Below, in pieces: positions 1-64,000 of a DNA stretch of 64,000 bases. The DNA lies in contig JAFYYV010000053.1 of the NCBI GenBank assembly GCA_017557405.1, positions 54,194 to 118,193 of the forward strand. Direction: 5' to 3'. This stretch comes from Prevotella sp. (GTDB lineage: Bacteria; Bacteroidota; Bacteroidia; Bacteroidales; Bacteroidaceae). Within the stretch, counting starts at the first letter, position 1; the number at the start of each line of letters is the position of its first letter. Under the pieces are notes generated by a model, which did not search any database, had not been told where the DNA came from, and saw only the letters and a program-made list of their open reading frames with translations. Position numbers and translations under genes: made by a program.

Positions 1-438
1 TGAGTGTGTTTTCTCAAAATCAAACTCATATGTTATATTTAGGTTCCTGTCTTGAATACTGACAAAAGATATAAGACCAAATGAATTTGCGGTGGATTCA
101 GATGATATTACCCCTAATGTAATATCAAACTCATTCAATGAAATGGAAAACGTTATCACATCTTTAAGAGGAAGACAATTATTATTAAGCGCACGTACAA
201 AGGAAGACACATGAACGTTATCAATATCAAAGAAGAATTTCCTATTTTCCCTATCGTTAAGCAGAGTTTGAGTAGTGTTAACACGTGGGGATTTTAGAAA
301 ATTCATAGCAAGCATAGCTGCCTTCACAATTGTTGATTTTCCAGAGTTGTTTCCTCCAGACAGTAATGTGAGACTGCCTAATTCAAGTGGATCAAAGTCC
401 ACAAATCGACGGAAATTCTTAAATCCTATTTTTTTCAT
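1..438 (-). CDS. AAA family ATPase, N-terminal part (runs off the window)
   Basis: The reading frame opens with ATG at 438 and is still open at base 1, so only the first 146 residues are present. A P-loop is clear at residues 28-36 (GGNNSGKST), preceded by the phrase KNFRRFVDF, which is typical of SMC/RecF-like or OLD-like AAA_15/AAA_21 ATPases that start with a beta strand and a conserved Phe-Arg. Walker B lies beyond the window. These proteins hydrolyse ATP and often act with a nuclease or toxin partner, but no partner can be seen here. A promoter -7 box at 456-463 gives it its own transcript with a very short leader. The ATPase call is firm; its biological role is unknown. Confidence 0.8.
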   Translation of the reverse strand, partial: MKKIGFKNFRRFVDFDPLELGSLTLLSGGNNSGKSTIVKAAMLAMNFLKSPRVNTTQTLLNDRENRKFFFDIDNVHVSSFVRALNNNCLPLKDVITFSISLNEFDITLGVISSESTANSFGLISFVSIQDRNLNITYEFDFEKTHS

Positions 439-455
439 TATTCGTATTATTGCTA

Positions 456-463
456 CAAAGTTA
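456..463 (-). promoter_or_regulatory. Bacteroidetes -7 box for the AAA ATPase gene
   Basis: On the minus strand the sequence reads TAACTTTG, matching the TAnnTTTG consensus, 18 bases before the ATG. No clear TTTG -33 box is seen at the usual distance. Confidence 0.5.
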
Positions 464-502
464 AATATTTAGTACGCAGGTTTTCTTTATCGTTTTATAA
501 TA

Positions 503-757
503 TTACAACAAAAACAACTTGTTTAAGTCTTCATTAAGCATCACATGTTCCTTGAAGGAGATGGTTTCACCATCATATACAGCAGATACATCAACGCCTC
601 TATCAATGAGTGTATCGATGAGCGCGGTGTCATGTGCTGCACGAGCTGAAGCCCAGCACCGTTTACCAACTTGAACATTGAATTGCTCTACCAAAGCCTC
701 AGTGCTCTGATGATTTACACTATTCTTGATGTTTCTGTACTTATAAGTTCTTGCCAT
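503..757 (-). CDS. small hypothetical protein (84 aa)
   Basis: I do not recognise this 84-residue protein. It begins MARTYKYRNIKN, has no signal peptide or membrane segment, and carries a basic N-terminus and an acidic C-terminal half. It lies 40 bp downstream of the WYL regulator on the same strand but has a -7 box of its own at 786-793, so it may be transcribed independently. Near-copies of a 22-base stretch flank the gene (471-492 and 801-822), which suggests it was inserted as a small cassette. Support for it being a gene comes from the promoter and clean spacing; function is unknown. Confidence 0.6.
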   Translation of the reverse strand: MARTYKYRNIKNSVNHQSTEALVEQFNVQVGKRCWASARAAHDTALIDTLIDRGVDVSAVYDGETISFKEHVMLNEDLNKLFLL

Positions 758-785
758 AATCTACTGTTTTATTATTTTCTCGCTG

Positions 786-793
786 CAAAGGTA
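786..793 (-). promoter_or_regulatory. -7 box upstream of the 84-aa gene
   Basis: The minus strand reads TACCTTTG here, 29 bases before the ATG at 757. It sits just beyond the stop codon of the WYL gene. Confidence 0.45.
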
Positions 794-797
794 GTGT

Positions 798-1814
798 CTA
801 ACTATGCAGGTTTTCTTCATCGATGTGATAAAGATAATTCAATGCACGAATACTCTTAGTAATTTCGGCTCTGAGGGATGCAGGAGAAACCACTTCTATG
901 TCAGGGCCAAAAGAAAGAATGAGTGCAATGAGCTCTTTGGTAATCTTGACATTGATAGACATCGTGGTGTGATTCTTATCTTCAGAGATAACTCGCTGTG
1001 AGAGGTGTAGGGGTTTTGTCTTGATGTAGTTGAAACGATTATTGCTGACACGCATCACCACATCCACAGGTTCAAGATGCTCTGGAACGGTAACACCAAC
1101 CACGTCATCAAAGTACTCCTCAAAATCCACATCAGACTCTTTGTAGGGCATAGATATTTCCTCGAAACCCTCAATTCGGTCTAAGGCATAATGACCTAAG
1201 GAGTCATAGCCCACTGCTTGGGCAATGAGATACCAGCGGTCATTGAACTGTTTTAGATGGTAGGGATATATCCTTTCGCAATAACTATCTTTCCCAAAAG
1301 GAGCGTATGAAATCTTCAGTACACGCTTTTTAATGATGGCCTGTAATAACTGTCCAAAGAGATCGATACCCTTTAGGTCTGGATTAGACTGGAAAGAAAC
1401 AACGGGAGTGGACTCATCGGTAAACAAGCCTCCCTCAATCTGCATCAAAAGTGTTCTGGCCCAGTCATACATGGGATCACCCTCGAAATTATCCAATACA
1501 CGGATAGCATCGTGAAGCTTATGGCGCTCTTCATCGTTGATGCGGAACAATTGAATCGAATAATTAGTATCAACGTACCGATAGAGGCGCTTCTTGCCTT
1601 GTTTCAGCTTCTCATCAAGCATAATGCCATAGTCCGCTTCCAAGATATTGATGTCGTTCTGAATGGTGCGCTTGGAAACATCTGGCTTATCCATACGACG
1701 CAAAGCCTTGTTGCACTCATTAACAAGGTCGTCGATGGTGTATTCCCTATATCTATTTCTGAAGCACTTGTTCAGAACCTGATACCGCAACAATACTTGT
1801 TTATCTACTGGCAT
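798..1814 (-). CDS. WYL-domain transcriptional regulator
   Basis: A 338-residue protein of the YafY/WYL type. The N-terminal ~75 residues form a winged helix (KRTIQNDINILEADYG matches the recognition helix and wing), and the middle carries the WYL ligand-sensing domain with the eponymous W194-Y195-L196 and the conserved phrases ISYAPFGK and YALDRIEGF. WYL regulators bind DNA as dimers and are thought to respond to nucleic acid or nucleotide ligands; they often control defence or DNA-damage genes. It is 90 bp downstream of the AlbA_2 gene on the same strand, making a cluster of three regulators (XRE, AlbA_2, WYL). Length is normal and the gene appears intact. Confidence 0.9.
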   Translation of the reverse strand: MPVDKQVLLRYQVLNKCFRNRYREYTIDDLVNECNKALRRMDKPDVSKRTIQNDINILEADYGIMLDEKLKQGKKRLYRYVDTNYSIQLFRINDEERHKLHDAIRVLDNFEGDPMYDWARTLLMQIEGGLFTDESTPVVSFQSNPDLKGIDLFGQLLQAIIKKRVLKISYAPFGKDSYCERIYPYHLKQFNDRWYLIAQAVGYDSLGHYALDRIEGFEEISMPYKESDVDFEEYFDDVVGVTVPEHLEPVDVVMRVSNNRFNYIKTKPLHLSQRVISEDKNHTTMSINVKITKELIALILSFGPDIEVVSPASLRAEITKSIRALNYLYHIDEENLHS

Positions 1815-1904
1815 ATATCGTTTCTTGTTTACTTCTTACTCTCTTCTTCCTTCCGGCTTTCTTCTTCGAGCCATCTACGAGGGAATAAGCTTAATTCTTG
1901 CTAT

Positions 1905-3386
1905 TTACACAATCTCCACAACCGAATTGAGTGGAATGTTAACTTCCCAGTGGCCCGAACGAGGGGAACCAGTTCGAGATATATAACCTTTTTGTTTCAT
2001 GTCTGCGATTTCTCTTTCCAAAGTACGTTTCTTTACCGCCAATTTTACCGCCATTTGGTCAACGGAAATCGTCCCATCTTCCCGAATTGAATCAATTATA
2101 TCTTTCTGTATTTCAGTTAATTCAAATACGGGGATGTCATCACCATTATTACCGCCATTATTACCGCCAACATTACCGCCATTTTCGTTTATATAGTTTT
2201 GGGCGACTTTCACATCCACCTTGAATGCCGTGATCAAATTCACATTAAACTCTGCGGGTTGATTGCCATTCTCTTTCAAGTCCGCCTGAACTTGTCCCAC
2301 ACCTCGATTGAACATATTGACATAGCCCATCGTCTTCATGGCACTGGCAACAAGAGGATTGCGATAGTCATTCACGCTGGGGAAATTCTCAGGACGGGCA
2401 TTACCATACAAGCCACCGGCATTCAGAATCTCCAGATGGCTGGCAAACTCATAGAAACGAAGCGGCGTATTACTCTGCATATCGCGGTGCATACAGGCGT
2501 TTAAAAGTAGCTCTCGAATGGCCGTGTAGGGGTAGTTGCTGACCATCTCCTCACGTAGGATGGAAACGAAAACAGGTTTCTTCTTGATGACAGACAGCTC
2601 CAGAAGAGATTCCAGACGTGGCAGCAGTTCACAATAATTGCCTTCCAACTGCATCTCGTTCTCAACCTCACTGGTCACATCCTCTCCCTTGAAACAAACA
2701 TACTGCACGTACAGGCCAGGCATGAAGCGGCGCGGCTTGTTGCCAAACAGAACAACTGCTGCGTATGTGGGGCATTGGTGCTCTGTGTCATACATGCCCA
2801 CAGCAGCCATCTGTTCCTCGATGGAACGAGTGTCTGACTCCACTAACTCATTGCCTAATAGCGGTATCAGATACTTGGTGCGCAACAAGTCTGTGTTGAT
2901 ATCATTCATTTTGGCAGCCAGACATGGCATGGTGTCGAAGGTTGCCATGAATGACATCCTCCGTTCAGCCAGTATGCGCTCTTCTGCTTCCGTTGCTATG
3001 TCACGACGGGGACCAATACGTATAAAAGTACGTCCACGATATCGAACAGGAGGCAGGTCGGACGGACTGACCTCAGCCACCAATAAATCACCTTCTGGAA
3101 ATGTGAATCTGTCAACACTCATTACAGGTATGGGCAGAATGTTTCCGTTGCTACGTATGGCAGCGATTTTCTTCAGCAGGTCATCGGTAACCTTCAGCCC
3201 CGACAATGTGCCGTTGTCATAAGCACCCAGTATCAGGTAGCCCTTCTTGCGCGAATTGGGCAAGTCGTTGGCAAAGGCACAGATGGCCTCCTGGAACTTA
3301 TCCATATCGCCAGTTGACGTGGTTCGCTCCACACGGTAGGTTTCTGTGCTATGCAGCAGTTCTTGTATCTCGTCTTTTGTTATCAT
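1905..3386 (-). CDS. AlbA_2 (Schlafen-type) DNA-binding / HATPase_c_4 regulator
   Basis: A 493-residue protein often annotated as 'ATP-binding protein' or 'putative DNA-binding domain-containing protein'. An AlbA_2 fold occupies roughly residues 15-130 (YLILGAYDNG and FIRIGPRRD are typical). A GHKL-type ATPase remnant follows, with the N-box-like ELLLNACMHRD, then NRGVGQ. A linker made almost only of Gly and Asn separates it from a C-terminal winged helix (about 425-485). The start ATG is 5 bp after the stop of the XRE gene, so the two are co-transcribed. The linker DNA is a short tandem repeat (about 2143-2190). A truncated relative of this protein's tail is found at 16683-16997. The target is unknown; it is probably a transcriptional regulator. 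Confidence 0.85.
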   Translation of the reverse strand: MITKDEIQELLHSTETYRVERTTSTGDMDKFQEAICAFANDLPNSRKKGYLILGAYDNGTLSGLKVTDDLLKKIAAIRSNGNILPIPVMSVDRFTFPEGDLLVAEVSPSDLPPVRYRGRTFIRIGPRRDIATEAEERILAERRMSFMATFDTMPCLAAKMNDINTDLLRTKYLIPLLGNELVESDTRSIEEQMAAVGMYDTEHQCPTYAAVVLFGNKPRRFMPGLYVQYVCFKGEDVTSEVENEMQLEGNYCELLPRLESLLELSVIKKKPVFVSILREEMVSNYPYTAIRELLLNACMHRDMQSNTPLRFYEFASHLEILNAGGLYGNARPENFPSVNDYRNPLVASAMKTMGYVNMFNRGVGQVQADLKENGNQPAEFNVNLITAFKVDVKVAQNYINENGGNVGGNNGGNNGDDIPVFELTEIQKDIIDSIREDGTISVDQMAVKLAVKKRTLEREIADMKQKGYISRTGSPRSGHWEVNIPLNSVVEIV

Positions 3387-3391
3387 TTGAT

Positions 3392-3607
3392 TTATTTCTC
3401 TTGATTGAATTCTTCTTGTCTTACCAACTCCTGCACAGGCACTTCAAGCGCATTTGCTATTGCAATGAGGGCTTCAAGGCTAGGCTGGGTGGTATTGGTG
3501 ACCCATTTGGAAATAGTTGCCTGATCCTTTCCCAACTTATCTGCCAACCACTTGTTGTTCAGGTCGTGTTCAGCTAGAACGATTCTTATCCGATTTAATT
3601 TTGCCAT
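3392..3607 (-). CDS. XRE-family helix-turn-helix repressor
   Basis: A 71-residue protein that is essentially one Cro/C1-type HTH: NKWLADKLGKDQATISKW spans the helix 2-turn-helix 3 region, followed by PSLEALIAIANALEVP. Such single-domain proteins act as repressors, frequently of their own operon. It is the first gene of the minus-strand operon XRE, then AlbA_2, and possibly WYL. A -7 box lies 24 bases upstream. The family call is secure; the target is inferred from position only. Confidence 0.88.
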   Translation of the reverse strand: MAKLNRIRIVLAEHDLNNKWLADKLGKDQATISKWVTNTTQPSLEALIAIANALEVPVQELVRQEEFNQEK

Positions 3608-3630
3608 GATAGTTTTCTCTTGTTTGTGGG

Positions 3631-3638
3631 CAAAGATA
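3631..3638 (-). promoter_or_regulatory. -7 box of the XRE/AlbA_2 operon
   Basis: The minus strand reads TATCTTTG, followed about 24 bases later by the ATG at 3607. A -33 TTTG is not evident. Confidence 0.5.
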
Positions 3639-4087
3639 CAAAAATTTATTCATAATTCAGAAGAATACACTTAATTTTTATTGTTCGTGGCGAAAATTTG
3701 ATGATTTTATCAAGTATTTGATGTTGATATGACAAATTCACTCATCTATTATATAATAGGCATGTGGTTCGGAAAGCAGATTTGTGAGATACGTCTCACT
3801 TTTTTAAAACGCATAAATGGCATGACGCATTTTTGCCATTTCCGCATTCCATAACCAATCCAAATCAAGAAAATGTTGCAAGGATGTGATTTTTTCCGTG
3901 TTTTCTTTTGGTTGTTTGGGGAGAAATATATACCTTTGTACCGATGTTTGTAACATGTTGATTATCAATGGTTATTTCCGTTTTTGCGACATGTATGCAA
4001 CATCCGGTGCTAACGCATTGATAGTCAGTTAGAGTCGTTTTCGAGGAGGTCCATTAATAAAAGTATAACATCAATAGATTACTCACA
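3639..4087. other. intergenic region without recognisable gene
   Basis: About 450 bp between the XRE promoter and the terminator of the VapE operon. It is AT-rich and has no open frame with coding character on either strand. A TAnnTTTG-like string (TACCTTTG, about 3931-3938, plus strand) exists, but no gene follows it. I see nothing else here. Confidence 0.5.
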
Positions 4088-4122
4088 AAAATCCGTGCAA
4101 TTCATTGAGTTGCACGGATTTT
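4088..4122 (-). terminator. Rho-independent terminator of the DUF6078-vapE operon
   Basis: A perfect 13-bp inverted repeat (AAAATCCGTGCAA / TTGCACGGATTTT) with a 9-base loop. It is flanked by A and T runs, so it could act in both directions. It lies just outside the left inverted repeat of the VapE unit. A close relative of this hairpin is at 17064-17094. Confidence 0.75.
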
Positions 4123-4159
4123 TTATGAGTTGCACTTTGCTTCTATATTCTTTTCAAGT

Positions 4160-4242
4160 TGTTGCAACAATGCCACGCCTCACATAACCCGTTGAAAGAC
4201 AGCGTTTTGAGGTGTGGCATTGAGGTGGCATTGGTGGCAACA
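4160..4242. repeat. left complex inverted repeat of the VapE unit
   Basis: The outer 19 bases (4160-4178) match the reverse complement of 6984-7002 at 18 of 19 positions. The inner 19 bases (4224-4242, GGTGGCATTGGTGGCAACA) match the reverse complement of 6920-6938 exactly. Within this end the motif GTGGCATTG recurs, and the stretch also folds on itself (CAATGCCAC-G-CCTCA against TGAGG-T-GTGGCATTG). Confidence 0.8.
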
Positions 4243-4289
4243 AAATCGAAAAAACGAGTATTTGCTTGTCATTATAGAACGGAAACATG

Positions 4290-6176
4290 TTATTTGGGTG
4301 TCACAAGGTATTCGGTTCCGCGCCGCGTGCGACGACGGACGAGGCCCTCCATATTGGCGAGGATACGCCCGAAAGCCCGCAGGTCACCTCTCGGAATGGC
4401 TGAGCCGGCACGGCGTTTCACTTCTGCAAAGATGGCCGTCGGAGTCATAAACTGCCCTTCCTCCTTGTCGGAAGGGATGGAGAAACACTCGTGGAAATAG
4501 AGTTCCTCGGGCAACCGTAGCTGGAACTGCCTGTTCGACGCCATCACGCGTTGCGTCTGCTCATCATCGAGCCAATAGGGAACACCTTGTTCAAGGAGCG
4601 CCATCGCCTGGGCATAGAGCTGCGTGTGGTTGATGCGCTGATGAACATCGATGGGAGCCGTCAGCTCGATGCCGATGAAACGGCGATTGCCCGACGGGTC
4701 GCTAAGGACGTCGGTCATGTTGGATGTGGCGATGAACGATGCCAGACGCGGCAGGTCCTCCACGTGTTTCGCATACGGGCGCTTCACTTTCACCGACGCC
4801 AGTTGGATGATGTTCTTCAGGAATCCCTGCTGCACCTTCGGCGAGATCTGGTTGAACTCGTCGAGGTTGATGAGCAGGAACTGGCTCATGGCCTGCAAGA
4901 CGCTCTTCTTCTCGGAGAGTACGAGGTTGTCGTTGTAGCCCCATTGCAGCTCTTTCGGGATGAGCGAGCGGCAGAACGTGGATTTGTTATACCCTTGTCG
5001 CGAGATGAGGAGCGGAGTGATGGAATTGCCATAGCGAGGATTCTTCCCCAACCATTGCGCCACCATCCCCAGAAACCACGTCTGGAACCAGCGAGGCCAG
5101 TTCTCGTTATCGGTGGGCACGGTTCTTGCGAGGTTTCCGATGTGGTCGCGTCCGTCCCATTTGTCGCGCAGGTTCCAAAGATATTCCTCAATGGGATTGT
5201 AGGTCTTGATGAAGTTCGACTTCAGGAAGCGCGACACATCTAAGTCCCACACGTTGATGCCAGCGAGGCGTGCCTCCATCGTGAAGCCCTTCTGTGTACG
5301 CTCGTCGACGGGTCGCCAACCCACATGCCACTTCTGTTTCGAACGGTATTCCGTGTAGCCCATCACCGTGTTCTGGCGAAGGGAATAATGCCGATGCATG
5401 TATTCCACCAGCTCTTGCGTCTCATGACCCACTCCCTTTTTGTTCTCTCCCGTTTGGGTTTGTTGCTCGACATGTTCGTCGGTTGCAACAATATAGTTGT
5501 TGTCGGTGACGAGCAGGCTTGCCGTTTCCCTCCGATAGAAAGGATTCTCGTCGAGTGTCATGCGGAAACCAGCCCACAGCAACAGGCTTTCCTCGTGACA
5601 TAGGGCGGGTTGTACCGATATTTTCTCGCTTGTCCGAGCCAGGTTCAGCAACCCTTGATAAACATGGGTCGCCAACGGATAGGCCTGACGGCAGAAGGCT
5701 TCGGCAGCCTCTTCATCCTTGGGCAGAGAACCATCTGGCCGTGTAGCAGCGACGATGATTTTCACCGTCCGTCCGCTACTTCCTCTGAAGGCGGCAACCG
5801 TAGTGGGCAACATGGCAGCGAGTTCCTTCACCATCTCCGCCTCCTCTACGTCACGAAGCGGTTCCACGGTCAGCGTGAGCAGCCCGTTGAAGCGGTTTAA
5901 CACTTTGTTGCCGTCTTTGTCGAGGTTCAGCTGAGCTGCTGGATAGACCGTGGGCAGTCGCAGGATTTCCTCGTATTTTGTCGGGGAAACGTCATTCTCC
6001 CCTTGTAGCCAGTTGCGCTGAAGGGTATTGCGCATGATGCCGATGTCGCCGTTCTTGGTGTCGTGCTTCATTGCTTCCATGAGTTCGCCAAGGGCAACCA
6101 GCTTTCTTGTTTGCCGGTTCGACCGACTGGTCTTGATGGTTGTTATCTTCATTGCATTCATATTGTTCTTCATCAT
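4290..6176 (-). CDS. VapE/BT4734-type primase-helicase-like ATPase
   Basis: A 628-residue protein of the Bacteroidales 'BT4734/BF3469 family' (VirE N-terminal plus virulence-associated E domains). Residues about 40-230 form the primase-like VirE-N part (FRGSSGRTVKIIVAA). The C-terminal half is a superfamily-3-like ATPase: a P-loop at about 393-400 (RQGYNKST, with Asn replacing the usual last Gly before Lys398), Walker B LLINLDEFNQ, sensor ATSNMTD and arginine finger GNRRFIGIEL. It ends with a winged-helix tail. Relatives in phage satellites unwind and prime at the element's origin. Here the gene follows a 22-bp repeat array by 18 bp and is the second gene of its operon. GC content is higher than that of the next island. 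Confidence 0.85.
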   Translation of the reverse strand: MMKNNMNAMKITTIKTSRSNRQTRKLVALGELMEAMKHDTKNGDIGIMRNTLQRNWLQGENDVSPTKYEEILRLPTVYPAAQLNLDKDGNKVLNRFNGLLTLTVEPLRDVEEAEMVKELAAMLPTTVAAFRGSSGRTVKIIVAATRPDGSLPKDEEAAEAFCRQAYPLATHVYQGLLNLARTSEKISVQPALCHEESLLLWAGFRMTLDENPFYRRETASLLVTDNNYIVATDEHVEQQTQTGENKKGVGHETQELVEYMHRHYSLRQNTVMGYTEYRSKQKWHVGWRPVDERTQKGFTMEARLAGINVWDLDVSRFLKSNFIKTYNPIEEYLWNLRDKWDGRDHIGNLARTVPTDNENWPRWFQTWFLGMVAQWLGKNPRYGNSITPLLISRQGYNKSTFCRSLIPKELQWGYNDNLVLSEKKSVLQAMSQFLLINLDEFNQISPKVQQGFLKNIIQLASVKVKRPYAKHVEDLPRLASFIATSNMTDVLSDPSGNRRFIGIELTAPIDVHQRINHTQLYAQAMALLEQGVPYWLDDEQTQRVMASNRQFQLRLPEELYFHECFSIPSDKEEGQFMTPTAIFAEVKRRAGSAIPRGDLRAFGRILANMEGLVRRRTRRGTEYLVTPK

Positions 6177-6194
6177 ATATTATTCACTTTCGCC

Positions 6195-6304
6195 ACCGCT
6201 GCGTGGTAGCATCCCCACCGCATAGTGGTAATGACGTTACCGCATAGTGGTAGTGGTGTTACCACATACTGGTAACGATGTTACCGCATAGTGGTAACGA
6301 TTTT
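6195..6304. repeat. tandem array of five 22-bp units between the DUF6078 and vapE genes
   Basis: Five units start at 6195, 6217, 6239, 6261 and 6283, each exactly 22 bp. Read on the minus strand, the core is TACCACTATGCGGTA followed by a variable 7-base linker. The arms TACC/GGTA are inverted. The copy nearest vapE is the most diverged. The array sits inside the operon, so it is also transcribed. It could be an iteron-like origin, an operator, or an RNA-level element. Confidence 0.9.
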
Positions 6305-6313
6305 GGATATGCA

Positions 6314-6754
6314 TCAGCTGAAGTCATAGGTGGTGACATAAGCGTTGAACTGCACGTTGTCGTCGTAGCCGAAGTCGCGGAATATCTGTCGGATGGCTTC
6401 CTGCTGCTCGGGCATGAGCAGTCGCTCGCCGCTATGGTAGCGGTAGAAGGTGCCGCCCGTACCGAGGCATTTCATCAGCCGCCCTCGCATGGCTCGATAG
6501 TCGTTGCGTCGCACGTCGGCGAGTATGTCGCCAAATCCGCGTGCCGCCTTGACGACGCGAATCTGCTTGAAGTGCTTGCACTGGCCGTCGGCACAGGCAT
6601 TGGGATAGACACTCTTGCCCCAAGTGAGTTGGCTGGGCACATGCTCGCCCGCGAAGTGTCGCAGGCATTGGCCGCTCAGCGGACAACTGCCGTTGAAACA
6701 GAGTGCATAGCCGCTGGGGACACTATCGAAATCAAAAAAATCGTTTTCCATCAT
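6314..6754 (-). CDS. DUF6078-like cysteine-rich protein
   Basis: A 146-residue cytosolic protein that resembles the Bacteroidales DUF6078 family. It has cysteines in the phrases ALCFNGSCPLSGQC and NACADGQCKHF, suggesting a metal-binding cluster, and a C-terminal helical part with KCLGTGGTFYRYHSGE. No function is known for the family. It is the promoter-proximal gene of the operon ending in the vapE-like gene and shares the inverted-repeat-bounded unit with it. The 137 bp between the two genes are filled mostly by the 22-bp array. The gene call is firm; the family name is from memory. Confidence 0.7.
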   Translation of the reverse strand: MMENDFFDFDSVPSGYALCFNGSCPLSGQCLRHFAGEHVPSQLTWGKSVYPNACADGQCKHFKQIRVVKAARGFGDILADVRRNDYRAMRGRLMKCLGTGGTFYRYHSGERLLMPEQQEAIRQIFRDFGYDDNVQFNAYVTTYDFS

Positions 6755-6831
6755 TTTCTCCTTTCTTTTTTGTTTTTTGGGTTAAATAATAGTTTCTTTT
6801 TTATGCTGAAATCAAGTGATCTTTGATTTCA

Positions 6832-6863
6832 CAAAGTTACAAAAATAAATCCAGATATGCAAC
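6832..6863 (-). promoter_or_regulatory. promoter of the DUF6078-vapE operon
   Basis: On the minus strand GTTG, 20 bases, TAACTTTG (6832-6839) matches the Bacteroidetes consensus. The ATG at 6754 follows at a distance of 77 bases. Confidence 0.6.
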
Positions 6864-6919
6864 AATTTCGTTGCATATTTGCAGCTATTTTGTGTTAAAA
6901 ATTAGTTAAAATTGCCATT

Positions 6920-7002
6920 TGTTGCCACCAATGCCACCCTTCTGCCACAACACAACCTTTTGTTTACCAACCAATTATAAGAAGTGTGGCATTGTTGCAA
7001 CA
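6920..7002. repeat. right complex inverted repeat of the VapE unit
   Basis: Inverted counterpart of 4160-4242, with the same outer (GTTGCAACAATGCCAC) and inner 19-mers in opposite orientation. The 45 bases between the two blocks differ from the left end. The outer and inner blocks also pair with each other, so each end could form a large imperfect hairpin. Confidence 0.8.
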
Positions 7003-7237
7003 GAAAACATAAATTTATAGTTGTTTTTAGAAGTCTCTACTCTCTGAACCCTCGCTAGCCTTCCTCTCTCGATGGCCACTCAACACATTTTTCCATCAAA
7101 AGCCATTCGCTTGAATAGAAAAAAATGATTTTTGCCCCCGAATCTTTGAATGTTGAATTTTTCTTTGTATATTTGCAGTTATATAATCTATAGAATAATG
7201 TCGAACAATCAATAGAACGTGTACAGTCTCATATTAT
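7003..7237. promoter_or_regulatory. dinD upstream region with promoter at 7145-7175
   Basis: TTTG (7145-7148), 19 bases, TATATTTG (7168-7175) is a full Bacteroidetes promoter pointing at dinD on the plus strand, 63 bases before its ATG. I see no LexA-like palindrome between the promoter and the gene. The remaining bases hold no feature I can recognise. Confidence 0.7.
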
Positions 7238-8065
7238 ATGAAGAAAGAAGAAATACTTGCTCTTTTTAAGAGCTATGAAGATGCAGTTTGCACAATAGAC
7301 GATACTGAATGCTGGAGTGCAAGAGATTTGCAGGAACTATTTGGTTACAAACTATGGCAAAACTTTACTAACGTGATTGCCAAGGCAAAAGAAGCATGTA
7401 CTAATGTTGGACAGGACGTTCTCGACCATTTTATTGACGTCAATAAAATGGTCGAATTAGGTAGTGGCGCAAAACGTGAGATTGATGACATTTTGCTCAC
7501 TCGCTATGCCTGTTATCTGGTGGCACAAAATGGCGACCCCCGTAAGCCGCAGATAGCATTTGCGCAGACCTACTTTGCAGTACAAACTCGACGGGCTGAG
7601 CTTATTGAACAACGACTTTTGGAAGTGGAACGTGTCAAGGCTCGTGCCAAATTGCAAGAGACAGAGCGAAAACTCTCTGGCATATTCTATGAGCGTGGTG
7701 TCAACGATCAGACCTTTGCCGTCATCCGTTCCAAAGGCGACCAGGCTCTTTTCCGCCTCAGCACCAATATGATGAAGCGCAAGATGGGTGTGCCCCAGAG
7801 TCGTCCTCTTGCAGACTTCCTGCCTACTATCAGCATCAAAGCCAAGGATTTCGCTGCCGAGATGACCAGCGTCAACGTTCAGGCAAAAGACCTTCAAGGC
7901 GAAGCATCTATTATGAAAGAACATGTTGACAACAATGCGGCCGTTCGTAAGATGCTAACTGAGCGCGGCATCATTCCAGAGAACCTGCCAGCAGCAGAAG
8001 ATGTTAAAAAAGTGGAGCGTCGCTTGGCAAGTGAAGAGAAGAAGATGTTGAAGAACAAGAAGTAA
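7238..8065 (+). CDS. dinD: DNA damage-inducible protein D
   Basis: A 275-residue protein matching DinD. The N-terminal ~110 residues are the Bro-N-like domain ([49 protein letters not shown]). A helical region with [13 protein letters not shown] follows, then the conserved C-terminal half ending [29 protein letters not shown] (quoted in parts: [21 protein letters not shown]). E. coli DinD inhibits RecA filament activities. In Bacteroidetes this gene is often found in defence or restriction loci, as here, ahead of a type III system. A full promoter lies upstream. Length is normal and the gene is intact. Confidence 0.92.
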
Positions 8066-8159
8066 TAATTATTTAGAAAGTACTTGAAATCCATGAGGCT
8101 TTGCAGAAAGCCAACGAGAGTATTAACAAATTAGGGCTTGTGCCAGTTAGTTTTAAGAA

Positions 8160-8897
8160 TTGAATATGAAAGGTGATTTTAGAAAAAAATATGATTTCTC
8201 CATTATAGTAACGGCAGAAGATTTAAAAGCTTTATCGGATACAATTACTAATGTTTTTAAATATGTTCGCTATGAAATAGAAACAAGTGATGGGGCCAAA
8301 TACACAACATACGAGTTGAAAGACATTTTGGAATATACAAATCCTGATACTCGAAAAGTCGAATTATTGCGAATACGCGGCAATTTAAATGAAGGCGAAT
8401 CATTCTTTTCGCCTAATATTTGTATTTCATTATTTGATACATCTAAATATGATAAGTCTGTCATTTTTGATTTAAATGAAATGGAAGAAAAGGAGATTAT
8501 CTATTATACAACGATAATTGACGAGTTCGCCCGAAGAATTAAAGCACCTTATTGGTGGATTTTCAAAGATAGGTTTTATTGGATTTGTGGTATTATTCTA
8601 TATTTTATATTCAGTTTCATCTACTTATCTAACACTGATATAACAAATACTATCAATAAAGTGTATAGCATTTTGCTTTTACAAGGTGTATCTGCTGCAT
8701 GCATGGCATTTTCTATGTTTGCCTTAAGCAAAGTGGTTTCATTCTTCTTTCCAGAAAGCTGTTTTGCTTTTGGCGAACAGGAAAAATATAAAATAAAGAA
8801 AGAAAAGAGAAGAAGTATAATATTTATCACATTACTTTTAGCTCTTTTTGTTGGGATTTTGTCAAATATCATTTCATATTATATTGTAAGTAAATAA
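8160..8897 (+). CDS. hypothetical membrane protein with three predicted helices
   Basis: I do not recognise the family of this 245-residue protein. The first ~135 residues look like a soluble alpha/beta domain. Hydrophobic segments then occur at about 139-157, 168-195 and 219-241, with a very basic stretch (KIKKEKRR) before the last one. The gene is markedly AT-rich compared with its neighbours. It starts about 95 bp after dinD and ends 12 bp before the mod gene, so it is probably co-transcribed with the type III system. ATG at 8160 or a second ATG at 8166 could be used. A role in membrane-linked defence is only a guess from position. Confidence 0.7.
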   Translation: MNMKGDFRKKYDFSIIVTAEDLKALSDTITNVFKYVRYEIETSDGAKYTTYELKDILEYTNPDTRKVELLRIRGNLNEGESFFSPNICISLFDTSKYDKSVIFDLNEMEEKEIIYYTTIIDEFARRIKAPYWWIFKDRFYWICGIILYFIFSFIYLSNTDITNTINKVYSILLLQGVSAACMAFSMFALSKVVSFFFPESCFAFGEQEKYKIKKEKRRSIIFITLLLALFVGILSNIISYYIVSK

Positions 8898-8909
8898 GGT
8901 ACAAACATT

Positions 8910-10928
8910 ATGATTAAAGATATCATTGGGAATAATGCAGAAGTAAAGCCTAATTCCAAGAAGTTGGAGGCTTTGAGGGAGTACTTTGCTGGGTGTTTTA
9001 CGGCTGAGGGCGCGTTTGATATTGAACGCTTCAAAGATATGATGAAAGATGAGGTGAATATCAGCAATGAGGGATATTCGCTCGACTTTCTCGGTAAGGA
9101 TTATGCTAATCTGATAGCATCAATAGACACCACTACGGTCATTGAACCAGATTTGGAACATAATGCCAAACCAGAGAATAAGGATAGTGAGAATATCTAC
9201 ATTAGTGGCGACAACCTTGATGCGCTAAAGCATCTTCTGAAATCGTATGCTGGCGAAGTGAAGTGCATCTATATTGATCCCCCTTATAATACTGGTTCCG
9301 ATGGGTTTGTGTATAACGATAACTTCCGCTTTACACCAGAGGAACTGGAGAAAAAACTGAGTATTGACGAGGAAGAGGCAAAACGTATTCTCGACTTGAC
9401 CTCACGAGGCAGCAGTACTCATTCCGCATGGTTGATGTTCATGTCGCCAAGACTTCAGCTGGCTCGCGACATATTGTCGAAAGATGGTGTGATCTTTATA
9501 TCCATTGATGAAAATGAGCATGCAAATTTGAAGTTGCTATGTGATTATATCTTTGGTGAAGATAATTTTGCTGGAGAAATAATATGGAAGAACAGTAGCA
9601 AAAATGATGAAGACTATATTTCAGTTCAACATGAATACATTCTTTCTTATGTAAAGAACAAAGAGTATAACAAAGGAGAATGGATTGAGCCCAAACAGGG
9701 AACTGATGAAATCTTTGCTGCTTTCGAAAAATTCCATGCCCAACATGGTAATGACTGGAAGGCGATTCATCAGGAAGCATTGAATTGGTATAGGCAATTC
9801 AATGAGGCTAATCCTATTTATGATAGCAAACACTATAACTGGATGGATGAGAGAGGAGTTTATTTCCCTGATAATATTTCAGGACCTCATTTTGGGCAGT
9901 ATCGTTATGATGTAATCCATCCAATAACTGGTAAAGTTTGCAAAGAGCCAGCAAGCGGATGGAGATTCTCTGAAACCACAATGGAAGAGAAAATAAGAAA
10001 CAATTATATCCATTTTGGAGAAGATGAGACTACAGTCCCCAATAATAAGACATATTTGAAAGATACGCTAAATCAGAGTCTGACTAGCGTCAAATACAAG
10101 GACGGTCGTGTGGCTACCAAGAAATTAACTGCATTGATGGGCTGCAATTGTTTTACGAATCCAAAAGATGTTGATTTGTTAGCAAAACTTTTCTCAGCAT
10201 TGCAATTGAAGGATGGCAGTATAGTATTAGATTTCTTTTCTGGATCAGGAACAACTGCAGAATCAGTATTGGGAATGAATTCTCAGAACTCGAAATTGAA
10301 ATATATCTTAGTTCAAATACCTGAGGATTTAGATGCTTCGTATCAAAGAGCAACAGGTAGCGGTAAAACTGTAATTAAGAATGCAATAGAATTATGTGAT
10401 GCATTAAGTTTACCTCATACTGTTGACCAAATAGGCATGGAGCGTATCAAGCGTGCATCGAAGAAAATCAAGGAAGATAATCCGTTGTTTGCTGGTGACT
10501 TGGGCTTCAAGCACTATACGTTAAGGGATGTTCCTGAAAATGTGCTTGACAAGATAATTGAATTTAACCCCAATGTTGCTGCCTTTGGCCAAAATATGCT
10601 GGAATTGTTTGGCCGCGAGACGGTGCTTGAAACATGGAAAGTGCGTGATGGTTATGGCATGAATGCCAAAATGGAAGAGGTGAAGTTAGCAGACTATACG
10701 GCCTACCAATGTGGCGACCATCTTTATCTGACAGATGAGGGAATGAGCGATGATGCTATTACTGCGCTGGTAGATAAATATGGCGAACAATCGGATTGGG
10801 GGCCTCACTACGTGGTACTCTTTGGCTATAGCTTCAACTTCGGTGCCACAGATGCACTGAAGAAAAACCTGCCTCTACTGAATGAGGGCGAGAAACAAAT
10901 CAAAATTAATATTGACACCAGATACTAA
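8910..10928 (+). CDS. mod: type III restriction-modification methyltransferase subunit (Mod)
   Basis: A 672-residue N6-adenine methyltransferase. The catalytic motif DPPY is at 123-126 (YIDPPYNTGSDGFVYND) and the SAM-binding motif is at about 441-448 (DFFSGSGTT), the order of beta-class enzymes such as type III Mod. The variable region between them (about 220-420) would hold target recognition. Mod both methylates the host and gives DNA specificity to the Mod-Res complex. It starts 12 bp after the membrane-protein gene and ends 9 bp before res. The sequence is intact with no repeat tract of the phase-variable type. Confidence 0.95.
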   Translation: MIKDIIGNNAEVKPNSKKLEALREYFAGCFTAEGAFDIERFKDMMKDEVNISNEGYSLDFLGKDYANLIASIDTTTVIEPDLEHNAKPENKDSENIYISGDNLDALKHLLKSYAGEVKCIYIDPPYNTGSDGFVYNDNFRFTPEELEKKLSIDEEEAKRILDLTSRGSSTHSAWLMFMSPRLQLARDILSKDGVIFISIDENEHANLKLLCDYIFGEDNFAGEIIWKNSSKNDEDYISVQHEYILSYVKNKEYNKGEWIEPKQGTDEIFAAFEKFHAQHGNDWKAIHQEALNWYRQFNEANPIYDSKHYNWMDERGVYFPDNISGPHFGQYRYDVIHPITGKVCKEPASGWRFSETTMEEKIRNNYIHFGEDETTVPNNKTYLKDTLNQSLTSVKYKDGRVATKKLTALMGCNCFTNPKDVDLLAKLFSALQLKDGSIVLDFFSGSGTTAESVLGMNSQNSKLKYILVQIPEDLDASYQRATGSGKTVIKNAIELCDALSLPHTVDQIGMERIKRASKKIKEDNPLFAGDLGFKHYTLRDVPENVLDKIIEFNPNVAAFGQNMLELFGRETVLETWKVRDGYGMNAKMEEVKLADYTAYQCGDHLYLTDEGMSDDAITALVDKYGEQSDWGPHYVVLFGYSFNFGATDALKKNLPLLNEGEKQIKINIDTRY

Positions 10929-10937
10929 ACAAACGAT

Positions 10938-13900
10938 ATGGATATCATACTCGAAGCTGGATTACCACATCAACAGATACCCGTTGACCGTTTGGTAGAA
11001 GTCTTTAAACAGACACATTTAGAGTCTGTCAAACCCTACGAGAACCCACTGATTGACCACAGGGATGTTACGACGGAGCATAATCTTCGTAACATTCTCT
11101 TCACGCAAGAAATGAAACCATATAATAGAAAGGTGGTGTTGCCAGAGAAGGGTACGCTGAATCTGGACATTAAGATGGAGACGGGTACTGGTAAGACGTA
11201 TGTCTATACGCATTCCATCTATGAGCTGCACAAGCGATATGGATTCAATAAGTTTGTGGTTGTGGTACATTCTTTGCCAGTAAAATCTGGTGCCGTGCAG
11301 TTTATCAGCGACCCATACGTGCAGCGTCATTTCCGCGACACGTTGGGTTATGGGTCAGAAATAGAACTGTGCGAAGTGTCCACCCTGAAGAAAAAGAAAA
11401 AAGGACATAACTACTTCCCTTCGTCTGTACGAGACTATGTGAATGGCTCTTGCCAAAACAAAAACAGAATATATGTCATTGTGGTTAATCAGCAGTTGCT
11501 TCAGAAGAACAAATTGTTAGACAAGAAAGATTACGATATAGCCGTACAAGGTTTTGTGCGCCCACTGGATGCCATTAAGGCCACTCGTCCCATCGTGATA
11601 ATTGATGAGCCTCACCGCTTTGAGCGTAGTAATACGACCTATAAGCGTATTCTGAGTGAAATGGCTCCACAATGTATCATCCGCTTTGGTGCCACCTTCC
11701 CAGAGATCCCAGTGCCTGTACTAAAGCCAAACAAGCAAGGGAAAATGGTCTGGCAGAAGGAGATGAAAAAGGACTATTTGAATCTGCTTTATAATCTGAC
11801 AGCTTGTGATGCCTTTAACCATAATCTGATTAAGGGCGTGGCCAAAGAACACTTCAATCCAACTACATCAGAGAATGAGAAAGTTAAGATTATCTCTATT
11901 AATGGTCGTGAGAGCGTGACGATGCACTTTACCAAGAAAGATCATACCCAACGCTTTGAGTTGCACAAGGACGAGTCGCTGGGCATTATGAGTGAGCATC
12001 TCTCAGGCGTAACGGTTAGCGGCATCAGTAGTTCAGAGGTAGAACTATCGAATGGTCAGACGAAACATGTTGGTGATGAATTTACTGCAGATATCTATTC
12101 CACCTCGTATCAGGAAAACATGGTAAGAATGGCTATTCAACGCCATTTCGAAACAGAGCGCATTTTGTTTCATCGTGAGAGTAAGATTAAAACTCTGGCA
12201 CTATTCTTTATTGATAATATTGTGTCATTCCGAGGTGATGACGAGGGACAGAATGCCTGGCTCCGCGATATCTTCGATAAATGGTTGGAATATCAGTTGA
12301 AGGAGGAATTGAAGAACGCTGAGAACTCTGCAGAATATACAGACTATCTGAAAGCAAGCCTCAGTAATATCGCAGGATGCCGCGCTGGATATTTTGCCAA
12401 AGACAATAGCGACAGCGATGAGGCTATTGCAGAAGAGGTGGATGATATTCTGCGCAACAAGAAGAAATTGCTGTCATTTAAGGATGAAAAAGGACGATGG
12501 AATGTGCGTCGTTTCCTGTTCTCTAAATGGACGCTAAAAGAGGGCTGGGATAATCCAAATGTGTTCACTATCGCCAAATTGCGTAGTAGTGGCAGCGAGA
12601 TCAGTAAATTGCAAGAAGTTGGACGAGGTTTGCGCCTACCTGTGGATGAATATGGTAATAGAACAACTAGCCAGGATTTCATGCTCAACTACATCGTGGA
12701 CTTTACCGAAAAGGACTTCGCAGACAAGTTGGTGCGTGAAATTAATGGCGATATAGCCAAGAAGACTAGTGAGCACATCATCTTGAACAGCGATGAGCTT
12801 GGCCGTGTTGCGAATCAGCGTGGTTTGGGTAATGGTATGGTATTACTAATGGAATTGACGCAGAAGGGATTGGTAACAATGGAAGGTTCCAACATTATTG
12901 TCATTGACGACAAGGTGATGGAATTCAAGAATCAATATCCAGAGTTTGAACTTGATAATTTGAACTTGAATAAGATTATTGATAGGAATGCTACTAATAA
13001 CCGTTTGATGGTAAAAATCCGCAAAGATAATTATCAGAAGATTGAGTCTTTGTGGAAGGAAATAAACAAGAAGTATCTGATGTTTTATCAGAAAGATATT
13101 GATGAGGAGATAGAAAAGGCATTACCTTCTATATTAGAGAATGGAGTATTTACAAGGATGTCTGTTTCTTCTGAACGCTCTGAAATACAAGTAGATCAAG
13201 ATGGTGCAACTGTGGTAAGTGAGGCGAATGTTACCTATATGGTTTATGGTAGGGACTTGCCATATAACGATTTCCTGAAACGAGCCAATAAAGGAACTGC
13301 TATTCCCATTGAGATAATTCACAAAGCCATTTGTGAATATGCAAAGAAACATGAAGGGTTTAACAAGAATCTGATTAACGATTTGACGCTGTCTCAATTC
13401 ATAGGACGTTTCAGAGATTGGAAGATTAAGAACTTAGGTGGATGTATTTCATATAAACAGGCAAATTACAAGACAAGAACTACTGCACTTACCAAAGAGG
13501 ACGGAAGTGTAAGAGAGGAAGTTGTTATGGGTAGAATCGGTAAGAAAACAGATGATTCCAAAACACCAGCAAAATACCTCTATGAGCCAATTGCCTATGA
13601 CTCTCCTTTGGAGAAAACCAACATATTAGACAAAATTGATGTTGCAGAGTTAATAGTGTATGGTAAGATTCCAAGTAGTAGTATCAGGATTCCAACCATC
13701 ACAGACGAAACCTATTCACCAGACTTTATGTATATTGTCAAAAAGAAAGATGGTACTATGACTATGAATGTTGTCATTGAAACCAAAGATGTCAATCAAG
13801 AAACAGATTTGCGTCCAAAAGAAAGTGCCAAGATTGATTGCGCAAAAGTATTCTTTGAACAAATATCCAAAGACAACCCATCATTCCCTGTTAGTTTTGA

Positions 13901-13961
13901 GCGACAAATTAACAGGCAAAGGATGAATGATATCATAGACAGGTTGATTACATCCAAATAA
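10938..13961 (+). CDS. res: type III restriction endonuclease subunit (Res)
   Basis: A 1007-residue superfamily-2 helicase-nuclease. Motif I is METGTGKTY with Lys86. Motif II is DEPH at 223-226 (IVIIDEPHRFE). GATFPE is motif III, and GWDNPNVFTI with EVGRGLRLP covers motifs V and VI. The C-terminal PD-(D/E)xK nuclease is visible as SPDFMY (Asp929) followed by VVIETK (Glu948, Lys950). With Mod it cleaves unmodified DNA after ATP-driven communication between two head-to-head sites. The gene is full length and lies directly behind mod. It appears functional. Confidence 0.95.
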   Translation: MDIILEAGLPHQQIPVDRLVEVFKQTHLESVKPYENPLIDHRDVTTEHNLRNILFTQEMKPYNRKVVLPEKGTLNLDIKMETGTGKTYVYTHSIYELHKRYGFNKFVVVVHSLPVKSGAVQFISDPYVQRHFRDTLGYGSEIELCEVSTLKKKKKGHNYFPSSVRDYVNGSCQNKNRIYVIVVNQQLLQKNKLLDKKDYDIAVQGFVRPLDAIKATRPIVIIDEPHRFERSNTTYKRILSEMAPQCIIRFGATFPEIPVPVLKPNKQGKMVWQKEMKKDYLNLLYNLTACDAFNHNLIKGVAKEHFNPTTSENEKVKIISINGRESVTMHFTKKDHTQRFELHKDESLGIMSEHLSGVTVSGISSSEVELSNGQTKHVGDEFTADIYSTSYQENMVRMAIQRHFETERILFHRESKIKTLALFFIDNIVSFRGDDEGQNAWLRDIFDKWLEYQLKEELKNAENSAEYTDYLKASLSNIAGCRAGYFAKDNSDSDEAIAEEVDDILRNKKKLLSFKDEKGRWNVRRFLFSKWTLKEGWDNPNVFTIAKLRSSGSEISKLQEVGRGLRLPVDEYGNRTTSQDFMLNYIVDFTEKDFADKLVREINGDIAKKTSEHIILNSDELGRVANQRGLGNGMVLLMELTQKGLVTMEGSNIIVIDDKVMEFKNQYPEFELDNLNLNKIIDRNATNNRLMVKIRKDNYQKIESLWKEINKKYLMFYQKDIDEEIEKALPSILENGVFTRMSVSSERSEIQVDQDGATVVSEANVTYMVYGRDLPYNDFLKRANKGTAIPIEIIHKAICEYAKKHEGFNKNLINDLTLSQFIGRFRDWKIKNLGGCISYKQANYKTRTTALTKEDGSVREEVVMGRIGKKTDDSKTPAKYLYEPIAYDSPLEKTNILDKIDVAELIVYGKIPSSSIRIPTITDETYSPDFMYIVKKKDGTMTMNVVIETKDVNQETDLRPKESAKIDCAKVFFEQISKDNPSFPVSFERQINRQRMNDIIDRLITSK

Positions 13962-13982
13962 ATTCATTCAAATCAGAGCAAA

Positions 13983-15404
13983 ATGAGAATAGAATTGCAT
14001 GATATTGATTTAAAAGAAAAGGTTAAGGATTTCACCCAATATCTTGAAACTACTGATAGAATTATTCTATCAGCAAAGTTTGGTGATGGGAAAACCTTTT
14101 TCCTCAATCAATTACGAAGCAGTAATGAATTGAACGAGGAATATAAATTCTTTACCATCTATCCCGTCAATTATTCTGTTTCAAAAAATGAAGACGTTTT
14201 TGAATATATTAAGCGTGACATTATTTTGCAATTGAATAATGAAGGACTACTTGACAAAGTTGATATCAATGCATTATTCGATTCCATTTTCGATTTCTCG
14301 GATTTACAAACATTGGTTTCTTTTTTGCTATCCTTTATACCTGGAGGTGGCTTTTACGAGAAAGTATTAGCCAAATTCTACGAAAAGTGTAAAAAATACC
14401 AAGAGAGAAAGCGTACAGCCGAAAAATATTTATCTTCTTTTTCTCAAATTAAAGGTAACATATACGAAAATGATGGATATACTGCCCTAATAAGAAGTGC
14501 GCTTAATTGGATAAAAGAAGATCACGCAAAGAATGGACCTGACTGGAGGAAGAAAAAGCCAGTTCTCATCGTAGAAGATTTGGATCGTCTTGATCCGAGG
14601 CATTTGTTTCGCATCTTAAATGTGTTGAGTGCTCACATAGATGATACGACTAGTCCTGATATTGTTACAAATAAATTCGGATTTGATAATATTGTCTTAG
14701 TGATGGATTATGAAGCTACTGAACATTTATTTCATCATTTCTACGGTAATAATGCATGCTATGAAGGCTATATGAGTAAATTTTTATCAAGAGAGCCTTT
14801 TAGATATAGTATTCAAGAATCTATAGCGTTAGAAATTGAAAGTGAAATATCGGACAAACTTGATGTTGCCAATATCTTACCAACCTTCGAAAATTTCTGG
14901 AGAAGACTATATAAACTATCTATCAGGGATTTGAAGAAACTCACAATGTTTGATACTCAAGACAGAATAAAAACGGCTTATTTTGAATGTAATAAGATGA
15001 AGTTTTCAACATCTATGCCACTCTTTCATCTGATTATTTATATGGTAGAAATGGGACTGACTTTAGATGAAATCGTAGAAGACTTGAAATCACAGGTTAC
15101 ACATAGGGAAAAAGGAGAAATGAGCTTTTTATGTCCTGAATATATTAGGTTGACATATCCTCTTTATGCGCTTAAGGAATATCGGGATATCAACTATTTT
15201 AGTTATGACACTAGAAAATTCTCAATAACCAGAAAGACAGAGAATGAAGTAATAACTGAAGTGGCAGTAAGCCCTGCTAATTCTTGGGATCAATCTATTG
15301 TAAAAATAGATGGAATGAATATTGAGGATTCTGTAAGAAGGTTTCTCAGTGATTGTTCAACCTGCATTAATTTGGCAGCACTTGGAGACATCAATTACAC
15401 ATAA
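13983..15404 (+). CDS. KAP-family P-loop NTPase
   Basis: A 473-residue NTPase starting 21 bp after res on the same strand. Walker A is KFGDGKTFF with Lys37. Walker B is VLIVEDLDRLDP with Asp199/Asp201. A hydrophobic stretch of about 20 residues (LVSFLLSFIPGGGF, around 110-130) lies between them, as in KAP proteins, which often associate with membranes. The rest is helical and contains a second block typical of KAP (NIVLVMDYEATEHLF). KAP proteins include PifA of the F plasmid, which excludes phage T7. The position suggests an added effector or accessory of the type III system. That link is inference; the family call is good. Confidence 0.82.
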   Translation: MRIELHDIDLKEKVKDFTQYLETTDRIILSAKFGDGKTFFLNQLRSSNELNEEYKFFTIYPVNYSVSKNEDVFEYIKRDIILQLNNEGLLDKVDINALFDSIFDFSDLQTLVSFLLSFIPGGGFYEKVLAKFYEKCKKYQERKRTAEKYLSSFSQIKGNIYENDGYTALIRSALNWIKEDHAKNGPDWRKKKPVLIVEDLDRLDPRHLFRILNVLSAHIDDTTSPDIVTNKFGFDNIVLVMDYEATEHLFHHFYGNNACYEGYMSKFLSREPFRYSIQESIALEIESEISDKLDVANILPTFENFWRRLYKLSIRDLKKLTMFDTQDRIKTAYFECNKMKFSTSMPLFHLIIYMVEMGLTLDEIVEDLKSQVTHREKGEMSFLCPEYIRLTYPLYALKEYRDINYFSYDTRKFSITRKTENEVITEVAVSPANSWDQSIVKIDGMNIEDSVRRFLSDCSTCINLAALGDINYT

Positions 15405-15651
15405 ATCAGATGTAACATTTTTAAGCTTTGGATACTATAATATTAGGAGATAAACAAACGAAATAAGAACGGAATAAAAACGTTATAGAAATAAAGAAAG
15501 ACGATATATGGCAAAAGAAGAAAGAATGCATAGAGACGAGCTAGACAAGTCATCAGGAATCATATCGGAATTAGTATTTGTTCCAAATGAATCTAAGATG
15601 TGAAATAGTCTTTCCTCCCTGCCATGTAGAAATCTAATCCTAAAAGAGGTT

Positions 15652-16671
15652 ATGAAACCTACGAAGAATAAAATATTCTGTGTGTCTTGCAAGCGGTCGA
15701 AGATGCTTTTCGAGTCGCAAGCAAAGGCTGATAATTTTATTCTTTACAACAAAGAGGAAATAGAAGAAGAGAACGGTAAGGCTCCTGTTAGAAGCTATTA
15801 TTGTAGGCTGTGTGGTGGATGGCATGTGACAAGTAGCCTATCTGAAAAAACTATAGCAAAGGCTGAAAGACGTGATAGGCAGATAGCCGCAGAGGCTGAT
15901 AGGTTTGCAAAGATATATGAGGGTGTTGATTCGGTTATCAAGGAAGTGGATAGGCGACGGGAAGAGGCTGAAGTAGCTATTTTACAAGGGCGATTGACAG
16001 CGGCCGAATTGTCAATGAAAGAATGTTTAGACATGTTGCCTCCCTTACGAATCAGTAGAGGCTGGAAACAGGAAGAATGGGACAAATGGACAAACCGTAT
16101 CAATGATATACAAAGGAAAATAGCTTGTTTCAAAGAATTCATTATCCTACCCGAAGAAGAGCGCGAATCATTTCTTGCAAAGGAAGATAAAACTAGAACG
16201 GAAGAAGAAATGTGTATGGCATATCTAAACTATCAAACTTTATCCAAGATAGAGTCGCTATTTGACGAGATTGAGAATGACACTCTGAAGGGTGATAAGG
16301 ATGCGGTGAGGGAAAAATTGATAGTGTGTAGGAAACTTGTGAACAAAAATATTCAATGTCCATATAAAAAAAGTTTGATAAGAGATTATCGGAATCGAAT
16401 CAAGGAAAAATGCTATAGGGCACAAGTCTCTCTGGATCAAGAAGCAATGCCGAGGTATCAGATAGATGGGAAATATATGAAATATCAGGATGCCATACTA
16501 TATCTGATAAAGAAATTCGAGGCCTTGAGGCCAATCTATGATTCGGGCGATTTCTATGGGTGCATGTGGCAACTTTCTATCATCGAAAAGGGAATAAAGG
16601 AATTGCCTGACAATCCAGATACAAAGGTGCTAAGACAACAATATGAATATTGGAGTGAGTTTCTTACGTAG
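15652..16671 (+). CDS. zinc-ribbon plus coiled-coil protein of unknown function
   Basis: A 339-residue protein with an N-terminal four-cysteine metal site: C10-x2-C13 (FCVSCKRSK) and C51-x2-C54 in YYCRLCGGWHVTS. The CGGWHVTS phrase recurs in Bacteroidetes zinc-ribbon proteins. The remaining ~280 residues are mostly charged helices with likely coiled coils and no catalytic motif I can see. It lies about 250 bp after the KAP gene, same strand, and ends 12 bp before a truncated AlbA_2-type gene, so it marks the right edge of the island. The frame could start at 15652 (ATG). Function unknown; DNA or RNA binding is plausible. Confidence 0.68.
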   Translation: MKPTKNKIFCVSCKRSKMLFESQAKADNFILYNKEEIEEENGKAPVRSYYCRLCGGWHVTSSLSEKTIAKAERRDRQIAAEADRFAKIYEGVDSVIKEVDRRREEAEVAILQGRLTAAELSMKECLDMLPPLRISRGWKQEEWDKWTNRINDIQRKIACFKEFIILPEEERESFLAKEDKTRTEEEMCMAYLNYQTLSKIESLFDEIENDTLKGDKDAVREKLIVCRKLVNKNIQCPYKKSLIRDYRNRIKEKCYRAQVSLDQEAMPRYQIDGKYMKYQDAILYLIKKFEALRPIYDSGDFYGCMWQLSIIEKGIKELPDNPDTKVLRQQYEYWSEFLT

Positions 16672-16682
16672 CAAGAAAGTGA

Positions 16683-16997
16683 ACAGATGTAAGTAGTCTC
16701 TGTTTCCGTATCACCATCCCTTGCCACGAAGCAGCAGGCAATATTATTGCAGACATTGCCAGTAAAGACAATCATGACCCAAAAGATGACCCAAAAGAAC
16801 TGTCTGAGCGTCAACTACTTATATTAGACATCATAAGAGATGATGACCAAATAGCCATCCATCAAATGACCCAAAAGATAAATGTCTCAGAGAAGACTAT
16901 TAAACGTGAGCTTGCAATTCTCCAAGAAAAGGGTATCCTCTCTCGTGAAGGTGGGCGCAAGGAAGGTAGGTGGGTAATCCTTAACAAGAAAGAATAA
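16683..16997 (+). pseudogene. 3' remnant of an AlbA_2/ATPase-type regulator
   Basis: An open frame without a start codon. It begins just after an in-frame stop and reads CFRITIP, the usual end of the GHKL-like domain in AlbA_2 proteins. A linker follows, then a winged helix (LSERQLLILDIIRDD, QMTQKINVSEKTIKREL, LQEKGILSREGG) and a stop at 16995-16997. The intact gene at 1905-3386 ends in the same way, although sequence identity is low. The 5' two-thirds are missing and have been replaced by the zinc-ribbon gene, showing that the island edge cut through an older gene. Confidence 0.75.
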
Positions 16998-17063
16998 GCC
17001 AAAGTGGTATCATATAACGATTTCCGCATTGTTGGCGATAAAGCAGCGATAAACTAACCAAGA

Positions 17064-17094
17064 AATCCGTGCAACTCTTTGTGTTACACGGATT
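17064..17094. terminator. terminator hairpin between converging units
   Basis: AATCCGTGCAAC pairs with GTTACACGGATT at 11 of 12 positions around a 7-base loop. The plus side ends with a T-rich tail. It serves the remnant gene and, from the other side, the secreted-protein gene at 17154. The stem is the same sequence as in the terminator at 4088-4122. Confidence 0.65.
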
Positions 17095-17153
17095 ATTCTT
17101 TTAGAGCGTTTTGAAAACACCGACAAATGCATCGGCAGAATTCAATGGGTTGA

Positions 17154-17951
17154 CTATTTCACGACAACCTTCTCGCCTCCAATGACATACACGCCACGGG
17201 GCAGTTTCTTCGTTTGACTGCCTTTCACGCCACTGCGCACCAGTTTTCCGTTGAGGTCGTAAACATCCACAGAGCCTTCCTCAGCGCTCACTTGCAGAAT
17301 GGCGGTGACTTCAGACTTACTGATGTGGCGAATCTCCAACTTCGTGGCGGAAGGAGACTGCTCCTCCCATACGAATCCACAACGAGTGGGCAAGAACGTC
17401 TTATCGCCTTCAGTGCGCACGAGCACACTCTCCAACGGAGTGACGTCCTGCTTGGCGGGAATGCCATAGCGACCCATTTTCTCCACACTATTCCAACTGC
17501 TGCCGAAGGAGACAACATTGCCTACACCATCGTTCATGCGAACCTGCTTCAACTCATTGCTGAAGCCCAGCGACTCGGTGTTGCGGACACGTAGAGTTTG
17601 CGTGGTGGGCGAGTAAATGAGATAGGGACATCCAGCCTGCAGACCCTCATCGGTGCAAGGGACGAAATAGAGAACCAGCGTGTTACCCTCCTGACGGATG
17701 GAAACCATGCGCTCCACTTGAATGTCGAGGGCTGCCGCTTTCAACTGGTCGGCACTAAGCGACAAGGGCAGGCACAAGGTGTTGTAGCCAGCATAAAGAG
17801 TACGATTCAGTTGCACGGTCTGTGCTTCATCTTGCAAAGCGCTGACATTCAGCGTCGTGCTGTTGGCAGAAATGCTTTTCACTCGGTTTTGTGCTACTGC
17901 TTGTGTGCACATCGTGGCTGCTGCCATCAAAACAAGTACAAAATGCTTCAT
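17154..17951 (-). CDS. secreted protein with T9SS-type C-terminal sorting tail
   Basis: A 265-residue protein, taking ATG at 17951 as start because a classic signal peptide follows (MKHFVLVLMAAATMCTQAVA, cleavage after AQ). The frame is open further upstream but that extension has no signal. The body is beta-rich with no recognised enzymatic motif. The C-terminus (VDVYDLNGKLVRSG, LPRGVYVIGGEKVVVK) is a type A T9SS-like sorting domain, so the mature protein is probably exported by type IX secretion and attached to the cell surface or released. It is a single-gene unit ending at the terminator at 17064. Function unknown. Confidence 0.7.
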   Translation of the reverse strand: MKHFVLVLMAAATMCTQAVAQNRVKSISANSTTLNVSALQDEAQTVQLNRTLYAGYNTLCLPLSLSADQLKAAALDIQVERMVSIRQEGNTLVLYFVPCTDEGLQAGCPYLIYSPTTQTLRVRNTESLGFSNELKQVRMNDGVGNVVSFGSSWNSVEKMGRYGIPAKQDVTPLESVLVRTEGDKTFLPTRCGFVWEEQSPSATKLEIRHISKSEVTAILQVSAEEGSVDVYDLNGKLVRSGVKGSQTKKLPRGVYVIGGEKVVVK

Positions 17952-18045
17952 AATAAAAATGGTTTTTAGCGTGTCGCACACCTTTGTGCTCACGAATGGT
18001 TTTCTCCCACAAAGATAGTGTTTCTTCTTCAAACCTCCAACCTTT

Positions 18046-18909
18046 TCAAGTTTTTTTAGCTTTTATTATGTCGCTAAAGACGTTTTTGCAAGTTGTTCCA
18101 CAACTGAATGGTTGCAACTGGTCGCCCATGATGTCGTGCATGATGGAAAACGCTTGATTGCCCGTGCAATGGCTGGTGTAGAACGTGGTGTCGGGATAAT
18201 CATCCTTCAAGCAACGAGCCAATGCCTCCAGTTCGTGAGGTTGTTCGTATGGTTCGTCTCGATGCGAATCGAGCAGATGGAATCCACCAACAACGGTGTG
18301 CAAAGACCACGGACACGCATTGAGGATGTTGAGCAATCCGCTGTGAGCACAGCCTGTAAAAAGTAGCCCATCCACATATATGGCCATCTCATGACGGAAG
18401 TCGTCGCTGACAAGTTGGCCTTGTTCGTTCATGACAAAAAGGTTGCTGTTGGCTGAAGGAAGCGGATGTTCATGCGGAATGTTGGCAATCACCCATATCC
18501 CTTCGTCAACCTGAACATGATGCGGACTTTGCAAACCAGGCTCCACCAGCATCAGCCGCTCCCCTATCCCATCGAGCGGCAGATGGGCGGTAATGGAATG
18601 AAGGTAGTTGCGCTTGGAATAGAATTTCCGCCCCACGACTTGGTTCGACATGATAATCCGCGCCTGATGATTGATTTCAAGGAAATGGCGCAACCCGCCT
18701 GTGTGGTCGGCATGTCCGTGAGAGAGAAACACATAATCCACCATGCGTAAATCAATGCCCAAGGTGTTGGCATTCTGCATGAAAATCTCAGAGGCGCCCG
18801 TATCGAGAAGCAGATGTCGCCCACGGGATTCAACATAAACCGACAACCCGTGTTCGATAGCGAAACGGTTGTCGGTAGTCCTATTATCAGATAATATCGT
18901 GAAAGTCAT
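18046..18909 (-). CDS. MBL-fold metallo-hydrolase
   Basis: A 287-residue metallo-beta-lactamase-fold protein. The metal motif is complete: LSHGHADHTGG with His64, His66, Asp68, His69. Later metal ligands are visible in FTGCAHSGLLNI and YTSHCTG. It resembles the group annotated as 7,8-dihydropterin-6-yl-methyl-4-(beta-D-ribofuranosyl)aminobenzene 5'-phosphate synthase-like, though the real substrate in bacteria is not established. It starts 21 bp after the P-type ATPase gene on the same strand, so it should be co-regulated with metal export. That pairing may reflect metal-dependent activity; this is inference. Confidence 0.87.
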   Translation of the reverse strand: MTFTILSDNRTTDNRFAIEHGLSVYVESRGRHLLLDTGASEIFMQNANTLGIDLRMVDYVFLSHGHADHTGGLRHFLEINHQARIIMSNQVVGRKFYSKRNYLHSITAHLPLDGIGERLMLVEPGLQSPHHVQVDEGIWVIANIPHEHPLPSANSNLFVMNEQGQLVSDDFRHEMAIYVDGLLFTGCAHSGLLNILNACPWSLHTVVGGFHLLDSHRDEPYEQPHELEALARCLKDDYPDTTFYTSHCTGNQAFSIMHDIMGDQLQPFSCGTTCKNVFSDIIKAKKT

Positions 18910-18930
18910 ATATAGAAAAGGAAAGTTTCG

Positions 18931-20973
18931 TTATACTTTAAGAGCACGCATGGCATTAAGCACCGCCAACACCGTGACACCCACATCGGCAAACACCGCC
19001 ATCCAAAGGGTCGCCAAACCGAGAGCCGCGAAGATGAGCACGGCTATCTTCACACCAATGGCAAACCAGACGTTCTGACGAGCAATGCCAATAGTACGAC
19101 GGGCGATGCGGATTGCCAATGGAATCTTCGATGGTTTGTCGTCCATCAGCACCACGTCGGCCGCCTCGATGGCAGCATCACTACCCAATCCTCCCATCGC
19201 AATACCTACGTCGGCACGTGCCAACACAGGGGCGTCGTTGATGCCATCGCCCACAAATGCCAATTGCGTGTCATCAGACAACAGTTGCTCCACTATCGCC
19301 ACCTTGTCTGTAGGAAGTAGTTCTGCATGATACTCGCTGATTTGCAGTTTCTTCGCCACACGCTCGGCCACCTCTTTGCGGTCGCCAGTAAGCATGACAG
19401 TACGCTCTACACCCAGTTTTCTCAATTCGGCTATCGCCTCTGCACTATCGTCCTTCACTTGGTCGGTAATGACGATGTGGCCAGCATACTCGCCATTGAT
19501 AGCCACATGAATGATGGTTCCAGCATGGGTGCAGTCACGCCACTTCGCTCCGATAGCGTCCATCATCTTCGTATTTCCCACGCAGACAAGGTCATCACCT
19601 ACTCGTGCACGAATGCCTTGCCCCGCCACCTCTTCCACATCGGTCACCTTGCAACCATCGGTGGCCTCATCAGGGAAAGCGTCGCGCAGAGCTGCTCCAA
19701 TGGGATGGGTGGAGAAATGCTCCACATGGGCGGCGAGATGCAACAAGGTGTTGGGTGTTGGGTGTTGGGTGTTAGCGGATTCTTCACACGATTTATCTCC
19801 TGAATGGACAGCCTCAACTGCAAACTGTCCGTGCGTCAGCGTACCCGTCTTGTCGAAAACCACAGTGTCCACTTTCGCCAACACATCCATGAAATTGGCT
19901 CCCTTGATGAGGATTCCCTTGCGCGAGGCTCCACCGATTCCACCAAAGAAAGAGAGTGGCACACTGATGACTAATGCACACGGACACGAAACAATCAGGA
20001 ACATCAATGCCCGATAGAGCCATGTGGGGAACACGTCCATGAAGGAAGTCGGAGTTTGTGCGATGGATGAGAAAGAGAGCACAAGAGGAGGAAGAATGGC
20101 GATGGCGATGGCGGCAAACACCACAACGGGCGTGTAAATACGGGCAAAACGAGTGATGAATGCCTCGCTCTTCGATTTATGTTCGCCAGCATCCTCCACC
20201 AAATGGATAATCTTTGACACCGTGCTTTCACCGAAACTCTTCGTCGTGCGCACACGAATGACACCCGAGAGATTGACACAACCCGATATCACCTCATCGT
20301 CCACGTTGATTTCGCGCGGCATACTCTCGCCTGTCAAAGCGACAGTATTGAGCGAAGAGGCTCCCGACAACACCACACCATCGAGTGGTACCTTCTCACC
20401 TGGTTTGACCACAATGACAGAACCAACAGACACTTCCTCGGGAGCGACTATCGTCTCTTTGCGAGTTCCATCGGCTTCCGTTGTCTCCAAGTTGGCCACA
20501 TCAGGACGAATGTCCATCAAATGGGCAATGCTGTCGCGGCTTTTTCCTTCAGCATACCCCTCGAAGAGTTCACCTATCTGGAAAAACAGCATCACGAAGA
20601 CGGCTTCTGGAAACTGCGTCTCAGCGCCAGGAAGGAAGCCGATGCCCAGTGCACCGATGGTGGCCACCGACATCAGAAAATGCTCGTCGAAAGCCTCTCC
20701 ATGGGCGATACCCTCGGCTGCTTCTTTCAATGTCTCGTGTCCAATGAGCAGATAGGGAACCAGATAGACCAATAGCAATTGCCATGTGGCAAGTTGGCAA
20801 TGTTTCTCTATCAACACTGCTATAATCAACAAGACGATGGTGGCGGCAATTAACACCAATTGTCTTTTCAATCCACCATGCTCGTGATGATGCTCATGTT
20901 GGTGATCGTGATGATGTTCATGGGCACAACACTCGTTGCCCTGCTCATGATGATGTTCGTGATGATGTGACAT
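18931..20973 (-). CDS. heavy-metal P-type ATPase (Zn/Cd/Pb-type exporter)
   Basis: A 680-residue P1B ATPase. The start is set at ATG 20973, which opens a very His-rich tail (MSHHHEHHHEQ, then HEHHHDHQHEHHHEHGG) in place of a normal HMA domain. SCPCAL is the transmembrane metal site, DKTGTLTHG the phosphorylation site, THPIGAAL the HP locus and GDGINDAPVLARA the hinge. About eight membrane helices are expected. The CPC with a His-rich N-terminus fits zinc/cadmium/lead export. The N-domain holds a stretch (NTQHPTPNT) encoded by four copies of a 7-bp repeat at 19747-19774. Paired palindromes upstream suggest metal-dependent repression. Confidence 0.92.
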   Translation of the reverse strand: MSHHHEHHHEQGNECCAHEHHHDHQHEHHHEHGGLKRQLVLIAATIVLLIIAVLIEKHCQLATWQLLLVYLVPYLLIGHETLKEAAEGIAHGEAFDEHFLMSVATIGALGIGFLPGAETQFPEAVFVMLFFQIGELFEGYAEGKSRDSIAHLMDIRPDVANLETTEADGTRKETIVAPEEVSVGSVIVVKPGEKVPLDGVVLSGASSLNTVALTGESMPREINVDDEVISGCVNLSGVIRVRTTKSFGESTVSKIIHLVEDAGEHKSKSEAFITRFARIYTPVVVFAAIAIAILPPLVLSFSSIAQTPTSFMDVFPTWLYRALMFLIVSCPCALVISVPLSFFGGIGGASRKGILIKGANFMDVLAKVDTVVFDKTGTLTHGQFAVEAVHSGDKSCEESANTQHPTPNTLLHLAAHVEHFSTHPIGAALRDAFPDEATDGCKVTDVEEVAGQGIRARVGDDLVCVGNTKMMDAIGAKWRDCTHAGTIIHVAINGEYAGHIVITDQVKDDSAEAIAELRKLGVERTVMLTGDRKEVAERVAKKLQISEYHAELLPTDKVAIVEQLLSDDTQLAFVGDGINDAPVLARADVGIAMGGLGSDAAIEAADVVLMDDKPSKIPLAIRIARRTIGIARQNVWFAIGVKIAVLIFAALGLATLWMAVFADVGVTVLAVLNAMRALKV
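19747..19774. repeat. four tandem heptamers (GGTGTTG) inside the P-type ATPase gene
   Basis: Units at 19747, 19754, 19761 and 19768; the last ends in A instead of G. Read as protein they give TQHPTPNT between the phosphorylation site and the HP motif. A 7-bp unit can change the reading frame if its copy number changes by one. Confidence 0.9.
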
Positions 20974-21002
20974 ACTTTTTCCTGTTCTTTTGAATTCCGC
21001 TG

Positions 21003-21010
21003 CAAAGATA
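21003..21010 (-). promoter_or_regulatory. -7 box of the P-type ATPase/MBL operon
   Basis: The minus strand reads TATCTTTG 30 bases before the ATG at 20973. The first palindromic operator (21024-21036) covers the -20 to -33 region. Confidence 0.55.
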
Positions 21011-21023
21011 CGACAAGAATCTC

Positions 21024-21074
21024 GCAACTGAGTTGCAAACAGCATCGAATCTCATTTTTCTGCAACTGAGTTGC
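21024..21074. promoter_or_regulatory. two identical palindromic operators (GCAACTGAGTTGC)
   Basis: The 13-bp palindrome GCAACTGAGTTGC occurs at 21024-21036 and again at 21062-21074, 38 bp apart. One overlaps the -33 region of the metal-ATPase operon and the other is upstream. Two perfect copies between divergent genes point to a repressor, probably metal-responsive (Fur/Zur-like or another family). The regulator gene is not in the window. Confidence 0.7.
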
Positions 21075-21115
21075 AACAAAAGAGGACATGGCTTTTAAAT
21101 TTAACGATGCACATA

Positions 21116-21147
21116 CTTGCTTATTTCAAAGAAAAAACGTAAATTTG
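21116..21147 (+). promoter_or_regulatory. promoter of the GH43 gene
   Basis: CTTG (21116-21119), 20 bases, TAAATTTG (21140-21147). The ATG at 21184 follows 36 bases later. Confidence 0.6.
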
Positions 21148-21183
21148 CACGCAAAATCTAAAAACAATTTAATCTATTAAAAT

Positions 21184-22926
21184 ATGTACAAAAGAATTCT
21201 TACTGCGGCAGCCATCCTTGCCATCAGCCTGCAAGTCAATGCCCAAGCGACCATCGCTGACAACTTTAAGCCGACAGGTCAGGCCAATCCTCTCAGCGGC
21301 TGCGTGTTCTGTGCAGACCCTACGGCCCTCGAGTATAATGGCCGTCTATATGTCTACGGTTCCAACGATCATCAGCAGTTTATCAAAAACGGCAAGAAAG
21401 GTGAAAATGGCTACGGTGACATCAAGTCACTCGTTGTCTTTTCTACCGACGATATGGTGAACTGGACCTTCCATGGCACCATCGATGTGGCCAAGCTCTG
21501 TTCCTCTTGGACGGGGAATCCATGGTACAAAGGCTTTATGAACTCGTGGGCACCATCTGTCACATGGCGTACGACAGAAGACGGCAAGGAGGAGTTCTTC
21601 CTTTACTTTGCCAACACTAGCCATGGTGTAGGTGTGCTGAAAGCCAATTCTCCTATAGGGCCTTGGACATCGCCACTCAATGCATCTATGATCAATAGAG
21701 ATACGCCAGGAGTGCTTCCCTGCAATTGGATTTTCGACCCAGGAGTGGTAATCGATGAGAACGGCACTGGTTGGATTTCCTTCGGTGGTGGTGATCCGAA
21801 CGATCAAGGCAACAGTCTACAACCCAATAATGCCCGTTTTGCGAAGCTGAAGCCCTCGATGACTGGAATCGATGGCAGTGTTGTCAAGATTCCAGCCCCC
21901 TATCACTTCGAAGCCAGCGAACTGAACATCATGAATGGCAAGTTCGTCTATACCTATTGCTCTAACTGGGCAAATCGCAGTGATGCAGATTGGAACAAAT
22001 ATAAGCAAGAGCAAGGTATCAGCGTATCGAAACCTGGTACTTGCACCATGTGCTATATGGTTTCCGATGATCCTACCAAATCTGACTCATGGGTATACAA
22101 AGGAGACTACGGTCCCCATCCCGGCAGTTCGCCCAACAACCATTCCCACTTGCACAAATTCAATGGGAAGTATTATCACATCTACCACAACGGTTCCTTG
22201 TTGGAAGGCATGAAGAACAAATCGGCTGTCGATGCTAATGCATCAACCTATCGCTCCATCTGTATTGATGAAGCCACTGTCGACGAAGCCACGCAGACAG
22301 TCAACAAGGTGAATCTGACTACGAAAGGCGTCGCCCCCCTCAAGCCATTGAACCCTTACCAACTCCAGCAAGCTGAGACCATGGCTTCATGTGGTGGTGT
22401 CAACTACGAGGACTTCAAGAACATCAAGACCATCACCTCGAAAAACACTTTAGGCAACGATGCCTCAGAGAACATGTATATCAAGATGGCGTCAGGCTCG
22501 TGGACGAGTGTGCGTAATGTTGACTTTGGTGAAGGCGCCAAGTCCTTCATCCTCAGGGCAAAGGGTTCCGGCACCTTCGAAATCCGTTTTGGCAGTAAAA
22601 GTCAGCCAGTCGCTACGATGGAATTCTCTTCAACAACAATGGAAGATCATGTGATGGAAATCGATCCTGAGGTATTCAAAGGCACCAAAAACTTTGTCTT
22701 CCTAGTGTTCACACAAGCCACGAATGTGCAATTTGATGCCTGGCAGTTCTCAGATTCAGAGGCTAGTGCCATTTCCGCTGTAACAGATGAGAACACCGTG
22801 CCTTCAGCACGCTACGACCTCAGTGGCCGCCGTCTGTCCAACACACAGACTGCTCCCATCGTCATTGAGCAGTTCATTGATAAGAACGGTGTGAAGCAGA
22901 GCAGAAAACGCGTCAACCGCAAATAA
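21184..22926 (+). CDS. glycoside hydrolase family 43 protein with C-terminal carbohydrate-binding domain
   Basis: A 580-residue secreted enzyme. The signal peptide is MYKRILTAAAILAISLQVNA. The five-bladed GH43 propeller starts at CADPTAL (Asp45 the expected base), with NWIFDPGVV and later HFEASELNIMNGK, and HNHSHLHKFNGKYYHIYHNG-like blades (shortened here: NHSHLHKFNGKYY). From about residue 400 a CBM6-like beta sandwich follows (LQQAETMASCGGVNYED). The last residues, YDLSGRRLS, look like a T9SS-type tail. GH43 enzymes release arabinose or xylose from arabinan and xylan. The gene stands alone between its promoter and a strong terminator; there is no SusC/D pair next to it. Confidence 0.9.
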   Translation: MYKRILTAAAILAISLQVNAQATIADNFKPTGQANPLSGCVFCADPTALEYNGRLYVYGSNDHQQFIKNGKKGENGYGDIKSLVVFSTDDMVNWTFHGTIDVAKLCSSWTGNPWYKGFMNSWAPSVTWRTTEDGKEEFFLYFANTSHGVGVLKANSPIGPWTSPLNASMINRDTPGVLPCNWIFDPGVVIDENGTGWISFGGGDPNDQGNSLQPNNARFAKLKPSMTGIDGSVVKIPAPYHFEASELNIMNGKFVYTYCSNWANRSDADWNKYKQEQGISVSKPGTCTMCYMVSDDPTKSDSWVYKGDYGPHPGSSPNNHSHLHKFNGKYYHIYHNGSLLEGMKNKSAVDANASTYRSICIDEATVDEATQTVNKVNLTTKGVAPLKPLNPYQLQQAETMASCGGVNYEDFKNIKTITSKNTLGNDASENMYIKMASGSWTSVRNVDFGEGAKSFILRAKGSGTFEIRFGSKSQPVATMEFSSTTMEDHVMEIDPEVFKGTKNFVFLVFTQATNVQFDAWQFSDSEASAISAVTDENTVPSARYDLSGRRLSNTQTAPIVIEQFIDKNGVKQSRKRVNRK

Positions 22927-22979
22927 ACTTAATGACGTAAAGAATAGTGACAACATATCAGTTGACGCAAGCAATCATA

Positions 22980-23010
22980 AAAAAATGCAGCCGAAATGGC
23001 TGCATTTTTT
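22980..23010. terminator. bidirectional terminator between GH43 and the M16 protease
   Basis: AAAATGCAGCC / GGCTGCATTTT with a short GAAAT-type loop, A-rich on the left and T-rich on the right. It serves the plus-strand GH43 gene and the minus-strand protease unit. Confidence 0.85.
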
Positions 23011-23062
23011 GTTATGTTTTGAATGCTATATGATTGCCTAAAGGAAATCACAGTAATTCGCA

Positions 23063-25873
23063 TTATTCTGGCATCATCACAATTTGATCATGATGCCCGC
23101 TCTTCAAAACCACATTCTTCAAGAAATCGCTGACGCTCTTGGCATTGACAGCCTCAACCGTCTTCTTGTAGTCGGTATGCACATCGATACCAAAGCGTTT
23201 CCATGTGCTCAACACGTCCGTCCAGTAACGATTGGTCTTGGCGTCAACATCAGCCTGCTTCAACAGGATCTGCTTCACCTTCTGCAAGTCTTCAGCATCA
23301 GGCGACTTCACCAACGAGTTCATTCCTTTCAGCATTTCGGGGATTGCCACAGAAGCCTTTTCAGGATTCAGTTTTCCTATGCCTTTGATAATAATATAGG
23401 TGTCGGGACCGTCAATGTCGATGTCCGACTCGGCTCCAGCATGATAGGCAGCAGAAAGACGCTCGCGAATCTCGCGGTTCAGCATCATGTCGAGCAGACG
23501 ACCACTCACATCTTGCAACACACTATTCTGCAGTGTGAACTTGACAGGATTAGAACGCCAAACTTCGGTTGCCTGAGATTGAGGATTCTCCATCTTCTTC
23601 AAGAAAGAGTTTTTCACATCGCCTTTCGCAAAAGTACGGACTTCCTTTCCTGTGAGCGTGACTTTTCCTGTAGAAGGCAACGAAGCGATGTATTGCTCAA
23701 TGAACTGACGCAGTTGGGGTTCGTCGTAGTTACCCACGAATGTGAAAGTGAAGTTTGCGGCATTGCCGTAAAGAGTGCGCCACATCTCCAACACGCGGTC
23801 GTAACTGATCTTCTCTACAGCCTCGGCCTTTGGAACACGGAAAAGCGGGTTGTTCTTATACATAACACTCATCACAGAGTCTTCGAATACAGCCTCATTA
23901 TTCAAGCTGATGTTCTTCAACTGAGTGGCAATCATCGTCAGGAAGTTGTTGACCGACTTCTCATCCTTTGTAACTTTCGTGAAGTCCAAGTAAATGAGTT
24001 GGAAGAGAGTCTCAAGATCCTTCGGAGTCGAAGAACCGCTCAAACCATGACGAGCGTTCTCGATACTGAACTGCGTCATTACCTGCTTGCCGGCCATTGC
24101 CTTCTGGAGGTCAGTGTATGAGAAGTTTCCAAGTCCGCTTTGCATCAGCACATAGTTCGCCAACTGGATATTGTTGACATCATTCTTTCCGAACACTGAT
24201 GCACCACCTTCAGAACGAGCACGGAAAACAATCTCGTCAGCATTGAAGTCGGTCTTCTTTATCATGACGGTTGCACCATTCGACAATGTCAGCATCTTGA
24301 AGCCAAGCGTAGCATTCTCAGTCTCTTTCACGATGCGACCTTTTGCAGGCATCTCTGTCATCAAAGGCTCTTGCTTCACGTTGTCGATATAAGCAGTCAG
24401 CGTCTCACCACGCACGGCAGCCACCGTCTTCTTCATGTCCTCACCCGAGAAATATTGCTTGCCATCTTTCTCCTGCACAGCAGCCAATGCCACGAAGTTC
24501 GTGTCGTTGTCGCTGATGAGTTGCCCAGCAATCTGATTGATGATCTCGACTGGAATATTCGGAGCCAATTGGTTGATGAGCTGATACTCGTCTTCGATGC
24601 TGGGGAATGGTTCATTCTCAATGAAATTGTCCACGTATTGCTGGCAATACTGGTCAGTGGGATGCTTCTCGCGATTGTTGTAGACTTTCTCGATGCGACT
24701 GAGAAACTCTGCCTTGGCACGTTCATACTCCGTAGCTGTGAATCCAAAGTCCTTGATACGTTTGAGTTCGCGCATGCCAGTTGCCAAGCCTTCCAGTTCT
24801 TTTCCTTCCTTGGGGACAAGGGTAAGCATGAATGCATCTTTCGTTCGTGAGAACAAATAGTGTCCATCTTCGGCACTACACTGCAAGAAGGGGCACTCCG
24901 GCTTCTGAGCCTCCTCGGTGAAACGAGCATTTGTCATCTCCGCAATCACGTTGCGTGCATAATCGAAGACCAAATAGCTCAGACTGTTCTTCAAAGAGTC
25001 GGGCGTGGCATCGTGTTTCATGCAAAGAATCATGAGCGAAAGCTGCTGCTCCTTGTCTTTACCCACGACATAAATTCCTTCGTTATTGTCGGGTACTGGT
25101 TCCAATTCCACCTTGGCGGCATTGGCAGGAACCTTGATGGAACCAAAGAGTTCCTTGATTTTCTGCTCAGTGCGATCAACGTCAATATCACCAACGATAA
25201 TGATGCCTTGGTTGTCGGGACGATACCACTTTCTATAATACGCACGCAAGGTTTCGGGCGAACAACCATCGATGACGGACATAAGTCCAATGGGATAACG
25301 TTGTCCATACTTGGAACCTGGATATAGGTCGGGCAAAACATTCTCCAAAATCTTCTGCGTACCCACAATGCGCATGCGATACTCGTTGTGCACAATATCG
25401 CGTTCCTGATCTATGGCCTTTTCATCAAGTGTGATGCCCGTAGACCAGTCTTTCAAGACGAGCATACAAGAGTCGAGGGCGGTGATTCTTGCAGTAGGAA
25501 CGTCGGTAATGTAATAAACCGTCTTGTCCGTGCTGGTGTAAGCGTTCAAGTTACGACCATACTCAACACCAATGGATTGCAGATACTCCTGCAGAAGGTT
25601 GTCCTTGAAATGCTCAGAACCGTTGAAGGCCATGTGCTCCAACAGGTGAGCAAGACCACGTTGGTCCTCGTTCTCGTTGATGGAACCCACTTTCTGTGCA
25701 ATGTAGAAGTTAGCCACATGCTCTGGATAACCATTGTGTCGAATGTAATAGGTCAATCCATTGTCAAGTTTGCCCACACGAACATCCTTGTCTTGCGGAA
25801 TCGACGGCATCTGGGCATAAGCCGACATACCAACGAGCAGCAATGCTGCCACAAATAAATTCTTCAGTTTCAT
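23063..25873 (-). CDS. M16-family zinc metallopeptidase (pitrilysin-like)
   Basis: A 936-residue secreted or periplasmic protease. The signal peptide is MKLKNLFVAALLLVGMSAYA. The inverted zinc motif HLLEH is at 76-80, followed by MAFNG, with the distal Glu in ERDIVHNEYRMR. Two tandem M16 halves (about 30-480 and 520-930) give the clamshell; the second half lacks the zinc motif, as is usual. It is 36 bp downstream of the outer-membrane barrel gene on the same strand and is probably co-transcribed with it. In Bacteroidetes such proteases degrade peptides in the periplasm. Length is normal for the fused two-domain form. Confidence 0.93.
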   Translation of the reverse strand: MKLKNLFVAALLLVGMSAYAQMPSIPQDKDVRVGKLDNGLTYYIRHNGYPEHVANFYIAQKVGSINENEDQRGLAHLLEHMAFNGSEHFKDNLLQEYLQSIGVEYGRNLNAYTSTDKTVYYITDVPTARITALDSCMLVLKDWSTGITLDEKAIDQERDIVHNEYRMRIVGTQKILENVLPDLYPGSKYGQRYPIGLMSVIDGCSPETLRAYYRKWYRPDNQGIIIVGDIDVDRTEQKIKELFGSIKVPANAAKVELEPVPDNNEGIYVVGKDKEQQLSLMILCMKHDATPDSLKNSLSYLVFDYARNVIAEMTNARFTEEAQKPECPFLQCSAEDGHYLFSRTKDAFMLTLVPKEGKELEGLATGMRELKRIKDFGFTATEYERAKAEFLSRIEKVYNNREKHPTDQYCQQYVDNFIENEPFPSIEDEYQLINQLAPNIPVEIINQIAGQLISDNDTNFVALAAVQEKDGKQYFSGEDMKKTVAAVRGETLTAYIDNVKQEPLMTEMPAKGRIVKETENATLGFKMLTLSNGATVMIKKTDFNADEIVFRARSEGGASVFGKNDVNNIQLANYVLMQSGLGNFSYTDLQKAMAGKQVMTQFSIENARHGLSGSSTPKDLETLFQLIYLDFTKVTKDEKSVNNFLTMIATQLKNISLNNEAVFEDSVMSVMYKNNPLFRVPKAEAVEKISYDRVLEMWRTLYGNAANFTFTFVGNYDEPQLRQFIEQYIASLPSTGKVTLTGKEVRTFAKGDVKNSFLKKMENPQSQATEVWRSNPVKFTLQNSVLQDVSGRLLDMMLNREIRERLSAAYHAGAESDIDIDGPDTYIIIKGIGKLNPEKASVAIPEMLKGMNSLVKSPDAEDLQKVKQILLKQADVDAKTNRYWTDVLSTWKRFGIDVHTDYKKTVEAVNAKSVSDFLKNVVLKSGHHDQIVMMPE

Positions 25874-25909
25874 ACGTTTTGAGTTTTATAACATTTTGCT
25901 TTCTATCTC

Positions 25910-28132
25910 TTACATATTTGTTGTTCCATTTATCTGCTCCTGCTCAGACTTCTTCTCCATGAAGTCGTTCTCGATGCGACTCTTATGCTCCTTCGTACGC
26001 ACCTTTGTGTTACCGAAGGTATAGCTGACATTCAGCTGCACTTGAGCGAGAGGCACCTTGATGTGTTGCACATTCGTGAAGTCGCGTCCACGTGAATGGC
26101 TGTCCATGTTGATGCATCCTCCCTTGTTCAATCCTGTGACACCAGCAAGGGTAATGCTCAGGCGATCGTTGAGCAAAGATTTGGTAATGCTTGCCACGAG
26201 AGCTTCCATTCCTGTGCTCCATCCCTGCAGCGTGTAGGTCTTTGAGTTGGCGATGGCATTGACTGACAACTTCAAGTCCCAAGGTAGTGTCTGCTGGGCT
26301 CCTAACATCAAGTTCCCTTGCCATCCACTGTTCTTCATATCCAGCATGTCGCTACGCAGATCGACATAATCGAGAGCTCCGTTGAGCATGAAGCGAGTCT
26401 TCGGTGTTGCCATCCAATTAAGGAAAGCAGACAATGAGGAGTTGCGCTGTTTCACGACGTTTCCATATGTCGTGTGGAGCAAACCACCTTCATAAAAACT
26501 GTATTCCGAGATGAGGTTGTCAGAGAAACTCTGATGCAATCCCACGTTGACCATCAATTTCTGGGAGAACGAGCTATAGGTAAGTCCCACGTTGTGCATC
26601 TTCTCCACATCGATATACGAGTTTCCATATGAGATGTTGCCAGGCAGCGAACGGTCGATGTAGGGATTCAGATAGGTGATACCAGGACGCGAGATGCGCA
26701 TGTTATAAGTGAGGCCGATGTTCTTTGTCATACTGGGAGACAGACTCAAAGCCACACTTGGCACTAGGTTGCCATAATCCCTTTTGAAGTCGACACCATT
26801 ACCCTTTTTGTATTCCACGTTCTGCCACGTATGCTCATAACGCAAACCCGCTTTAGCACCGAAAATGCCGAACTTGCCTTCGTATTCCACGTAAGCGGCA
26901 CCGATATCGTTTCCGTGTTCATATTCCATATCCTCCGACCATGAGTCGTTGTCGCGCATGATGTACTTACCACCCAAGTTCAAGGTCTGTCCCATCGCAA
27001 TCGGCGTGGTATAATCGAGTTGGAATGTCTGCTCGAGCGATTTCGGTTTGTTCACCGTGAACAAACTCGGCATTGGAGCCTCATAAATCTGCGAGATCTC
27101 TGTGCGCTGAGGTGCATAGGTCATCAGATAGGAAACAGTCAGAAAGCGATCTCTGTCGGCTGAAAAGAAATGCTGCCAATCGGCACTTGCATTCAGCGAT
27201 GTACTACGCATGCGGGTCATCATGTCGTATGTGTAAGAGAAACCTTCACCATAAGCAGCACCACTCATCTGAGTCAACGGACTCGAAGACATCTTCGCCC
27301 TGAAGGCCGTCAAACCCACCTCAGCACTCACCGTGTTCAGCGAGTCGATATCGTAGGCAAGATTCAGGTTGCCCATCGTGAAAGGAACACGTTGCGTTCC
27401 ATCCTGCTCATAGTGCATCAAGCCACCACCTTCAGTCAACGTCTCGCGATCCACCGACACTTCCAATCCCGACATTTTCTGATACTGGTACATAGCATTT
27501 CCAGAAGCCGAGAGTTTACCCTGTTGAGCAGAGAAGAACACACCGCCGCCAGCACCTTTATTGCCTACAACTCCGCGTATAGTTCCCGTAGTACCATTCA
27601 AAGCCTGGGCAGCTGCCCCACCCTGCTGCTTTGCCAACATAATGTTCAACACGCCAACAGAACCTTCGGCATCGTATTTCGCACCAGGATTGGTAATCAC
27701 TTCAATCTTCGAAACGGCGGCAGCAGGCATCATCTTGAAGATTTGCGAGGCATTCTGCGAGAACATCACGTTTGGCTTACCATCCACATACACTTTGAAG
27801 GAAGAAGATCCATTCACGGTGATGTTATCCTGTCCATCAACCGACACCATTGGAACCTTCCTCAGCATGTCGAGCACCGTAGCCGACTTCGAGTCGGTAT
27901 CACCCGCAACATCGTATGTCATCTTGTCAGCCTCCATCTTCACCAATGGTTTCTGGGCAGTCACAGTCACGCCCTTCAATTCCAAAGAATCGAAGACTGC
28001 ATCCAGCGAATCCATTCGCGAAGTCATTTGCTGTTCCTGCATGTTACCACTCGTTTCGTTGTTCGTTACTTGAGCCATAGCAGCCGACGTCATTGCCAGC
28101 ATACCAATGGCTGTCATCATCACTTTTATCAT
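25910..28132 (-). CDS. outer-membrane beta-barrel protein with TonB-receptor plug
   Basis: A 740-residue outer-membrane protein. The signal peptide ends near MTSAAMAQ. A plug-like domain follows at about 50-170 (LKGVTVTAQKPLVKMEADKM, VLDMLRKVPMVSVDGQDNI, KIEVITNPGAKYDAEGSVGV), and then a long C-terminal barrel of the OMP_b-brl_3 type. The usual carboxypeptidase-like N-terminal domain is short or absent. Members take up or sense ligands across the outer membrane; the substrate is not evident. It is the first gene of a two-gene unit with the M16 protease. A 22-bp repeat array lies 190 bp upstream, between it and the GntR gene. Confidence 0.87.
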   Translation of the reverse strand: MIKVMMTAIGMLAMTSAAMAQVTNNETSGNMQEQQMTSRMDSLDAVFDSLELKGVTVTAQKPLVKMEADKMTYDVAGDTDSKSATVLDMLRKVPMVSVDGQDNITVNGSSSFKVYVDGKPNVMFSQNASQIFKMMPAAAVSKIEVITNPGAKYDAEGSVGVLNIMLAKQQGGAAAQALNGTTGTIRGVVGNKGAGGGVFFSAQQGKLSASGNAMYQYQKMSGLEVSVDRETLTEGGGLMHYEQDGTQRVPFTMGNLNLAYDIDSLNTVSAEVGLTAFRAKMSSSPLTQMSGAAYGEGFSYTYDMMTRMRSTSLNASADWQHFFSADRDRFLTVSYLMTYAPQRTEISQIYEAPMPSLFTVNKPKSLEQTFQLDYTTPIAMGQTLNLGGKYIMRDNDSWSEDMEYEHGNDIGAAYVEYEGKFGIFGAKAGLRYEHTWQNVEYKKGNGVDFKRDYGNLVPSVALSLSPSMTKNIGLTYNMRISRPGITYLNPYIDRSLPGNISYGNSYIDVEKMHNVGLTYSSFSQKLMVNVGLHQSFSDNLISEYSFYEGGLLHTTYGNVVKQRNSSLSAFLNWMATPKTRFMLNGALDYVDLRSDMLDMKNSGWQGNLMLGAQQTLPWDLKLSVNAIANSKTYTLQGWSTGMEALVASITKSLLNDRLSITLAGVTGLNKGGCINMDSHSRGRDFTNVQHIKVPLAQVQLNVSYTFGNTKVRTKEHKSRIENDFMEKKSEQEQINGTTNM

Positions 28133-28479
28133 AATTTTATTGTTGGCGTTTTGTGTTGTTAATTACTTTGACGTTTCAAGCGATTGGAAAGTTGCACCGC
28201 CCTCACATCATTGTCTTTTTTTCTATTCTTCTCTCCAGAGAGATATGATAATTACTGTGTATTCAATTTTACTAAGAATATAGCAGTTGGCTCATACAAA
28301 CTGATGTCTTCATCGTTTTCGCCATTGATGGCTTTTGAGCGTGTCATTTGTGGCTTTTGACCTCCCCATTTGTGGTCTTTGAGCATGTCATTTGTGGTCT
28401 TTGACAAGACTGTTTTGACGCTTTATGTTTGTAGGTCAACTGCTATATTGTTATCTTCATTTTGATGTTTATGTTTCAT
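28133..28479. other. intergenic region holding a 22-bp repeat array
   Basis: About 350 bp between the GntR gene and the outer-membrane barrel gene. The array at 28323-28410 is the main feature. No convincing promoter for the barrel gene was seen, and the stretch next to that gene is featureless to me. Confidence 0.6.
28323..28410. repeat. tandem array of four 22-bp units
   Basis: Units start at 28323, 28345, 28367 and 28389. Their shared core is CATTTGTGG-YY-TTTGA (reverse: TCAAAGACCACAAATGA) plus a variable 5-6 base linker. The period is exactly 22 bp in all four. On the reverse strand it aligns in register with the arrays at 40043 and 51582. Confidence 0.9.
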
Positions 28480-28842
28480 TTAGCTAAGCGGAGTATCTTT
28501 CCACATCCGCTCAACATCCTCCATGTTGATGCCTAACAGGCGCATTTCTCGGAACACCTCAGGCAACCTCTTCTCCATGAAATCACGACGGCGGACGTCC
28601 ATGATATGGGCACGTGCGTCTTCGGCAACGAAATAGCCAAGTCCACGCTTGTTGTAGATCACACCCTCGCGTGCCAACTGCTCGTAAGCCTTCACCGCCG
28701 TATTCGTATTCACAGACAGCATCACAGCATATTCGCGCACACTCGGGATTCGATCGTCAGCCTTGTAAACACCTGACAATATCTCATCGCACAACCGATC
28801 AGCCATTTGCAAGTATATTGCTTTTTCATTGTTAAAATCCAT
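28480..28842 (-). CDS. GntR-family regulator, YtrA type
   Basis: A 120-residue protein consisting of the GntR winged helix (KADDRIPSVREYAVMLSVN, TNTAVKAYEQLAREGVIY, GLGYFVAEDA) and a short helical tail. This compact form is the YtrA subfamily, which regulates ABC transporter operons in which it lies. It is the last gene of the operon ATPase (30513), permease, permease, regulator, 20 bp downstream of the previous gene. The expected target is the inverted repeat at 31419-31442, which overlaps the operon's start of transcription. The effector is unknown; cell-wall stress ligands are typical for the subfamily. Confidence 0.92.
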   Translation of the reverse strand: MDFNNEKAIYLQMADRLCDEILSGVYKADDRIPSVREYAVMLSVNTNTAVKAYEQLAREGVIYNKRGLGYFVAEDARAHIMDVRRRDFMEKRLPEVFREMRLLGINMEDVERMWKDTPLS

Positions 28843-28862
28843 ATTCTTTCCTCCTTCTTACA

Positions 28863-29750
28863 TCATTTGATGATTTTAATTCTGTGAGCCTCTATCTGGC
28901 GACGGCAGAACAGCTTATAGGAAAGCCACAAGGCCAACATGCCTAAGGCAACTGATATCCCACTCATCCATTTGAATACTCCGTCGAGCAATGTGAAAAC
29001 CACACTCAGATCTGAAGATTCTCTGACAGTACGGAAAAACTCGGCCATCGTGTCATTAAAGAGAAAAGTCGATACAATGATACCGCCTACCGTAAGAATA
29101 ACACCAACGACCAGAATAATCAAAGCCGTGTAGAGCCATCCCATGCGACGGAAATAAGTTCCACCCAGGATGAACAATGTAACAAATAGGAAAGACCCAC
29201 AAAAGTCCACAATCCACACCCAACAGTTCACCTTGACGTTTGTGATATTCTCCATTAGGCTGTTGTTGAATTGCACATCTGTCAAAAGCTGCAAAGGAGC
29301 AATGTCGAATAGGTGGCCAATGCCCTCACATAGGAACAAAGACAAATAGAACACAGCATCCACCATCAGGCAACCCACCACGAAAACGTATATCACACGA
29401 CTGAGCCATTTCTCGAGATTCGTGGCAGGGAACATCAAATAGGAAATCTCACCACTACGGTTAGACATGTTCGAGCACACAAGACTCAAAATCACATAGA
29501 TGAATATCGAAACCACGATGCTCGTGTTGGAAATAGCCATGAGGGCAGACATCATATCCCCATTGAAACCCTTGAGCAGAGGGTTATCCGTTGTTGTAAT
29601 ACCAAACAGCGAGAAATAGAGCAAAGAAGCAGTCGACAACAGGAGTACAGCCAGCGCCACCCACATGATGGTCTTCCACCCATCTTCAAAATGATTCTTC
29701 AACAGCGTCCAGAAACGACACCAATGAAACTTATTATTCTTTTCCATCAT
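28863..29750 (-). CDS. ABC transporter membrane subunit (second)
   Basis: A roughly 295-residue integral membrane protein with about six hydrophobic segments and no signal peptide. ATG at 29750 (MMEKNN) is preferred; a longer form from 29762 is possible. It overlaps the end of the preceding permease gene by 17 bp. Sequence resemblance to a named family is weak, but its place between an ABC ATPase plus permease and a YtrA-type regulator supports an ABC-2-type permease role. With the neighbouring permease it would form the membrane channel. Confidence 0.72.
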   Translation of the reverse strand: MMEKNNKFHWCRFWTLLKNHFEDGWKTIMWVALAVLLLSTASLLYFSLFGITTTDNPLLKGFNGDMMSALMAISNTSIVVSIFIYVILSLVCSNMSNRSGEISYLMFPATNLEKWLSRVIYVFVVGCLMVDAVFYLSLFLCEGIGHLFDIAPLQLLTDVQFNNSLMENITNVKVNCWVWIVDFCGSFLFVTLFILGGTYFRRMGWLYTALIILVVGVILTVGGIIVSTFLFNDTMAEFFRTVRESSDLSVVFTLLDGVFKWMSGISVALGMLALWLSYKLFCRRQIEAHRIKIIK

Positions 29751-30492
29751 TTCCCTCCACATTTAAATCAATTTCAAATTGACAGAATCTACGATAAGCA
29801 GCCCTTTGCAACACCACTGCGACCCAAAGGGATGGGATCACTAATGTAAGTATGGCGAACAACTTCGAATTCAATGCTACCGAGAACATCAAGATAAATC
29901 CAAAAAACACTAACAACAAGAAAAATATGCCGATAGAGAGGACTATTTTGTTCATGCGAGAAGAAGCCACACTAATCTGGATCGGCATGATGATACCATT
30001 AAAGACGACGGCGGCCACAGCAAACAGAACCAGCAAGTTCTGACCTGTATCAGGAACGCTGCAATAGATAGCGTATGTGCTGGGAAAAACGTTGCTCAAT
30101 ATCAATCGCCAAACTAATTCGGCAATATACCAAGACACCGTCCAAATCACCATGAAGCACACCAGCGGCTCCACCACGAGCGAGATGTAACGTTCAAGAT
30201 TTGTCACAGGCAGCGTGAAGAAACGTATTCCATCCTCACGGCGCAACACCCGATCGACAAACAGCACTATCATATACATCAGCGCACCAAATCCTATCAA
30301 CCTGGTGATGCCGGCAATGCGCGACAAACGTACCGCCATATCGCCATTCACAAAAATACCTGCTGCGCAAATCACCTTGACGGCAAACAGCAACAACGGC
30401 AGTCCTAACATGAGCAGGACAAGAACGCGCCGGTTTTCGGAAAAGCGCAAACGGCACAAATGCCAGAAGCGTTTCATACTGAAATTACTCAT
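29734..30492 (-). CDS. ABC transporter membrane subunit (first)
   Basis: A 252-residue protein with about six predicted membrane helices, for example LLMLGLPLLLFAVKVICAAG and SIGIFFLLLVFFGFILMFSV. The N-terminus is a short cytosolic stretch. It starts 20 bp after the ATPase gene and overlaps the second permease. The two membrane proteins share general layout (FFTLPVTNLERYIS here, MFPATNLEKWLS in the second), so they are probably distant paralogues forming a heterodimer. Substrate unknown. Confidence 0.75.
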   Translation of the reverse strand: MSNFSMKRFWHLCRLRFSENRRVLVLLMLGLPLLLFAVKVICAAGIFVNGDMAVRLSRIAGITRLIGFGALMYMIVLFVDRVLRREDGIRFFTLPVTNLERYISLVVEPLVCFMVIWTVSWYIAELVWRLILSNVFPSTYAIYCSVPDTGQNLLVLFAVAAVVFNGIIMPIQISVASSRMNKIVLSIGIFFLLLVFFGFILMFSVALNSKLFAILTLVIPSLWVAVVLQRAAYRRFCQFEIDLNVEGNDGKE

Positions 30493-30512
30493 CTTTCCAA
30501 TTCTTTAAACCG

Positions 30513-31373
30513 TCACTTCACAAATCCTTTCACAATAGCATTGAAAAGAAGCTCCATCCTGACCGTCGTGTCCTGACCATCTTCGTTCTTCACAATCAAG
30601 GCACGTCCTTGCGGAGTTGGTTCCGAATAAATGGCATCGCTACAATCCTCTCCTACCGAACGATATACGAATGCATATTCCTCGGTCACATCGGCCAACG
30701 AGCGATCGAAGAGCACCCTGTCAGCATATTGCGGAACATTGTCCTCACCTTCCTGCGGCTCCACCTTACCCAGCACAATCACGTGATCGAGCAGAGCATC
30801 TACATCATACACCTGATGCGTGGAGATCAGAATGGTTTGTCCTTCGGCAACATGACGAGCCACCATCTTGCGGAATAGGCTCTTAGCGGGGATGTCGAGA
30901 CCATTCGTAGGCTCGTCCATCAACAGCAAACGGCATTGGGTAGCCAATGCGAAACTTACCATCACGCGCTTCTTTTGGCCTAAAGAGAGCTTGTCGAGCT
31001 GCTCGTCCATGCTGATTTCGAAATCCTTCAAACAAGCATCGAGCACCTCCTGACTGAAACGAGGATAGAAAGGCGCATAACGTTTGACATATTTGCTGAG
31101 CGTCATTGAAGGGAACGAGAACTCGTCGGGTACGAAACAAATCTCTTGCAAAAGAGCTGGTTCACGCCGACGAGGTTCACGCCCGGCAATCAGAATCGTG
31201 CCCTTCGAGGGGCGTAACAAACCAGCCATCAGGTAGAGCAGAGTGGACTTGCCAACACCGTTGCGACCCAACAGCCCATAAATTCGATTTTCGTCAAGAG
31301 AGAGAGAGAGATTATTGAAAACCAAACTGTCCCCTCCAGCATACCTGTAACTGATGTTTTGAATCTGAATCAT
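30513..31373 (-). CDS. ABC transporter ATP-binding protein
   Basis: A 286-residue ATPase. Walker A is GLLGRNGVGKSTLL, the signature motif is KLSLGQKKRVMVSFAL (LSLGQ variant), Walker B is RLLLMDEPTNGLD and the switch His is in LISTHQVYDVDALLD. A C-terminal extension of about 80 residues follows the core. It is the first gene of a four-gene operon (ATPase, two permeases, GntR/YtrA regulator). Such sets export lipid-like compounds or peptides, or protect against wall-active agents. A full promoter and an operator lie just upstream. Confidence 0.93.
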   Translation of the reverse strand: MIQIQNISYRYAGGDSLVFNNLSLSLDENRIYGLLGRNGVGKSTLLYLMAGLLRPSKGTILIAGREPRRREPALLQEICFVPDEFSFPSMTLSKYVKRYAPFYPRFSQEVLDACLKDFEISMDEQLDKLSLGQKKRVMVSFALATQCRLLLMDEPTNGLDIPAKSLFRKMVARHVAEGQTILISTHQVYDVDALLDHVIVLGKVEPQEGEDNVPQYADRVLFDRSLADVTEEYAFVYRSVGEDCSDAIYSEPTPQGRALIVKNEDGQDTTVRMELLFNAIVKGFVK

Positions 31374-31418
31374 AATCTTATTTTGTTGGTGTTCGTTATA
31401 TTATTAATAATGTGTATT

Positions 31419-31442
31419 AGTGTACCACTTTAATAGTACACT
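31419..31442 (-). promoter_or_regulatory. operator of the ABC-GntR operon
   Basis: Perfect 7-bp inverted arms AGTGTAC and GTACACT separated by 10 bases. It sits immediately downstream of the -7 box, over the expected transcription start, the right place for the YtrA-type regulator encoded in the same operon to repress. Confidence 0.75.
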
Positions 31443-31443
31443 G

Positions 31444-31475
31444 CAAAGGTAATGCATTTTATCATATCCTCCAAA
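31444..31475 (-). promoter_or_regulatory. promoter of the ABC-GntR operon
   Basis: On the minus strand TTTG (31472-31475), 20 bases, TACCTTTG (31444-31451), an exact consensus Bacteroidetes promoter. Confidence 0.85.
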
Positions 31476-31630
31476 CTTTTTGACGTTTTTTTTCAAAAAA
31501 ATCTGCTTTTTCTTCAAAAATCGTCTTTCACATCTAGAAAAACGAATAATTGTTGCATAAAAAACAAGAAACCGAAAACGAATGCTGCCAAGTGGGCTTC
31601 TTCGTTCTCACCTATTGGCTAATGACAACA

Positions 31631-31650
31631 AAAAAGGGGCCGAAGCCCCT
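31631..31650 (-). terminator. terminator of the beta-helix CBD operon
   Basis: AGGGGC / GCCCCT stem with a CGAA-type loop. On the minus strand it is followed by a run of T, 23 bp after the stop codon at 31674. Confidence 0.85.
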
Positions 31651-31673
31651 ATATATATTAAGGTGTAGTTAAA

Positions 31674-33149
31674 TCACAACCCTTTGGTAGAGACGACCAC
31701 ATGAGCCGACGAGTTGGAATAAATGGAAGGAACCGTATAGGAAACGCCGTTATAGGAAACGGTACCACCCTTGTTGACTTTCACACTCGTGTATGTCTTG
31801 AAGCCTTGCGAACCACTCTTCGGAGTTGACTTTTTGCCTCCAATGCCCATCAAAGTTCCTCCATTGATGGCAAAACCGAGATCGTGTTTGAAAGCAACGC
31901 CTTCATCGGAAGAAGCGGCTACATAGGACTCTCCACCATTAAAGGTAATTTTGCCATCGGTTTTCACACCATGTGGTTTGGTGTCAAGTGAGGCACTATA
32001 TGTGTATGTATCGCCTATAGTGGTAGCTATCAGTTTTCCACCATTGAACACGATGTTGCCTGTTGCATTCAAACCCTTGCCGCCATCACCTGTACTGGTG
32101 AGCGTCAACAAACCCGAAGACAACGTAAAGGCGCCTCCTGTCTTCAAAGCTGCAGCACTACTCAAATCCTTTTCAGTTGCATCATAAGCAGCATTACCCG
32201 ATGTGGTAATCGTTGCAGTAATGCCATTCACCACAACTGTCGAGTCGGCCTTCAAACCCTTCGATGTTGCGCCATTCACGTTGATGGTGAGCGTGCCACC
32301 ATTCAAGAAAACGAAGCCATTATTCTCATATTGGTCTTTCGTACCTTTGTTCACTCCCTTGAAGCCCACATCAATTCCGTCGCCTGTGCTAGTAATGTTC
32401 ATCACGCCACCATCCATCTTGAAATATTGGCCCACATGAACACCATCGCCCACAGCACCCGAAACGTTCAACGTTCCGCTTGTCATAGTCATGTATTCAT
32501 CGGCCGTCAGCGCATGCTTGGTGTTGCCCTTCAGGTTGAGGGTACCCGAGCCTTTGAATTCGGGGTGTCCGTTGATGTAGAAGCAAGCGTTTTGCTGCCC
32601 ACCTGCGCCATCAGTCAAAGTGTTTGTACCCATCAACGTGATGTCTATCTTCTTACCATCCTCGATGTCAATAGCAGCACCCGACGGGTTGGTCAACGAA
32701 AGATTGTTGAGGATGAAATTAGCTTTATAAGAACCATCCATGAAGAACGAACCGTTGGACGAAGATCCGCTAAGAGTATAATTCATCTCACGCTGCAAAG
32801 CATCGCTCTGAATGATGCTGACATGCGAGTCGGTGGCAGTCACCGTCAGATAGCGCGCAATATTACCTGCAACAACCACTTTGGCAGAGGTGCCGTTATA
32901 AACGACACTCACGGTATTGGAGGCAACGTTTCCATCAGCGACTACGATACTATCAATTTCGCTGATGTTGTATACACGGCCTTCAATCGTCAATGTCGTT
33001 CCATTGTTGAAAATCATTTTGCCCGTGGAAGCAGGATCATGACTATAGGTCACATTACCGACATTCACATTCAGCAACTGGGCATAAGCATCGCTAAATG
33101 ACAAATGACAAATGACAAATGATAAAAGGAGAAGGTAGAAACGTCTCAT
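31674..33149 (-). CDS. secreted beta-helix carbohydrate-binding (Cthe_2159/DUF4353-like) protein
   Basis: A 491-residue protein with a signal peptide (MRRFYLLLLSFVICHLSFS) and a long repetitive right-handed beta-helix. Turns such as IDIEDGKKIDITLMG, ALTADEYMTMTSGTLNVSG and GLNATGNIVFNGGKL recur at roughly 20-25 residue spacing. This is the pattern of the carbohydrate-binding Cthe_2159/DUF4353 family, which binds acidic polysaccharides such as pectate. The signal-peptide core VICHLSFS is encoded by a heptamer repeat (33096-33126). Its ATG overlaps the stop codon of the upstream gene (ATGA), so the two are translationally coupled. Confidence 0.82.
   Translation of the reverse strand: MRRFYLLLLSFVICHLSFSDAYAQLLNVNVGNVTYSHDPASTGKMIFNNGTTLTIEGRVYNISEIDSIVVADGNVASNTVSVVYNGTSAKVVVAGNIARYLTVTATDSHVSIIQSDALQREMNYTLSGSSSNGSFFMDGSYKANFILNNLSLTNPSGAAIDIEDGKKIDITLMGTNTLTDGAGGQQNACFYINGHPEFKGSGTLNLKGNTKHALTADEYMTMTSGTLNVSGAVGDGVHVGQYFKMDGGVMNITSTGDGIDVGFKGVNKGTKDQYENNGFVFLNGGTLTINVNGATSKGLKADSTVVVNGITATITTSGNAAYDATEKDLSSAAALKTGGAFTLSSGLLTLTSTGDGGKGLNATGNIVFNGGKLIATTIGDTYTYSASLDTKPHGVKTDGKITFNGGESYVAASSDEGVAFKHDLGFAINGGTLMGIGGKKSTPKSGSQGFKTYTSVKVNKGGTVSYNGVSYTVPSIYSNSSAHVVVSTKGL
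33096..33126. repeat. heptamer repeat (AAATGAC) encoding a signal peptide core
   Basis: Three copies of AAATGAC and one AAATGAT in tandem, within the signal-peptide codons of the beta-helix gene. Further copies of the same heptamer family are at 33620, 35619 and 35700. Confidence 0.9.
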
Positions 33150-33559
33150 TTGATATACACTTTTATAGTCTTGTCACCTTGTTTCATCATATACACCCCT
33201 CGAGGGAGTTTCTGCTGCAAGTCAGTAGGCGAAGAAAACACACCCACACGAACACCCGATGGGCTGAACACCGTTAATGGTTGCTCCTCGTTCTCCTTCA
33301 ACTGCTCAATACCCGTTGTATCTCCCGAGAAAAACATCTTGCTCAATTGTGAAAGCGGGAAAGTGGAGGTTACACCATTCTGCTGTACGAGCATGTTTCC
33401 GTTCTCGAAGGTCAACTTCAATCCCGATACCCCAAACGCTTGTTCTGTACCGTCGGTTTGCTGGAATATCAAATAATTATAGTCAGATGCGTATACACGA
33501 GACGCTGAAGCTATAAAAAGAAATATCAAAAAGGCGATTTGTTTCATTTTCTGTTGCAT
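33146..33559 (-). CDS. small secreted protein with T9SS-type tail
   Basis: A 137-residue protein made of a signal peptide (MKQIAFLIFLFIASASRVYA when started at the second Met), a short beta-rich middle (YLIFQQTDGTEQAFGVSGL) and a T9SS-like sorting domain (LTVFSPSGVRVGVF, LPRGVYMMKQGDKTIKVYIK). The body is almost too small to be an enzyme, so it may be a surface anchor or partner for the beta-helix protein, with which it shares an ATGA overlap. A -7 box (TATCTTTG, minus, 33576-33583) precedes it. Function unknown. Confidence 0.75.
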   Translation of the reverse strand: MQQKMKQIAFLIFLFIASASRVYASDYNYLIFQQTDGTEQAFGVSGLKLTFENGNMLVQQNGVTSTFPLSQLSKMFFSGDTTGIEQLKENEEQPLTVFSPSGVRVGVFSSPTDLQQKLPRGVYMMKQGDKTIKVYIK

Positions 33560-33575
33560 TTAAAAGATTCTGCTG

Positions 33576-33583
33576 CAAAGATA
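33576..33583 (-). promoter_or_regulatory. -7 box of the T9SS-tail/beta-helix operon
   Basis: The minus strand reads TATCTTTG, 17 bases before the ATG at 33559. Confidence 0.5.
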
Positions 33584-33619
33584 ATGAAAAACATGAAAAA
33601 CCAACTCATTCACCTCATT

Positions 33620-33645
33620 AAATGATAAATCACAAATGATAAATG
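33620..33645. repeat. intergenic heptamer repeat (AAATGAT family)
   Basis: Three and a half heptamers (AAATGAT, AAATCAC, AAATGAT, AAATG) just downstream of the MATE gene. Same family as 33096-33126. Confidence 0.75.
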
Positions 33646-33648
33646 TTG

Positions 33649-35016
33649 TTAAAGCCGCTTTTTCATCCACTTTCCGCGCGCCAAACGAATGAGGAACAAC
33701 ACGCCTCTGAATGTCAATTCAATAGCCATTGCTGTCCAAACGCCTGGCAATCCGTATTCACGAGCAAGCAAGGCCGCCAACGTCAGACGCACACACCACA
33801 TTGACATCAGGTTGATGATAGCAGGTTTGAATGTATCTCCCGCTCCCACACAGACACTATAACTCACGATAGAAGCGGCAAACATAGGTTCGGCAAAGGC
33901 TTCTATGCGCAGACATTGTACACCTAAATCGCGAATCTCAGCCACTGGTGTGAGAATACCCATCAGCTCGGGTGCAAATACAAACATCAACACACCCATG
34001 AACGCCATGATGGCCATACCTATTCCAACTGTCATGTGGGCAAACGAACGACAAACATCCATCCTTCCAGCACCCATACTCTGTCCTACCAACGTTGTGG
34101 CAGCCTCACCAATTCCATAGCCAGGCATGTAGCACAGGCTTTCTGCCGTAATGGCGAATGTATTGGCTGCGATGGCAAAATTACCCAACGGCGCCACAAT
34201 CATCGTACTGACAATCTGCGCTCCACTCATCAACATCGATTGCAAAGCCATCGGCGAGGCTATTTTCAAAGCATTCTTCACATAATCCGACACCCAATGA
34301 AATGGTTCCTTATCGCGCCAAAGTGCCAGCATCTCACTACGGAAAATGGCAAAATAGCCCTGCAAACATGCAGCGATGAAAATGGCCAAAGCAGTTCCGA
34401 TGGCAGCACCCATCACGCCAAGATGGAAAACAAAAATGAAAAGGTAGTTGAAAGCCACATCGAGCACACACATCAGCACGCTGATGATGCTCGGAATACG
34501 CATGTTTCCCGAACATTTCAACATGGCCGCCGACAAATTAGAAAACATGAAAAACGGGGTGGCCATACCGAAAATCAGGAAATAAAGACTTGCATCGTGG
34601 GCGATATCTGCACCTCCACCCAACCAGAAAGGCAACGGATGGGCTATTGACAGACAAATAAGGACGATGAAAAAGCTAAGTAATGTGGTGCAGACAAGCG
34701 CATGTCGAAACACTTGTCGAGCCTTCTGAAAATCGTTGGCGCCAATAAAATGAGCCACCTGCACCGAAAAACCCATCGAAGCCGCAGAAGTAAAACTACC
34801 GAAAAGCCATGTGGTAGATTCAACCAAACCGATGGCTGCTGACGCCTCCGCGCCAAGATGCCCCACCATAGAGGCATCGATGAAAAACATAAGCACACTT
34901 GTTATCTGCGCCAATATCGACGGGATACTCAAACTGACAATCAGATTGAATTTGTCGCCCGCACCCATTGGCTTGCCATCACGGATGGCTGCCAACAACA
35001 AGTCGCTTTTTACCAT
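33649..35016 (-). CDS. MATE-family efflux transporter
   Basis: A 455-residue membrane protein with about twelve helices in two homologous halves. Family phrases are SIPSILAQITSVLMFFIDAS near the N-terminus, MVGHLGAEASAAIGL, and in the second half ANTFAITAESLCYMPGYGIG with TLVGQSMGAGR. MATE transporters expel cationic drugs or metabolites in exchange for sodium or protons. Its start overlaps the FKBP stop codon by 7 bp, so the two are coupled. The gene is complete; the substrate is unknown. Confidence 0.93.
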   Translation of the reverse strand: MVKSDLLLAAIRDGKPMGAGDKFNLIVSLSIPSILAQITSVLMFFIDASMVGHLGAEASAAIGLVESTTWLFGSFTSAASMGFSVQVAHFIGANDFQKARQVFRHALVCTTLLSFFIVLICLSIAHPLPFWLGGGADIAHDASLYFLIFGMATPFFMFSNLSAAMLKCSGNMRIPSIISVLMCVLDVAFNYLFIFVFHLGVMGAAIGTALAIFIAACLQGYFAIFRSEMLALWRDKEPFHWVSDYVKNALKIASPMALQSMLMSGAQIVSTMIVAPLGNFAIAANTFAITAESLCYMPGYGIGEAATTLVGQSMGAGRMDVCRSFAHMTVGIGMAIMAFMGVLMFVFAPELMGILTPVAEIRDLGVQCLRIEAFAEPMFAASIVSYSVCVGAGDTFKPAIINLMSMWCVRLTLAALLAREYGLPGVWTAMAIELTFRGVLFLIRLARGKWMKKRL

Positions 35017-35693
35017 AAGTTGGCCGCTTTAGCCTTGAAAGCAGGCTGAGTGGCACCAGGATGATGATAAGAGACGAGCGTGATATCGAATACCAACGTG
35101 GAATAGGCAGGCACGACAACCGCTCCTGTATTGCTGTTCTTGTTGTCCTGGGTGCCATAACCCAAATTATAGGGGACATAGACTTTCCAACGATCGCCTA
35201 TGTGCATGTTCTGCAAGGCTGTGGAGAACCCATCTACCACGCCCGCTACAGCAAACTGGGCGGCTTTGGCGGTTGCAGGGTCGAATGTTCCCGAGAACGA
35301 CTGATCGAACACCCATCCTGACAGATAGTTGGTGGAAGGAATCAATCGACCTTCATACATGCAACGCACAGTATCGGTATAAAGTGGGCAACCCGCACCC
35401 TGACCTTCGTTGAGCACCTGAACGATGATATAATCGTCAATATCAAGATGCTCTGTTTCGGGCAACGACCATTGGCGAATGATCTTCCAATTGGAATCAC
35501 CCGATGAAATTCGCCGCTGGGTTTGGGCATAGAGATTGCTAAAATACTCCTCGTTGACCTCCTGCCAATTGGCAAACTCTTCCACAGTATCGTCCTGTTC
35601 GCTGCAGGCAACTACGCTAAACGACAAATGACAAATGATAAAAGATAGACTTATCATTCGCAACCATTTTTTTAGCGTTCTACAATTGTTCAT
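35010..35693 (-). CDS. FKBP-type peptidyl-prolyl isomerase lipoprotein
   Basis: A 227-residue protein taking ATG at 35693 (MNNCRTLKKWLRM); an ORF start at 35711 lies inside a heptamer repeat and is less likely. A lipoprotein signal ends SFSVVAC with the lipid-modified Cys. The FKBP domain occupies about 100-225: VRCMYEGRLI, GWVFDQSF, MHIGDRWKVYVPYNLGYG, VPAYSTLVFDITLVSYH. Such proteins help fold exported proteins in the periplasm. The signal-peptide core FIICHLSFS is encoded by heptamer repeats, as in the beta-helix gene. It is followed by an overlapping MATE gene. Confidence 0.88.
   Translation of the reverse strand: MNNCRTLKKWLRMISLSFIICHLSFSVVACSEQDDTVEEFANWQEVNEEYFSNLYAQTQRRISSGDSNWKIIRQWSLPETEHLDIDDYIIVQVLNEGQGAGCPLYTDTVRCMYEGRLIPSTNYLSGWVFDQSFSGTFDPATAKAAQFAVAGVVDGFSTALQNMHIGDRWKVYVPYNLGYGTQDNKNSNTGAVVVPAYSTLVFDITLVSYHHPGATQPAFKAKAANLW
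35619..35643. repeat. heptamer repeat in the FKBP signal peptide
   Basis: AAACGAC, AAATGAC, AAATGAT in tandem within the signal-peptide codons (protein ICHLSFS). Confidence 0.85.
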
Positions 35694-35699
35694 ATCAAT

Positions 35700-35726
35700 A
35701 TCATTTGTCATTCGTCATTCATCATT
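35700..35726. repeat. heptamer repeat upstream of the FKBP gene
   Basis: On the minus strand AAATGAT, GAATGAC, GAATGAC, AAATGAT in tandem, just ahead of the FKBP start and 32 bp beyond the glyS stop. Confidence 0.75.
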
Positions 35727-35758
35727 TTTTCTTTATCATCTAGGGCGAAGCCCATCTA

Positions 35759-37297
35759 TTAGAGTTTCTTCAGCAACGAAGTGATGCTCACCTTGTCTTC
35801 GATGATGGAAACAAGGTCGCTGATCTTCACACGCTCCTGAAGCATAGTATCGCGGAAACGCAAGGTCACACAATCGTCCTTGAGTGAATCGTGGTCAACA
35901 GTAACGCAATAAGGAGTACCGATTGCATCCTGACGGCGATAACGCTTTCCAATGCTGTCCTTCTCGTCGTATTGGCAATTGAAGTGGAACTTCAGGTCGT
36001 TGATAATCTCGCGAGCCTTCTCGGGCAGTCCGTCTTTCTTCACCAAAGGCATCACAGCCAACTTCACAGGAGCCAAAGCAGCAGGCAAACGAAGCACGGT
36101 ACGCGTCTCGCCATTCTCAAGTTTCTCCTCGCAGAAAGAGTGGCACATAATGCTGAGGAACATGCGGTCAACACCAATAGAAGTCTCGATGACGAACGGA
36201 GTGTAGCTCTCATTGGTTTGCGGGTCAAAGTATTTGATGCTCTTTCCACTATACTTCTCATGCTGAGACAGGTCGAAGTTGGTGCGTGAGTGAATACCCT
36301 CCACCTCCTTGAAACCGAACGGCATGTGGAACTCGATGTCGGTAGCGGCGTTGGCATAGTGAGCCAGTTTGTCGTGGTCGTGGAAACGATAGTTTTCGGC
36401 GCCGAATCCGAGAGCCTGATGCCAAGCCATACGCGTCTGCTTCCACTGCTTGAACCATTCGAGTTCGGTTCCAGGCTTCACGAAGAACTGCATCTCCATC
36501 TGCTCAAACTCACGCATGCGGAAGATGAACTGACGAGCCACAATCTCGTTGCGGAAAGCCTTACCAATCTGGGCGATACCAAAAGGAATCTTCATGCGAC
36601 CTGTCTTCTGCACGTTCAGATAGTTCACGAAGATACCCTGAGCCGTCTCAGGACGCAGATAGATCTTCATCGAAGCATCGGCCGAAGCACCCATCTCAGT
36701 AGAGAACATCAAGTTGAACTGACGCACGTCTGTCCAGTTCTTCGTTCCACTAATGGGGTCAACAATCTCCTCATCGAGGATAATCTGCTTCAGAGCCTCG
36801 AGGTCGGGGCCTTGCATAGCAGCAGCATAACGCTCGTGCAGAGCATCGCGCTTCTGTTTTGTCTCCAAAACACGTGGCGAGGTCTCCAAATACTTCTGCT
36901 CGTCGAACGACTCGCCAAAGCGTTTGCGGGCCTTCTCCACTTCTTTTTCAATCTTCTCGTCGTACTTGGCTATTTGGTCCTCGATGAGCACATCTGCACG
37001 ATAGCGCTTTTTCGAGTCGCGGTTGTCGATAAGGGGGTCGTTGAACGCATCCACGTGTCCACTTGCCTTCCAAATGGTGGGGTGCATGAAGATGGCAGAG
37101 TCGATTCCCACGATGTTCTCGTGGAGCAACACCATAGCCTTCCACCAATAATCCTTGATATTCTTTTTCAACTCAACGCCCATCTGGCCGTAGTCGTAAA
37201 CGGCGCCCAGGCCGTCGTAAATTTCACTGCTGGGAAACACGAAACCGTACTCCTTACAGTGGCTCACAATCTTCTTGAAAACGTCTTCTTGTGCCAT
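35759..37297 (-). CDS. glyS: glycine--tRNA ligase
   Basis: A 512-residue class II synthetase of the eukaryote/archaea-like alpha2 type found in Bacteroidetes. Start ATG 37297 (MAQEDVFKKIVSHCKEYGFV) is chosen because the longer frame would begin inside the promoter. Conserved parts are VFPSSEIYDGLGAVYDYG at the N-terminus, EQMEMQFFVKPG (motif 2 region), and IGVDRMFLSIM near the catalytic core. A C-terminal anticodon-binding domain follows (ALAPVKLAVMPLVKK). It charges tRNA-Gly. It is transcribed from its own promoter (37328-37335), leaderless-short, and followed by the FKBP-MATE pair. Confidence 0.96.
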   Translation of the reverse strand: MAQEDVFKKIVSHCKEYGFVFPSSEIYDGLGAVYDYGQMGVELKKNIKDYWWKAMVLLHENIVGIDSAIFMHPTIWKASGHVDAFNDPLIDNRDSKKRYRADVLIEDQIAKYDEKIEKEVEKARKRFGESFDEQKYLETSPRVLETKQKRDALHERYAAAMQGPDLEALKQIILDEEIVDPISGTKNWTDVRQFNLMFSTEMGASADASMKIYLRPETAQGIFVNYLNVQKTGRMKIPFGIAQIGKAFRNEIVARQFIFRMREFEQMEMQFFVKPGTELEWFKQWKQTRMAWHQALGFGAENYRFHDHDKLAHYANAATDIEFHMPFGFKEVEGIHSRTNFDLSQHEKYSGKSIKYFDPQTNESYTPFVIETSIGVDRMFLSIMCHSFCEEKLENGETRTVLRLPAALAPVKLAVMPLVKKDGLPEKAREIINDLKFHFNCQYDEKDSIGKRYRRQDAIGTPYCVTVDHDSLKDDCVTLRFRDTMLQERVKISDLVSIIEDKVSITSLLKKL

Positions 37298-37322
37298 AAT
37301 TTTTGTAATATTTTGCAAATTT

Positions 37323-37380
37323 GGTTGCAAAGATACAATTATTTAATGGAAAAACACTCGCTTTCCAACATTATTTAATA
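37323..37380 (-). promoter_or_regulatory. glyS promoter region, duplicated at 39751-39811
   Basis: The -7 box TATCTTTG lies at 37328-37335 on the minus strand. About 60 bp around it are roughly 90 percent identical to 39751-39811, upstream of the small secreted protein at 39187. Confidence 0.75.
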
Positions 37381-37413
37381 TATAAGAATCATTCTCATCA
37401 TGATTCTTTATCT

Positions 37414-38637
37414 TCACTTTTGACCAATTTGCTTCAGTTTGCTCTTTCCACCTAGGGCAAATATCCAGATAAGCAGAGCGGAAATCGCCAACAAGGTGAA
37501 TCCCAGAGTTGGACGATAGAAGAGCCACGCGAGGGCTATGACAGTTAGCGACCAAACGAACCCCAAGACGGTGCAAATTACGCCTACGCCCCATCCTATG
37601 ATATTTGACACGAATGGAATAAACTTCAGGAGTGTCTCGACGAAGCCGAAGATGAGCTTAAAAGCTCCGATGACCATCATGATGCCCAATATACGAACCA
37701 TCCAAGTTTTGAGAGTGTTAGCGGTTTGTTCATCTTCGAAGAATTGATCCATATCCTTCTTGCCCATCACCAACTTCTCTAATGTATAGCCGTTCTTGGC
37801 CTTGAAAGGCTTGAAACTATCACCATCAACAACGGCAACAACTGTTACCTCATGGACAGAGGGCACCTTTTCGAACTTGACGCGCACATCGCCAATCGTA
37901 GGCGAAGTTTGGTCAGGGCCAAGATACAACTGATTATCACTCACGTGGACGAAGTTGTAATCGTTACTATTCAGATCCTTAGGAGTGTAATAACGCTCGT
38001 ATGCCGCCTGTGTGGTTTTGTCCAACTGACGCATCAGGTTGTCGCTGAGGTCCAGTTTGAGCGGTTCAAAAGAACTGATGCTGTGAATCAGGTTGCTACT
38101 GAGGTTGTAAGCGCCAAAGGAAACATGCTCCGCCCATTGCACGCTATCTTCAATAATAGCCAGCACCACGTTTTTATGTCCGGAAGTGTATTCGAATTTA
38201 CTGGAGTTGACAGGTTTTTTGCCCCATGCTTTGTTGTATTCGTAGGAGTAGGTCTTCTTCATACCACCGCCTCTCTTCTCCTTGGTTTCCTCTTTCTTGA
38301 TCTCGTGCCACTGATAGTACTCAGCCGTACGCTTCATCGAGATGGCTTTGACGCCAATTCCGAAGTCGTTGTCAATAAGCGAGTCGGTGGTGGAAGTAAC
38401 AGCGGAACCGCATACCAACTGACCTTCCAAGTTGGCGTCCTTCGTGCTGGGGTTCGGCATTTCTACGCATACCGCCTGAGCCTCTTTGAGCATGTCGCGA
38501 GTTTTCACGGAATCACCCTCGTTCCACCACAGCATAACCGTAGCAGTCAGGAAAAGCGTAAAACCTGTCGCAATCTTTTTGAACGACTGTTTGACGCGAG
38601 AGCCATAACCTATTGTTTCTGTTTTTTGATAAGCCAT
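37414..38637 (-). CDS. TMEM43-family membrane protein
   Basis: A 407-residue member of the TMEM43/LUMA (DUF1625) family. One helix is near the N-terminus (FTLFLTATVMLWWNEG, with the family's WNEG), a large soluble domain spans about 45-310, and three or four C-terminal helices end the protein (IMMVIGAFKLIFGFVETLLK, GVICTVLGFVWSLTVIALAW). Its role in bacteria is not known; membrane organisation is suggested from eukaryotic relatives. It is 5 bp downstream of the small secreted-protein gene at 38643 on the same strand, so the three genes 39187-39690, 38643-39119 and 37414-38637 may form one operon. Confidence 0.87.
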   Translation of the reverse strand: MAYQKTETIGYGSRVKQSFKKIATGFTLFLTATVMLWWNEGDSVKTRDMLKEAQAVCVEMPNPSTKDANLEGQLVCGSAVTSTTDSLIDNDFGIGVKAISMKRTAEYYQWHEIKKEETKEKRGGGMKKTYSYEYNKAWGKKPVNSSKFEYTSGHKNVVLAIIEDSVQWAEHVSFGAYNLSSNLIHSISSFEPLKLDLSDNLMRQLDKTTQAAYERYYTPKDLNSNDYNFVHVSDNQLYLGPDQTSPTIGDVRVKFEKVPSVHEVTVVAVVDGDSFKPFKAKNGYTLEKLVMGKKDMDQFFEDEQTANTLKTWMVRILGIMMVIGAFKLIFGFVETLLKFIPFVSNIIGWGVGVICTVLGFVWSLTVIALAWLFYRPTLGFTLLAISALLIWIFALGGKSKLKQIGQK

Positions 38638-38642
38638 ACAAT

Positions 38643-39119
38643 TTACTTCTTCTTGATAGATGCCAATACTGCATCGAAGATGGGTTTATACTTTGTCTCT
38701 TCGCTTGTAAGGAAAGTCATCTTGCCTTCGAAGACAAGACCATTTTCCACGACGAAGTAAAAGTACTGAACAATATCGCCAGCGGTCATGCGGAGGGTGA
38801 GATACTTGCCTTTGACAACGGGATCGTCAACCTTCCAGCCCTCGTCTTTCTCCTCGAACTCCTGCTTCTTGTAGTTGCCCCAATAATTGAAGTCTTCCAC
38901 TTTCACATCGCTATATTCATCGGGCCATACAGAGAGTTTGTGGTTGTCGTCCTTCTTCCACTCGTTCACAACACCAGGAGTCCAATCGTCTACCACATCG
39001 GCATACTCCTTAGGGTGCTGAACACTGAACTTTTCACCACTGTAGGTTACCATCTCTCCTTGTGCATTAGCGGTTAATGTGATGGCTGCGAAAGCCAAAA
39101 TTGAAAAAAACTTTTTCAT
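38643..39119 (-). CDS. small secreted protein of unknown function
   Basis: A 158-residue exported protein with a signal peptide MKKFFSILAFAAITLTANA. The mature part is beta-rich and acidic (VTYSGEKFSVQHPKEYAD, DNHKLSVWPDEYSD) and ends IFDAVLASIKKK. It resembles 'PsbP-like' or other small periplasmic proteins only in a general way, so I assign no function. The signal peptide is nearly the same as that of the next upstream gene (MKKIFAILAFAAMTMTVSA), suggesting a copied leader. It lies 67 bp after the gene at 39187 and 5 bp before TMEM43. Confidence 0.75.
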   Translation of the reverse strand: MKKFFSILAFAAITLTANAQGEMVTYSGEKFSVQHPKEYADVVDDWTPGVVNEWKKDDNHKLSVWPDEYSDVKVEDFNYWGNYKKQEFEEKDEGWKVDDPVVKGKYLTLRMTAGDIVQYFYFVVENGLVFEGKMTFLTSEETKYKPIFDAVLASIKKK

Positions 39120-39186
39120 TGTTCTTTCTGTTTTAATGTCTAATGTTTATTGTTTCATGTTTCGATTTTTACGTCAAGCAACGTCA

Positions 39187-39690
39187 TTACTTCACCTTCT
39201 TGAAGTTATAGGTCTCGCCATTGCCATTCTTCAGTTCAAAACTCTCGGCAGTCTGTTTTGTAATGGTACACTTGCCGCTGAACATGACTTGGTTGACTGT
39301 GAGTTCTTTCTTCTCATCGACATCATCCTGCTCAAACTGCCTTAAGGTTTTCTCCAATGCGGGATTATTTTTGATTTCAGCCTTCACTTCGTCATTGAAC
39401 TTGATGTCTGTAATCTTCATCTCGACCTTCGAGGCGTCGAGTGTAAAGTTCAGCGTTTTCCCAGGTGTATAACTCTGAGCTGGGGCGGCGAGGCTGTAAG
39501 TCACTATACCAATCTCCTTCTCAGCCGTGGCCACCAGACTCTGGCTCACTTGGTCACCCTTGAAGGCCAGGATATAGTTCAACGCTGCAATCCCCATCTT
39601 CTTCTCGGCCTGCCAGTTACCATCCAGACTCTGTGCACTTACTGTCATTGTCATAGCTGCGAAAGCCAGAATAGCAAAAATCTTTTTCAT
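39187..39690 (-). CDS. small secreted lipocalin-like (DUF4923-like) protein
   Basis: A 167-residue exported protein with the signal peptide MKKIFAILAFAAMTMTVSA. The start of the mature chain, LDGNWQAEKKMGIAALNYIL, and the end, SFELKNGNGETYNFKKVK, resemble the lipocalin-like DUF4923 family of Bacteroidales, but that name is from memory. It is the first gene of the probable operon leading to TMEM43. Its promoter region is a near-copy of the glyS promoter. Role unknown. Confidence 0.72.
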   Translation of the reverse strand: MKKIFAILAFAAMTMTVSAQSLDGNWQAEKKMGIAALNYILAFKGDQVSQSLVATAEKEIGIVTYSLAAPAQSYTPGKTLNFTLDASKVEMKITDIKFNDEVKAEIKNNPALEKTLRQFEQDDVDEKKELTVNQVMFSGKCTITKQTAESFELKNGNGETYNFKKVK

Positions 39691-39750
39691 TGTTCTTTCT
39701 GTTTAAGTTATTCTTGTTTGGTTAATAATAGTCATCGCTTTGCGCGATTC

Positions 39751-39811
39751 GGTTGCAAAGATACAATTATTTCACGGAAAAACACTCGCTTGACAACATT
39801 TATTTAATGTG
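39751..39811 (-). promoter_or_regulatory. promoter region, near-copy of the glyS promoter
   Basis: -7 box TATCTTTG at 39756-39763 on the minus strand, 66 bases before the ATG at 39690. The surrounding 60 bp repeat 37323-37380 with one indel and a handful of mismatches. Confidence 0.7.
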
Positions 39812-40479
39812 AAATAAAATGCAACAATCAACGAAATGCTTGTTTTCAACGAAAAAACAAACTGTTAAAAAATGATGAAATATCCTTACAAATGAGTGTT
39901 AGAAAAGCAACAGACAGCATGAATAACTCGAAAAACAACCCATTTTTGAGCTCCAAAATGCATTTTTATATAAACTCGTGAATATCAATAACTTACAAGT
40001 TTTTATAGATAATTACACCCAGAAACCATCAAGAAAAAAGGGTCAAAAGCCATTTTTCACGTTGTCAAAGCATAGCAATGAGCTCGTCAAAGCATAGGAA
40101 TGAGGCGATGAAAGCTATGCTTTGAGCGGACGAAAGCATAGCTTTGACAACGTCAAAGGGTATCAATGGGAGCGCAATTCGTCATAAAACATGCACAAAC
40201 TTGCCGTTTTGTGCAATATTTAAAGCTAGAGCACATTCTCCTGAAGTGTTAAATTTGGAAAAGAAACTTGACAAACTAATTCATCGTTTCATCGACATCT
40301 AGCAACCTTCAGCACTACAAACATCTCATCGGCGTGTTGTATTTTAAGCAGATTGCTTGCCGCTAGACAAATGAAAATAAAAAAGAAATTAATCGAACGG
40401 AATGCTGATTTATCAAGTTTTTTTCGTACTTTTGCGAGTAAATTGAACGAAAACCTGAATAAAGAGACGAAAAACAGAT
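39812..40479. other. long intergenic region with a 22-bp array and the topoisomerase promoter
   Basis: About 670 bp without a gene. It contains the six-unit array at 40043-40174 and a -7 box (TACTTTTG, 40427-40434, plus strand) 46 bases before the topoisomerase gene. The rest is AT-rich and shows no hairpin or coding frame that I can support. Confidence 0.7.
40043..40174. repeat. tandem array of six 22-bp units
   Basis: Units start at 40043, 40065, 40087, 40109, 40131 and 40153. The best copies read TGAAAGCTATGCTTTGA or CGAAAGCATAGCTTTGA, a near-perfect palindrome, plus a 5-base linker. Outer copies are more diverged. The first unit (TCAAAAGCCA) links this array to the one at 28323 on its reverse strand. 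Confidence 0.92.
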
Positions 40480-43400
40480 ATGAGCGACGACTTTGAAAAA
40501 GACGAAAACCTTGATTTGAACGACGAGGAAAAACAATTGGAAGACGAGGTGGTCGACACGGAAAGCAACGAGACGGAAGCCACTAACGATGCTGAAGAAG
40601 CCGAAGAAACCGAAAAAACAGGCGATGAAGAAGGCGAAGAGGAGGACGATGAAGCGACTGGCCATTCCGACTATCGCCCCGCGAATCGCTTTGATGCATC
40701 GGCCGTTCACCATCTGAGCGGTATGTATCAGAATTGGTTTCTCGACTATGCGAGCTATGTGATTCTCGAGCGTGCGGTTCCACACATCGGCGACGGCTTG
40801 AAACCCGTGCAACGACGCATTCTTCACTCCATGAAACGCATGGACGATGGTCGTTTCAACAAGGTTGCCAACATCGTGGGACACACCATGCAGTTCCACC
40901 CTCACGGGGACGCTTCCATCGGCGATGCTTTGGTGCAGATGGGTCAGAAAGAACTGCTCATCGACATGCAAGGCAACTGGGGTAACATCCTCACGGGCGA
41001 CCACGCTGCCGCTCCTCGATATATTGAGGCCAAACTGTCGAAATTCGCGCTCGATGTGGTGTTCAATCCGAAGACTACCGAATGGCAACTCAGCTACGAC
41101 GGACGAAACAAAGAGCCCATCACGCTGCCTGTCAAATTCCCGTTGCTGCTGGCTCAAGGGGCCGAAGGTATCGCTGTGGGATTGTCTTCGAAAATCCTTC
41201 CTCACAACCTCAACGAGATTTGCGACGCCGCCATCAGCTATCTGAAAGGCAAGCCGTTCACTCTCTACCCCGACTTCCCCACAGGAGGCTCCATCGATGT
41301 TTCAAAATACAACGATGGTCAACGAGGGGGTGTGTTGAAAGTGCGCGCTAAAATCGAGAAGCTCGACCAGAAAACACTCGTCATTCGCGAGATTCCGTTC
41401 TCGAAAAACACAGGTTCGCTCATCGATTCCATCCTGAAAGCCATTGAGAGAGGGAAAATCAAAGCCAAGAAGGTGGAAGACAACACCGCTGCAGAAGCCG
41501 AGATTCTCGTGCATCTGGCTCCTGGCGTTTCCAGCGATAAGACGCTCGACGCCCTCTACGCGTTCAGCGATTGCGAAATCAACATCTCGCCCAACTGCTG
41601 CGTTATCGAAAACCAAAAACCTTGTTTCCTGACTATCAGCGATGTTCTTCGCCATTCGGTGGAGACGACAATGGGGCTCTTGCGCAAGGAATTGCTCATT
41701 CGCAAAGGTGAACTCGAAGAACAATTCTTCTTCTCGTCGTTGGAGAAGATTTTCATCGAAGAGCGCATCTACAAGGACAAGAAGTTCGAGAATGCCGAGA
41801 ATATGGACGCTGTGGTGGCTCACATCGACAGCCGAATCAAGCCTTTCAAGGAGAGCCTCATCCGCGAAGTGACCCGCGAAGACATCCTTCGCCTCATGGA
41901 AATCAAGATGCAACGCATCCTGAAGTTCAACAAAGACAAGGCCGATGAACTGATGGCTCGCATCAAGGCTGAGATTGAACAGATTGACAACGATCTCGCC
42001 CATATGGTGAATGTCGCCATCGAGTGGTTCCGCTACATCAAAGAGAAATACGGAGCCGACCACCCACGCCGTACGGAGATTCGCAATTTCGACACCATCG
42101 AGGCGGCAAAGGTGGTGGAGGCCAACCAGAAACTCTATATCAACCGCAACGAGGGCTTTATAGGAACGGCGCTGAAGAAAGACGAATTCGTGTGCAACTG
42201 CTCCGACATCGACGATATCATCATCTTCTACAAAGACGGAAAATACAAGGTGGTGCGAGTGGCCGAGAAGATTTTCGTTGGCAAGAACATACAGCATCTG
42301 CAGGTCTATAAGAAGAACGACAAACGTACGGTTTACAATGTCGTTTACAGGGATGGTCGCAAGGGATATTGCTACATCAAGCGTTTCAATGTGCCCGCTG
42401 TGACTCGCGACCGCGAATACGATCTCACACAAGGCACGCCAGGTTCGAAGATCATGTATTTCACCGCCAACCCCAACGGAGAAGCAGAAACCATCAAGAT
42501 AACGCTCGAGGCAAGTCCTACCATCAAGAACATCTTCATGGTGCGCGACTTCTCGCAGATTGGCATCAAAGGACGAACATCCAAGGGAAATCTGCTCACT
42601 AAGAAGCCTGTGCATCGCGTTGGATTGAAGAGTCATGGACACTCCACGCTCGGTGGACGAAAGGTGTGGTGGGATCCCGATGTCAACCGCCTTAACTACG
42701 ACGAACACGGAAGGCTTCTCGGCGAATTCAACGAAGACGACCTCATCCTCGTGGTATTATCCGACTATTCCTATTACATGAGCAACTTCGACGCCAACAA
42801 CCACTACGAGAACAACATCTTGCTCATCGAGAAATTCGACCCTGAAAAGGTGTGGAGCGTTGTGCTTTACGATGCTGATAACGAAGGATATCCTTACATC
42901 AAACGTTTCACCTTGTCGCCCAACAAGCGCAGGCAAAGCCTCATAGGCGAGAATCCCAACTCGAAAGTTGAGCTATTCTCCGACCATCCTTATCCTCGCA
43001 TCCGCATTACGTTCGGCGGCATCGACAAGCATCGTGAACCGATGGACATTGAAATCGAGGAGTTTGTGATGGTGAAGAGCTTCAAGGCTAAAGGCAAGCG
43101 CATCACCACTTGGAAGATTGCCAACATCACGGAATTGGAGCCCACGCGCCAACCTGAACCTGAAATTGTCGAAGAAGAGAATAATGGAGACGACGTAGAA
43201 GAAGACGAGACAACGGAAACCGCCGAAGTCCAAGAAAACGTCGATACTTCGGAAGAAGTTGAATCGCAAAAGGAGGTAGAAACATCAAAAGATGTTGTTT
43301 CTGATGATGTCGAAACAAAAGAAGACGAAGAGTCTCCAGAAGTCGTCGATGAAGAATCTACTGTCGAAGACGTGCAACCCGTAGAAGAGAAACCTGTAAA

Positions 43401-43647
43401 GGAAGAGCAACCCATTGAGGATGAACCTATAGAGGAGAAACCAGTAGAGGAGCAACCAATAAAAGAGAAGAAACCTGTTGAGCCTACGCCACCCAAGGCC
43501 AGTAGGAAAAAGACTCCTAAAACAAATAGGAAGAAGAAAGAAGAAGAGGCTCCCGCACCGACCTATCATGATGACGAGCCCAGCCCTCAGTTCAAGTTTG
43601 ACCCCAAAACGGGGGAATTAAGCCTGTTCACAGATGACGAAATGTAG
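40480..43647 (+). CDS. parC: DNA topoisomerase IV subunit A
   Basis: A 1055-residue type IIA topoisomerase subunit. An acidic extension of about 70 residues precedes the core. The winged-helix/tower core contains DGLKPVQRRILHSM, MQFHPHGDAS, QGNWGNILTGD and the catalytic tyrosine Tyr181 in AAPRYIEAKLS. The C-terminal domain has degenerate gyrase A-like blades (GRTSKGNLLTKKP). A further ~150 residues of Glu/Val/Pro/Lys-rich sequence (VEEKPVKEEQPIEDEPIE type) end in a conserved short tail FKFDPKTGELSLF. The enzyme decatenates daughter chromosomes with ParE, which is not in the window. The downstream DUF3316 gene overlaps by 14 bp. Confidence 0.92.
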   Translation: MSDDFEKDENLDLNDEEKQLEDEVVDTESNETEATNDAEEAEETEKTGDEEGEEEDDEATGHSDYRPANRFDASAVHHLSGMYQNWFLDYASYVILERAVPHIGDGLKPVQRRILHSMKRMDDGRFNKVANIVGHTMQFHPHGDASIGDALVQMGQKELLIDMQGNWGNILTGDHAAAPRYIEAKLSKFALDVVFNPKTTEWQLSYDGRNKEPITLPVKFPLLLAQGAEGIAVGLSSKILPHNLNEICDAAISYLKGKPFTLYPDFPTGGSIDVSKYNDGQRGGVLKVRAKIEKLDQKTLVIREIPFSKNTGSLIDSILKAIERGKIKAKKVEDNTAAEAEILVHLAPGVSSDKTLDALYAFSDCEINISPNCCVIENQKPCFLTISDVLRHSVETTMGLLRKELLIRKGELEEQFFFSSLEKIFIEERIYKDKKFENAENMDAVVAHIDSRIKPFKESLIREVTREDILRLMEIKMQRILKFNKDKADELMARIKAEIEQIDNDLAHMVNVAIEWFRYIKEKYGADHPRRTEIRNFDTIEAAKVVEANQKLYINRNEGFIGTALKKDEFVCNCSDIDDIIIFYKDGKYKVVRVAEKIFVGKNIQHLQVYKKNDKRTVYNVVYRDGRKGYCYIKRFNVPAVTRDREYDLTQGTPGSKIMYFTANPNGEAETIKITLEASPTIKNIFMVRDFSQIGIKGRTSKGNLLTKKPVHRVGLKSHGHSTLGGRKVWWDPDVNRLNYDEHGRLLGEFNEDDLILVVLSDYSYYMSNFDANNHYENNILLIEKFDPEKVWSVVLYDADNEGYPYIKRFTLSPNKRRQSLIGENPNSKVELFSDHPYPRIRITFGGIDKHREPMDIEIEEFVMVKSFKAKGKRITTWKIANITELEPTRQPEPEIVEEENNGDDVEEDETTETAEVQENVDTSEEVESQKEVETSKDVVSDDVETKEDEESPEVVDEESTVEDVQPVEEKPVKEEQPIEDEPIEEKPVEEQPIKEKKPVEPTPPKASRKKTPKTNRKKKEEEAPAPTYHDDEPSPQFKFDPKTGELSLFTDDEM

Positions 43648-44500
43648 CCTTTCCCTCCCCCATTCCTTCAGCAGAATCATTCTTATGGTTGTGTATGTTG
43701 CGATATCATCGCAACTACCCCTTCCTGCCAACGCACAGGCCACCACACCAGCTGAGGCTCTGCAGGGACAGCTCATCGACCCACTTCCTATCAGGGAGAA
43801 GGCCACGATGATAGCGGTGGGTTCCACCAATATCCTCGACACCTATCTCTCACCCGAAAGCTACAAGGGCGAGGAGATTCATTTCATCAGCACCGTCCAT
43901 AAACCCACCCGATGGAACAACATCTGGCAGACGGTCGTAAACGAAGGAAGCATAGCGACTGTCAACAACCGAGCCGACAACAACGATGAGATTGGTGGAG
44001 CTTACGATTTCCAATATCATTTGCGCCATCATTGGGAACATGGGAACTTCAACTTCGAGGTTGGTGCAGCCATCGGCGCGCATCTGGGATTCCTCTACAA
44101 CACCCGCAACAGCAACAATCCCGCACAAGCCTACGCCGCCATCAACCTCATGCCGTCGGCTGCTTTATCCCGTTCGCTCACGCTCTTCAAGCGATCTTCA
44201 GCCCTTCACTACGAACTGACTGTCCCCTTGCTCGGTTTGATGTTCTCCCCCAACTACGGACAATCCTACTACGAGATCTTCTCACGTGGTAACTACGACC
44301 ACAACATCGTGCCTACTACCATCGGCGCAACACCCTCTCTGCGCCATTCGCTCACGCTCGACATACCGCTCTCGCGCCAGAAACCCACGTTGCTGTTCCG
44401 CATCGGTTATCTAGGCGACTACCAACAAGCCAAAGTCAACAACCTCAAGCAACATCACTACGCCCATCTACTCCTGATTGGCTGGACAAAATACTTTTGA
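43634..44500 (+). CDS. DUF3316 outer-membrane-like protein
   Basis: A 288-residue exported protein. The signal region ends QLPLPANAQ; a start at 43685 would also give a signal peptide. The mature sequence is rich in alternating aromatic/polar strands (FNFEVGAAIGAHLGFLYN, HYAHLLLIGWTKYF ends in an aromatic residue), suggesting an outer-membrane barrel. It matches the Bacteroidales DUF3316 family, whose function is unknown. It overlaps the end of the topoisomerase gene and its own stop overlaps the ATG of the S41 protease (ATGA-type, 44497), so the three are probably co-translated. Confidence 0.8.
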   Translation: MTKCSLSLPHSFSRIILMVVYVAISSQLPLPANAQATTPAEALQGQLIDPLPIREKATMIAVGSTNILDTYLSPESYKGEEIHFISTVHKPTRWNNIWQTVVNEGSIATVNNRADNNDEIGGAYDFQYHLRHHWEHGNFNFEVGAAIGAHLGFLYNTRNSNNPAQAYAAINLMPSAALSRSLTLFKRSSALHYELTVPLLGLMFSPNYGQSYYEIFSRGNYDHNIVPTTIGATPSLRHSLTLDIPLSRQKPTLLFRIGYLGDYQQAKVNNLKQHHYAHLLLIGWTKYF

Positions 44501-45540
44501 AACCTATGCTTCGAAACACCATCATAAAAACCCTATCCATCTTTCTCATCGCCTGCCCTCTCTGTGCAGGACTCGCATCCTGTGTGGATGAAGATGAGTT
44601 CGACGACACCCCGCAAGGCAACTTCGAGGCACTTTGGCGCATCATCGACGAGCATTATTGCTTCTTCGACTATAAAAAGCAGCAATACGGACTCGATTGG
44701 AATGAGGTCCATAACCGGTACCAAAAGCAATTCGCTCCCGGTATGACGCAACTCCAGATGTTCGAGGTGCTTGCCAACATGCTCAGCGAACTGCGCGATG
44801 GCCACGTGAACATCTACACTCCCTTCGATGTTGCACGCAATTGGGCTTGGCACGAAGACTATCCCTCCAACTTCAGCGACACCATATTAAATATATACCT
44901 GCGCACGGATTATCGAATTGCCTCGGGCATCAGATACCGCGTCCTTGACGACAACATCGGTTACCTACGCTATTCGTCCTTCTCAAGCGCCATCGGTGAA
45001 GGCAACCTCGACGAAGTCCTCACCTATCTTGCACCCTGCCACGCACTCATCATCGACATACGCAACAACAGCGGAGGTCTGCTCACCTATGCCGAGCAAT
45101 TGGCTGCCCGATTCACCAACGAAGAGATTCTGGTGGGCTACATGCAACACAAGACCGGTCCTGGGCACAACGATTTCTCGTCTATGGAGGAACAAAAGCT
45201 GAAACCCTCGAATGGAGTGCGATGGCAGAAACCCGTTGCCGTGCTTACCAATAGGTCCGTCTATAGCGCCGCCAACGAATTCGTGAAATACATGAAGCAA
45301 TGTCCCAAAGCCACCATCATCGGCGACCAAACGGGAGGCGGAGCCGGAATGCCGTTCTCGAGCGAACTGCCTTGTGGCTGGAGCATCCGTTTCTCAGCAT
45401 GTCCCATGTACGACGTCCACCAACAATCCACCGAGTTCGGAATACAACCCGACCATCAAGTCTCCCTTACCGACGAAGACTTCGCACGAGGACGCGACAC
45501 CATCATCGAATACGCTCGTAAGCTGCTCACAAAAAAATAA
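44497..45540 (+). CDS. S41-family C-terminal processing peptidase lipoprotein
   Basis: A 347-residue peptidase. The lipoprotein signal ends LCAGLASC. A family N-terminal helical part follows (ALWRIIDEHYCFFDYK, MLSELRDGHVNIYTPF), then the catalytic core with YLRYSSFS, ALIIDIRNNSGG and VLTNRSVYSAANEFV, in which the Ser of SVYSAAN and a downstream Lys (EFVKYMK) are the expected catalytic pair. A PDZ domain is short or missing. Such peptidases cleave C-termini of exported proteins. It overlaps the DUF3316 gene and ends at a strong hairpin (45571-45602). Confidence 0.88.
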   Translation: MKPMLRNTIIKTLSIFLIACPLCAGLASCVDEDEFDDTPQGNFEALWRIIDEHYCFFDYKKQQYGLDWNEVHNRYQKQFAPGMTQLQMFEVLANMLSELRDGHVNIYTPFDVARNWAWHEDYPSNFSDTILNIYLRTDYRIASGIRYRVLDDNIGYLRYSSFSSAIGEGNLDEVLTYLAPCHALIIDIRNNSGGLLTYAEQLAARFTNEEILVGYMQHKTGPGHNDFSSMEEQKLKPSNGVRWQKPVAVLTNRSVYSAANEFVKYMKQCPKATIIGDQTGGGAGMPFSSELPCGWSIRFSACPMYDVHQQSTEFGIQPDHQVSLTDEDFARGRDTIIEYARKLLTKK

Positions 45541-45570
45541 GGTGTTGATCAATAAAGACCATAAATAAAA

Positions 45571-45602
45571 AAATCTCAAGCAGTTCACACTACTTGAGAT
45601 TT
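45571..45602. terminator. bidirectional terminator between the S41 gene and tRNA-Val
   Basis: AAATCTCAAG / CTTGAGATTT with a 12-base loop, A-rich before and T-rich after. Confidence 0.85.
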
Positions 45603-45606
45603 CTTG

Positions 45607-45680
45607 TGTCGACACTTGGACTCGGACCAAGGACCCCCACCATGTCAAGGTGATACTCTAACCAGCTGAGCTATGCCGAC
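45607..45680 (-). tRNA. tRNA-Val (anticodon GAC)
   Basis: Read on the minus strand: acceptor GTCGGCA pairs with TGTCGAC (one G-U). The D arm is GCTC-AGCTGGTTA-GAGT. The anticodon stem TCACC/GGTGG carries loop TTGACAT with anticodon GAC. The T arm is GGTCC-GAGTCC type, preceded by a normal variable loop. CCA is not encoded. A -7 box (TATCTTTG, minus, 45697-45704) lies 16 bases upstream. Confidence 0.95.
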
Positions 45681-45696
45681 TTGTTGTTTCGGAGTG

Positions 45697-45704
45697 CAAA
45701 GATA
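45697..45704 (-). promoter_or_regulatory. -7 box of tRNA-Val
   Basis: TATCTTTG on the minus strand, 17 bases before the mature tRNA start. Confidence 0.55.
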
Positions 45705-45863
45705 ATAAGAAAACATTGTATTTCCTTCATCCCGTCTCGTTATTTAATACAATTTAACAAGATATATACAACGACCACCTTTCAGGGTGTCTAATGCAGG
45801 CTGGAATATACAAACAACAAAATGTATGATACAAATGGCAAAGTGTATTTAAATAAAGGTATA

Positions 45864-45871
45864 TAACTTTG
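45864..45871 (+). promoter_or_regulatory. -7 box of the 1244-aa secreted protein gene
   Basis: TAACTTTG, 62 bases before the ATG at 45934. No clean TTTG at -33. Confidence 0.5.
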
Positions 45872-45933
45872 CAATTGAAAACGAACTATCTTTTTTCAAA
45901 TCAAAAAATTTAAAAACTAAACAACGTAAAAAC

Positions 45934-48900
45934 ATGAGAAAAATTACCAAACTGTTTGCCATCCTGGCACTTTTTGTGTTGGGTGCAATGAACGTTGGTG
46001 CACAGGAGACAGTACCTCTGTCGACTGACATTTTCTTCGAGTGGGACGGTTGGGGTGCTGACGCCCAGAAGATCGGACCTGCCGAATGTGCTCTTGTGCT
46101 CAACCAATCTACAGGTCAGCCTTATGGTGACCCCAGCGTCAACAACTATGCCGACCTGTCGCTTTATTCAAAGCTCATCGTGAAGGCTACCGCAGGTACG
46201 CCCCGCTTCCTCTTTAACCGTACGAAGGCCGAAGGCCAGTATAGCGCAACCGAGGAAGAGTCGTTCCTGCTCGAGTATCCTAAGAACGGTTGGAGTGATC
46301 GCTATTTCACGGTCACCCAAGAAGATGACGCCACCGTATACACCGTTGACCTGAAACAGATGGTGAAAGACAAGGGATTTGCCCATCTCCACGCCATCAA
46401 GGGTGCCAACTGGTCAGATGTGACCGTCATCAGCATGGACCTCGTACGCCAAGGAAAGGCACAGGTTGTGGGTTGGACCGACCTCATCACCAATGGTGAC
46501 ATGGAAGGCGAAGAAGTCATCAGCTTCTACTCTAAGGAGAACGCTGGTGCTGCCGAACCTTCAGTCATTACTGATGGCGTTGGTGTCGACGGCAGCCGTG
46601 GTATCCAGGTGCACTCTGCAGCTGGTGCATCCCAAGACTGGGACGCTCAGTTCTGGATCAACCTGCCCGAAACCCTTCCCGAGGGAACCAAGTATCGTGG
46701 TTCGTTCGCTCTGCGTGCTAGCATGGGTGCTACAGCCGACACACAGGCTCATGCCGATCCTAGCGACTACATCCACTGGGCAATGATTGGCTCTCCCACC
46801 TTCACCACAGAATGGGATACCTATTCCTTCGAGGGTGAGATCTCAGCTGAACAAGCTGGTCCTAATAGTGGTGGTGGTCTGATGCACTCCATCGCTTTCA
46901 ACCTCTCGAAAGACAAAGCCAATGACATCGACTTCTTCTTCGACAATGTCAAGTTCGAAGTGTTCAAGTTGGGTACGATGGCTGAATTCAGCAACGACGT
47001 CATCCTGCTTGACTTTGGTTTCGACACCAACCTGCCCGAACTGGTGAAAGCTACTGGTAAGAGCCGTCTGCTCTATGCCATCAACTGCGCCGACGTGACG
47101 GTGAATGGTGAAAGCGTAGCCATCGCTTCTGTGGAAGGATTCGAAGACGGACGTTTCTACATCTTCTTGGAAGAGCCCGTGAACGACAACGACGAAGTGT
47201 TGGTTTCGTTCTTCAACCCGAACGACCTCGCTTACCACCTTGTTTATACTTCCGGTCCTGGTGGCGATGTGAAGAACATCACCGACTTGGAGGCTTCTTA
47301 CAGCCCAGAAGTTGAGGACAACGATGGTTATCCTTGGGCATTCATCACACCTTCTATTATTAAGGCTGATCCTGAGGACGGTTCGTTCAACCTGCCCAAC
47401 AGCATCAAGGAATTCAAGGTGACCTTCGACAAGGAGGTTGACTGTGCAGCACTTGTTGCCAAACTTGACAACGAAAAGTTGGCTGTGTCTCCCGCAACAG
47501 GCTTTGCAGAGGCCATCACATTGACTCGCACCAGCACGGGCGACCTGAAGACAGGTGAGTACACCATTCACATCACACACATCTATCCTCAGATGCGTCT
47601 CGACGACTCTATTTTCGGCGACACCATCTACACCATCAACGTAGGTAAGGTAGTCATCGACCCGAACGATGTTCCCGCCGACCTGCTGCCCGATTACTTC
47701 TCCGAGTGTCCTGCCGCCACCATTCCTGAGGGTTGGTTCGTGATGTTCGGACAAGAGGAGCGTCCTTCAGGATCGTCCAATGGTAGCGGTCCGCGTATGA
47801 TGGACTTCGGTGCCGGTGGCGACTTCACGAAGGGTCTCTACTTCCGTGAGGGCTATGCCGAGTACGGGTCCACTCCTGGCTACGAACTGAAATTGGAGGC
47901 TGACAAGCGTTACAACATCAGTTTCATGAGCGCTATGTGGAAGGACAATGGCAACAAGACGCGCTTCGAGATTCTCACCGAGGCTGGCGACGTGGCATTT
48001 GTCCAGGTGGTTGACAACAAGCCTAACGTGAATGGTAGCAATGGTGCTGTGAACGGCGCTGCTTCCTACACCTTCAAGTTCTATCCCGAGACTACGGGCA
48101 ACTACATTCTCCGCTGGACTTCGTCTGGTTCTGAGACTGGCGATGGCGGTTGGATGGAAGTCATTCTGGCTAACCCGCAGGTGAAGTATGTGCCCAACGT
48201 GGTGGGTATCGAAGAGACCCAGTTGCTGAACAACGCTCTTGCTAATGCCAAGGCTACCCGCGACGCCAATAGCGACGAGCGCTATGCTGGTACTGCTTAC
48301 AACGTACTGGTCAGCGCCATCGAGAAATACGACGCCGAGGCTCCCACCTACACAGCTCCTTCTGCTTACAAGAACGCCGCTGCTGCTCTTGATGCCGCTA
48401 CACAGGCTGTGAAGGATCACCGTGCACTTTGCGACGCTTACGATCCTCTGCCACAACAGGCTCAGGACATCATCGATGCAAATGCTGAGAAGAAGTTCGC
48501 CAAAACCGACACCTACACTAACTTGATTAAGTTGGTTGCCAAGTATGCTACTGCTACCACCGAGACCGTTGTCGATCCTGAGACTGGCGAAGAGAGCGAG
48601 AAAGTTGTCCTCGTCATCAAGCAGCTGACCAACGACGCTGAACTGAAAGCCGCTGTCGATGAGCTGAAATACAACATCAACAACGCCAACCTCATCTTCA
48701 CCGAGGGTGAGTCTAAGACTGCCGACACAGGAGTCAAGGTGCTTGCCGAGCGTCTACGCTTGGGTGCTGAGGCCCTGAAGAGCCTTGGTGTTGCTGAGAG
48801 CGATCCTCTCGTACAGGCCGCTTACAACACGCTGACCGACGATGACGAGCTGGCTGAGCGCGTGAAGCAACGCCTCACCTTGGAGCTCTACGGTCAACTG

Positions 48901-49668
48901 AAGGATCCTAACAACAATCTGTTCGAGGAGACCATCGACGAGAACACACTTGAGAGCATCACCGCTTCTTACGACATGACCGTGTTTGTGAAGAACCCGA
49001 ACATCTACAAGCAAACGGAAGATGTGAACTTCACATCCGAGAACGTTCCCGGATGGGAGACCCCCGAGGGCTACAACCGTCCTGGTCTGTCATGGGGTTG
49101 GAACGCTTCAAGAGGTACCAACGAGATTGCCGAGGACTGCATGTTCCAGACTTGGGGTAGCAGCTACCGCGTCGAGCAGACCATCACCGACCTTCCTGCT
49201 GGTGTCTACACCGTGAAGATTGGCTTCGGTGAGCGTATGAACGACGACGAGAACAACATGGTGGGCAGCTTCATCTATGCGAAGACCACCGATACTCCAG
49301 AGGGTGAAGATGGCCTGACAGCTGATGTTCCTGGCATCGGACAGTCGTTCCCCTATGCCAACACCATCATCGAAGATGTTCTGGTGACCGACGGTTTCCT
49401 GACCATTGGTGGTAACGGAGGAGCTTCTTCTCATACCTTCTTCAACGATGTACGCCTCGTGCTCACAGCACCTGCCGCTGGCTTCGACTACGAGAAAGCC
49501 TACACGGCTGGCATTGAGACCGTCACCAACAAGCAGGCTGATGTGAAAGCCATTGAGATCTTCAGTCTCGACGGCCGCCGCCTGAGCAAGGCTACTAAGG
49601 GTGTCTTCATCATCAGGAAGCACATGAGTGACGGTACCATCCAAACCGAGAAAGTGATTAAGAAATAA
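45934..49668 (+). CDS. large secreted multidomain protein with carbohydrate-binding-like and T9SS-tail domains
   Basis: A 1244-residue exported protein. The signal peptide is MRKITKLFAILALFVLGAMN. Residues about 25-180 look like a beta-sandwich binding module. About 190-350 resembles CBM4/9 (LITNGDMEGEEVISFYSKEN, IDFFFDNVKFEVF). Ig-like modules follow (about 460-590). Another sandwich is at about 600-760. A helical FIVAR-like stretch rich in Ala/Glu covers 760-1000. A last sandwich (about 1010-1190) precedes a T9SS-like tail (IEIFSLDGRRLSKATKG). No catalytic motif is seen, so it is more likely a glycan-binding surface protein. It is a single gene closed by a strong terminator. Confidence 0.75.
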   Translation: MRKITKLFAILALFVLGAMNVGAQETVPLSTDIFFEWDGWGADAQKIGPAECALVLNQSTGQPYGDPSVNNYADLSLYSKLIVKATAGTPRFLFNRTKAEGQYSATEEESFLLEYPKNGWSDRYFTVTQEDDATVYTVDLKQMVKDKGFAHLHAIKGANWSDVTVISMDLVRQGKAQVVGWTDLITNGDMEGEEVISFYSKENAGAAEPSVITDGVGVDGSRGIQVHSAAGASQDWDAQFWINLPETLPEGTKYRGSFALRASMGATADTQAHADPSDYIHWAMIGSPTFTTEWDTYSFEGEISAEQAGPNSGGGLMHSIAFNLSKDKANDIDFFFDNVKFEVFKLGTMAEFSNDVILLDFGFDTNLPELVKATGKSRLLYAINCADVTVNGESVAIASVEGFEDGRFYIFLEEPVNDNDEVLVSFFNPNDLAYHLVYTSGPGGDVKNITDLEASYSPEVEDNDGYPWAFITPSIIKADPEDGSFNLPNSIKEFKVTFDKEVDCAALVAKLDNEKLAVSPATGFAEAITLTRTSTGDLKTGEYTIHITHIYPQMRLDDSIFGDTIYTINVGKVVIDPNDVPADLLPDYFSECPAATIPEGWFVMFGQEERPSGSSNGSGPRMMDFGAGGDFTKGLYFREGYAEYGSTPGYELKLEADKRYNISFMSAMWKDNGNKTRFEILTEAGDVAFVQVVDNKPNVNGSNGAVNGAASYTFKFYPETTGNYILRWTSSGSETGDGGWMEVILANPQVKYVPNVVGIEETQLLNNALANAKATRDANSDERYAGTAYNVLVSAIEKYDAEAPTYTAPSAYKNAAAALDAATQAVKDHRALCDAYDPLPQQAQDIIDANAEKKFAKTDTYTNLIKLVAKYATATTETVVDPETGEESEKVVLVIKQLTNDAELKAAVDELKYNINNANLIFTEGESKTADTGVKVLAERLRLGAEALKSLGVAESDPLVQAAYNTLTDDDELAERVKQRLTLELYGQLKDPNNNLFEETIDENTLESITASYDMTVFVKNPNIYKQTEDVNFTSENVPGWETPEGYNRPGLSWGWNASRGTNEIAEDCMFQTWGSSYRVEQTITDLPAGVYTVKIGFGERMNDDENNMVGSFIYAKTTDTPEGEDGLTADVPGIGQSFPYANTIIEDVLVTDGFLTIGGNGGASSHTFFNDVRLVLTAPAAGFDYEKAYTAGIETVTNKQADVKAIEIFSLDGRRLSKATKGVFIIRKHMSDGTIQTEKVIKK

Positions 49669-49686
49669 TTCTTTCTAAACTTCATC

Positions 49687-49723
49687 AAATGCGGGCAGAC
49701 AGATAAGCCGTCTGCCCGCATTT
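49687..49723 (+). terminator. strong terminator after the 1244-aa gene
   Basis: 14-bp perfect stem AAATGCGGGCAGAC / GTCTGCCCGCATTT with a 9-base loop, followed by TCTTTC. Confidence 0.9.
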
Positions 49724-49749
49724 CTTTCAACTAAGAATCAAACAATAAC

Positions 49750-51537
49750 ATGAAACCTACTTCCAAACTAAAAGCCTCCCCTAGTTGGGGCAAGATGGTG
49801 GGGGCTTTCCTTCTCTTTCTTTTTGCTCTCACAACCTCTGCCGAGGACATCACCGTCGACAACATCAAGAGAAACTACATCGTCTATGCGCCCAAAAACC
49901 TGGGTACAGGGCGACCGTTGCTCATCTCGTGCCACGGCATGAACCAAGACGCCGCTTACCAGAGAAACATGCTGTCGATTGAATCGGTGGCCGACACCGC
50001 CAAATTCGTTACCGTGTTCCCCAATGGAATCGACAAGAGCTGGGACATCTCGGGCGACCAAGACATCCGCTACATCTTGGCACTCATCGACGAGATGGAG
50101 AACAAGTACTCCATCGACCGCAACCGCGTCTATCTCTCGGGATTCTCCATGGGAGGCATGTTCACCTACCATGCCATGACACGCATCGCCGACAAGATAG
50201 CAGCCTTCGCCCCCATCAGCGGATACCCCATGTGGGGCGGCAGCTACACCAGTTCGCGACCTGTCCCCATCATCCACACCCACGGCACCAGCGACGATGT
50301 GGTGGATTTCGGTGGAGTGGCATCTGTCTTGGCAGGATGGGTGAAGCGCAACGGATGTCCCACGCAGGCGAAGGTGCAAAAACCTTACCGCGCCAGCCAT
50401 ATCACACGCCACACATGGGGACCTGGTGAAGAAGGAGTGGAAGTGGTGCTCATGGAGATGGCCGACAAAGGGCATTGGATATCCAACGACAATGGTGTGA
50501 AGACCGGCGAGGAGATTTGGAAGTTCTGCAAGCGCTACTCGCTGAACATGAAAGAGCCCATCGTGCGAATCACGTCGCCGAAGAACGACCTGAGGATTCT
50601 CACCTTCGGAGGCTCAACCACCATCAATCCCATACAAGTGGATGTCACGGCGACGCCTCGCGAGGGAAAAATCGCCAAGGTGTCTTTCTACGATGGTTCA
50701 AAATTGTTGGGCGAGGTCACCGAGGCTCCCTACACGTTCTCTGTTGAGAGTCTCACGAAAGGCAAGCACACTATCCAAGCCGTGGCCACCGACGACGCTG
50801 GTCGCACAGCCAGCAGCGAGTTCTTCGTCACAGCCAACGAACTCTCAAGCAACTACGTGTTCAGCCTCTTCAAGGAAGCAGGCACCGTTCCTGAAGGATG
50901 GGCTACCAGCGACAGCCAAGATGAGCGCGTAGGCTACGAGTCGGGACTCACCACCGGTTGCCGCGTGTTCCAGTTCACAGGCGCTCAACACGACTTCGAT
51001 TATGGTCTCTATGCCCGCAACATGCGAGGCACCCCCAAGAAAGGTTATGCTCGCTTTGCCGACAACAGAACCACCACTATGCTTTACCTCCACCCCGGCA
51101 ACTATCAGATTCTCGCCCGGATGGCCAACTGGAACAGACCCAACCTCTCGCCTGCCACCATCGCCCTCGAGACCATTGATGGCCAGACCATCCATGCCGA
51201 GACCTTCACACCCGCTGTGAACATCGCCTGCAATACCGCCAACAGCTTCACGGGCGTCAACACCGACGAAATGACGTTCGACGTGAACGAGTTCGGGCAG
51301 TATGCCATCACCTTCTACACCGCCGATGTGGCATGGGCCGACCTCATCGTGGGACGTGCCTCCATCCGCCGCTTGGGCGAACCTGCAGGCATCAGCACCC
51401 CCGAAGCCGACACTCCCGTCCGCTACGAGTACTACAACCTGCAAGGACAGCACGTCACTCCTTCCTCCTCAGGCCTTTACATCCAGAAGGCCGTATCAGC
51501 CAACGGAAAGAGCCACAGCCGCGTCATCCTGCGATGA
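49750..51537 (+). CDS. secreted CE1-like esterase (PHB-depolymerase/feruloyl esterase type)
   Basis: A 595-residue exported alpha/beta hydrolase. Signal peptide is followed by the catalytic domain (about 30-270). The nucleophile Ser133 is in LSGFSMGGMF, the acid in IHTHGTSDDVVDF and the His in MADKGHWISNDNG. This is the CE1/LpqC-type fold that removes feruloyl or acetyl groups from xylan side chains. An Ig-like domain follows at about 275-365 (YDGSKLLGEVTEAPYTFSV), then a beta-sandwich of about 190 residues and a T9SS-like tail (YYNLQGQHVTPSSSGLYIQK). With the GH43 enzyme it suggests plant cell-wall glycan use. It starts 26 bp after the terminator of the preceding gene. Confidence 0.85.
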   Translation: MKPTSKLKASPSWGKMVGAFLLFLFALTTSAEDITVDNIKRNYIVYAPKNLGTGRPLLISCHGMNQDAAYQRNMLSIESVADTAKFVTVFPNGIDKSWDISGDQDIRYILALIDEMENKYSIDRNRVYLSGFSMGGMFTYHAMTRIADKIAAFAPISGYPMWGGSYTSSRPVPIIHTHGTSDDVVDFGGVASVLAGWVKRNGCPTQAKVQKPYRASHITRHTWGPGEEGVEVVLMEMADKGHWISNDNGVKTGEEIWKFCKRYSLNMKEPIVRITSPKNDLRILTFGGSTTINPIQVDVTATPREGKIAKVSFYDGSKLLGEVTEAPYTFSVESLTKGKHTIQAVATDDAGRTASSEFFVTANELSSNYVFSLFKEAGTVPEGWATSDSQDERVGYESGLTTGCRVFQFTGAQHDFDYGLYARNMRGTPKKGYARFADNRTTTMLYLHPGNYQILARMANWNRPNLSPATIALETIDGQTIHAETFTPAVNIACNTANSFTGVNTDEMTFDVNEFGQYAITFYTADVAWADLIVGRASIRRLGEPAGISTPEADTPVRYEYYNLQGQHVTPSSSGLYIQKAVSANGKSHSRVILR

Positions 51538-51581
51538 ACACAGAGTGCACATAACGTGCAAACAAAAAGCAAACAGAATTG

Positions 51582-51691
51582 CCACATGTATCATCTGAGC
51601 TGGTCAAAGCATATCTTTGAGCGGCTCAGATGATAGTTTTGACACCCTCAAAGCATAGCTGTGACAACGCCATTTCATGCATTTGAGTTTA
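51582..51691. repeat. tandem array of about five 22-bp units
   Basis: Units at 51582, 51604, 51626, 51648 and 51670, the outer two diverged. The best copies read TCAAAGCATATCTTTGA and TCAAAGCATAGCTGTGA plus a 5-base linker. Same family and register as 40043-40174. Confidence 0.85.
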
Positions 51692-52060
51692 GGCCGTGAA
51701 ATTCTCTGTATTAGGTCAACTCCAATAGCATTACTTTCACAAAAAGGTATCACAATTGTTCCAATTAGTAGTGAAAAATGGCAATTGTTACTTCCATTTT
51801 CTGCTACATGACTGCCATTTAAGTACAAAACACCTTCCAAATGAGGTTATGATGTTGATTTTTAGAATCGCCTAAATGTGCGCAAAGTGTAGGGAAAAAC
51901 ATCGAAACGAGCTATTTTTGCATGCATTTTGAGGCCTTTTAGAGGAAAAATCAGCATGTTTTTGTCCTTTTTACAGGTTTTGAATCGCAGATGCAGGACC
52001 TTTACCAATTCGTATCTTGTTGATAATCAGCCTTTTAGAGAAAAATAAAATAACCAAAGC

Positions 52061-52206
52061 GTTCCAGTTCCAGTTGTTCCAGTTTTTTTTCAAGGGTATC
52101 TGTTTTCTCTTATATAATATATAACTATCTATATATCAATTAGTTATATAATCTTTAGAAGGAGGTTCGTACCATTTTTTTTAATTGGAACAACTGGAAC
52201 TGGAAC
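52061..52206. repeat. 21-bp perfect inverted repeat with a 104-bp AT-rich loop
   Basis: Arms at 52061-52081 and 52186-52206. The arm contains GTTCCA three times (GTTCCAGTTCCAGTTGTTCC plus A). The layout (long arms built from short internal repeats) resembles the ends of the VapE unit at 4160-7002, but the sequence is different and no gene lies between the arms. Confidence 0.85.
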
Positions 52207-52439
52207 ACTCGGTCGTGATTACTTATTATCCAATTCGACTTTCTTCTACGAGGCCTGTTAGAACCTTCGAAATTCTCCCATCACCCTGATGGCAGTGCCC
52301 TCAATCATACCTCCTACAACAATTTTCCATGGGGTATAACGTATCTCTCACCGTAACTTGTTGATTTGTAATGGTTTCCATTTTTATTTCTTTTGCATAT
52401 TTTCCATGGGTAAGTGATACAACTATCGTAAAAATGTCG

Positions 52440-52447
52440 TATCTTTG
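52440..52447 (+). promoter_or_regulatory. -7 box of the TPR sensor gene
   Basis: TATCTTTG, 31 bases before the preferred ATG at 52479. This argues against longer upstream starts. Confidence 0.5.
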
Positions 52448-52478
52448 TCCCCGAGGAGTAATGAAACTATCAACAAGT

Positions 52479-53891
52479 ATGTATACAAAACCATTATACA
52501 TATTCATTATAGCCGTTCTGCTGATGGCTTGCGGTCGTGGGCAGCAGGATGCAAATACACAGACGGCAGCACTTTGTCTGGAGGAAGCAGAGGCTGCTTT
52601 TGCCAACGATAGCATTCGTCTGGGCGAGACCTTGCTACGCAAGACCATTCATTTGGCAGAAGAGTCTAAGGATTGGCACACCAACTATATTGCGTACCAG
52701 CGGTTGGCTGAAGCATTATCGCAGGGCAACCCAGAGGAGGCATTGCGATTGATGAAGAAAGCCCTGACCATCTATGAGCAGCATCCCGACGATGAGCGCA
52801 ACCATGTCATGCTGCTCGATTATGCAGGCACTTACGCAGCACAAGTAGCATTTAACGCAGAGGGTTCATTCGACGAAGCACTCGATTTCATCCATCGTGC
52901 ATACGATATCGCAGAGAAAAACCAAATGAAGAACCTGATGTGCCAGACGCTAACCAGCCTTGCAAACATCGAATGGGCAAAAGAGGATTATCGTCAGGCA
53001 GTCAATTATGCCCGACAGGCAGAATCCCTCCCCCTACGGGGGGGAGACGGAGGGGGGCTTGCCAACCTGCTGCCTGGCACGCTACAGGTGCTCGCTCGCA
53101 GTTACCTCAGCCTCAACATGCTCGATTCGGCAGAAACCGTCTATCGTCAGATTGAGCCTGGAGATGATGTCCATCTGGCTTATATCGTACAAAGCAACCT
53201 CGCCAAGATTTCGCTTCGACGGATGGGCGCTACAAAGGTGGAGGATGACATCGAAGAGGCTTTCGAGCAAGTGGAGGACTTCTACTATAAGGCACTCGAA
53301 CAAAAGGACCAGTATTATCAGGAGACGTTGCGTCAGGAAATGGAGAACCAACGACTCGAATACCGCTCGCAGATGTATGCACGTACACTCCTTACCATAT
53401 TGATTGCATCGCTCATCGTCATTCCGGCGATAGTGTTGATTGTTCGGTATAGGATGCGGGTGCAACGTCAAGAGAAACACCAACTGCAGCAGGAGGCAGA
53501 GCATCAGAAGGCCCAGCTGCACCAAGCAAACGAAGTGGTGGCGTTCTTGCAGAACTTTATCCTCGAACGTACGGAGGTGATGAAGAAACTCAACCAAAGC
53601 GGCGATTCGCTCATCACCCTCAATCCGCACGAATGGGGCGAGATAGAACGCACGCTCAACGCCATCGACAACAACCGTTTTGCCCGCATACGCGAGCAAT
53701 ACCCCTCGATGCAGGAAGACGACATCCGCCTGTGCATCCTCACGCGGCTCGGCCTCAGCAACCGCGCCATCGGCAACATCTACTGCATCACCGTCTCTGC
53801 CGTCCAGCACCGCAAACTCAAGCTGAAGAAAGATGTGTTCGGAGAGAGCAATCCCGACATCACGCTGGAACAGATTCTCAATAGCAAATGA
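52479..53891 (+). CDS. TPR membrane regulator with C-terminal helix-turn-helix
   Basis: About 470 residues from ATG 52479; ATG 52461 would add six residues. A lipoprotein-like signal (IIAVLLMACG) precedes about 250 residues of TPR-type helices (ALCLEEAEAAFANDSIRLGE, EALRLMKKALTIYEQHPDDE). One membrane helix is at about 305-325 (LLTILIASLIVIPAIVLIVR). A coiled coil (QEKHQLQQEAEHQKAQLHQA) and a LuxR-like HTH (LCILTRLGLSNRAIGNIYCI) follow. This is the Bacteroidetes type that senses outside the cytoplasm and binds DNA inside. The stretch SLPLRGGDGGG at about 185 is a repeat read in frame (53024-53059). It probably controls the LRR gene downstream. Confidence 0.8.
   Translation: MYTKPLYIFIIAVLLMACGRGQQDANTQTAALCLEEAEAAFANDSIRLGETLLRKTIHLAEESKDWHTNYIAYQRLAEALSQGNPEEALRLMKKALTIYEQHPDDERNHVMLLDYAGTYAAQVAFNAEGSFDEALDFIHRAYDIAEKNQMKNLMCQTLTSLANIEWAKEDYRQAVNYARQAESLPLRGGDGGGLANLLPGTLQVLARSYLSLNMLDSAETVYRQIEPGDDVHLAYIVQSNLAKISLRRMGATKVEDDIEEAFEQVEDFYYKALEQKDQYYQETLRQEMENQRLEYRSQMYARTLLTILIASLIVIPAIVLIVRYRMRVQRQEKHQLQQEAEHQKAQLHQANEVVAFLQNFILERTEVMKKLNQSGDSLITLNPHEWGEIERTLNAIDNNRFARIREQYPSMQEDDIRLCILTRLGLSNRAIGNIYCITVSAVQHRKLKLKKDVFGESNPDITLEQILNSK
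53024..53059. repeat. GC-rich palindromic repeat read in frame inside the TPR gene
   Basis: Imperfect palindrome beginning CCCTCCCCCTACGGGGGGG and ending ACGGAGGGGGG. It encodes LPLRGGDGGG within otherwise helical TPR sequence. Composition is very different from both sides. Confidence 0.8.
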
Positions 53892-53926
53892 CTATAACAA
53901 ACGGAAATAACAAAAAACAGACAGAT

Positions 53927-54673
53927 ATGAAACGAGCATTATTATTTATTCTGTTATTCTTGCCAATGCTGGCAAGTGCCGATGCCGTAGAGATCGGCGG
54001 AATCTATTACAATTTGTCAGAAGAAACCAGGGAAGCCGTTGTGACATCGAATCCTCAGAAATACAAAGGAGATGTCATAATCCCCGAATCCGTTGAATAC
54101 GAAGGTATTACGTATAGTGTAACCTCTGTCGGCACTTATGCTTTTTTTAATTGCAGCGACTTGGTCTCTATAACCATTCCTAACAGTGTGACCTCAATCG
54201 GGCTTTATGCTTTCTCTGGCTGTAAAGAATTGGCCTCCGTCATCATCCCTAACAGTGTGACATCTGTTAACGCTCATGCTTTCTCTTTCTGTGAAGGTTT
54301 GACTTCTGTCACCATAGGAGGTGGTGTGACTGAAATCCTCCATTATGCCTTCTGTGGTTGCACAAATCTGGAATCAGTTACCATTCCTAACAGTGTGAAA
54401 AATATTGGACCGTCTGCTTTCCAAGACTGTAGTGGCTTAAAAACCATCGTTGTTGAGAATGGAAACTCTGTTTATGATTCTCGCGAAGACTGCAACGCCA
54501 TAATTAAGACGAGTGAAAATGAATTGTTATTCGGATGTATGAACACCACCATCCCCAATACCGTGACGAGTATTGGAGCAATTGCTTTTCAGAATTGCTC
54601 TGGCTTGACCTCCATCATCATCCCCTCGAGCGTGACGAACATTGGAACAAGTGCTTTCTCTGGTTGTATTTAG
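53927..54673 (+). CDS. BspA-like leucine-rich repeat protein, short
   Basis: A 248-residue exported protein. Start ATG 53927 gives the signal peptide MKRALLFILLFLPMLASADA. Residues about 55-248 are repeats of the LRR_5/BspA type with a 23-residue unit (VTSIGLYAFSGCKELASV, VTSVNAHAFSFCEGLTSV, VTNIGTSAFSGCI). The repeats give the nearly identical DNA string CCTAACAGTGTGA at several sites. The protein ends in the middle of a repeat, without the usual cap or sorting tail, so it is probably truncated. The stop lies at the left edge of the mobilizable element. BspA proteins bind host fibronectin or other bacteria. Confidence 0.8.
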   Translation: MKRALLFILLFLPMLASADAVEIGGIYYNLSEETREAVVTSNPQKYKGDVIIPESVEYEGITYSVTSVGTYAFFNCSDLVSITIPNSVTSIGLYAFSGCKELASVIIPNSVTSVNAHAFSFCEGLTSVTIGGGVTEILHYAFCGCTNLESVTIPNSVKNIGPSAFQDCSGLKTIVVENGNSVYDSREDCNAIIKTSENELLFGCMNTTIPNTVTSIGAIAFQNCSGLTSIIIPSSVTNIGTSAFSGCI

Positions 54674-54765
54674 AGACCTCTAAACAACTATAAACAACGA
54701 AAAACACATAGAGATAAAGCCCTGTATATCAACCACTTTTAGATTTTAACACTTCAGACTTGCTT

Positions 54766-54797
54766 TTTGGTAGTTCTCAAAAATCCGCTTACCTTTG
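54766..54797 (+). promoter_or_regulatory. consensus promoter at the left edge of the element
   Basis: TTTG (54766-54769), 20 bases, TACCTTTG (54790-54797). The next gene on this strand is the multi-HTH protein at 55046, so a leader of about 245 bases with GTTGAC repeats would be transcribed. Confidence 0.8.
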
Positions 54798-54855
54798 CAA
54801 CGCATTTCTACCGCGGAGAATTTTGAGGGCTTTTATTTTGCCATCTCGTGGACAT

Positions 54856-54983
54856 GGTTGACAAAGGTTGACAAGAGTGTACAACGGTTGACTGAAGACG
54901 GAGAGGAAAAGGAGCTAGGAAGTGACCTCATTTTAAGAACGTGACATCGTGGAATGAGTTGACCAGGGTTGTCAATGATTGAC
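54856..54983. repeat. repeated GGTTGAC motifs upstream of the multi-HTH gene
   Basis: GGTTGACAA at 54856-54864 and 54866-54874, GGTTGAC at 54886-54892, GTTGAC at 54958-54963 and ATTGAC near 54978-54983. Spacings are about one helical turn or multiples. These are candidates for recombinase arm-type sites or operators. Confidence 0.6.
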
Positions 54984-55045
54984 GAAAGTTCACTCCGTGG
55001 CGGTTTGCATGAAAATAATTGTAAAACCACATAAAAAGGAGTCAA

Positions 55046-56008
55046 ATGAGAAAGACAAGAAAATGTGCCTTCTGCGGCAAGGAGTTCACTTGCAATAGCG
55101 GTTCGCAGAGGTATTGTTCAGAACATTGTGCCGAGGCGGCAAAGGCTCAGCGCAAGAAAAAGCAGCAGGACTTTTTGAAGGCAATCCAGCCAGTCATAGA
55201 CATTGCCAGCCAGGAGTATCTCACATTCTCCAAGACTGCCATCCTCATGGGATGTTCGCGCCAGTACATTTACAAATTGGTAAACGAGGGGAAACTTCCT
55301 GCTTCCCGAATCAGCAGCCGAATGGCATTCGTCCGTAAGGCAGACATCGAGAAGATGCTTGCTAGCAATCCTTATCATCGTGTACTGCCAACATCCAAGC
55401 CAAAGATTTCCTCTTCCCTTTCATCAAAGAAAGACAATAACCACATACCAGAAAATGGTATGCGGTCATCAGAACCACTTGACTATATCTCTGGCGAAGA
55501 TGTCATGGCTACCTACAAGGTTAAGAAGTCGTGGCTCTATGCCTCTGCAAAGAGAAACAGCATACCCATGTGCAAGATTGCCGGAAAGAACTATTACAGT
55601 CGGAAGCACATGGATGCACTCTTCGGAGTTACTGCCGAGATAGAAGCTCTGACAGAGTGGCTCACCACCGAGGAGGCAGAAGCCTTCTATTCCACTACCA
55701 AGGAATCTTTGCGTACCCAAGCCTACCGCCGCCATATTCCCACCAAGCGAGAATACGGCAAGACCTACTATTCAAAGATACATCTTGACGAGGTGTATCA
55801 TCTAGATCTGAAGGCAAGCAATGCCTATTACACCACATCAGAAGCAGCTGAGAAATATGGCATGACTAAAGCTAATATCGGCGTTATTACCAGAGCACAT
55901 AATATCACCAAGGTTAAAGTCGGAGTTCAGAACCTCATTGCCAAGGAGGAATTAGACCGAATAATGGCAAGCAGACTGGCACAATTCGGGGCTTACAGGC
56001 TCCAATAA
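55046..56008 (+). CDS. zinc-ribbon and multi-helix-turn-helix DNA-binding protein
   Basis: A 320-residue protein. A four-Cys zinc ribbon is at 7-29 (CAFCGKEF, RYCSEHC). After a short linker come several MerR/excisionase-type HTH units: YLTFSKTAILMGCSRQYIYK with KLPASRI; YISGEDVMATYKVKKSWLYA with NSIPMCK; LTTEEAEAFYSTTKESLRTQ; and YYTTSEAAEKYGMTKANIGV. At least four helix-turn-helix modules in one chain are unusual and could bind a row of sites. Genes of this kind sit next to integrases in Bacteroidetes elements and may be recombination directionality factors. It is 137 bp upstream of the integrase ORF. Confidence 0.8.
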   Translation: MRKTRKCAFCGKEFTCNSGSQRYCSEHCAEAAKAQRKKKQQDFLKAIQPVIDIASQEYLTFSKTAILMGCSRQYIYKLVNEGKLPASRISSRMAFVRKADIEKMLASNPYHRVLPTSKPKISSSLSSKKDNNHIPENGMRSSEPLDYISGEDVMATYKVKKSWLYASAKRNSIPMCKIAGKNYYSRKHMDALFGVTAEIEALTEWLTTEEAEAFYSTTKESLRTQAYRRHIPTKREYGKTYYSKIHLDEVYHLDLKASNAYYTTSEAAEKYGMTKANIGVITRAHNITKVKVGVQNLIAKEELDRIMASRLAQFGAYRLQ

Positions 56009-56026
56009 TGCCCAATAATAAGCACC

Positions 56027-56095
56027 AACTGCGTGAAAGTACAATTATCCACGAATGATGAAAAGGTGCTTTGGCCACTCTTTTGTCACGCAGTT
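56027..56095. repeat. inverted repeat AACTGCGTGA/TCACGCAGTT ahead of the integrase
   Basis: Perfect 10-bp arms at 56027-56036 and 56086-56095. The same AACTGCGTGA occurs again at 58810-58819, upstream of the second HTH gene, together with ATCCACGAAT in both places (56048-56057 and 58780-58789). Confidence 0.75.
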
Positions 56096-56157
56096 ACTTT
56101 GCACCCGCTATGAGACGCATAGCCTTCGATTATTAACAAAACAAATTGCATACAAGT

Positions 56158-57306
56158 ATGAGTAACATTTGTAAGACAGTAACCTTGCGTACGCGTAAGA
56201 TAAAGAAAGGTACGCAACTGAGCTTCTACCTTGACTACTACCCTGGCTACAGGGATGAGTCAACCATGAAGGTACAGAAACATGAGTCACTTGGCATCTA
56301 CATCTTTGCCAAGCCCAAGAACCAGCGCGAGAAGGACTACAACGAGCGCATGACAGAGAAAGCCGAGGCACTGCGTTGCCGTCGCTATGAGTCCATAGTC
56401 AATGAGAGGTACGACTTCTTTGACAAAGAAAGGATGAAAGGCGACTTCCTCGCCTACTTCAAGCAGAAGGCAGACAAGAAAAATTGCAAGTGGCAGCACG
56501 TCTATAAGCACTTCGCCCGATTCTGCAACAACAAGTGCCGTTTTGACGAAATCAATGTTGACTTCTGCAACAGATTCCGTGAGTACCTGATGACCGCTCC
56601 GCAGACCATTCACACAGAGCACAAACTGCACATCAACAGCGTGGCTGGCTATTGGTCAACTTTCCGTGCCGTACTCCATACAGCTTACAGGGAACATAAG
56701 ATAATGGAGAATCCTAATGGCTTCTTGGAACGTATTGACACGATACCTACGGAGAAAGAACACCTGTCCAAGGATGAACTTGTCAAGTTGGCGAACACGC
56801 CTTGCAATTATCCCATTCTAAAGACTGCTTTCCTCTTTGCCTGTCTGACAGGACTACGAAAGAGTGACATCAAGCAGCTTACATGGGAGAACATCCAGCC
56901 TTATGGTGACGGAGGCATGTATGTAACCTTGCGAATGCAGAAGACCAAGGAACTTGTGAACAACCCCATCAGTGACGAGGCATTGGAACTGATTGGCGAG
57001 AGAGGGACAGGCATCGTTTTCATTGGCTTCACGGACAAACTCACCCAGACACCCTTGAAGAACTGGCTGAAAGCCGCTGGCATCACCAAGAAGATCTCGT
57101 TCCACTGTAGCAGACATACATTCGGTTCGTTACAGGTGGATGCAGGAACAAGCGTCTATACCGTCCAGCACATGTTGGGCCACAAGAATGTGGAAACCAC
57201 TCAAATATATGCAACCATGGCAGACGAAAGCAAGCGCGAATCCGTAAACCGCATCACATTGAAGCCAAGGATAACTCCACAACTGAAAGTTGTCGGACAA
57301 GTCTAA
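56158..57306 (+). CDS. int: tyrosine recombinase / integrase
   Basis: About 382 residues from ATG 56158. An N-terminal arm-binding domain (about 1-85), a SAM-like core-binding domain (about 100-190: WQHVYKHFARFCNNKC) and the catalytic domain follow. Catalytic residues: Arg234 in LTGLRKSDIKQLTW, His316 and Arg319 in FHCSRHTFGS, His of MLGHKNVETTQ and the nucleophile Tyr351 in IYATMAD. It is of the Bacteroidetes conjugative/mobilizable element type and should cut and join at the element's attachment sites. The multi-HTH gene lies upstream and a terminator follows at 57373. Confidence 0.95.
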   Translation: MSNICKTVTLRTRKIKKGTQLSFYLDYYPGYRDESTMKVQKHESLGIYIFAKPKNQREKDYNERMTEKAEALRCRRYESIVNERYDFFDKERMKGDFLAYFKQKADKKNCKWQHVYKHFARFCNNKCRFDEINVDFCNRFREYLMTAPQTIHTEHKLHINSVAGYWSTFRAVLHTAYREHKIMENPNGFLERIDTIPTEKEHLSKDELVKLANTPCNYPILKTAFLFACLTGLRKSDIKQLTWENIQPYGDGGMYVTLRMQKTKELVNNPISDEALELIGERGTGIVFIGFTDKLTQTPLKNWLKAAGITKKISFHCSRHTFGSLQVDAGTSVYTVQHMLGHKNVETTQIYATMADESKRESVNRITLKPRITPQLKVVGQV

Positions 57307-57372
57307 GCGTATCTTGGTTCTATTTCTTCCAGAAATGAAACCAAAGATGCTATTTTCAGGTTAAACACATCG

Positions 57373-57407
57373 GAAAATGAGAACCAACAGGATTGGCTCT
57401 CATTTTT
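57373..57407 (+). terminator. terminator after the integrase
   Basis: AAAATGAGAACCA / TGGCTCTCATTTT, 12 of 13 pairs, followed by T residues. Confidence 0.8.
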
Positions 57408-57608
57408 CGTTATACCTTTGTTGAGCATTCAAACAATGACAAATAAGGAGGAAAAAGGCGAGTATGAAAATCATACTCAGTTCAAGTACGATTCATAAAT
57501 AAACGTAAATCATTGGTGTACAGAAGAAAAGACTATACGCCATGTGTAAAATTCTTCCTAACTTTGCAGCGCGTTTCCTGAAACAACGAACAATAATACG
57601 TAAATACA
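57408..57608 (+). promoter_or_regulatory. region between integrase terminator and the next gene, with -7 boxes
   Basis: TACCTTTG at 57413-57420 and TAACTTTG at 57559-57566 fit the -7 consensus; the second lies 43 bases before the ATG at 57609. No firm -33 box. Nothing else is seen. Confidence 0.45.
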
Positions 57609-58577
57609 ATGAAAATAGATTCACCATCTTCAATCACTCCACGAGAGGCATCCATCCGGCTCGAATGGATCTCCACAAGAATACTGCCAGGAGTTGCAGT
57701 ACTTCTTCTTTCAATTCCACTTTGCCAATGGGCAGACTCAAACCTGCCCGATGACATTGTTCCTGTCTATGTCGTCTATATGATGTCAGTGACAGTCCTA
57801 TGGTCAACATTCCTGGCCATGCAGTATGCTTTCGTTGGAATAGCGCAGACCAGGAAAACCAAGACCCATGCTTGCAAAAATCAAACTGCGACAAATGATT
57901 CAACAGCACAGAAGCCTATTTTTCATTTGGAGGCAATGCCTGTTGTTAATGAACCAAATGCTACTGAAGACGTTTGCGATGCTGTGGTGGTCGAGGAGAT
58001 TGCAGAGGATATAGCAGTTACAGATACCAAGGTTGTATCGGAAGAAGTTAATCCAGCCAATGAGTCACCCACTATTTCGACTGCTCCTGCCAGCTCGACC
58101 TATCAGCAAGGTATTGATGACTTCTATCAGAGTCAGGCGGAAAATCAGAAGAAGAAACTGGATACCATTCATGAATACCTTCTATACATCATGTCACCTT
58201 TTGTCTATGAGGAAGACATGGACGAGTTCTGCACCGACCTGCTGAAGTTTGCGACGGATCACAATTATCGTCCAGAAAATGAGTGGAAACGATTCAAGAC
58301 AAAGCTGAGCAGCTTTGATGTCCGTCATCTGGTCTGGAGCATTTCCATAAGGTTGGGACTTGGCAAAGGCAAGGTTTACAGCAATGATGATTGCGCCTGC
58401 TATATCGAGCGTCGTTTTGCTTCTTTGTGCGTGACAGCCAGTGGAGAGCCATTGTCACATAGCACACTCAGGAACCTGACAGTCACATCCAACAGCGACC
58501 AGATACATTGTGACATCCAGGGTGCAGACGGACTGTTATTCCATATTCCTTCGCAACTGGGCTTAGAGAAAGGCTAA
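57609..58577 (+). CDS. membrane-anchored protein of unknown function on the mobilizable element
   Basis: A 322-residue protein I do not recognise. Two hydrophobic segments are near the N-terminus (about 27-44 ILPGVAVLLLSIPLCQWA and 53-78 VYVVYMMSVTVLWSTFLAMQ). An acidic, Thr/Val-rich linker runs from about 100 to 170. A folded C-terminal domain (about 175-320: FYQSQAENQKKKLDTIHEYL, WKRFKTKLSSFDVRHLVWSI) completes it. The gene is single, with intergenic DNA on both sides. Its place between integrase and the HTH-mob cluster is common in related elements, but no role is known. Confidence 0.7.
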   Translation: MKIDSPSSITPREASIRLEWISTRILPGVAVLLLSIPLCQWADSNLPDDIVPVYVVYMMSVTVLWSTFLAMQYAFVGIAQTRKTKTHACKNQTATNDSTAQKPIFHLEAMPVVNEPNATEDVCDAVVVEEIAEDIAVTDTKVVSEEVNPANESPTISTAPASSTYQQGIDDFYQSQAENQKKKLDTIHEYLLYIMSPFVYEEDMDEFCTDLLKFATDHNYRPENEWKRFKTKLSSFDVRHLVWSISIRLGLGKGKVYSNDDCACYIERRFASLCVTASGEPLSHSTLRNLTVTSNSDQIHCDIQGADGLLFHIPSQLGLEKG

Positions 58578-58919
58578 AGATAATCTCTTTCACTAATCCT
58601 GCCTCAATTCATAAACATCACATATTGGAACCACATCAGTAGCCAAACTTTGGTGTGGTTCTGATGTGCCTATGCCCTTTTGCGCTGAAATCTTACCCAA
58701 ATTATTGTCAAAATCCCAATTGTCATTCATTATACTTACATGTTCGACATTGTCATAATCAGCTTCAAAATCTTGATTTATCCACGAATAACAGCCTAAA
58801 ACAAGGCTCAACTGCGTGATTGTTTCGTGATATACCAATTATATAAAAGTGGCTTGTCCTCCGATTCGTAACGGGGTTCCTTTGCAGCACGATTCCACTA
58901 AAAGGACTCGTGTATGTAA
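58578..58919. other. intergenic region with hairpin and shared sequence motifs
   Basis: Contains a hairpin near 58630-58670 (CACATCAG / CTGATGTG, with nested AACCACA / TGTGGTT). It also contains ATCCACGAAT and CAACTGCGTGA, which occur again before the integrase. A TTCCTTTG string (about 58878-58885) near the gene could be a weak -7 box. No coding frame is supported. Confidence 0.6.
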
Positions 58920-59357
58920 ATGAACAAAGAACCACTTACGTTCAATGACCTTCCGCAGGTCGTTGCCGAACTTCGGGATGAAGTATCGGGCATGAAGGCG
59001 TTACTGCTGAACCTTCAGAACAGACCAACTCAGCAGAGAGAGAACAGACACCGCCCTGTCACACCAGAGCAGGTTGCCGAGTACACCAACATTCCCCTTG
59101 CGACCATTTATCAGAAACTAGCAAACAGGGAAATCCCCGGCAGCAAGCCTGGCAAGCGATGGGTCATCTACCTTGACGAGATTGACAAGTGGCTGGAGGC
59201 GAATCGCAAGAATCCCATTCCTTTGACGGATGAGGAGCAGAACGCTGCAATCCTTGCATCGCACAAACGCAAGCCCAATAAGTCCAGTTGGAACGATGAA
59301 GGTTTAGCTCAACGAAGTCAACCTGTTGTAAAACCATTTGATGGGGATAAAATCTAA
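58920..59357 (+). CDS. excisionase-like helix-turn-helix protein
   Basis: A 145-residue protein. The N-terminal ~45 residues form a short coiled coil (QVVAELRDEVSGMKALLLNL). Residues 48-98 are a MerR/excisionase-type HTH (VTPEQVAEYTNIPLATIYQK, then REIPGSKPGKRWVIYLDEID). A polar tail follows. Such HTH_17 proteins in Bacteroides elements control excision or bind the origin region. It is 12 bp upstream of the gene at 59370, so the two are probably co-transcribed. Confidence 0.85.
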   Translation: MNKEPLTFNDLPQVVAELRDEVSGMKALLLNLQNRPTQQRENRHRPVTPEQVAEYTNIPLATIYQKLANREIPGSKPGKRWVIYLDEIDKWLEANRKNPIPLTDEEQNAAILASHKRKPNKSSWNDEGLAQRSQPVVKPFDGDKI

Positions 59358-59369
59358 AATCAAGCAATT

Positions 59370-60206
59370 ATGTACGACCACAAAATTCATTACTGCTTCA
59401 CGCTGTCCGAGGAACAGATGAAGTATCTACGCAGCAAGAAGTACAAGATTGACCGCATGGAATGCTTCATGTCTCTTGTAGAACTTGCTGAACGCGAAAC
59501 GAAACTGGTACAGATAAGCAAGACTCAACAAGTTGAAATCTTGCCTGCCCAAGTGATGGTTGATAACACCCAGCTTGCTAAGCTTTGGGACAAAGACCGC
59601 AAGACTGTCCCGAAGATTTTGGAGGCTATGGAATCTCTGGGTATTTCCTCTTCACAGAAGGTGGGCGAAAACCGCATCCATACGCTTCATGCTCTTTCTG
59701 GATGGTATGTAGATGGCAAGCTCGTCAAGAATCCATTTGCAACAAGAAGGAATGCCGACGGCACTGCAATCGTCACCGCGGAAGTTCCACCTGCAAGAGT
59801 CATCACCATTGAGGTGTCGGACGATAAAAACATTGGTGAGGAAGGTTCTGGATCTGATAGCGACAATTCCCAAGTTGGAAACGTGGGCGTGATTCAGTCT
59901 GCCGATGGCAATGTTTCCCATACATCATTACAATCTAATGACAATGGCTACGTGGGTAAGTCTGAGACGGACGGAAAACATTCCGAATCTCCTCACAATG
60001 ACAATTCTGCTCACTCTGACGGCACACCTTCTTCCTATACAGAAGCCGATGGCAGTCAGAATGAAGGGAAAGGAAATGAGCATTCATCAGCACAGCAGGA
60101 AGGACAGCCACCACAGCCTGATGACATCCCATCCGAAGGCACAGGAGATTACTTCAGGAAGCCTGATGGCTACAACCCCACTAATGGTTTCCAAAGTGAC
60201 AAGTGA
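59370..60206 (+). CDS. winged-helix-like protein with low-complexity tail, mobilizable element
   Basis: A 278-residue protein. The first ~125 residues look like a winged helix or replication-initiator-like domain (TQLAKLWDKDRKTVPKILEA contains a clear HTH, followed by MESLGISSSQKVGENRIHTL). From about residue 155 the chain is a Ser/Asp/Gly/Asn-rich low-complexity tail (GSGSDSDNSQVGNVGV and similar), likely disordered. I cannot name the family. It follows the excisionase-like gene by 12 bp and precedes the candidate oriT, so a role in regulating or building the relaxosome is plausible. Confidence 0.7.
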   Translation: MYDHKIHYCFTLSEEQMKYLRSKKYKIDRMECFMSLVELAERETKLVQISKTQQVEILPAQVMVDNTQLAKLWDKDRKTVPKILEAMESLGISSSQKVGENRIHTLHALSGWYVDGKLVKNPFATRRNADGTAIVTAEVPPARVITIEVSDDKNIGEEGSGSDSDNSQVGNVGVIQSADGNVSHTSLQSNDNGYVGKSETDGKHSESPHNDNSAHSDGTPSSYTEADGSQNEGKGNEHSSAQQEGQPPQPDDIPSEGTGDYFRKPDGYNPTNGFQSDK

Positions 60207-60504
60207 CAGCCTTGAAGGACTCGGACTGCGGACTGCAACCTACACAGCCCAACAATCCCAAGGGACGTTTGACGATACAGGATGCAAGGAAAACCGAAAC
60301 GGACTTCTAAGCCCTGACGGGAACTTTGGAGTTAAAAGCCCCGACATTTTAGAGGGACTTTTCGAGAAATCCTTTTGTAGTACAAAACAGGTGCCCCTGT
60401 TTCTGTCCTCCTAAAAGTTTCTCTGGCTACTCGCAGGCTCGCAGACCGTGTCCTTATTTCTAACAGTTTTATATTCAATCCCCTTTCATTAAAAGATATT
60501 GACA
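60207..60504. other. candidate oriT region upstream of mobC
   Basis: Two adjoining palindromes at 60373-60402: TTTTGTA-G-TACAAAA and AAACAGG-TGCC-CCTGTTT. A direct repeat CTCGCAG (twice, about 60434-60450) and repeated GGACTGC lie in the same 300 bp. Location directly upstream of MobC and relaxase genes is where origins of transfer of such elements lie. The nick site is not known. Confidence 0.5.
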
Positions 60505-60900
60505 ATGAAGAAAAAGAAGATAATCAAAAAGACACCGACCAGAGTACATGCTTTCAGATGTACGGATGAAGTCTGGTCGCAACTCAAAGAACTTGCCAAG
60601 GAATGTGGCATAAGCCTGAACCGCTATCTCACTGAGACAGGCTTGAAGCATCACCCACGTCAACGGCTGACCAAGGAAGAGGTCGATGCCCTGAACTCAC
60701 TGGCTATTGCCAGAACTGACTTGATAAAAATCAGCAACGTCCTTTCAAATATGACGGATGAGGAAAAGTTGAAGCTTTTTAAGTCGGAGAAGTTCATGGC
60801 ATGGTGGATTAAGTCTGTCGCAGAACTCGTCCAACATTGGTACAGCATCGAAGAGAATATTTCATCTCCTGTGCTGACCAAAGAAAGGAGTGCCCTATGA
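60505..60900 (+). CDS. mobC: MobC-like mobilization (relaxosome) protein
   Basis: A 131-residue basic protein. The start ATG 60505 opens a Lys-rich tail (MKKKKIIKKTPTRVHAF). A ribbon-helix-helix part follows (FRCTDEVWSQLKELAKECGI, SLNRYLTETGLKHH) and a helical C-terminal part. The order RHH protein, then relaxase, is standard for Bacteroides mobilizable units. It binds near oriT and helps the relaxase nick. Its stop codon overlaps the relaxase ATG (ATGA). Confidence 0.88.
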   Translation: MKKKKIIKKTPTRVHAFRCTDEVWSQLKELAKECGISLNRYLTETGLKHHPRQRLTKEEVDALNSLAIARTDLIKISNVLSNMTDEEKLKLFKSEKFMAWWIKSVAELVQHWYSIEENISSPVLTKERSAL

Positions 60901-62150
60901 TTATGCTTGCAAGCGTTGTGCCATACGGCGGCAATGCCGTAAGGTACGCATTGGAGAAGGAGAAGGCAAAAATGGTCAAGGTGAACCACATGCCAGAGGG
61001 TCTCGATCCGACCGCCATCTGGTACATGATGAAGCATCACTGCCAGTTGCATCAGCAGGACAGGACAGTCGGAAGAAAGCTGGAACGCTTCATGGCTCAG
61101 TTTGTAATCTCCCCCTCCAAAGAAGAGGCTGCAAACTTCACCATGAATGACTGGGCGAACCTCGGTGACGAAAGTCTGGAAATGATGGACTCCATCGGAC
61201 TTATCCCCAAGGGTATGGAGAAGGAGGTGAAGACCAATTTCTGCAACTCAATGAATGTGTCTGGCTTGCATTCCGACTCGAAGTCCGGGACGCTGCACCT
61301 TCACATGGACTGCTGCCGTGTTGACCTCGATGGCAACACCAACGATGTCCACGATCTTCACATAAGGGCAATGATGGCTGCGGAAATTATCAACATGAGG
61401 CATGGGTGGAAACAGCCGAAGGAGATACGTGACATGCGGAAAGCAGAGATTGCGGACTTCTGCGAATATACCCTTCAGAAGATGCAGGAGTTTGACATTG
61501 ACTTCTACTTCAAGATGCTTCGGATGAAGGGATATGAGGTCACCCCTCGTTATGACAAGAGCAAGAAACTTGTCGGCTACACCATCGGCAAGAATGCCTC
61601 TGTATTCAAAGCTTCTGAGATAGGTCGAAGATACATGGTATCGCAACTAGAAGCTACATGGAAGAAGTTCCATCCGAAACCTACCCAGGTCAAGGTGAAG
61701 CCTGTTTCATCAGCTGTCATGCCAAGCAGCCGTCCAATCCGTCCGTCTTCCCAGACAACGATTTCTACCCAGCCCAAGGTTCAGCCGAAAGTCCAGCCGA
61801 AGTCTATGCCTTCCTTCACCATTTTCAACATAGACACACCTCTTGGCAATAAGGCTGTTAAGATTCCTAACTCGGTTAAGGACATCTTCCCAAATGAAGC
61901 ACAGATTCCAGAAGGCAACGATACTGCAACGATAGAGAACGTTGCCCACGTCGCAATGCTGCTCTTTGTGGGGTACATCGATGCTGCCACATCCATGTCC
62001 GAATCTTGCGGAGGCGGTGGTGGTTCTGCCCCTGAATCTGGTTGGGGCAAGAAGGATGACGAGGACGAACGCGCCTTTGCTCGCCGATGCCTTCAGATGG
62101 CTCATTCTATGTGCAAGCCAAAGCCTGTTAGACGTAGTTATCACCGTTAA
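60897..62150 (+). CDS. mobA: relaxase / mobilization nuclease
   Basis: About 417 residues from ATG 60897, which overlaps the mobC stop by 4 bp. The N-terminal phrase VVPYGGNAVRYALEKEKAKM is typical of the Bacteroides relaxases. The metal site appears in KSGTLHLHMDCCRVDLDGNT (HLH). A helical part follows with FYFKMLRMKGYEVTPRYDKS and VGYTIGKNASVFKASEIG. The C-terminal ~140 residues are Pro/Ser/Gln-rich and include SCGGGGGSAPESGWGKK. The enzyme nicks one strand at oriT and leads it to the recipient. It appears complete. Confidence 0.9.
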   Translation: MIMLASVVPYGGNAVRYALEKEKAKMVKVNHMPEGLDPTAIWYMMKHHCQLHQQDRTVGRKLERFMAQFVISPSKEEAANFTMNDWANLGDESLEMMDSIGLIPKGMEKEVKTNFCNSMNVSGLHSDSKSGTLHLHMDCCRVDLDGNTNDVHDLHIRAMMAAEIINMRHGWKQPKEIRDMRKAEIADFCEYTLQKMQEFDIDFYFKMLRMKGYEVTPRYDKSKKLVGYTIGKNASVFKASEIGRRYMVSQLEATWKKFHPKPTQVKVKPVSSAVMPSSRPIRPSSQTTISTQPKVQPKVQPKSMPSFTIFNIDTPLGNKAVKIPNSVKDIFPNEAQIPEGNDTATIENVAHVAMLLFVGYIDAATSMSESCGGGGGSAPESGWGKKDDEDERAFARRCLQMAHSMCKPKPVRRSYHR

Positions 62151-62165
62151 AACAAATGATTATCT

Positions 62166-62762
62166 ATGATACGAAAAGGCAAAAACAAAGAGACCCAGCC
62201 CAATTTCGAGGAAATGATGAGCGAGGTCAAAGAGGACATCCAAGAACAGGATGCCGAACAGGACGTCATCAATCGTGTGCCTGAACTAAGGAAGCTAAAT
62301 GACAACATCGAACAAGCAACCAATACGTGTGCGAATGCCAGACTCGGACTGGAGTCGGCAATTCAACAGTACCAACGTACAGAAAACAAATTAGACAATG
62401 TTGTTACAACCATCAGTGGTAAGGTTGATACCATCAATAATCACATCGACAAGGTTATGGATGATGCGCCCACAAAGTTGAAGGTGACGGTAACGTTATG
62501 TGATGCTGACTGGGAGAATATACAAGAGATGTTCCGCAAGCAACGAGAATGGTTAATAAAACAGGCACAGACAACGACTCAAACTGTCAATACTATGTTA
62601 GTCGAAGAGCGTAAGAAAACCATGAACCGCTACAAGGAGTATGATGGCTGTTACCTCGGGCATTATGCCCAGTGGTTCTTCTGGTTCTTCTTCGTTTTGG
62701 GATTCTTTCTGTTCAGCACTGTTATAGTCATGCTGGTAGGCAGATGGCTCAATTGGTTTTAA
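62166..62762 (+). CDS. coiled-coil protein with C-terminal membrane anchor, mobilization-associated
   Basis: A 198-residue protein starting 15 bp after the relaxase. Residues about 10-150 are charged coiled-coil helices (RVPELRKLNDNIEQATNTCA, TISGKVDTINNHIDKVMDD). A strongly hydrophobic segment is at about 172-198 (WFFWFFFVLGFFLFSTVIVM). The tail-anchored layout is often seen in the gene behind relaxases of these elements, where it may tether the relaxosome to the membrane. Family not named. Confidence 0.78.
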   Translation: MIRKGKNKETQPNFEEMMSEVKEDIQEQDAEQDVINRVPELRKLNDNIEQATNTCANARLGLESAIQQYQRTENKLDNVVTTISGKVDTINNHIDKVMDDAPTKLKVTVTLCDADWENIQEMFRKQREWLIKQAQTTTQTVNTMLVEERKKTMNRYKEYDGCYLGHYAQWFFWFFFVLGFFLFSTVIVMLVGRWLNWF

Positions 62763-62780
62763 TCTTCTAATTCTATGGTA

Positions 62781-62815
62781 AAGCCCCACCGCATCGTCAA
62801 AACGCGACGGGGCTT
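62781..62815. terminator. terminator at the right edge of the mobilizable element
   Basis: AAGCCCC / GGGGCTT stem with additional partial pairing in the loop, 18 bp after the stop codon of the last element gene. Confidence 0.75.
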
Positions 62816-62887
62816 AGATACTTTTAGTTGATGCTTGCCAGGACTCCAAGGGCTGCGATGAATAGAAGAGCGGTTTTCTTCGTTCGT

Positions 62888-64000
62888 TCAGAGTCGCTTC
62901 ATTTCCTTTTCATCTGCCGTCTTGCCCTTATAGCGGCTCTTCTTCGGGTTGAATGTATAAGAGACGGTGAGCATCACACGTCGGGAGTCGGCATCAGAGT
63001 CCTTGTAGAGATGCACGTCCTTGACATTCATCCACCAGCTTTGGTTGCGGGTGTGGAAGATGTCGTTGGCTGCGAGGGCTATCTGCAAGCGCTTCTGCAT
63101 GAAGTAGCGACGCACGGAAAGGTCGATGCCCCACTGTGATCGCATTTCGTTTGTCATGTTGTGGCCGCGTGTGGAGCCTGTCACGTCGAAGGTCATCATC
63201 CAGTCTTTTGAGGGAGTAAAGATGTTCTTCAGCATGTAGCGGAAGATGGGCTTGTTGTACTTCTCGCCGTAGAGCGTGAGCCATTGCTGGTCGAATCCGA
63301 CGGTGAAGTTGGGCTTCCAGAATTTCACTACAGGGGCGTATGACAGATAGGCATTCAGGTTATTGATGTCGGCTTGGCGGGGACTGAAAATGAGCAGGGC
63401 CTTCACGTCGGAATAATGCTCCTTGGTATAGACGTAGGTATCGGCCAAGTGGCTGTAGGTCAGTTCCAGCGTCAGGTCTTTCCACCCGAAGAGATAGGTC
63501 AGTTCGTCGGTCTTGCAGTCGGTCAGCGTCGGATTGCCTCCCTCCACCTCGTAGGGACCGACATATAATAACGAACTGCGCAACTGCTTGTAAGGCGGAC
63601 GGGTAATAGAGTGTGAATAGTCAAGCGACATGAAGGTGGTCTCGTCGAAGTTATACGACAGTGACAGATTGGGCGACAGGCTGTTGTCTGTGCGGCTCAC
63701 CTCGTCATCGCGGATGCCGTCACGCTTATAGTCGAACTTGACATATTCCCAACGCAAGCCCAACTGGAGAGACAGGGCATCCCAATCCTTTGAGTAGGTG
63801 GCAAAGGCAGCGTAGTTGTGCTGGCGACTCTCGTTCTGTGTTGACGGGATATAACTGCTGACGGCCTCGTTTTGCATCGTATATCGCTGGTTGTTGTAAG
63901 TGTAGCTGTCCTCAGTACCCACGTTCAGCTTGCCCGTAGCAAACGGGAACTCATAGTAGAGCTTGCCAGCCCACAGGTCTGAGTTCATGCCCGTCTGCGA
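62888..64000 (-). CDS. outer-membrane beta-barrel (TonB-receptor-like) protein, C-terminal part
   Basis: The frame is open at the right border, so the N-terminus lies outside the window. The visible ~370 residues are outer-membrane strands (LRWEYVKFDYKRDG, LSYNFDETTFMSLDYSHSIT, RRVMLTVSYTFNP). The pattern FNPKKSRYKGKTADEKEMKR at the end is common in Bacteroidales OMP_b-brl_3 barrels, which follow a TonB plug. The complete C-terminus shows that the neighbouring element did not cut this gene. It may import a small ligand; substrate unknown. The barrel gene at 25910 is a distant relative. Confidence 0.88.
   Translation of the reverse strand, partial: SQTGMNSDLWAGKLYYEFPFATGKLNVGTEDSYTYNNQRYTMQNEAVSSYIPSTQNESRQHNYAAFATYSKDWDALSLQLGLRWEYVKFDYKRDGIRDDEVSRTDNSLSPNLSLSYNFDETTFMSLDYSHSITRPPYKQLRSSLLYVGPYEVEGGNPTLTDCKTDELTYLFGWKDLTLELTYSHLADTYVYTKEHYSDVKALLIFSPRQADINNLNAYLSYAPVVKFWKPNFTVGFDQQWLTLYGEKYNKPIFRYMLKNIFTPSKDWMMTFDVTGSTRGHNMTNEMRSQWGIDLSVRRYFMQKRLQIALAANDIFHTRNQSWWMNVKDVHLYKDSDADSRRVMLTVSYTFNPKKSRYKGKTADEKEMKRL

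Follow-up and report, generated by a model that had tools for sequence, protein, structure and literature searches.

Tandem 22-bp palindromic arrays with constant spacing and changing arms recur in intergenic DNA of Prevotella and its relatives

Short palindromes strung together at a pitch of 22 bp recur across many species of Prevotella and related genera, mainly between genes, with arms that change from one species to another and a spacing and dyad symmetry that do not. We describe them from a window (the whole stretch of DNA analyzed, 64,000 nucleotides of a Prevotella sp. contig), from the genome to which it belongs (here the home genome), and from related genomes. The family-wide 22-bp architecture with changing arms appears to be new as far as the open-licence literature goes, whereas PINSR, which is probably one of its members, was already known. 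In our preferred reading, which we hold tentatively and consider possible rather than likely, the arrays are an intergenic DNA lattice akin to BIMEs and REPs, recognized in its double-stranded form by a dimeric protein of drifting specificity.

The window holds four such arrays, all with a period of exactly 22. An earlier note on this DNA, made from the sequence alone, had listed the same four, and all of them are real, including the six exact 22-bp units at 40043-40174 ahead of a gene that we take, from its own sequence and its earlier label, to encode a topoisomerase. The features are as follows.

40043..40174, plus strand: focal array of six 22-bp units, each a 17-bp imperfect palindrome and a 5-bp linker
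6193..6302, no strand assigned: array of five 22-bp units with arms TTACC/GGTAA
28322..28404, minus strand: array of four 22-bp units of the TCATTTGTGGTCTTTGA type (reverse complement TCAAAGACCACAAATGA)
51582..51686, minus strand: array of five 22-bp units of the TCAAAG and TCAGATG types
51739..51978, minus strand: remnant of a dispersed non-coding element (class B), with the 51582 array at its edge
40480..43647, plus strand: neighboring gene, presumably topoisomerase IV/gyrase A-like, outside the element

Our palindromic-tandem detector called three of the four arrays; the one at 28322 falls below its threshold and was found by Tandem Repeats Finder and a unit scan. Tandem Repeats Finder likewise reported three of the four at period 22, missing the one at 51582. 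The focal array combines arms of the TCAAAG/CTTTGA and TCAAAG/CAATGA types. A CTATG or CATAG center is clear in three arrays, as had been noted, and the centers of the 28322 array read GTGGT, GTGGC, and GATGG. The further claim that arms differ between the arrays of the window holds for 6193 alone, whose TTACC/GGTAA arms occur at two sites in the home genome, this one included; the arrays at 40043, 28322, and 51582 belong to one arm family (TCA-N11-TGA). The TCATTTGTGGTCTTTGA/TCAAAGACCACAAATGA unit type of the 28322 array is also present elsewhere in the home genome.

That these tandem 22-mers form a family more frequent than chance, as the earlier note proposed, is borne out in the home genome, where three consecutive units of the form TCA-N11-TGA-N5 gave 142 exact matches in 3.56 Mb and the reversed control gave none. 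A BLAST search of the 40043 array against the same genome returned at least 43 match rows, itself included, among the best 40 of 135 candidates. For a wider view, the topoisomerase gene served as the anchor for fetching 80 related loci, which with the window make up 1.50 Mb; in nearly every case their titles name Prevotella, Prevotellaceae, or close kin. Here four-unit palindromic tandems were called 43 times at period 22 and 0 to 10 times at each other period between 12 and 44; the search called none in a first-order Markov control. Extending and merging the period-22 calls at slightly looser identity left 38 arrays spread over 29 of the 81 sources, a patchy distribution in which 28 of the 80 related loci carry one.

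Period 22 also stands out when the search is blind to symmetry. Tandems were collected by unit identity alone from 135 stretches (2.44 Mb) of the genus and its relatives, and palindromy was asked of them only afterwards; 61 of 102 tandems at period 22 were palindromic, compared with 27 of 426 at 17 other periods. By source, the counts at period 22 and at the other periods were 26/49 and 22/289 in the window and 80 loci, 19/21 and 1/6 in genome G108, 7/12 and 0/25 in G028, 7/8 and 0/27 in G085, 1/4 and 4/59 in ten more genus members, and 1/8 and 0/20 in G032, so that the tie between period and palindromy is not clear in two of the six sources. The last four named genomes were picked for a reason rather than at random, the G028 stretches around pattern matches and G108 and G085 as possible P. 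intermedia, and array densities in them are not those of random samples. The home genome was sampled as stretches rather than whole, and its loci L009-L047, selected by likeness to the 40043 array, are uninformative about frequency.

The ten more genus members (17 stretches, 289 kb) held seven arrays, with six hits at period 22 against 0 to 2 elsewhere, and a further 20 stretches from other families within the order (273 kb in all, including several short contigs) yielded a single weak array; on this small sample, the kind seems largely confined to Prevotellaceae. One specific two-unit pattern had no matches in the phage collection viral_contigs.

Across many species, the arms vary while the 22-bp pitch and the dyad are kept, which extends to relatives what had first been suggested from the window. 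Arms seen in other species include GTTTAG/CTAAAC, TTACACGG, GAAGTC/GACTTC, TGGTAC/GTACCA, CGAAAC/GTTTCG, ATTCCCA/TGGGAAC, CAAAATAG/CTATTTTG, and CAAWWTCGCC. Each of the four genomes that we examined closely has one dominant arm family: TCAAAG in the home genome, TCAGGA in G028 (7 of 10 arrays in 160 kb), CAAAAS in G108 (26 calls in 200 kb, and none at 19 other periods from 14 to 33), and GAAGTC in G176 (at least 84 match rows over both strands, among the best 40 of 80 candidates). Minor families are low in copy number, such as TGGTA with three in G174, and families can meet within one array, as at L148 8747, where a TGATTAG unit stands among TCAGGA units. As an exact three-unit match, the TCA/TGA frame of the home genome was found in G028 only, among 35 other genus members.

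Sources were also compared at a single site. An array starts 217 to 462 bp upstream of the topoisomerase gene in 10 of the 81 sources, with several unrelated arm families; upstream DNA was short or missing in some sources, and one (L065) gave no start. Either a change of arms in place or separate insertion of arrays may lie behind these differences. Presence or absence of an array in the glyS-topoisomerase gap varies between species. In one close pair, L095 and L100, the arrays have four units each and differ by substitutions only. Arrays with different arms were also observed near tnaA, at 7 of 29 tnaA loci (L186, L188, L190, L193, L195, L196, and L203).

The anatomy of the unit is more regular than its letters. 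Each unit is a 17-bp imperfect palindrome followed by a 5-bp linker, and conservation within arrays is highest at unit positions 3-4 and 14-15 and falls to minima at positions 9 and 20 (48 arrays, 249 units). An array is a lattice whose half-sites recur every 11 bp and alternate in orientation, with dyads at both the unit center and the linker center. The coevolution of arms raised in the earlier note is also seen, in that positions covary about the dyad more than about any shifted dyad: each of the six sets has its maximum at shift 0, and lesser positive covariation is seen at shifts of 1 to 2 in G108 and of +2 in G176. The size of this effect is inflated, because the arrays were preselected as palindromic and their copies are related.

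Individual pairs behave very differently. Among 203 distinct units of the home genome, the outer pairs are mostly kept (T-A in 148, C-G in 111, A-T in 172), and pairs 4-14 and 5-13, farther in, are frequently A-A or T-T and not clearly above column shuffles, which reached them in 83 and 25 of 500 trials. At pair 8-10, 10 of 203 units are complementary where 70 would be expected, far below the shuffles; pairs 6-12 and 7-11 lie far above them (reached by 0 of 500). Outer pairs kept and inner pairs broken are as expected of half-sites, not of hairpins, and by hand count two frequent units of the home genome pair at few of eight positions (TCAAAGACCACAAATGA at three, TCAAAGCTATGGAATGA at four). 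Pairs not clearly above shuffles in other genomes are 4-14 and 7-11 in G085, 1-17 and 8-10 in G108, and 6-12 and 8-10 in G028; all eight pairs exceed shuffles in G176.

Mismatches bear on whether the units act as DNA or as RNA. A.C mismatches number 137 and G.T mismatches 121 (48 arrays, 249 units), and no overall excess of G.T over A.C was found (73/76 in the home genome, 45/54 in G108, 23/15 in G028, 11/7 in G085, and 75/91 in the 80 loci). Single arrays of the 80 loci lean toward either G.T or A.C beyond what binomial sampling would produce (chi2/df 1.96, 33 arrays), and the other sets range from 0.62 to 1.23, with 0.62 in the home genome and 0.65 in G108. Since units of one array share descent, we read this lean as non-independence, although an RNA would leave a similar mark.

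Some arrays are part of longer dispersed elements. In the home genome, 12 copies of a non-coding element of about 190 to 200 bp (class A) could be aligned, carrying arrays and the inverted sequences GACAAAATGTAAAGC/GCTTACATTTTGTC. A second element (class B) was aligned over about 390 bp in nine copies and measures about 690 bp where it is fullest; outside the window, copies, several of them partial, lie in L023, L030, L033-L037, L039, and L047. In the window, the 51582 array and the class B remnant together span 51575-51978. The class B copy at L035 contains, at 3852-3984, a segment of about 133 bp with 11-bp inverted ends TGTAAAGAAAA/TTTTCTTTACA, possibly a separate small element. Many arrays of the home genome are bare, lying outside any longer element. 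Five bare ones (L015, L017, L028, L038, and L044) start after TTTTG or CGTTG and end in CAAAA, CAAAC, CAAAG, or CAAAT, as if their ends were defined. Seven TCAGG arrays of G028 showed no common flanks by eye.

Most arrays of G108 lie within one element, which is exactly 186 bp long in 24 of 25 aligned copies, with variable letters in its flanks. The 25 were selected manually out of 86 rows, most of which were other registers or strands of the same arrays or chance hits, and one copy with units out of register (L222:9600) was excluded from the alignment; with it included, the length is unchanged in 24 of 26. The element ends in imperfect terminal inverted repeats, TGTAAATATTTTTC and GAATTATCTTTACA (TGTAAA/TTTACA), and no target duplication was seen by eye in these copies. 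An empty-site search of 12 genomes, G108 among them, gave a match across the element in G108 itself only. Units 2 and 4 of the element are complementary to each other in 92% of 425 cells, with two of the 25 copies (L222:11198 and L215:993) breaking this scheme or the unit order by hand count. An alternative complementary block occurs in 9 of the 25 copies, with changes on both sides at four pair positions. These compensatory blocks go back to a single evolutionary event or a small number of them, and RNAalifold gives the element a small covariation term (-0.9).

The location of the arrays is mainly intergenic. None of 41 tabulated arrays of the home genome lies inside an open reading frame of at least 80 amino acids, and a crude caller placed 16 of 119 arrays inside a frame of at least 90 amino acids (eight in G108, one in G085, seven in the 80 loci, none in the home genome or G028). 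Among gaps of at least 150 bp, arrays occur in tandem, convergent, and divergent ones, and a terminator or promoter role read from gene context was rejected because all three kinds carry them. Convergent gene pairs account for 28 of 88 array-bearing gaps and 84 of 375 array-free gaps, an over-representation that makes a role at 3' ends possible. The excess comes from G108 (8/18 versus 8/46), the home genome (10/34 versus 7/45), and G028 (4/8 versus 7/24), with none in the 80 loci (5/22 versus 56/235) or G085 (1/6 versus 6/25).

Two flanking motifs were noticed. The first is WATCAANNNNTTR, which we take to be an IHF-like consensus; in the 80 loci, 4 of 35 arrays have a strict match no more than 88 bp away, at a density of 0.66 per kb near arrays versus 0.08 per kb farther off, figures to be read with the reservation that the motif was spotted post hoc, first in the G108 element, and that the background windows were unmatched for intergenic DNA. 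Strict sites were absent near the arrays of G176, G028, and G085, and the home genome encodes 11 matches to the HU/IHF family PF00216. The second motif, TAAC-N4-TG, was found five times beside 50 arrays (in L059, L062, L071, L080, and L115), with 0.9 expected; it was also spotted by eye and post hoc, varies in orientation, and falls outside the 25 top patterns of an unbiased ranking. A similar sequence was seen by eye in L082 and the G108 element. By eye, a longer module resembling ATAAC-N4-TGATTATCAA-N4-TTAC adjoins arrays with unrelated arms in either orientation at L059, L062, L071, and L082, at L115, and in the elements of L215-L224.

How much of this had been described before? The earlier note knew of no named element with these features, and for the family-wide plan that stands, in that no paper we found in the open-licence literature deals with palindromic arrays of 22-bp pitch and changing arms in Prevotella. 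It holds less well for single members, since one is probably PINSR and BrickBuilt is similar in kind. PINSR, described in 2015, is a 188-bp intergenic non-coding repeat of P. intermedia, present 177 times in one strain and 184 times (in 2.70 Mb) in another; the available part of its description has it downstream of tnaA, confined to four related species, lacking terminal inverted repeats, and conserved at about three quarters of its sites between the two strains (PMC4755523). Likened by that published description, the 186-bp element of G108 is probably PINSR or a near twin: its length is about the same, it is high in copy number, and one copy lies about 240 bp past a tnaA match. We say no more than probably because the G108 element has imperfect terminal inverted repeats and, at about 26 copies in 200 kb, about twice the density of PINSR. 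In the sections of PMC4755523 accessible to us, no plan of 22-bp palindromic units is given, whereas here that plan recurs family-wide with other arms.

The BrickBuilt MITE of Porphyromonas gingivalis is built on a 23-nucleotide tandem repeat with a leader and a tail and is present in 19 copies; as far as the available text goes, it resembles the arrays in being intergenic short tandems with dyad symmetry and predicted stem-loops and differs in its 23-nucleotide repeat, its 1 to about 23 units with some indels, and its restriction to one species group (PMC4596501). The same portion of text uses neither "palindrom-" nor "hairpin."

REPs and BIMEs, according to the portions of two papers that we could consult, are extragenic palindromes with regular spacing and alternating orientation, species-specific and high in copy number; REPs coevolve with RAYT transposases, BIMEs bind IHF and gyrase (BIME-1 of Escherichia coli binds IHF), and CGTC-tagged REPs are known from Bacteroidetes (PMC2817692, PMC3733652). 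The Prevotella arrays share the extragenic location, alternating orientation, regular spacing, and high copy number and differ in their 22-bp pitch and 5-bp linkers. At the palindrome base, a GTAG/CTAC tag was present in 17 of 457 units of a mixed set versus 18 after shuffling of letters (and in 1 of 222 units of the home genome), and a CGTC/GACG tag likewise in 17 of 457 versus 18; the latter occurs in 25 of 222 units of the home genome, through variable linkers. A RAYT search of the home genome gave one weak PF01797 match (24.9 bits, cut-off 23), and the 3.2-kb locus of that gene holds no two TCA-N11-TGA units 22 bp apart, so a REP/RAYT link was rejected. With no GTAG tag beyond chance and, in the home genome, no linked transposase, these are not classical REPs. 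CRISPR arrays differ in that a 17-bp unit and 5-bp linker are far too short. A structured-RNA survey of the human microbiome, in its accessible part, describes 250 palindromic candidates, of which 230 resemble terminators, and near uvrC two candidates restricted to Prevotella (PMC8040213). Rfam gave no match at the gathering score for the window and five array loci, and one sub-threshold match in L012.

A single pitch, an 11-bp alternation, no overall strand signature, and half-sites without hairpins are best fitted by double-stranded DNA and a dimeric protein. We infer such a reader. Half-sites of 6 to 7 bp, placed every 11 bp in alternating orientation, would form an intergenic element family of Prevotellaceae, and the arrays would act as double-stranded DNA, offering a cooperative platform to a dimeric, sequence-reading protein whose dimers would be spaced two turns apart along the same face of the helix, as with enterobacterial BIME arrays. 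A locally favored array would be copied through each genome; as the specificity of the reader shifted, arms would be replaced, and the spacing, set by protein-protein contact, would stay. By analogy with BIMEs, the platform might bend or bridge the chromosome, act as a supercoiling barrier, or give the element a foothold for spreading. The tie of palindromy to period 22 (61 of 102 versus 27 of 426) and the constant 186 bp of the G108 copies argue for this reading, and the IHF-like sites near arrays, with the binding of IHF by E. coli BIME-1, are a small extra hint. Several arm families per genome and the mixed array at L148 argue against one specific protein, the complementarity of units 2 and 4 in G108 is more easily explained by strand pairing, and the lean to convergent gaps and the per-array mismatch lean are left unexplained. 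Strand pairing and a mobile-element origin are both compatible with the dimer-bound lattice and need not exclude it. A bolder version, in which geometry alone defines the element class across a whole bacterial family, half-site letters are exchanged from species to species, and a coevolving reader both maintains the 11-bp lattice and drives the winning array through the genome, strikes us as rather doubtful.

The earlier note had suggested a protein that reads shape. If single units or pairs of units were extruded as hairpins or cruciforms, from supercoiled or single-stranded DNA, and a protein read their shape, any sequence would serve. Unrelated arms on a single geometry would follow, and so would the peak of covariation at shift 0 in six of six sets, the eight pairs above shuffles in G176, and the 92% pairing of units 2 and 4 in G108 with its two-sided changes at four positions. 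We nevertheless consider this unlikely, as frequent units of the home genome pair poorly, several pairs in the home genome, G085, G108, and G028 are not clearly above shuffles, the dominant arms of the home genome mostly keep TCA/TGA in the manner of sequence half-sites, and hairpins have no need of a strict 22-bp pitch. More unlikely again, in our judgment, is that the arrays are inner sites of non-autonomous MITE- or REP-like elements, with the geometry the footprint of a transposase family. The longer elements of the home genome (12 and 9 copies aligned) and of G108 (25), the terminal TGTAAA/TTTACA of the latter, and families that differ by species as REPs do all favor such an origin. It sits poorly with the G028 TCAGG arrays that share no flanks, the many bare arrays of the home genome, and the lack of target duplications by eye in G108. 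The home genome has one weak Y1 transposase without adjoining tandem units, and PINSR, in the part of its description available, has no terminal inverted repeats and shares about three quarters of its sites between two strains (PMC4755523).

Transcription of the arrays as strings of stem-loops, serving as terminators, stability elements, or decoy RNAs, we regard as quite improbable. The arrays do fold well (mean z of -3.9 to -5.2), as any inverted repeat should. The per-array mismatch lean in the 80 loci, the lean to convergent gaps in G108, the home genome, and G028, and the transcription of BrickBuilt recorded in the accessible part of its description (PMC4596501) would all fit. Against it, G.T shows no overall excess, the lean is below binomial in the home genome and G108 (0.62 and 0.65), tandem, convergent, and divergent gaps carry arrays alike, and Rfam gave nothing at its gathering score for the window and five array loci. 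Just as improbable is an origin without function, by slippage expansion, spread by recombination, and palindromy through templated correction. Arms that are alike within one array and the variable presence at the glyS-topoisomerase gap agree with such a process, but one free of selection gives no reason for 22 rather than 20, 21, 23, or 24, and the length is nearly constant in 25 diverged G108 copies.

If the match to PINSR is right, what was supposed to be an oddity of one group becomes a member of a family-wide architecture. With a fixed spacing and a varying sequence, the arrays amount to a natural experiment in gut, rumen, and oral bacteria, and they return to the old REP and BIME question of what reads arrays of extragenic palindromes. 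Search rules that ask for period 22, a dyad, and any arms find what similarity searches with a single consensus miss.

Other tandems were seen along the way. In G032, L160 carries at 7674-8020 sixteen direct 22-bp tandem copies of AGTGAACCTTGCTCTGAacccg, with a weak dyad and no clear palindrome; the best four of these units just reach the palindrome threshold, and the reversed control pattern had 15 forward and 15 reverse matches in G032. The window also contains short period-7 tandems with units AAATGAC, TAAATGA, TTTAATG, and AAGTGAC at 33096-33126, 33619-33645, 35618-35647, 39132-39162, and 60194-60208, and a similar run, ATGACAAATGACAAATGAC, adjoins an array in L024.
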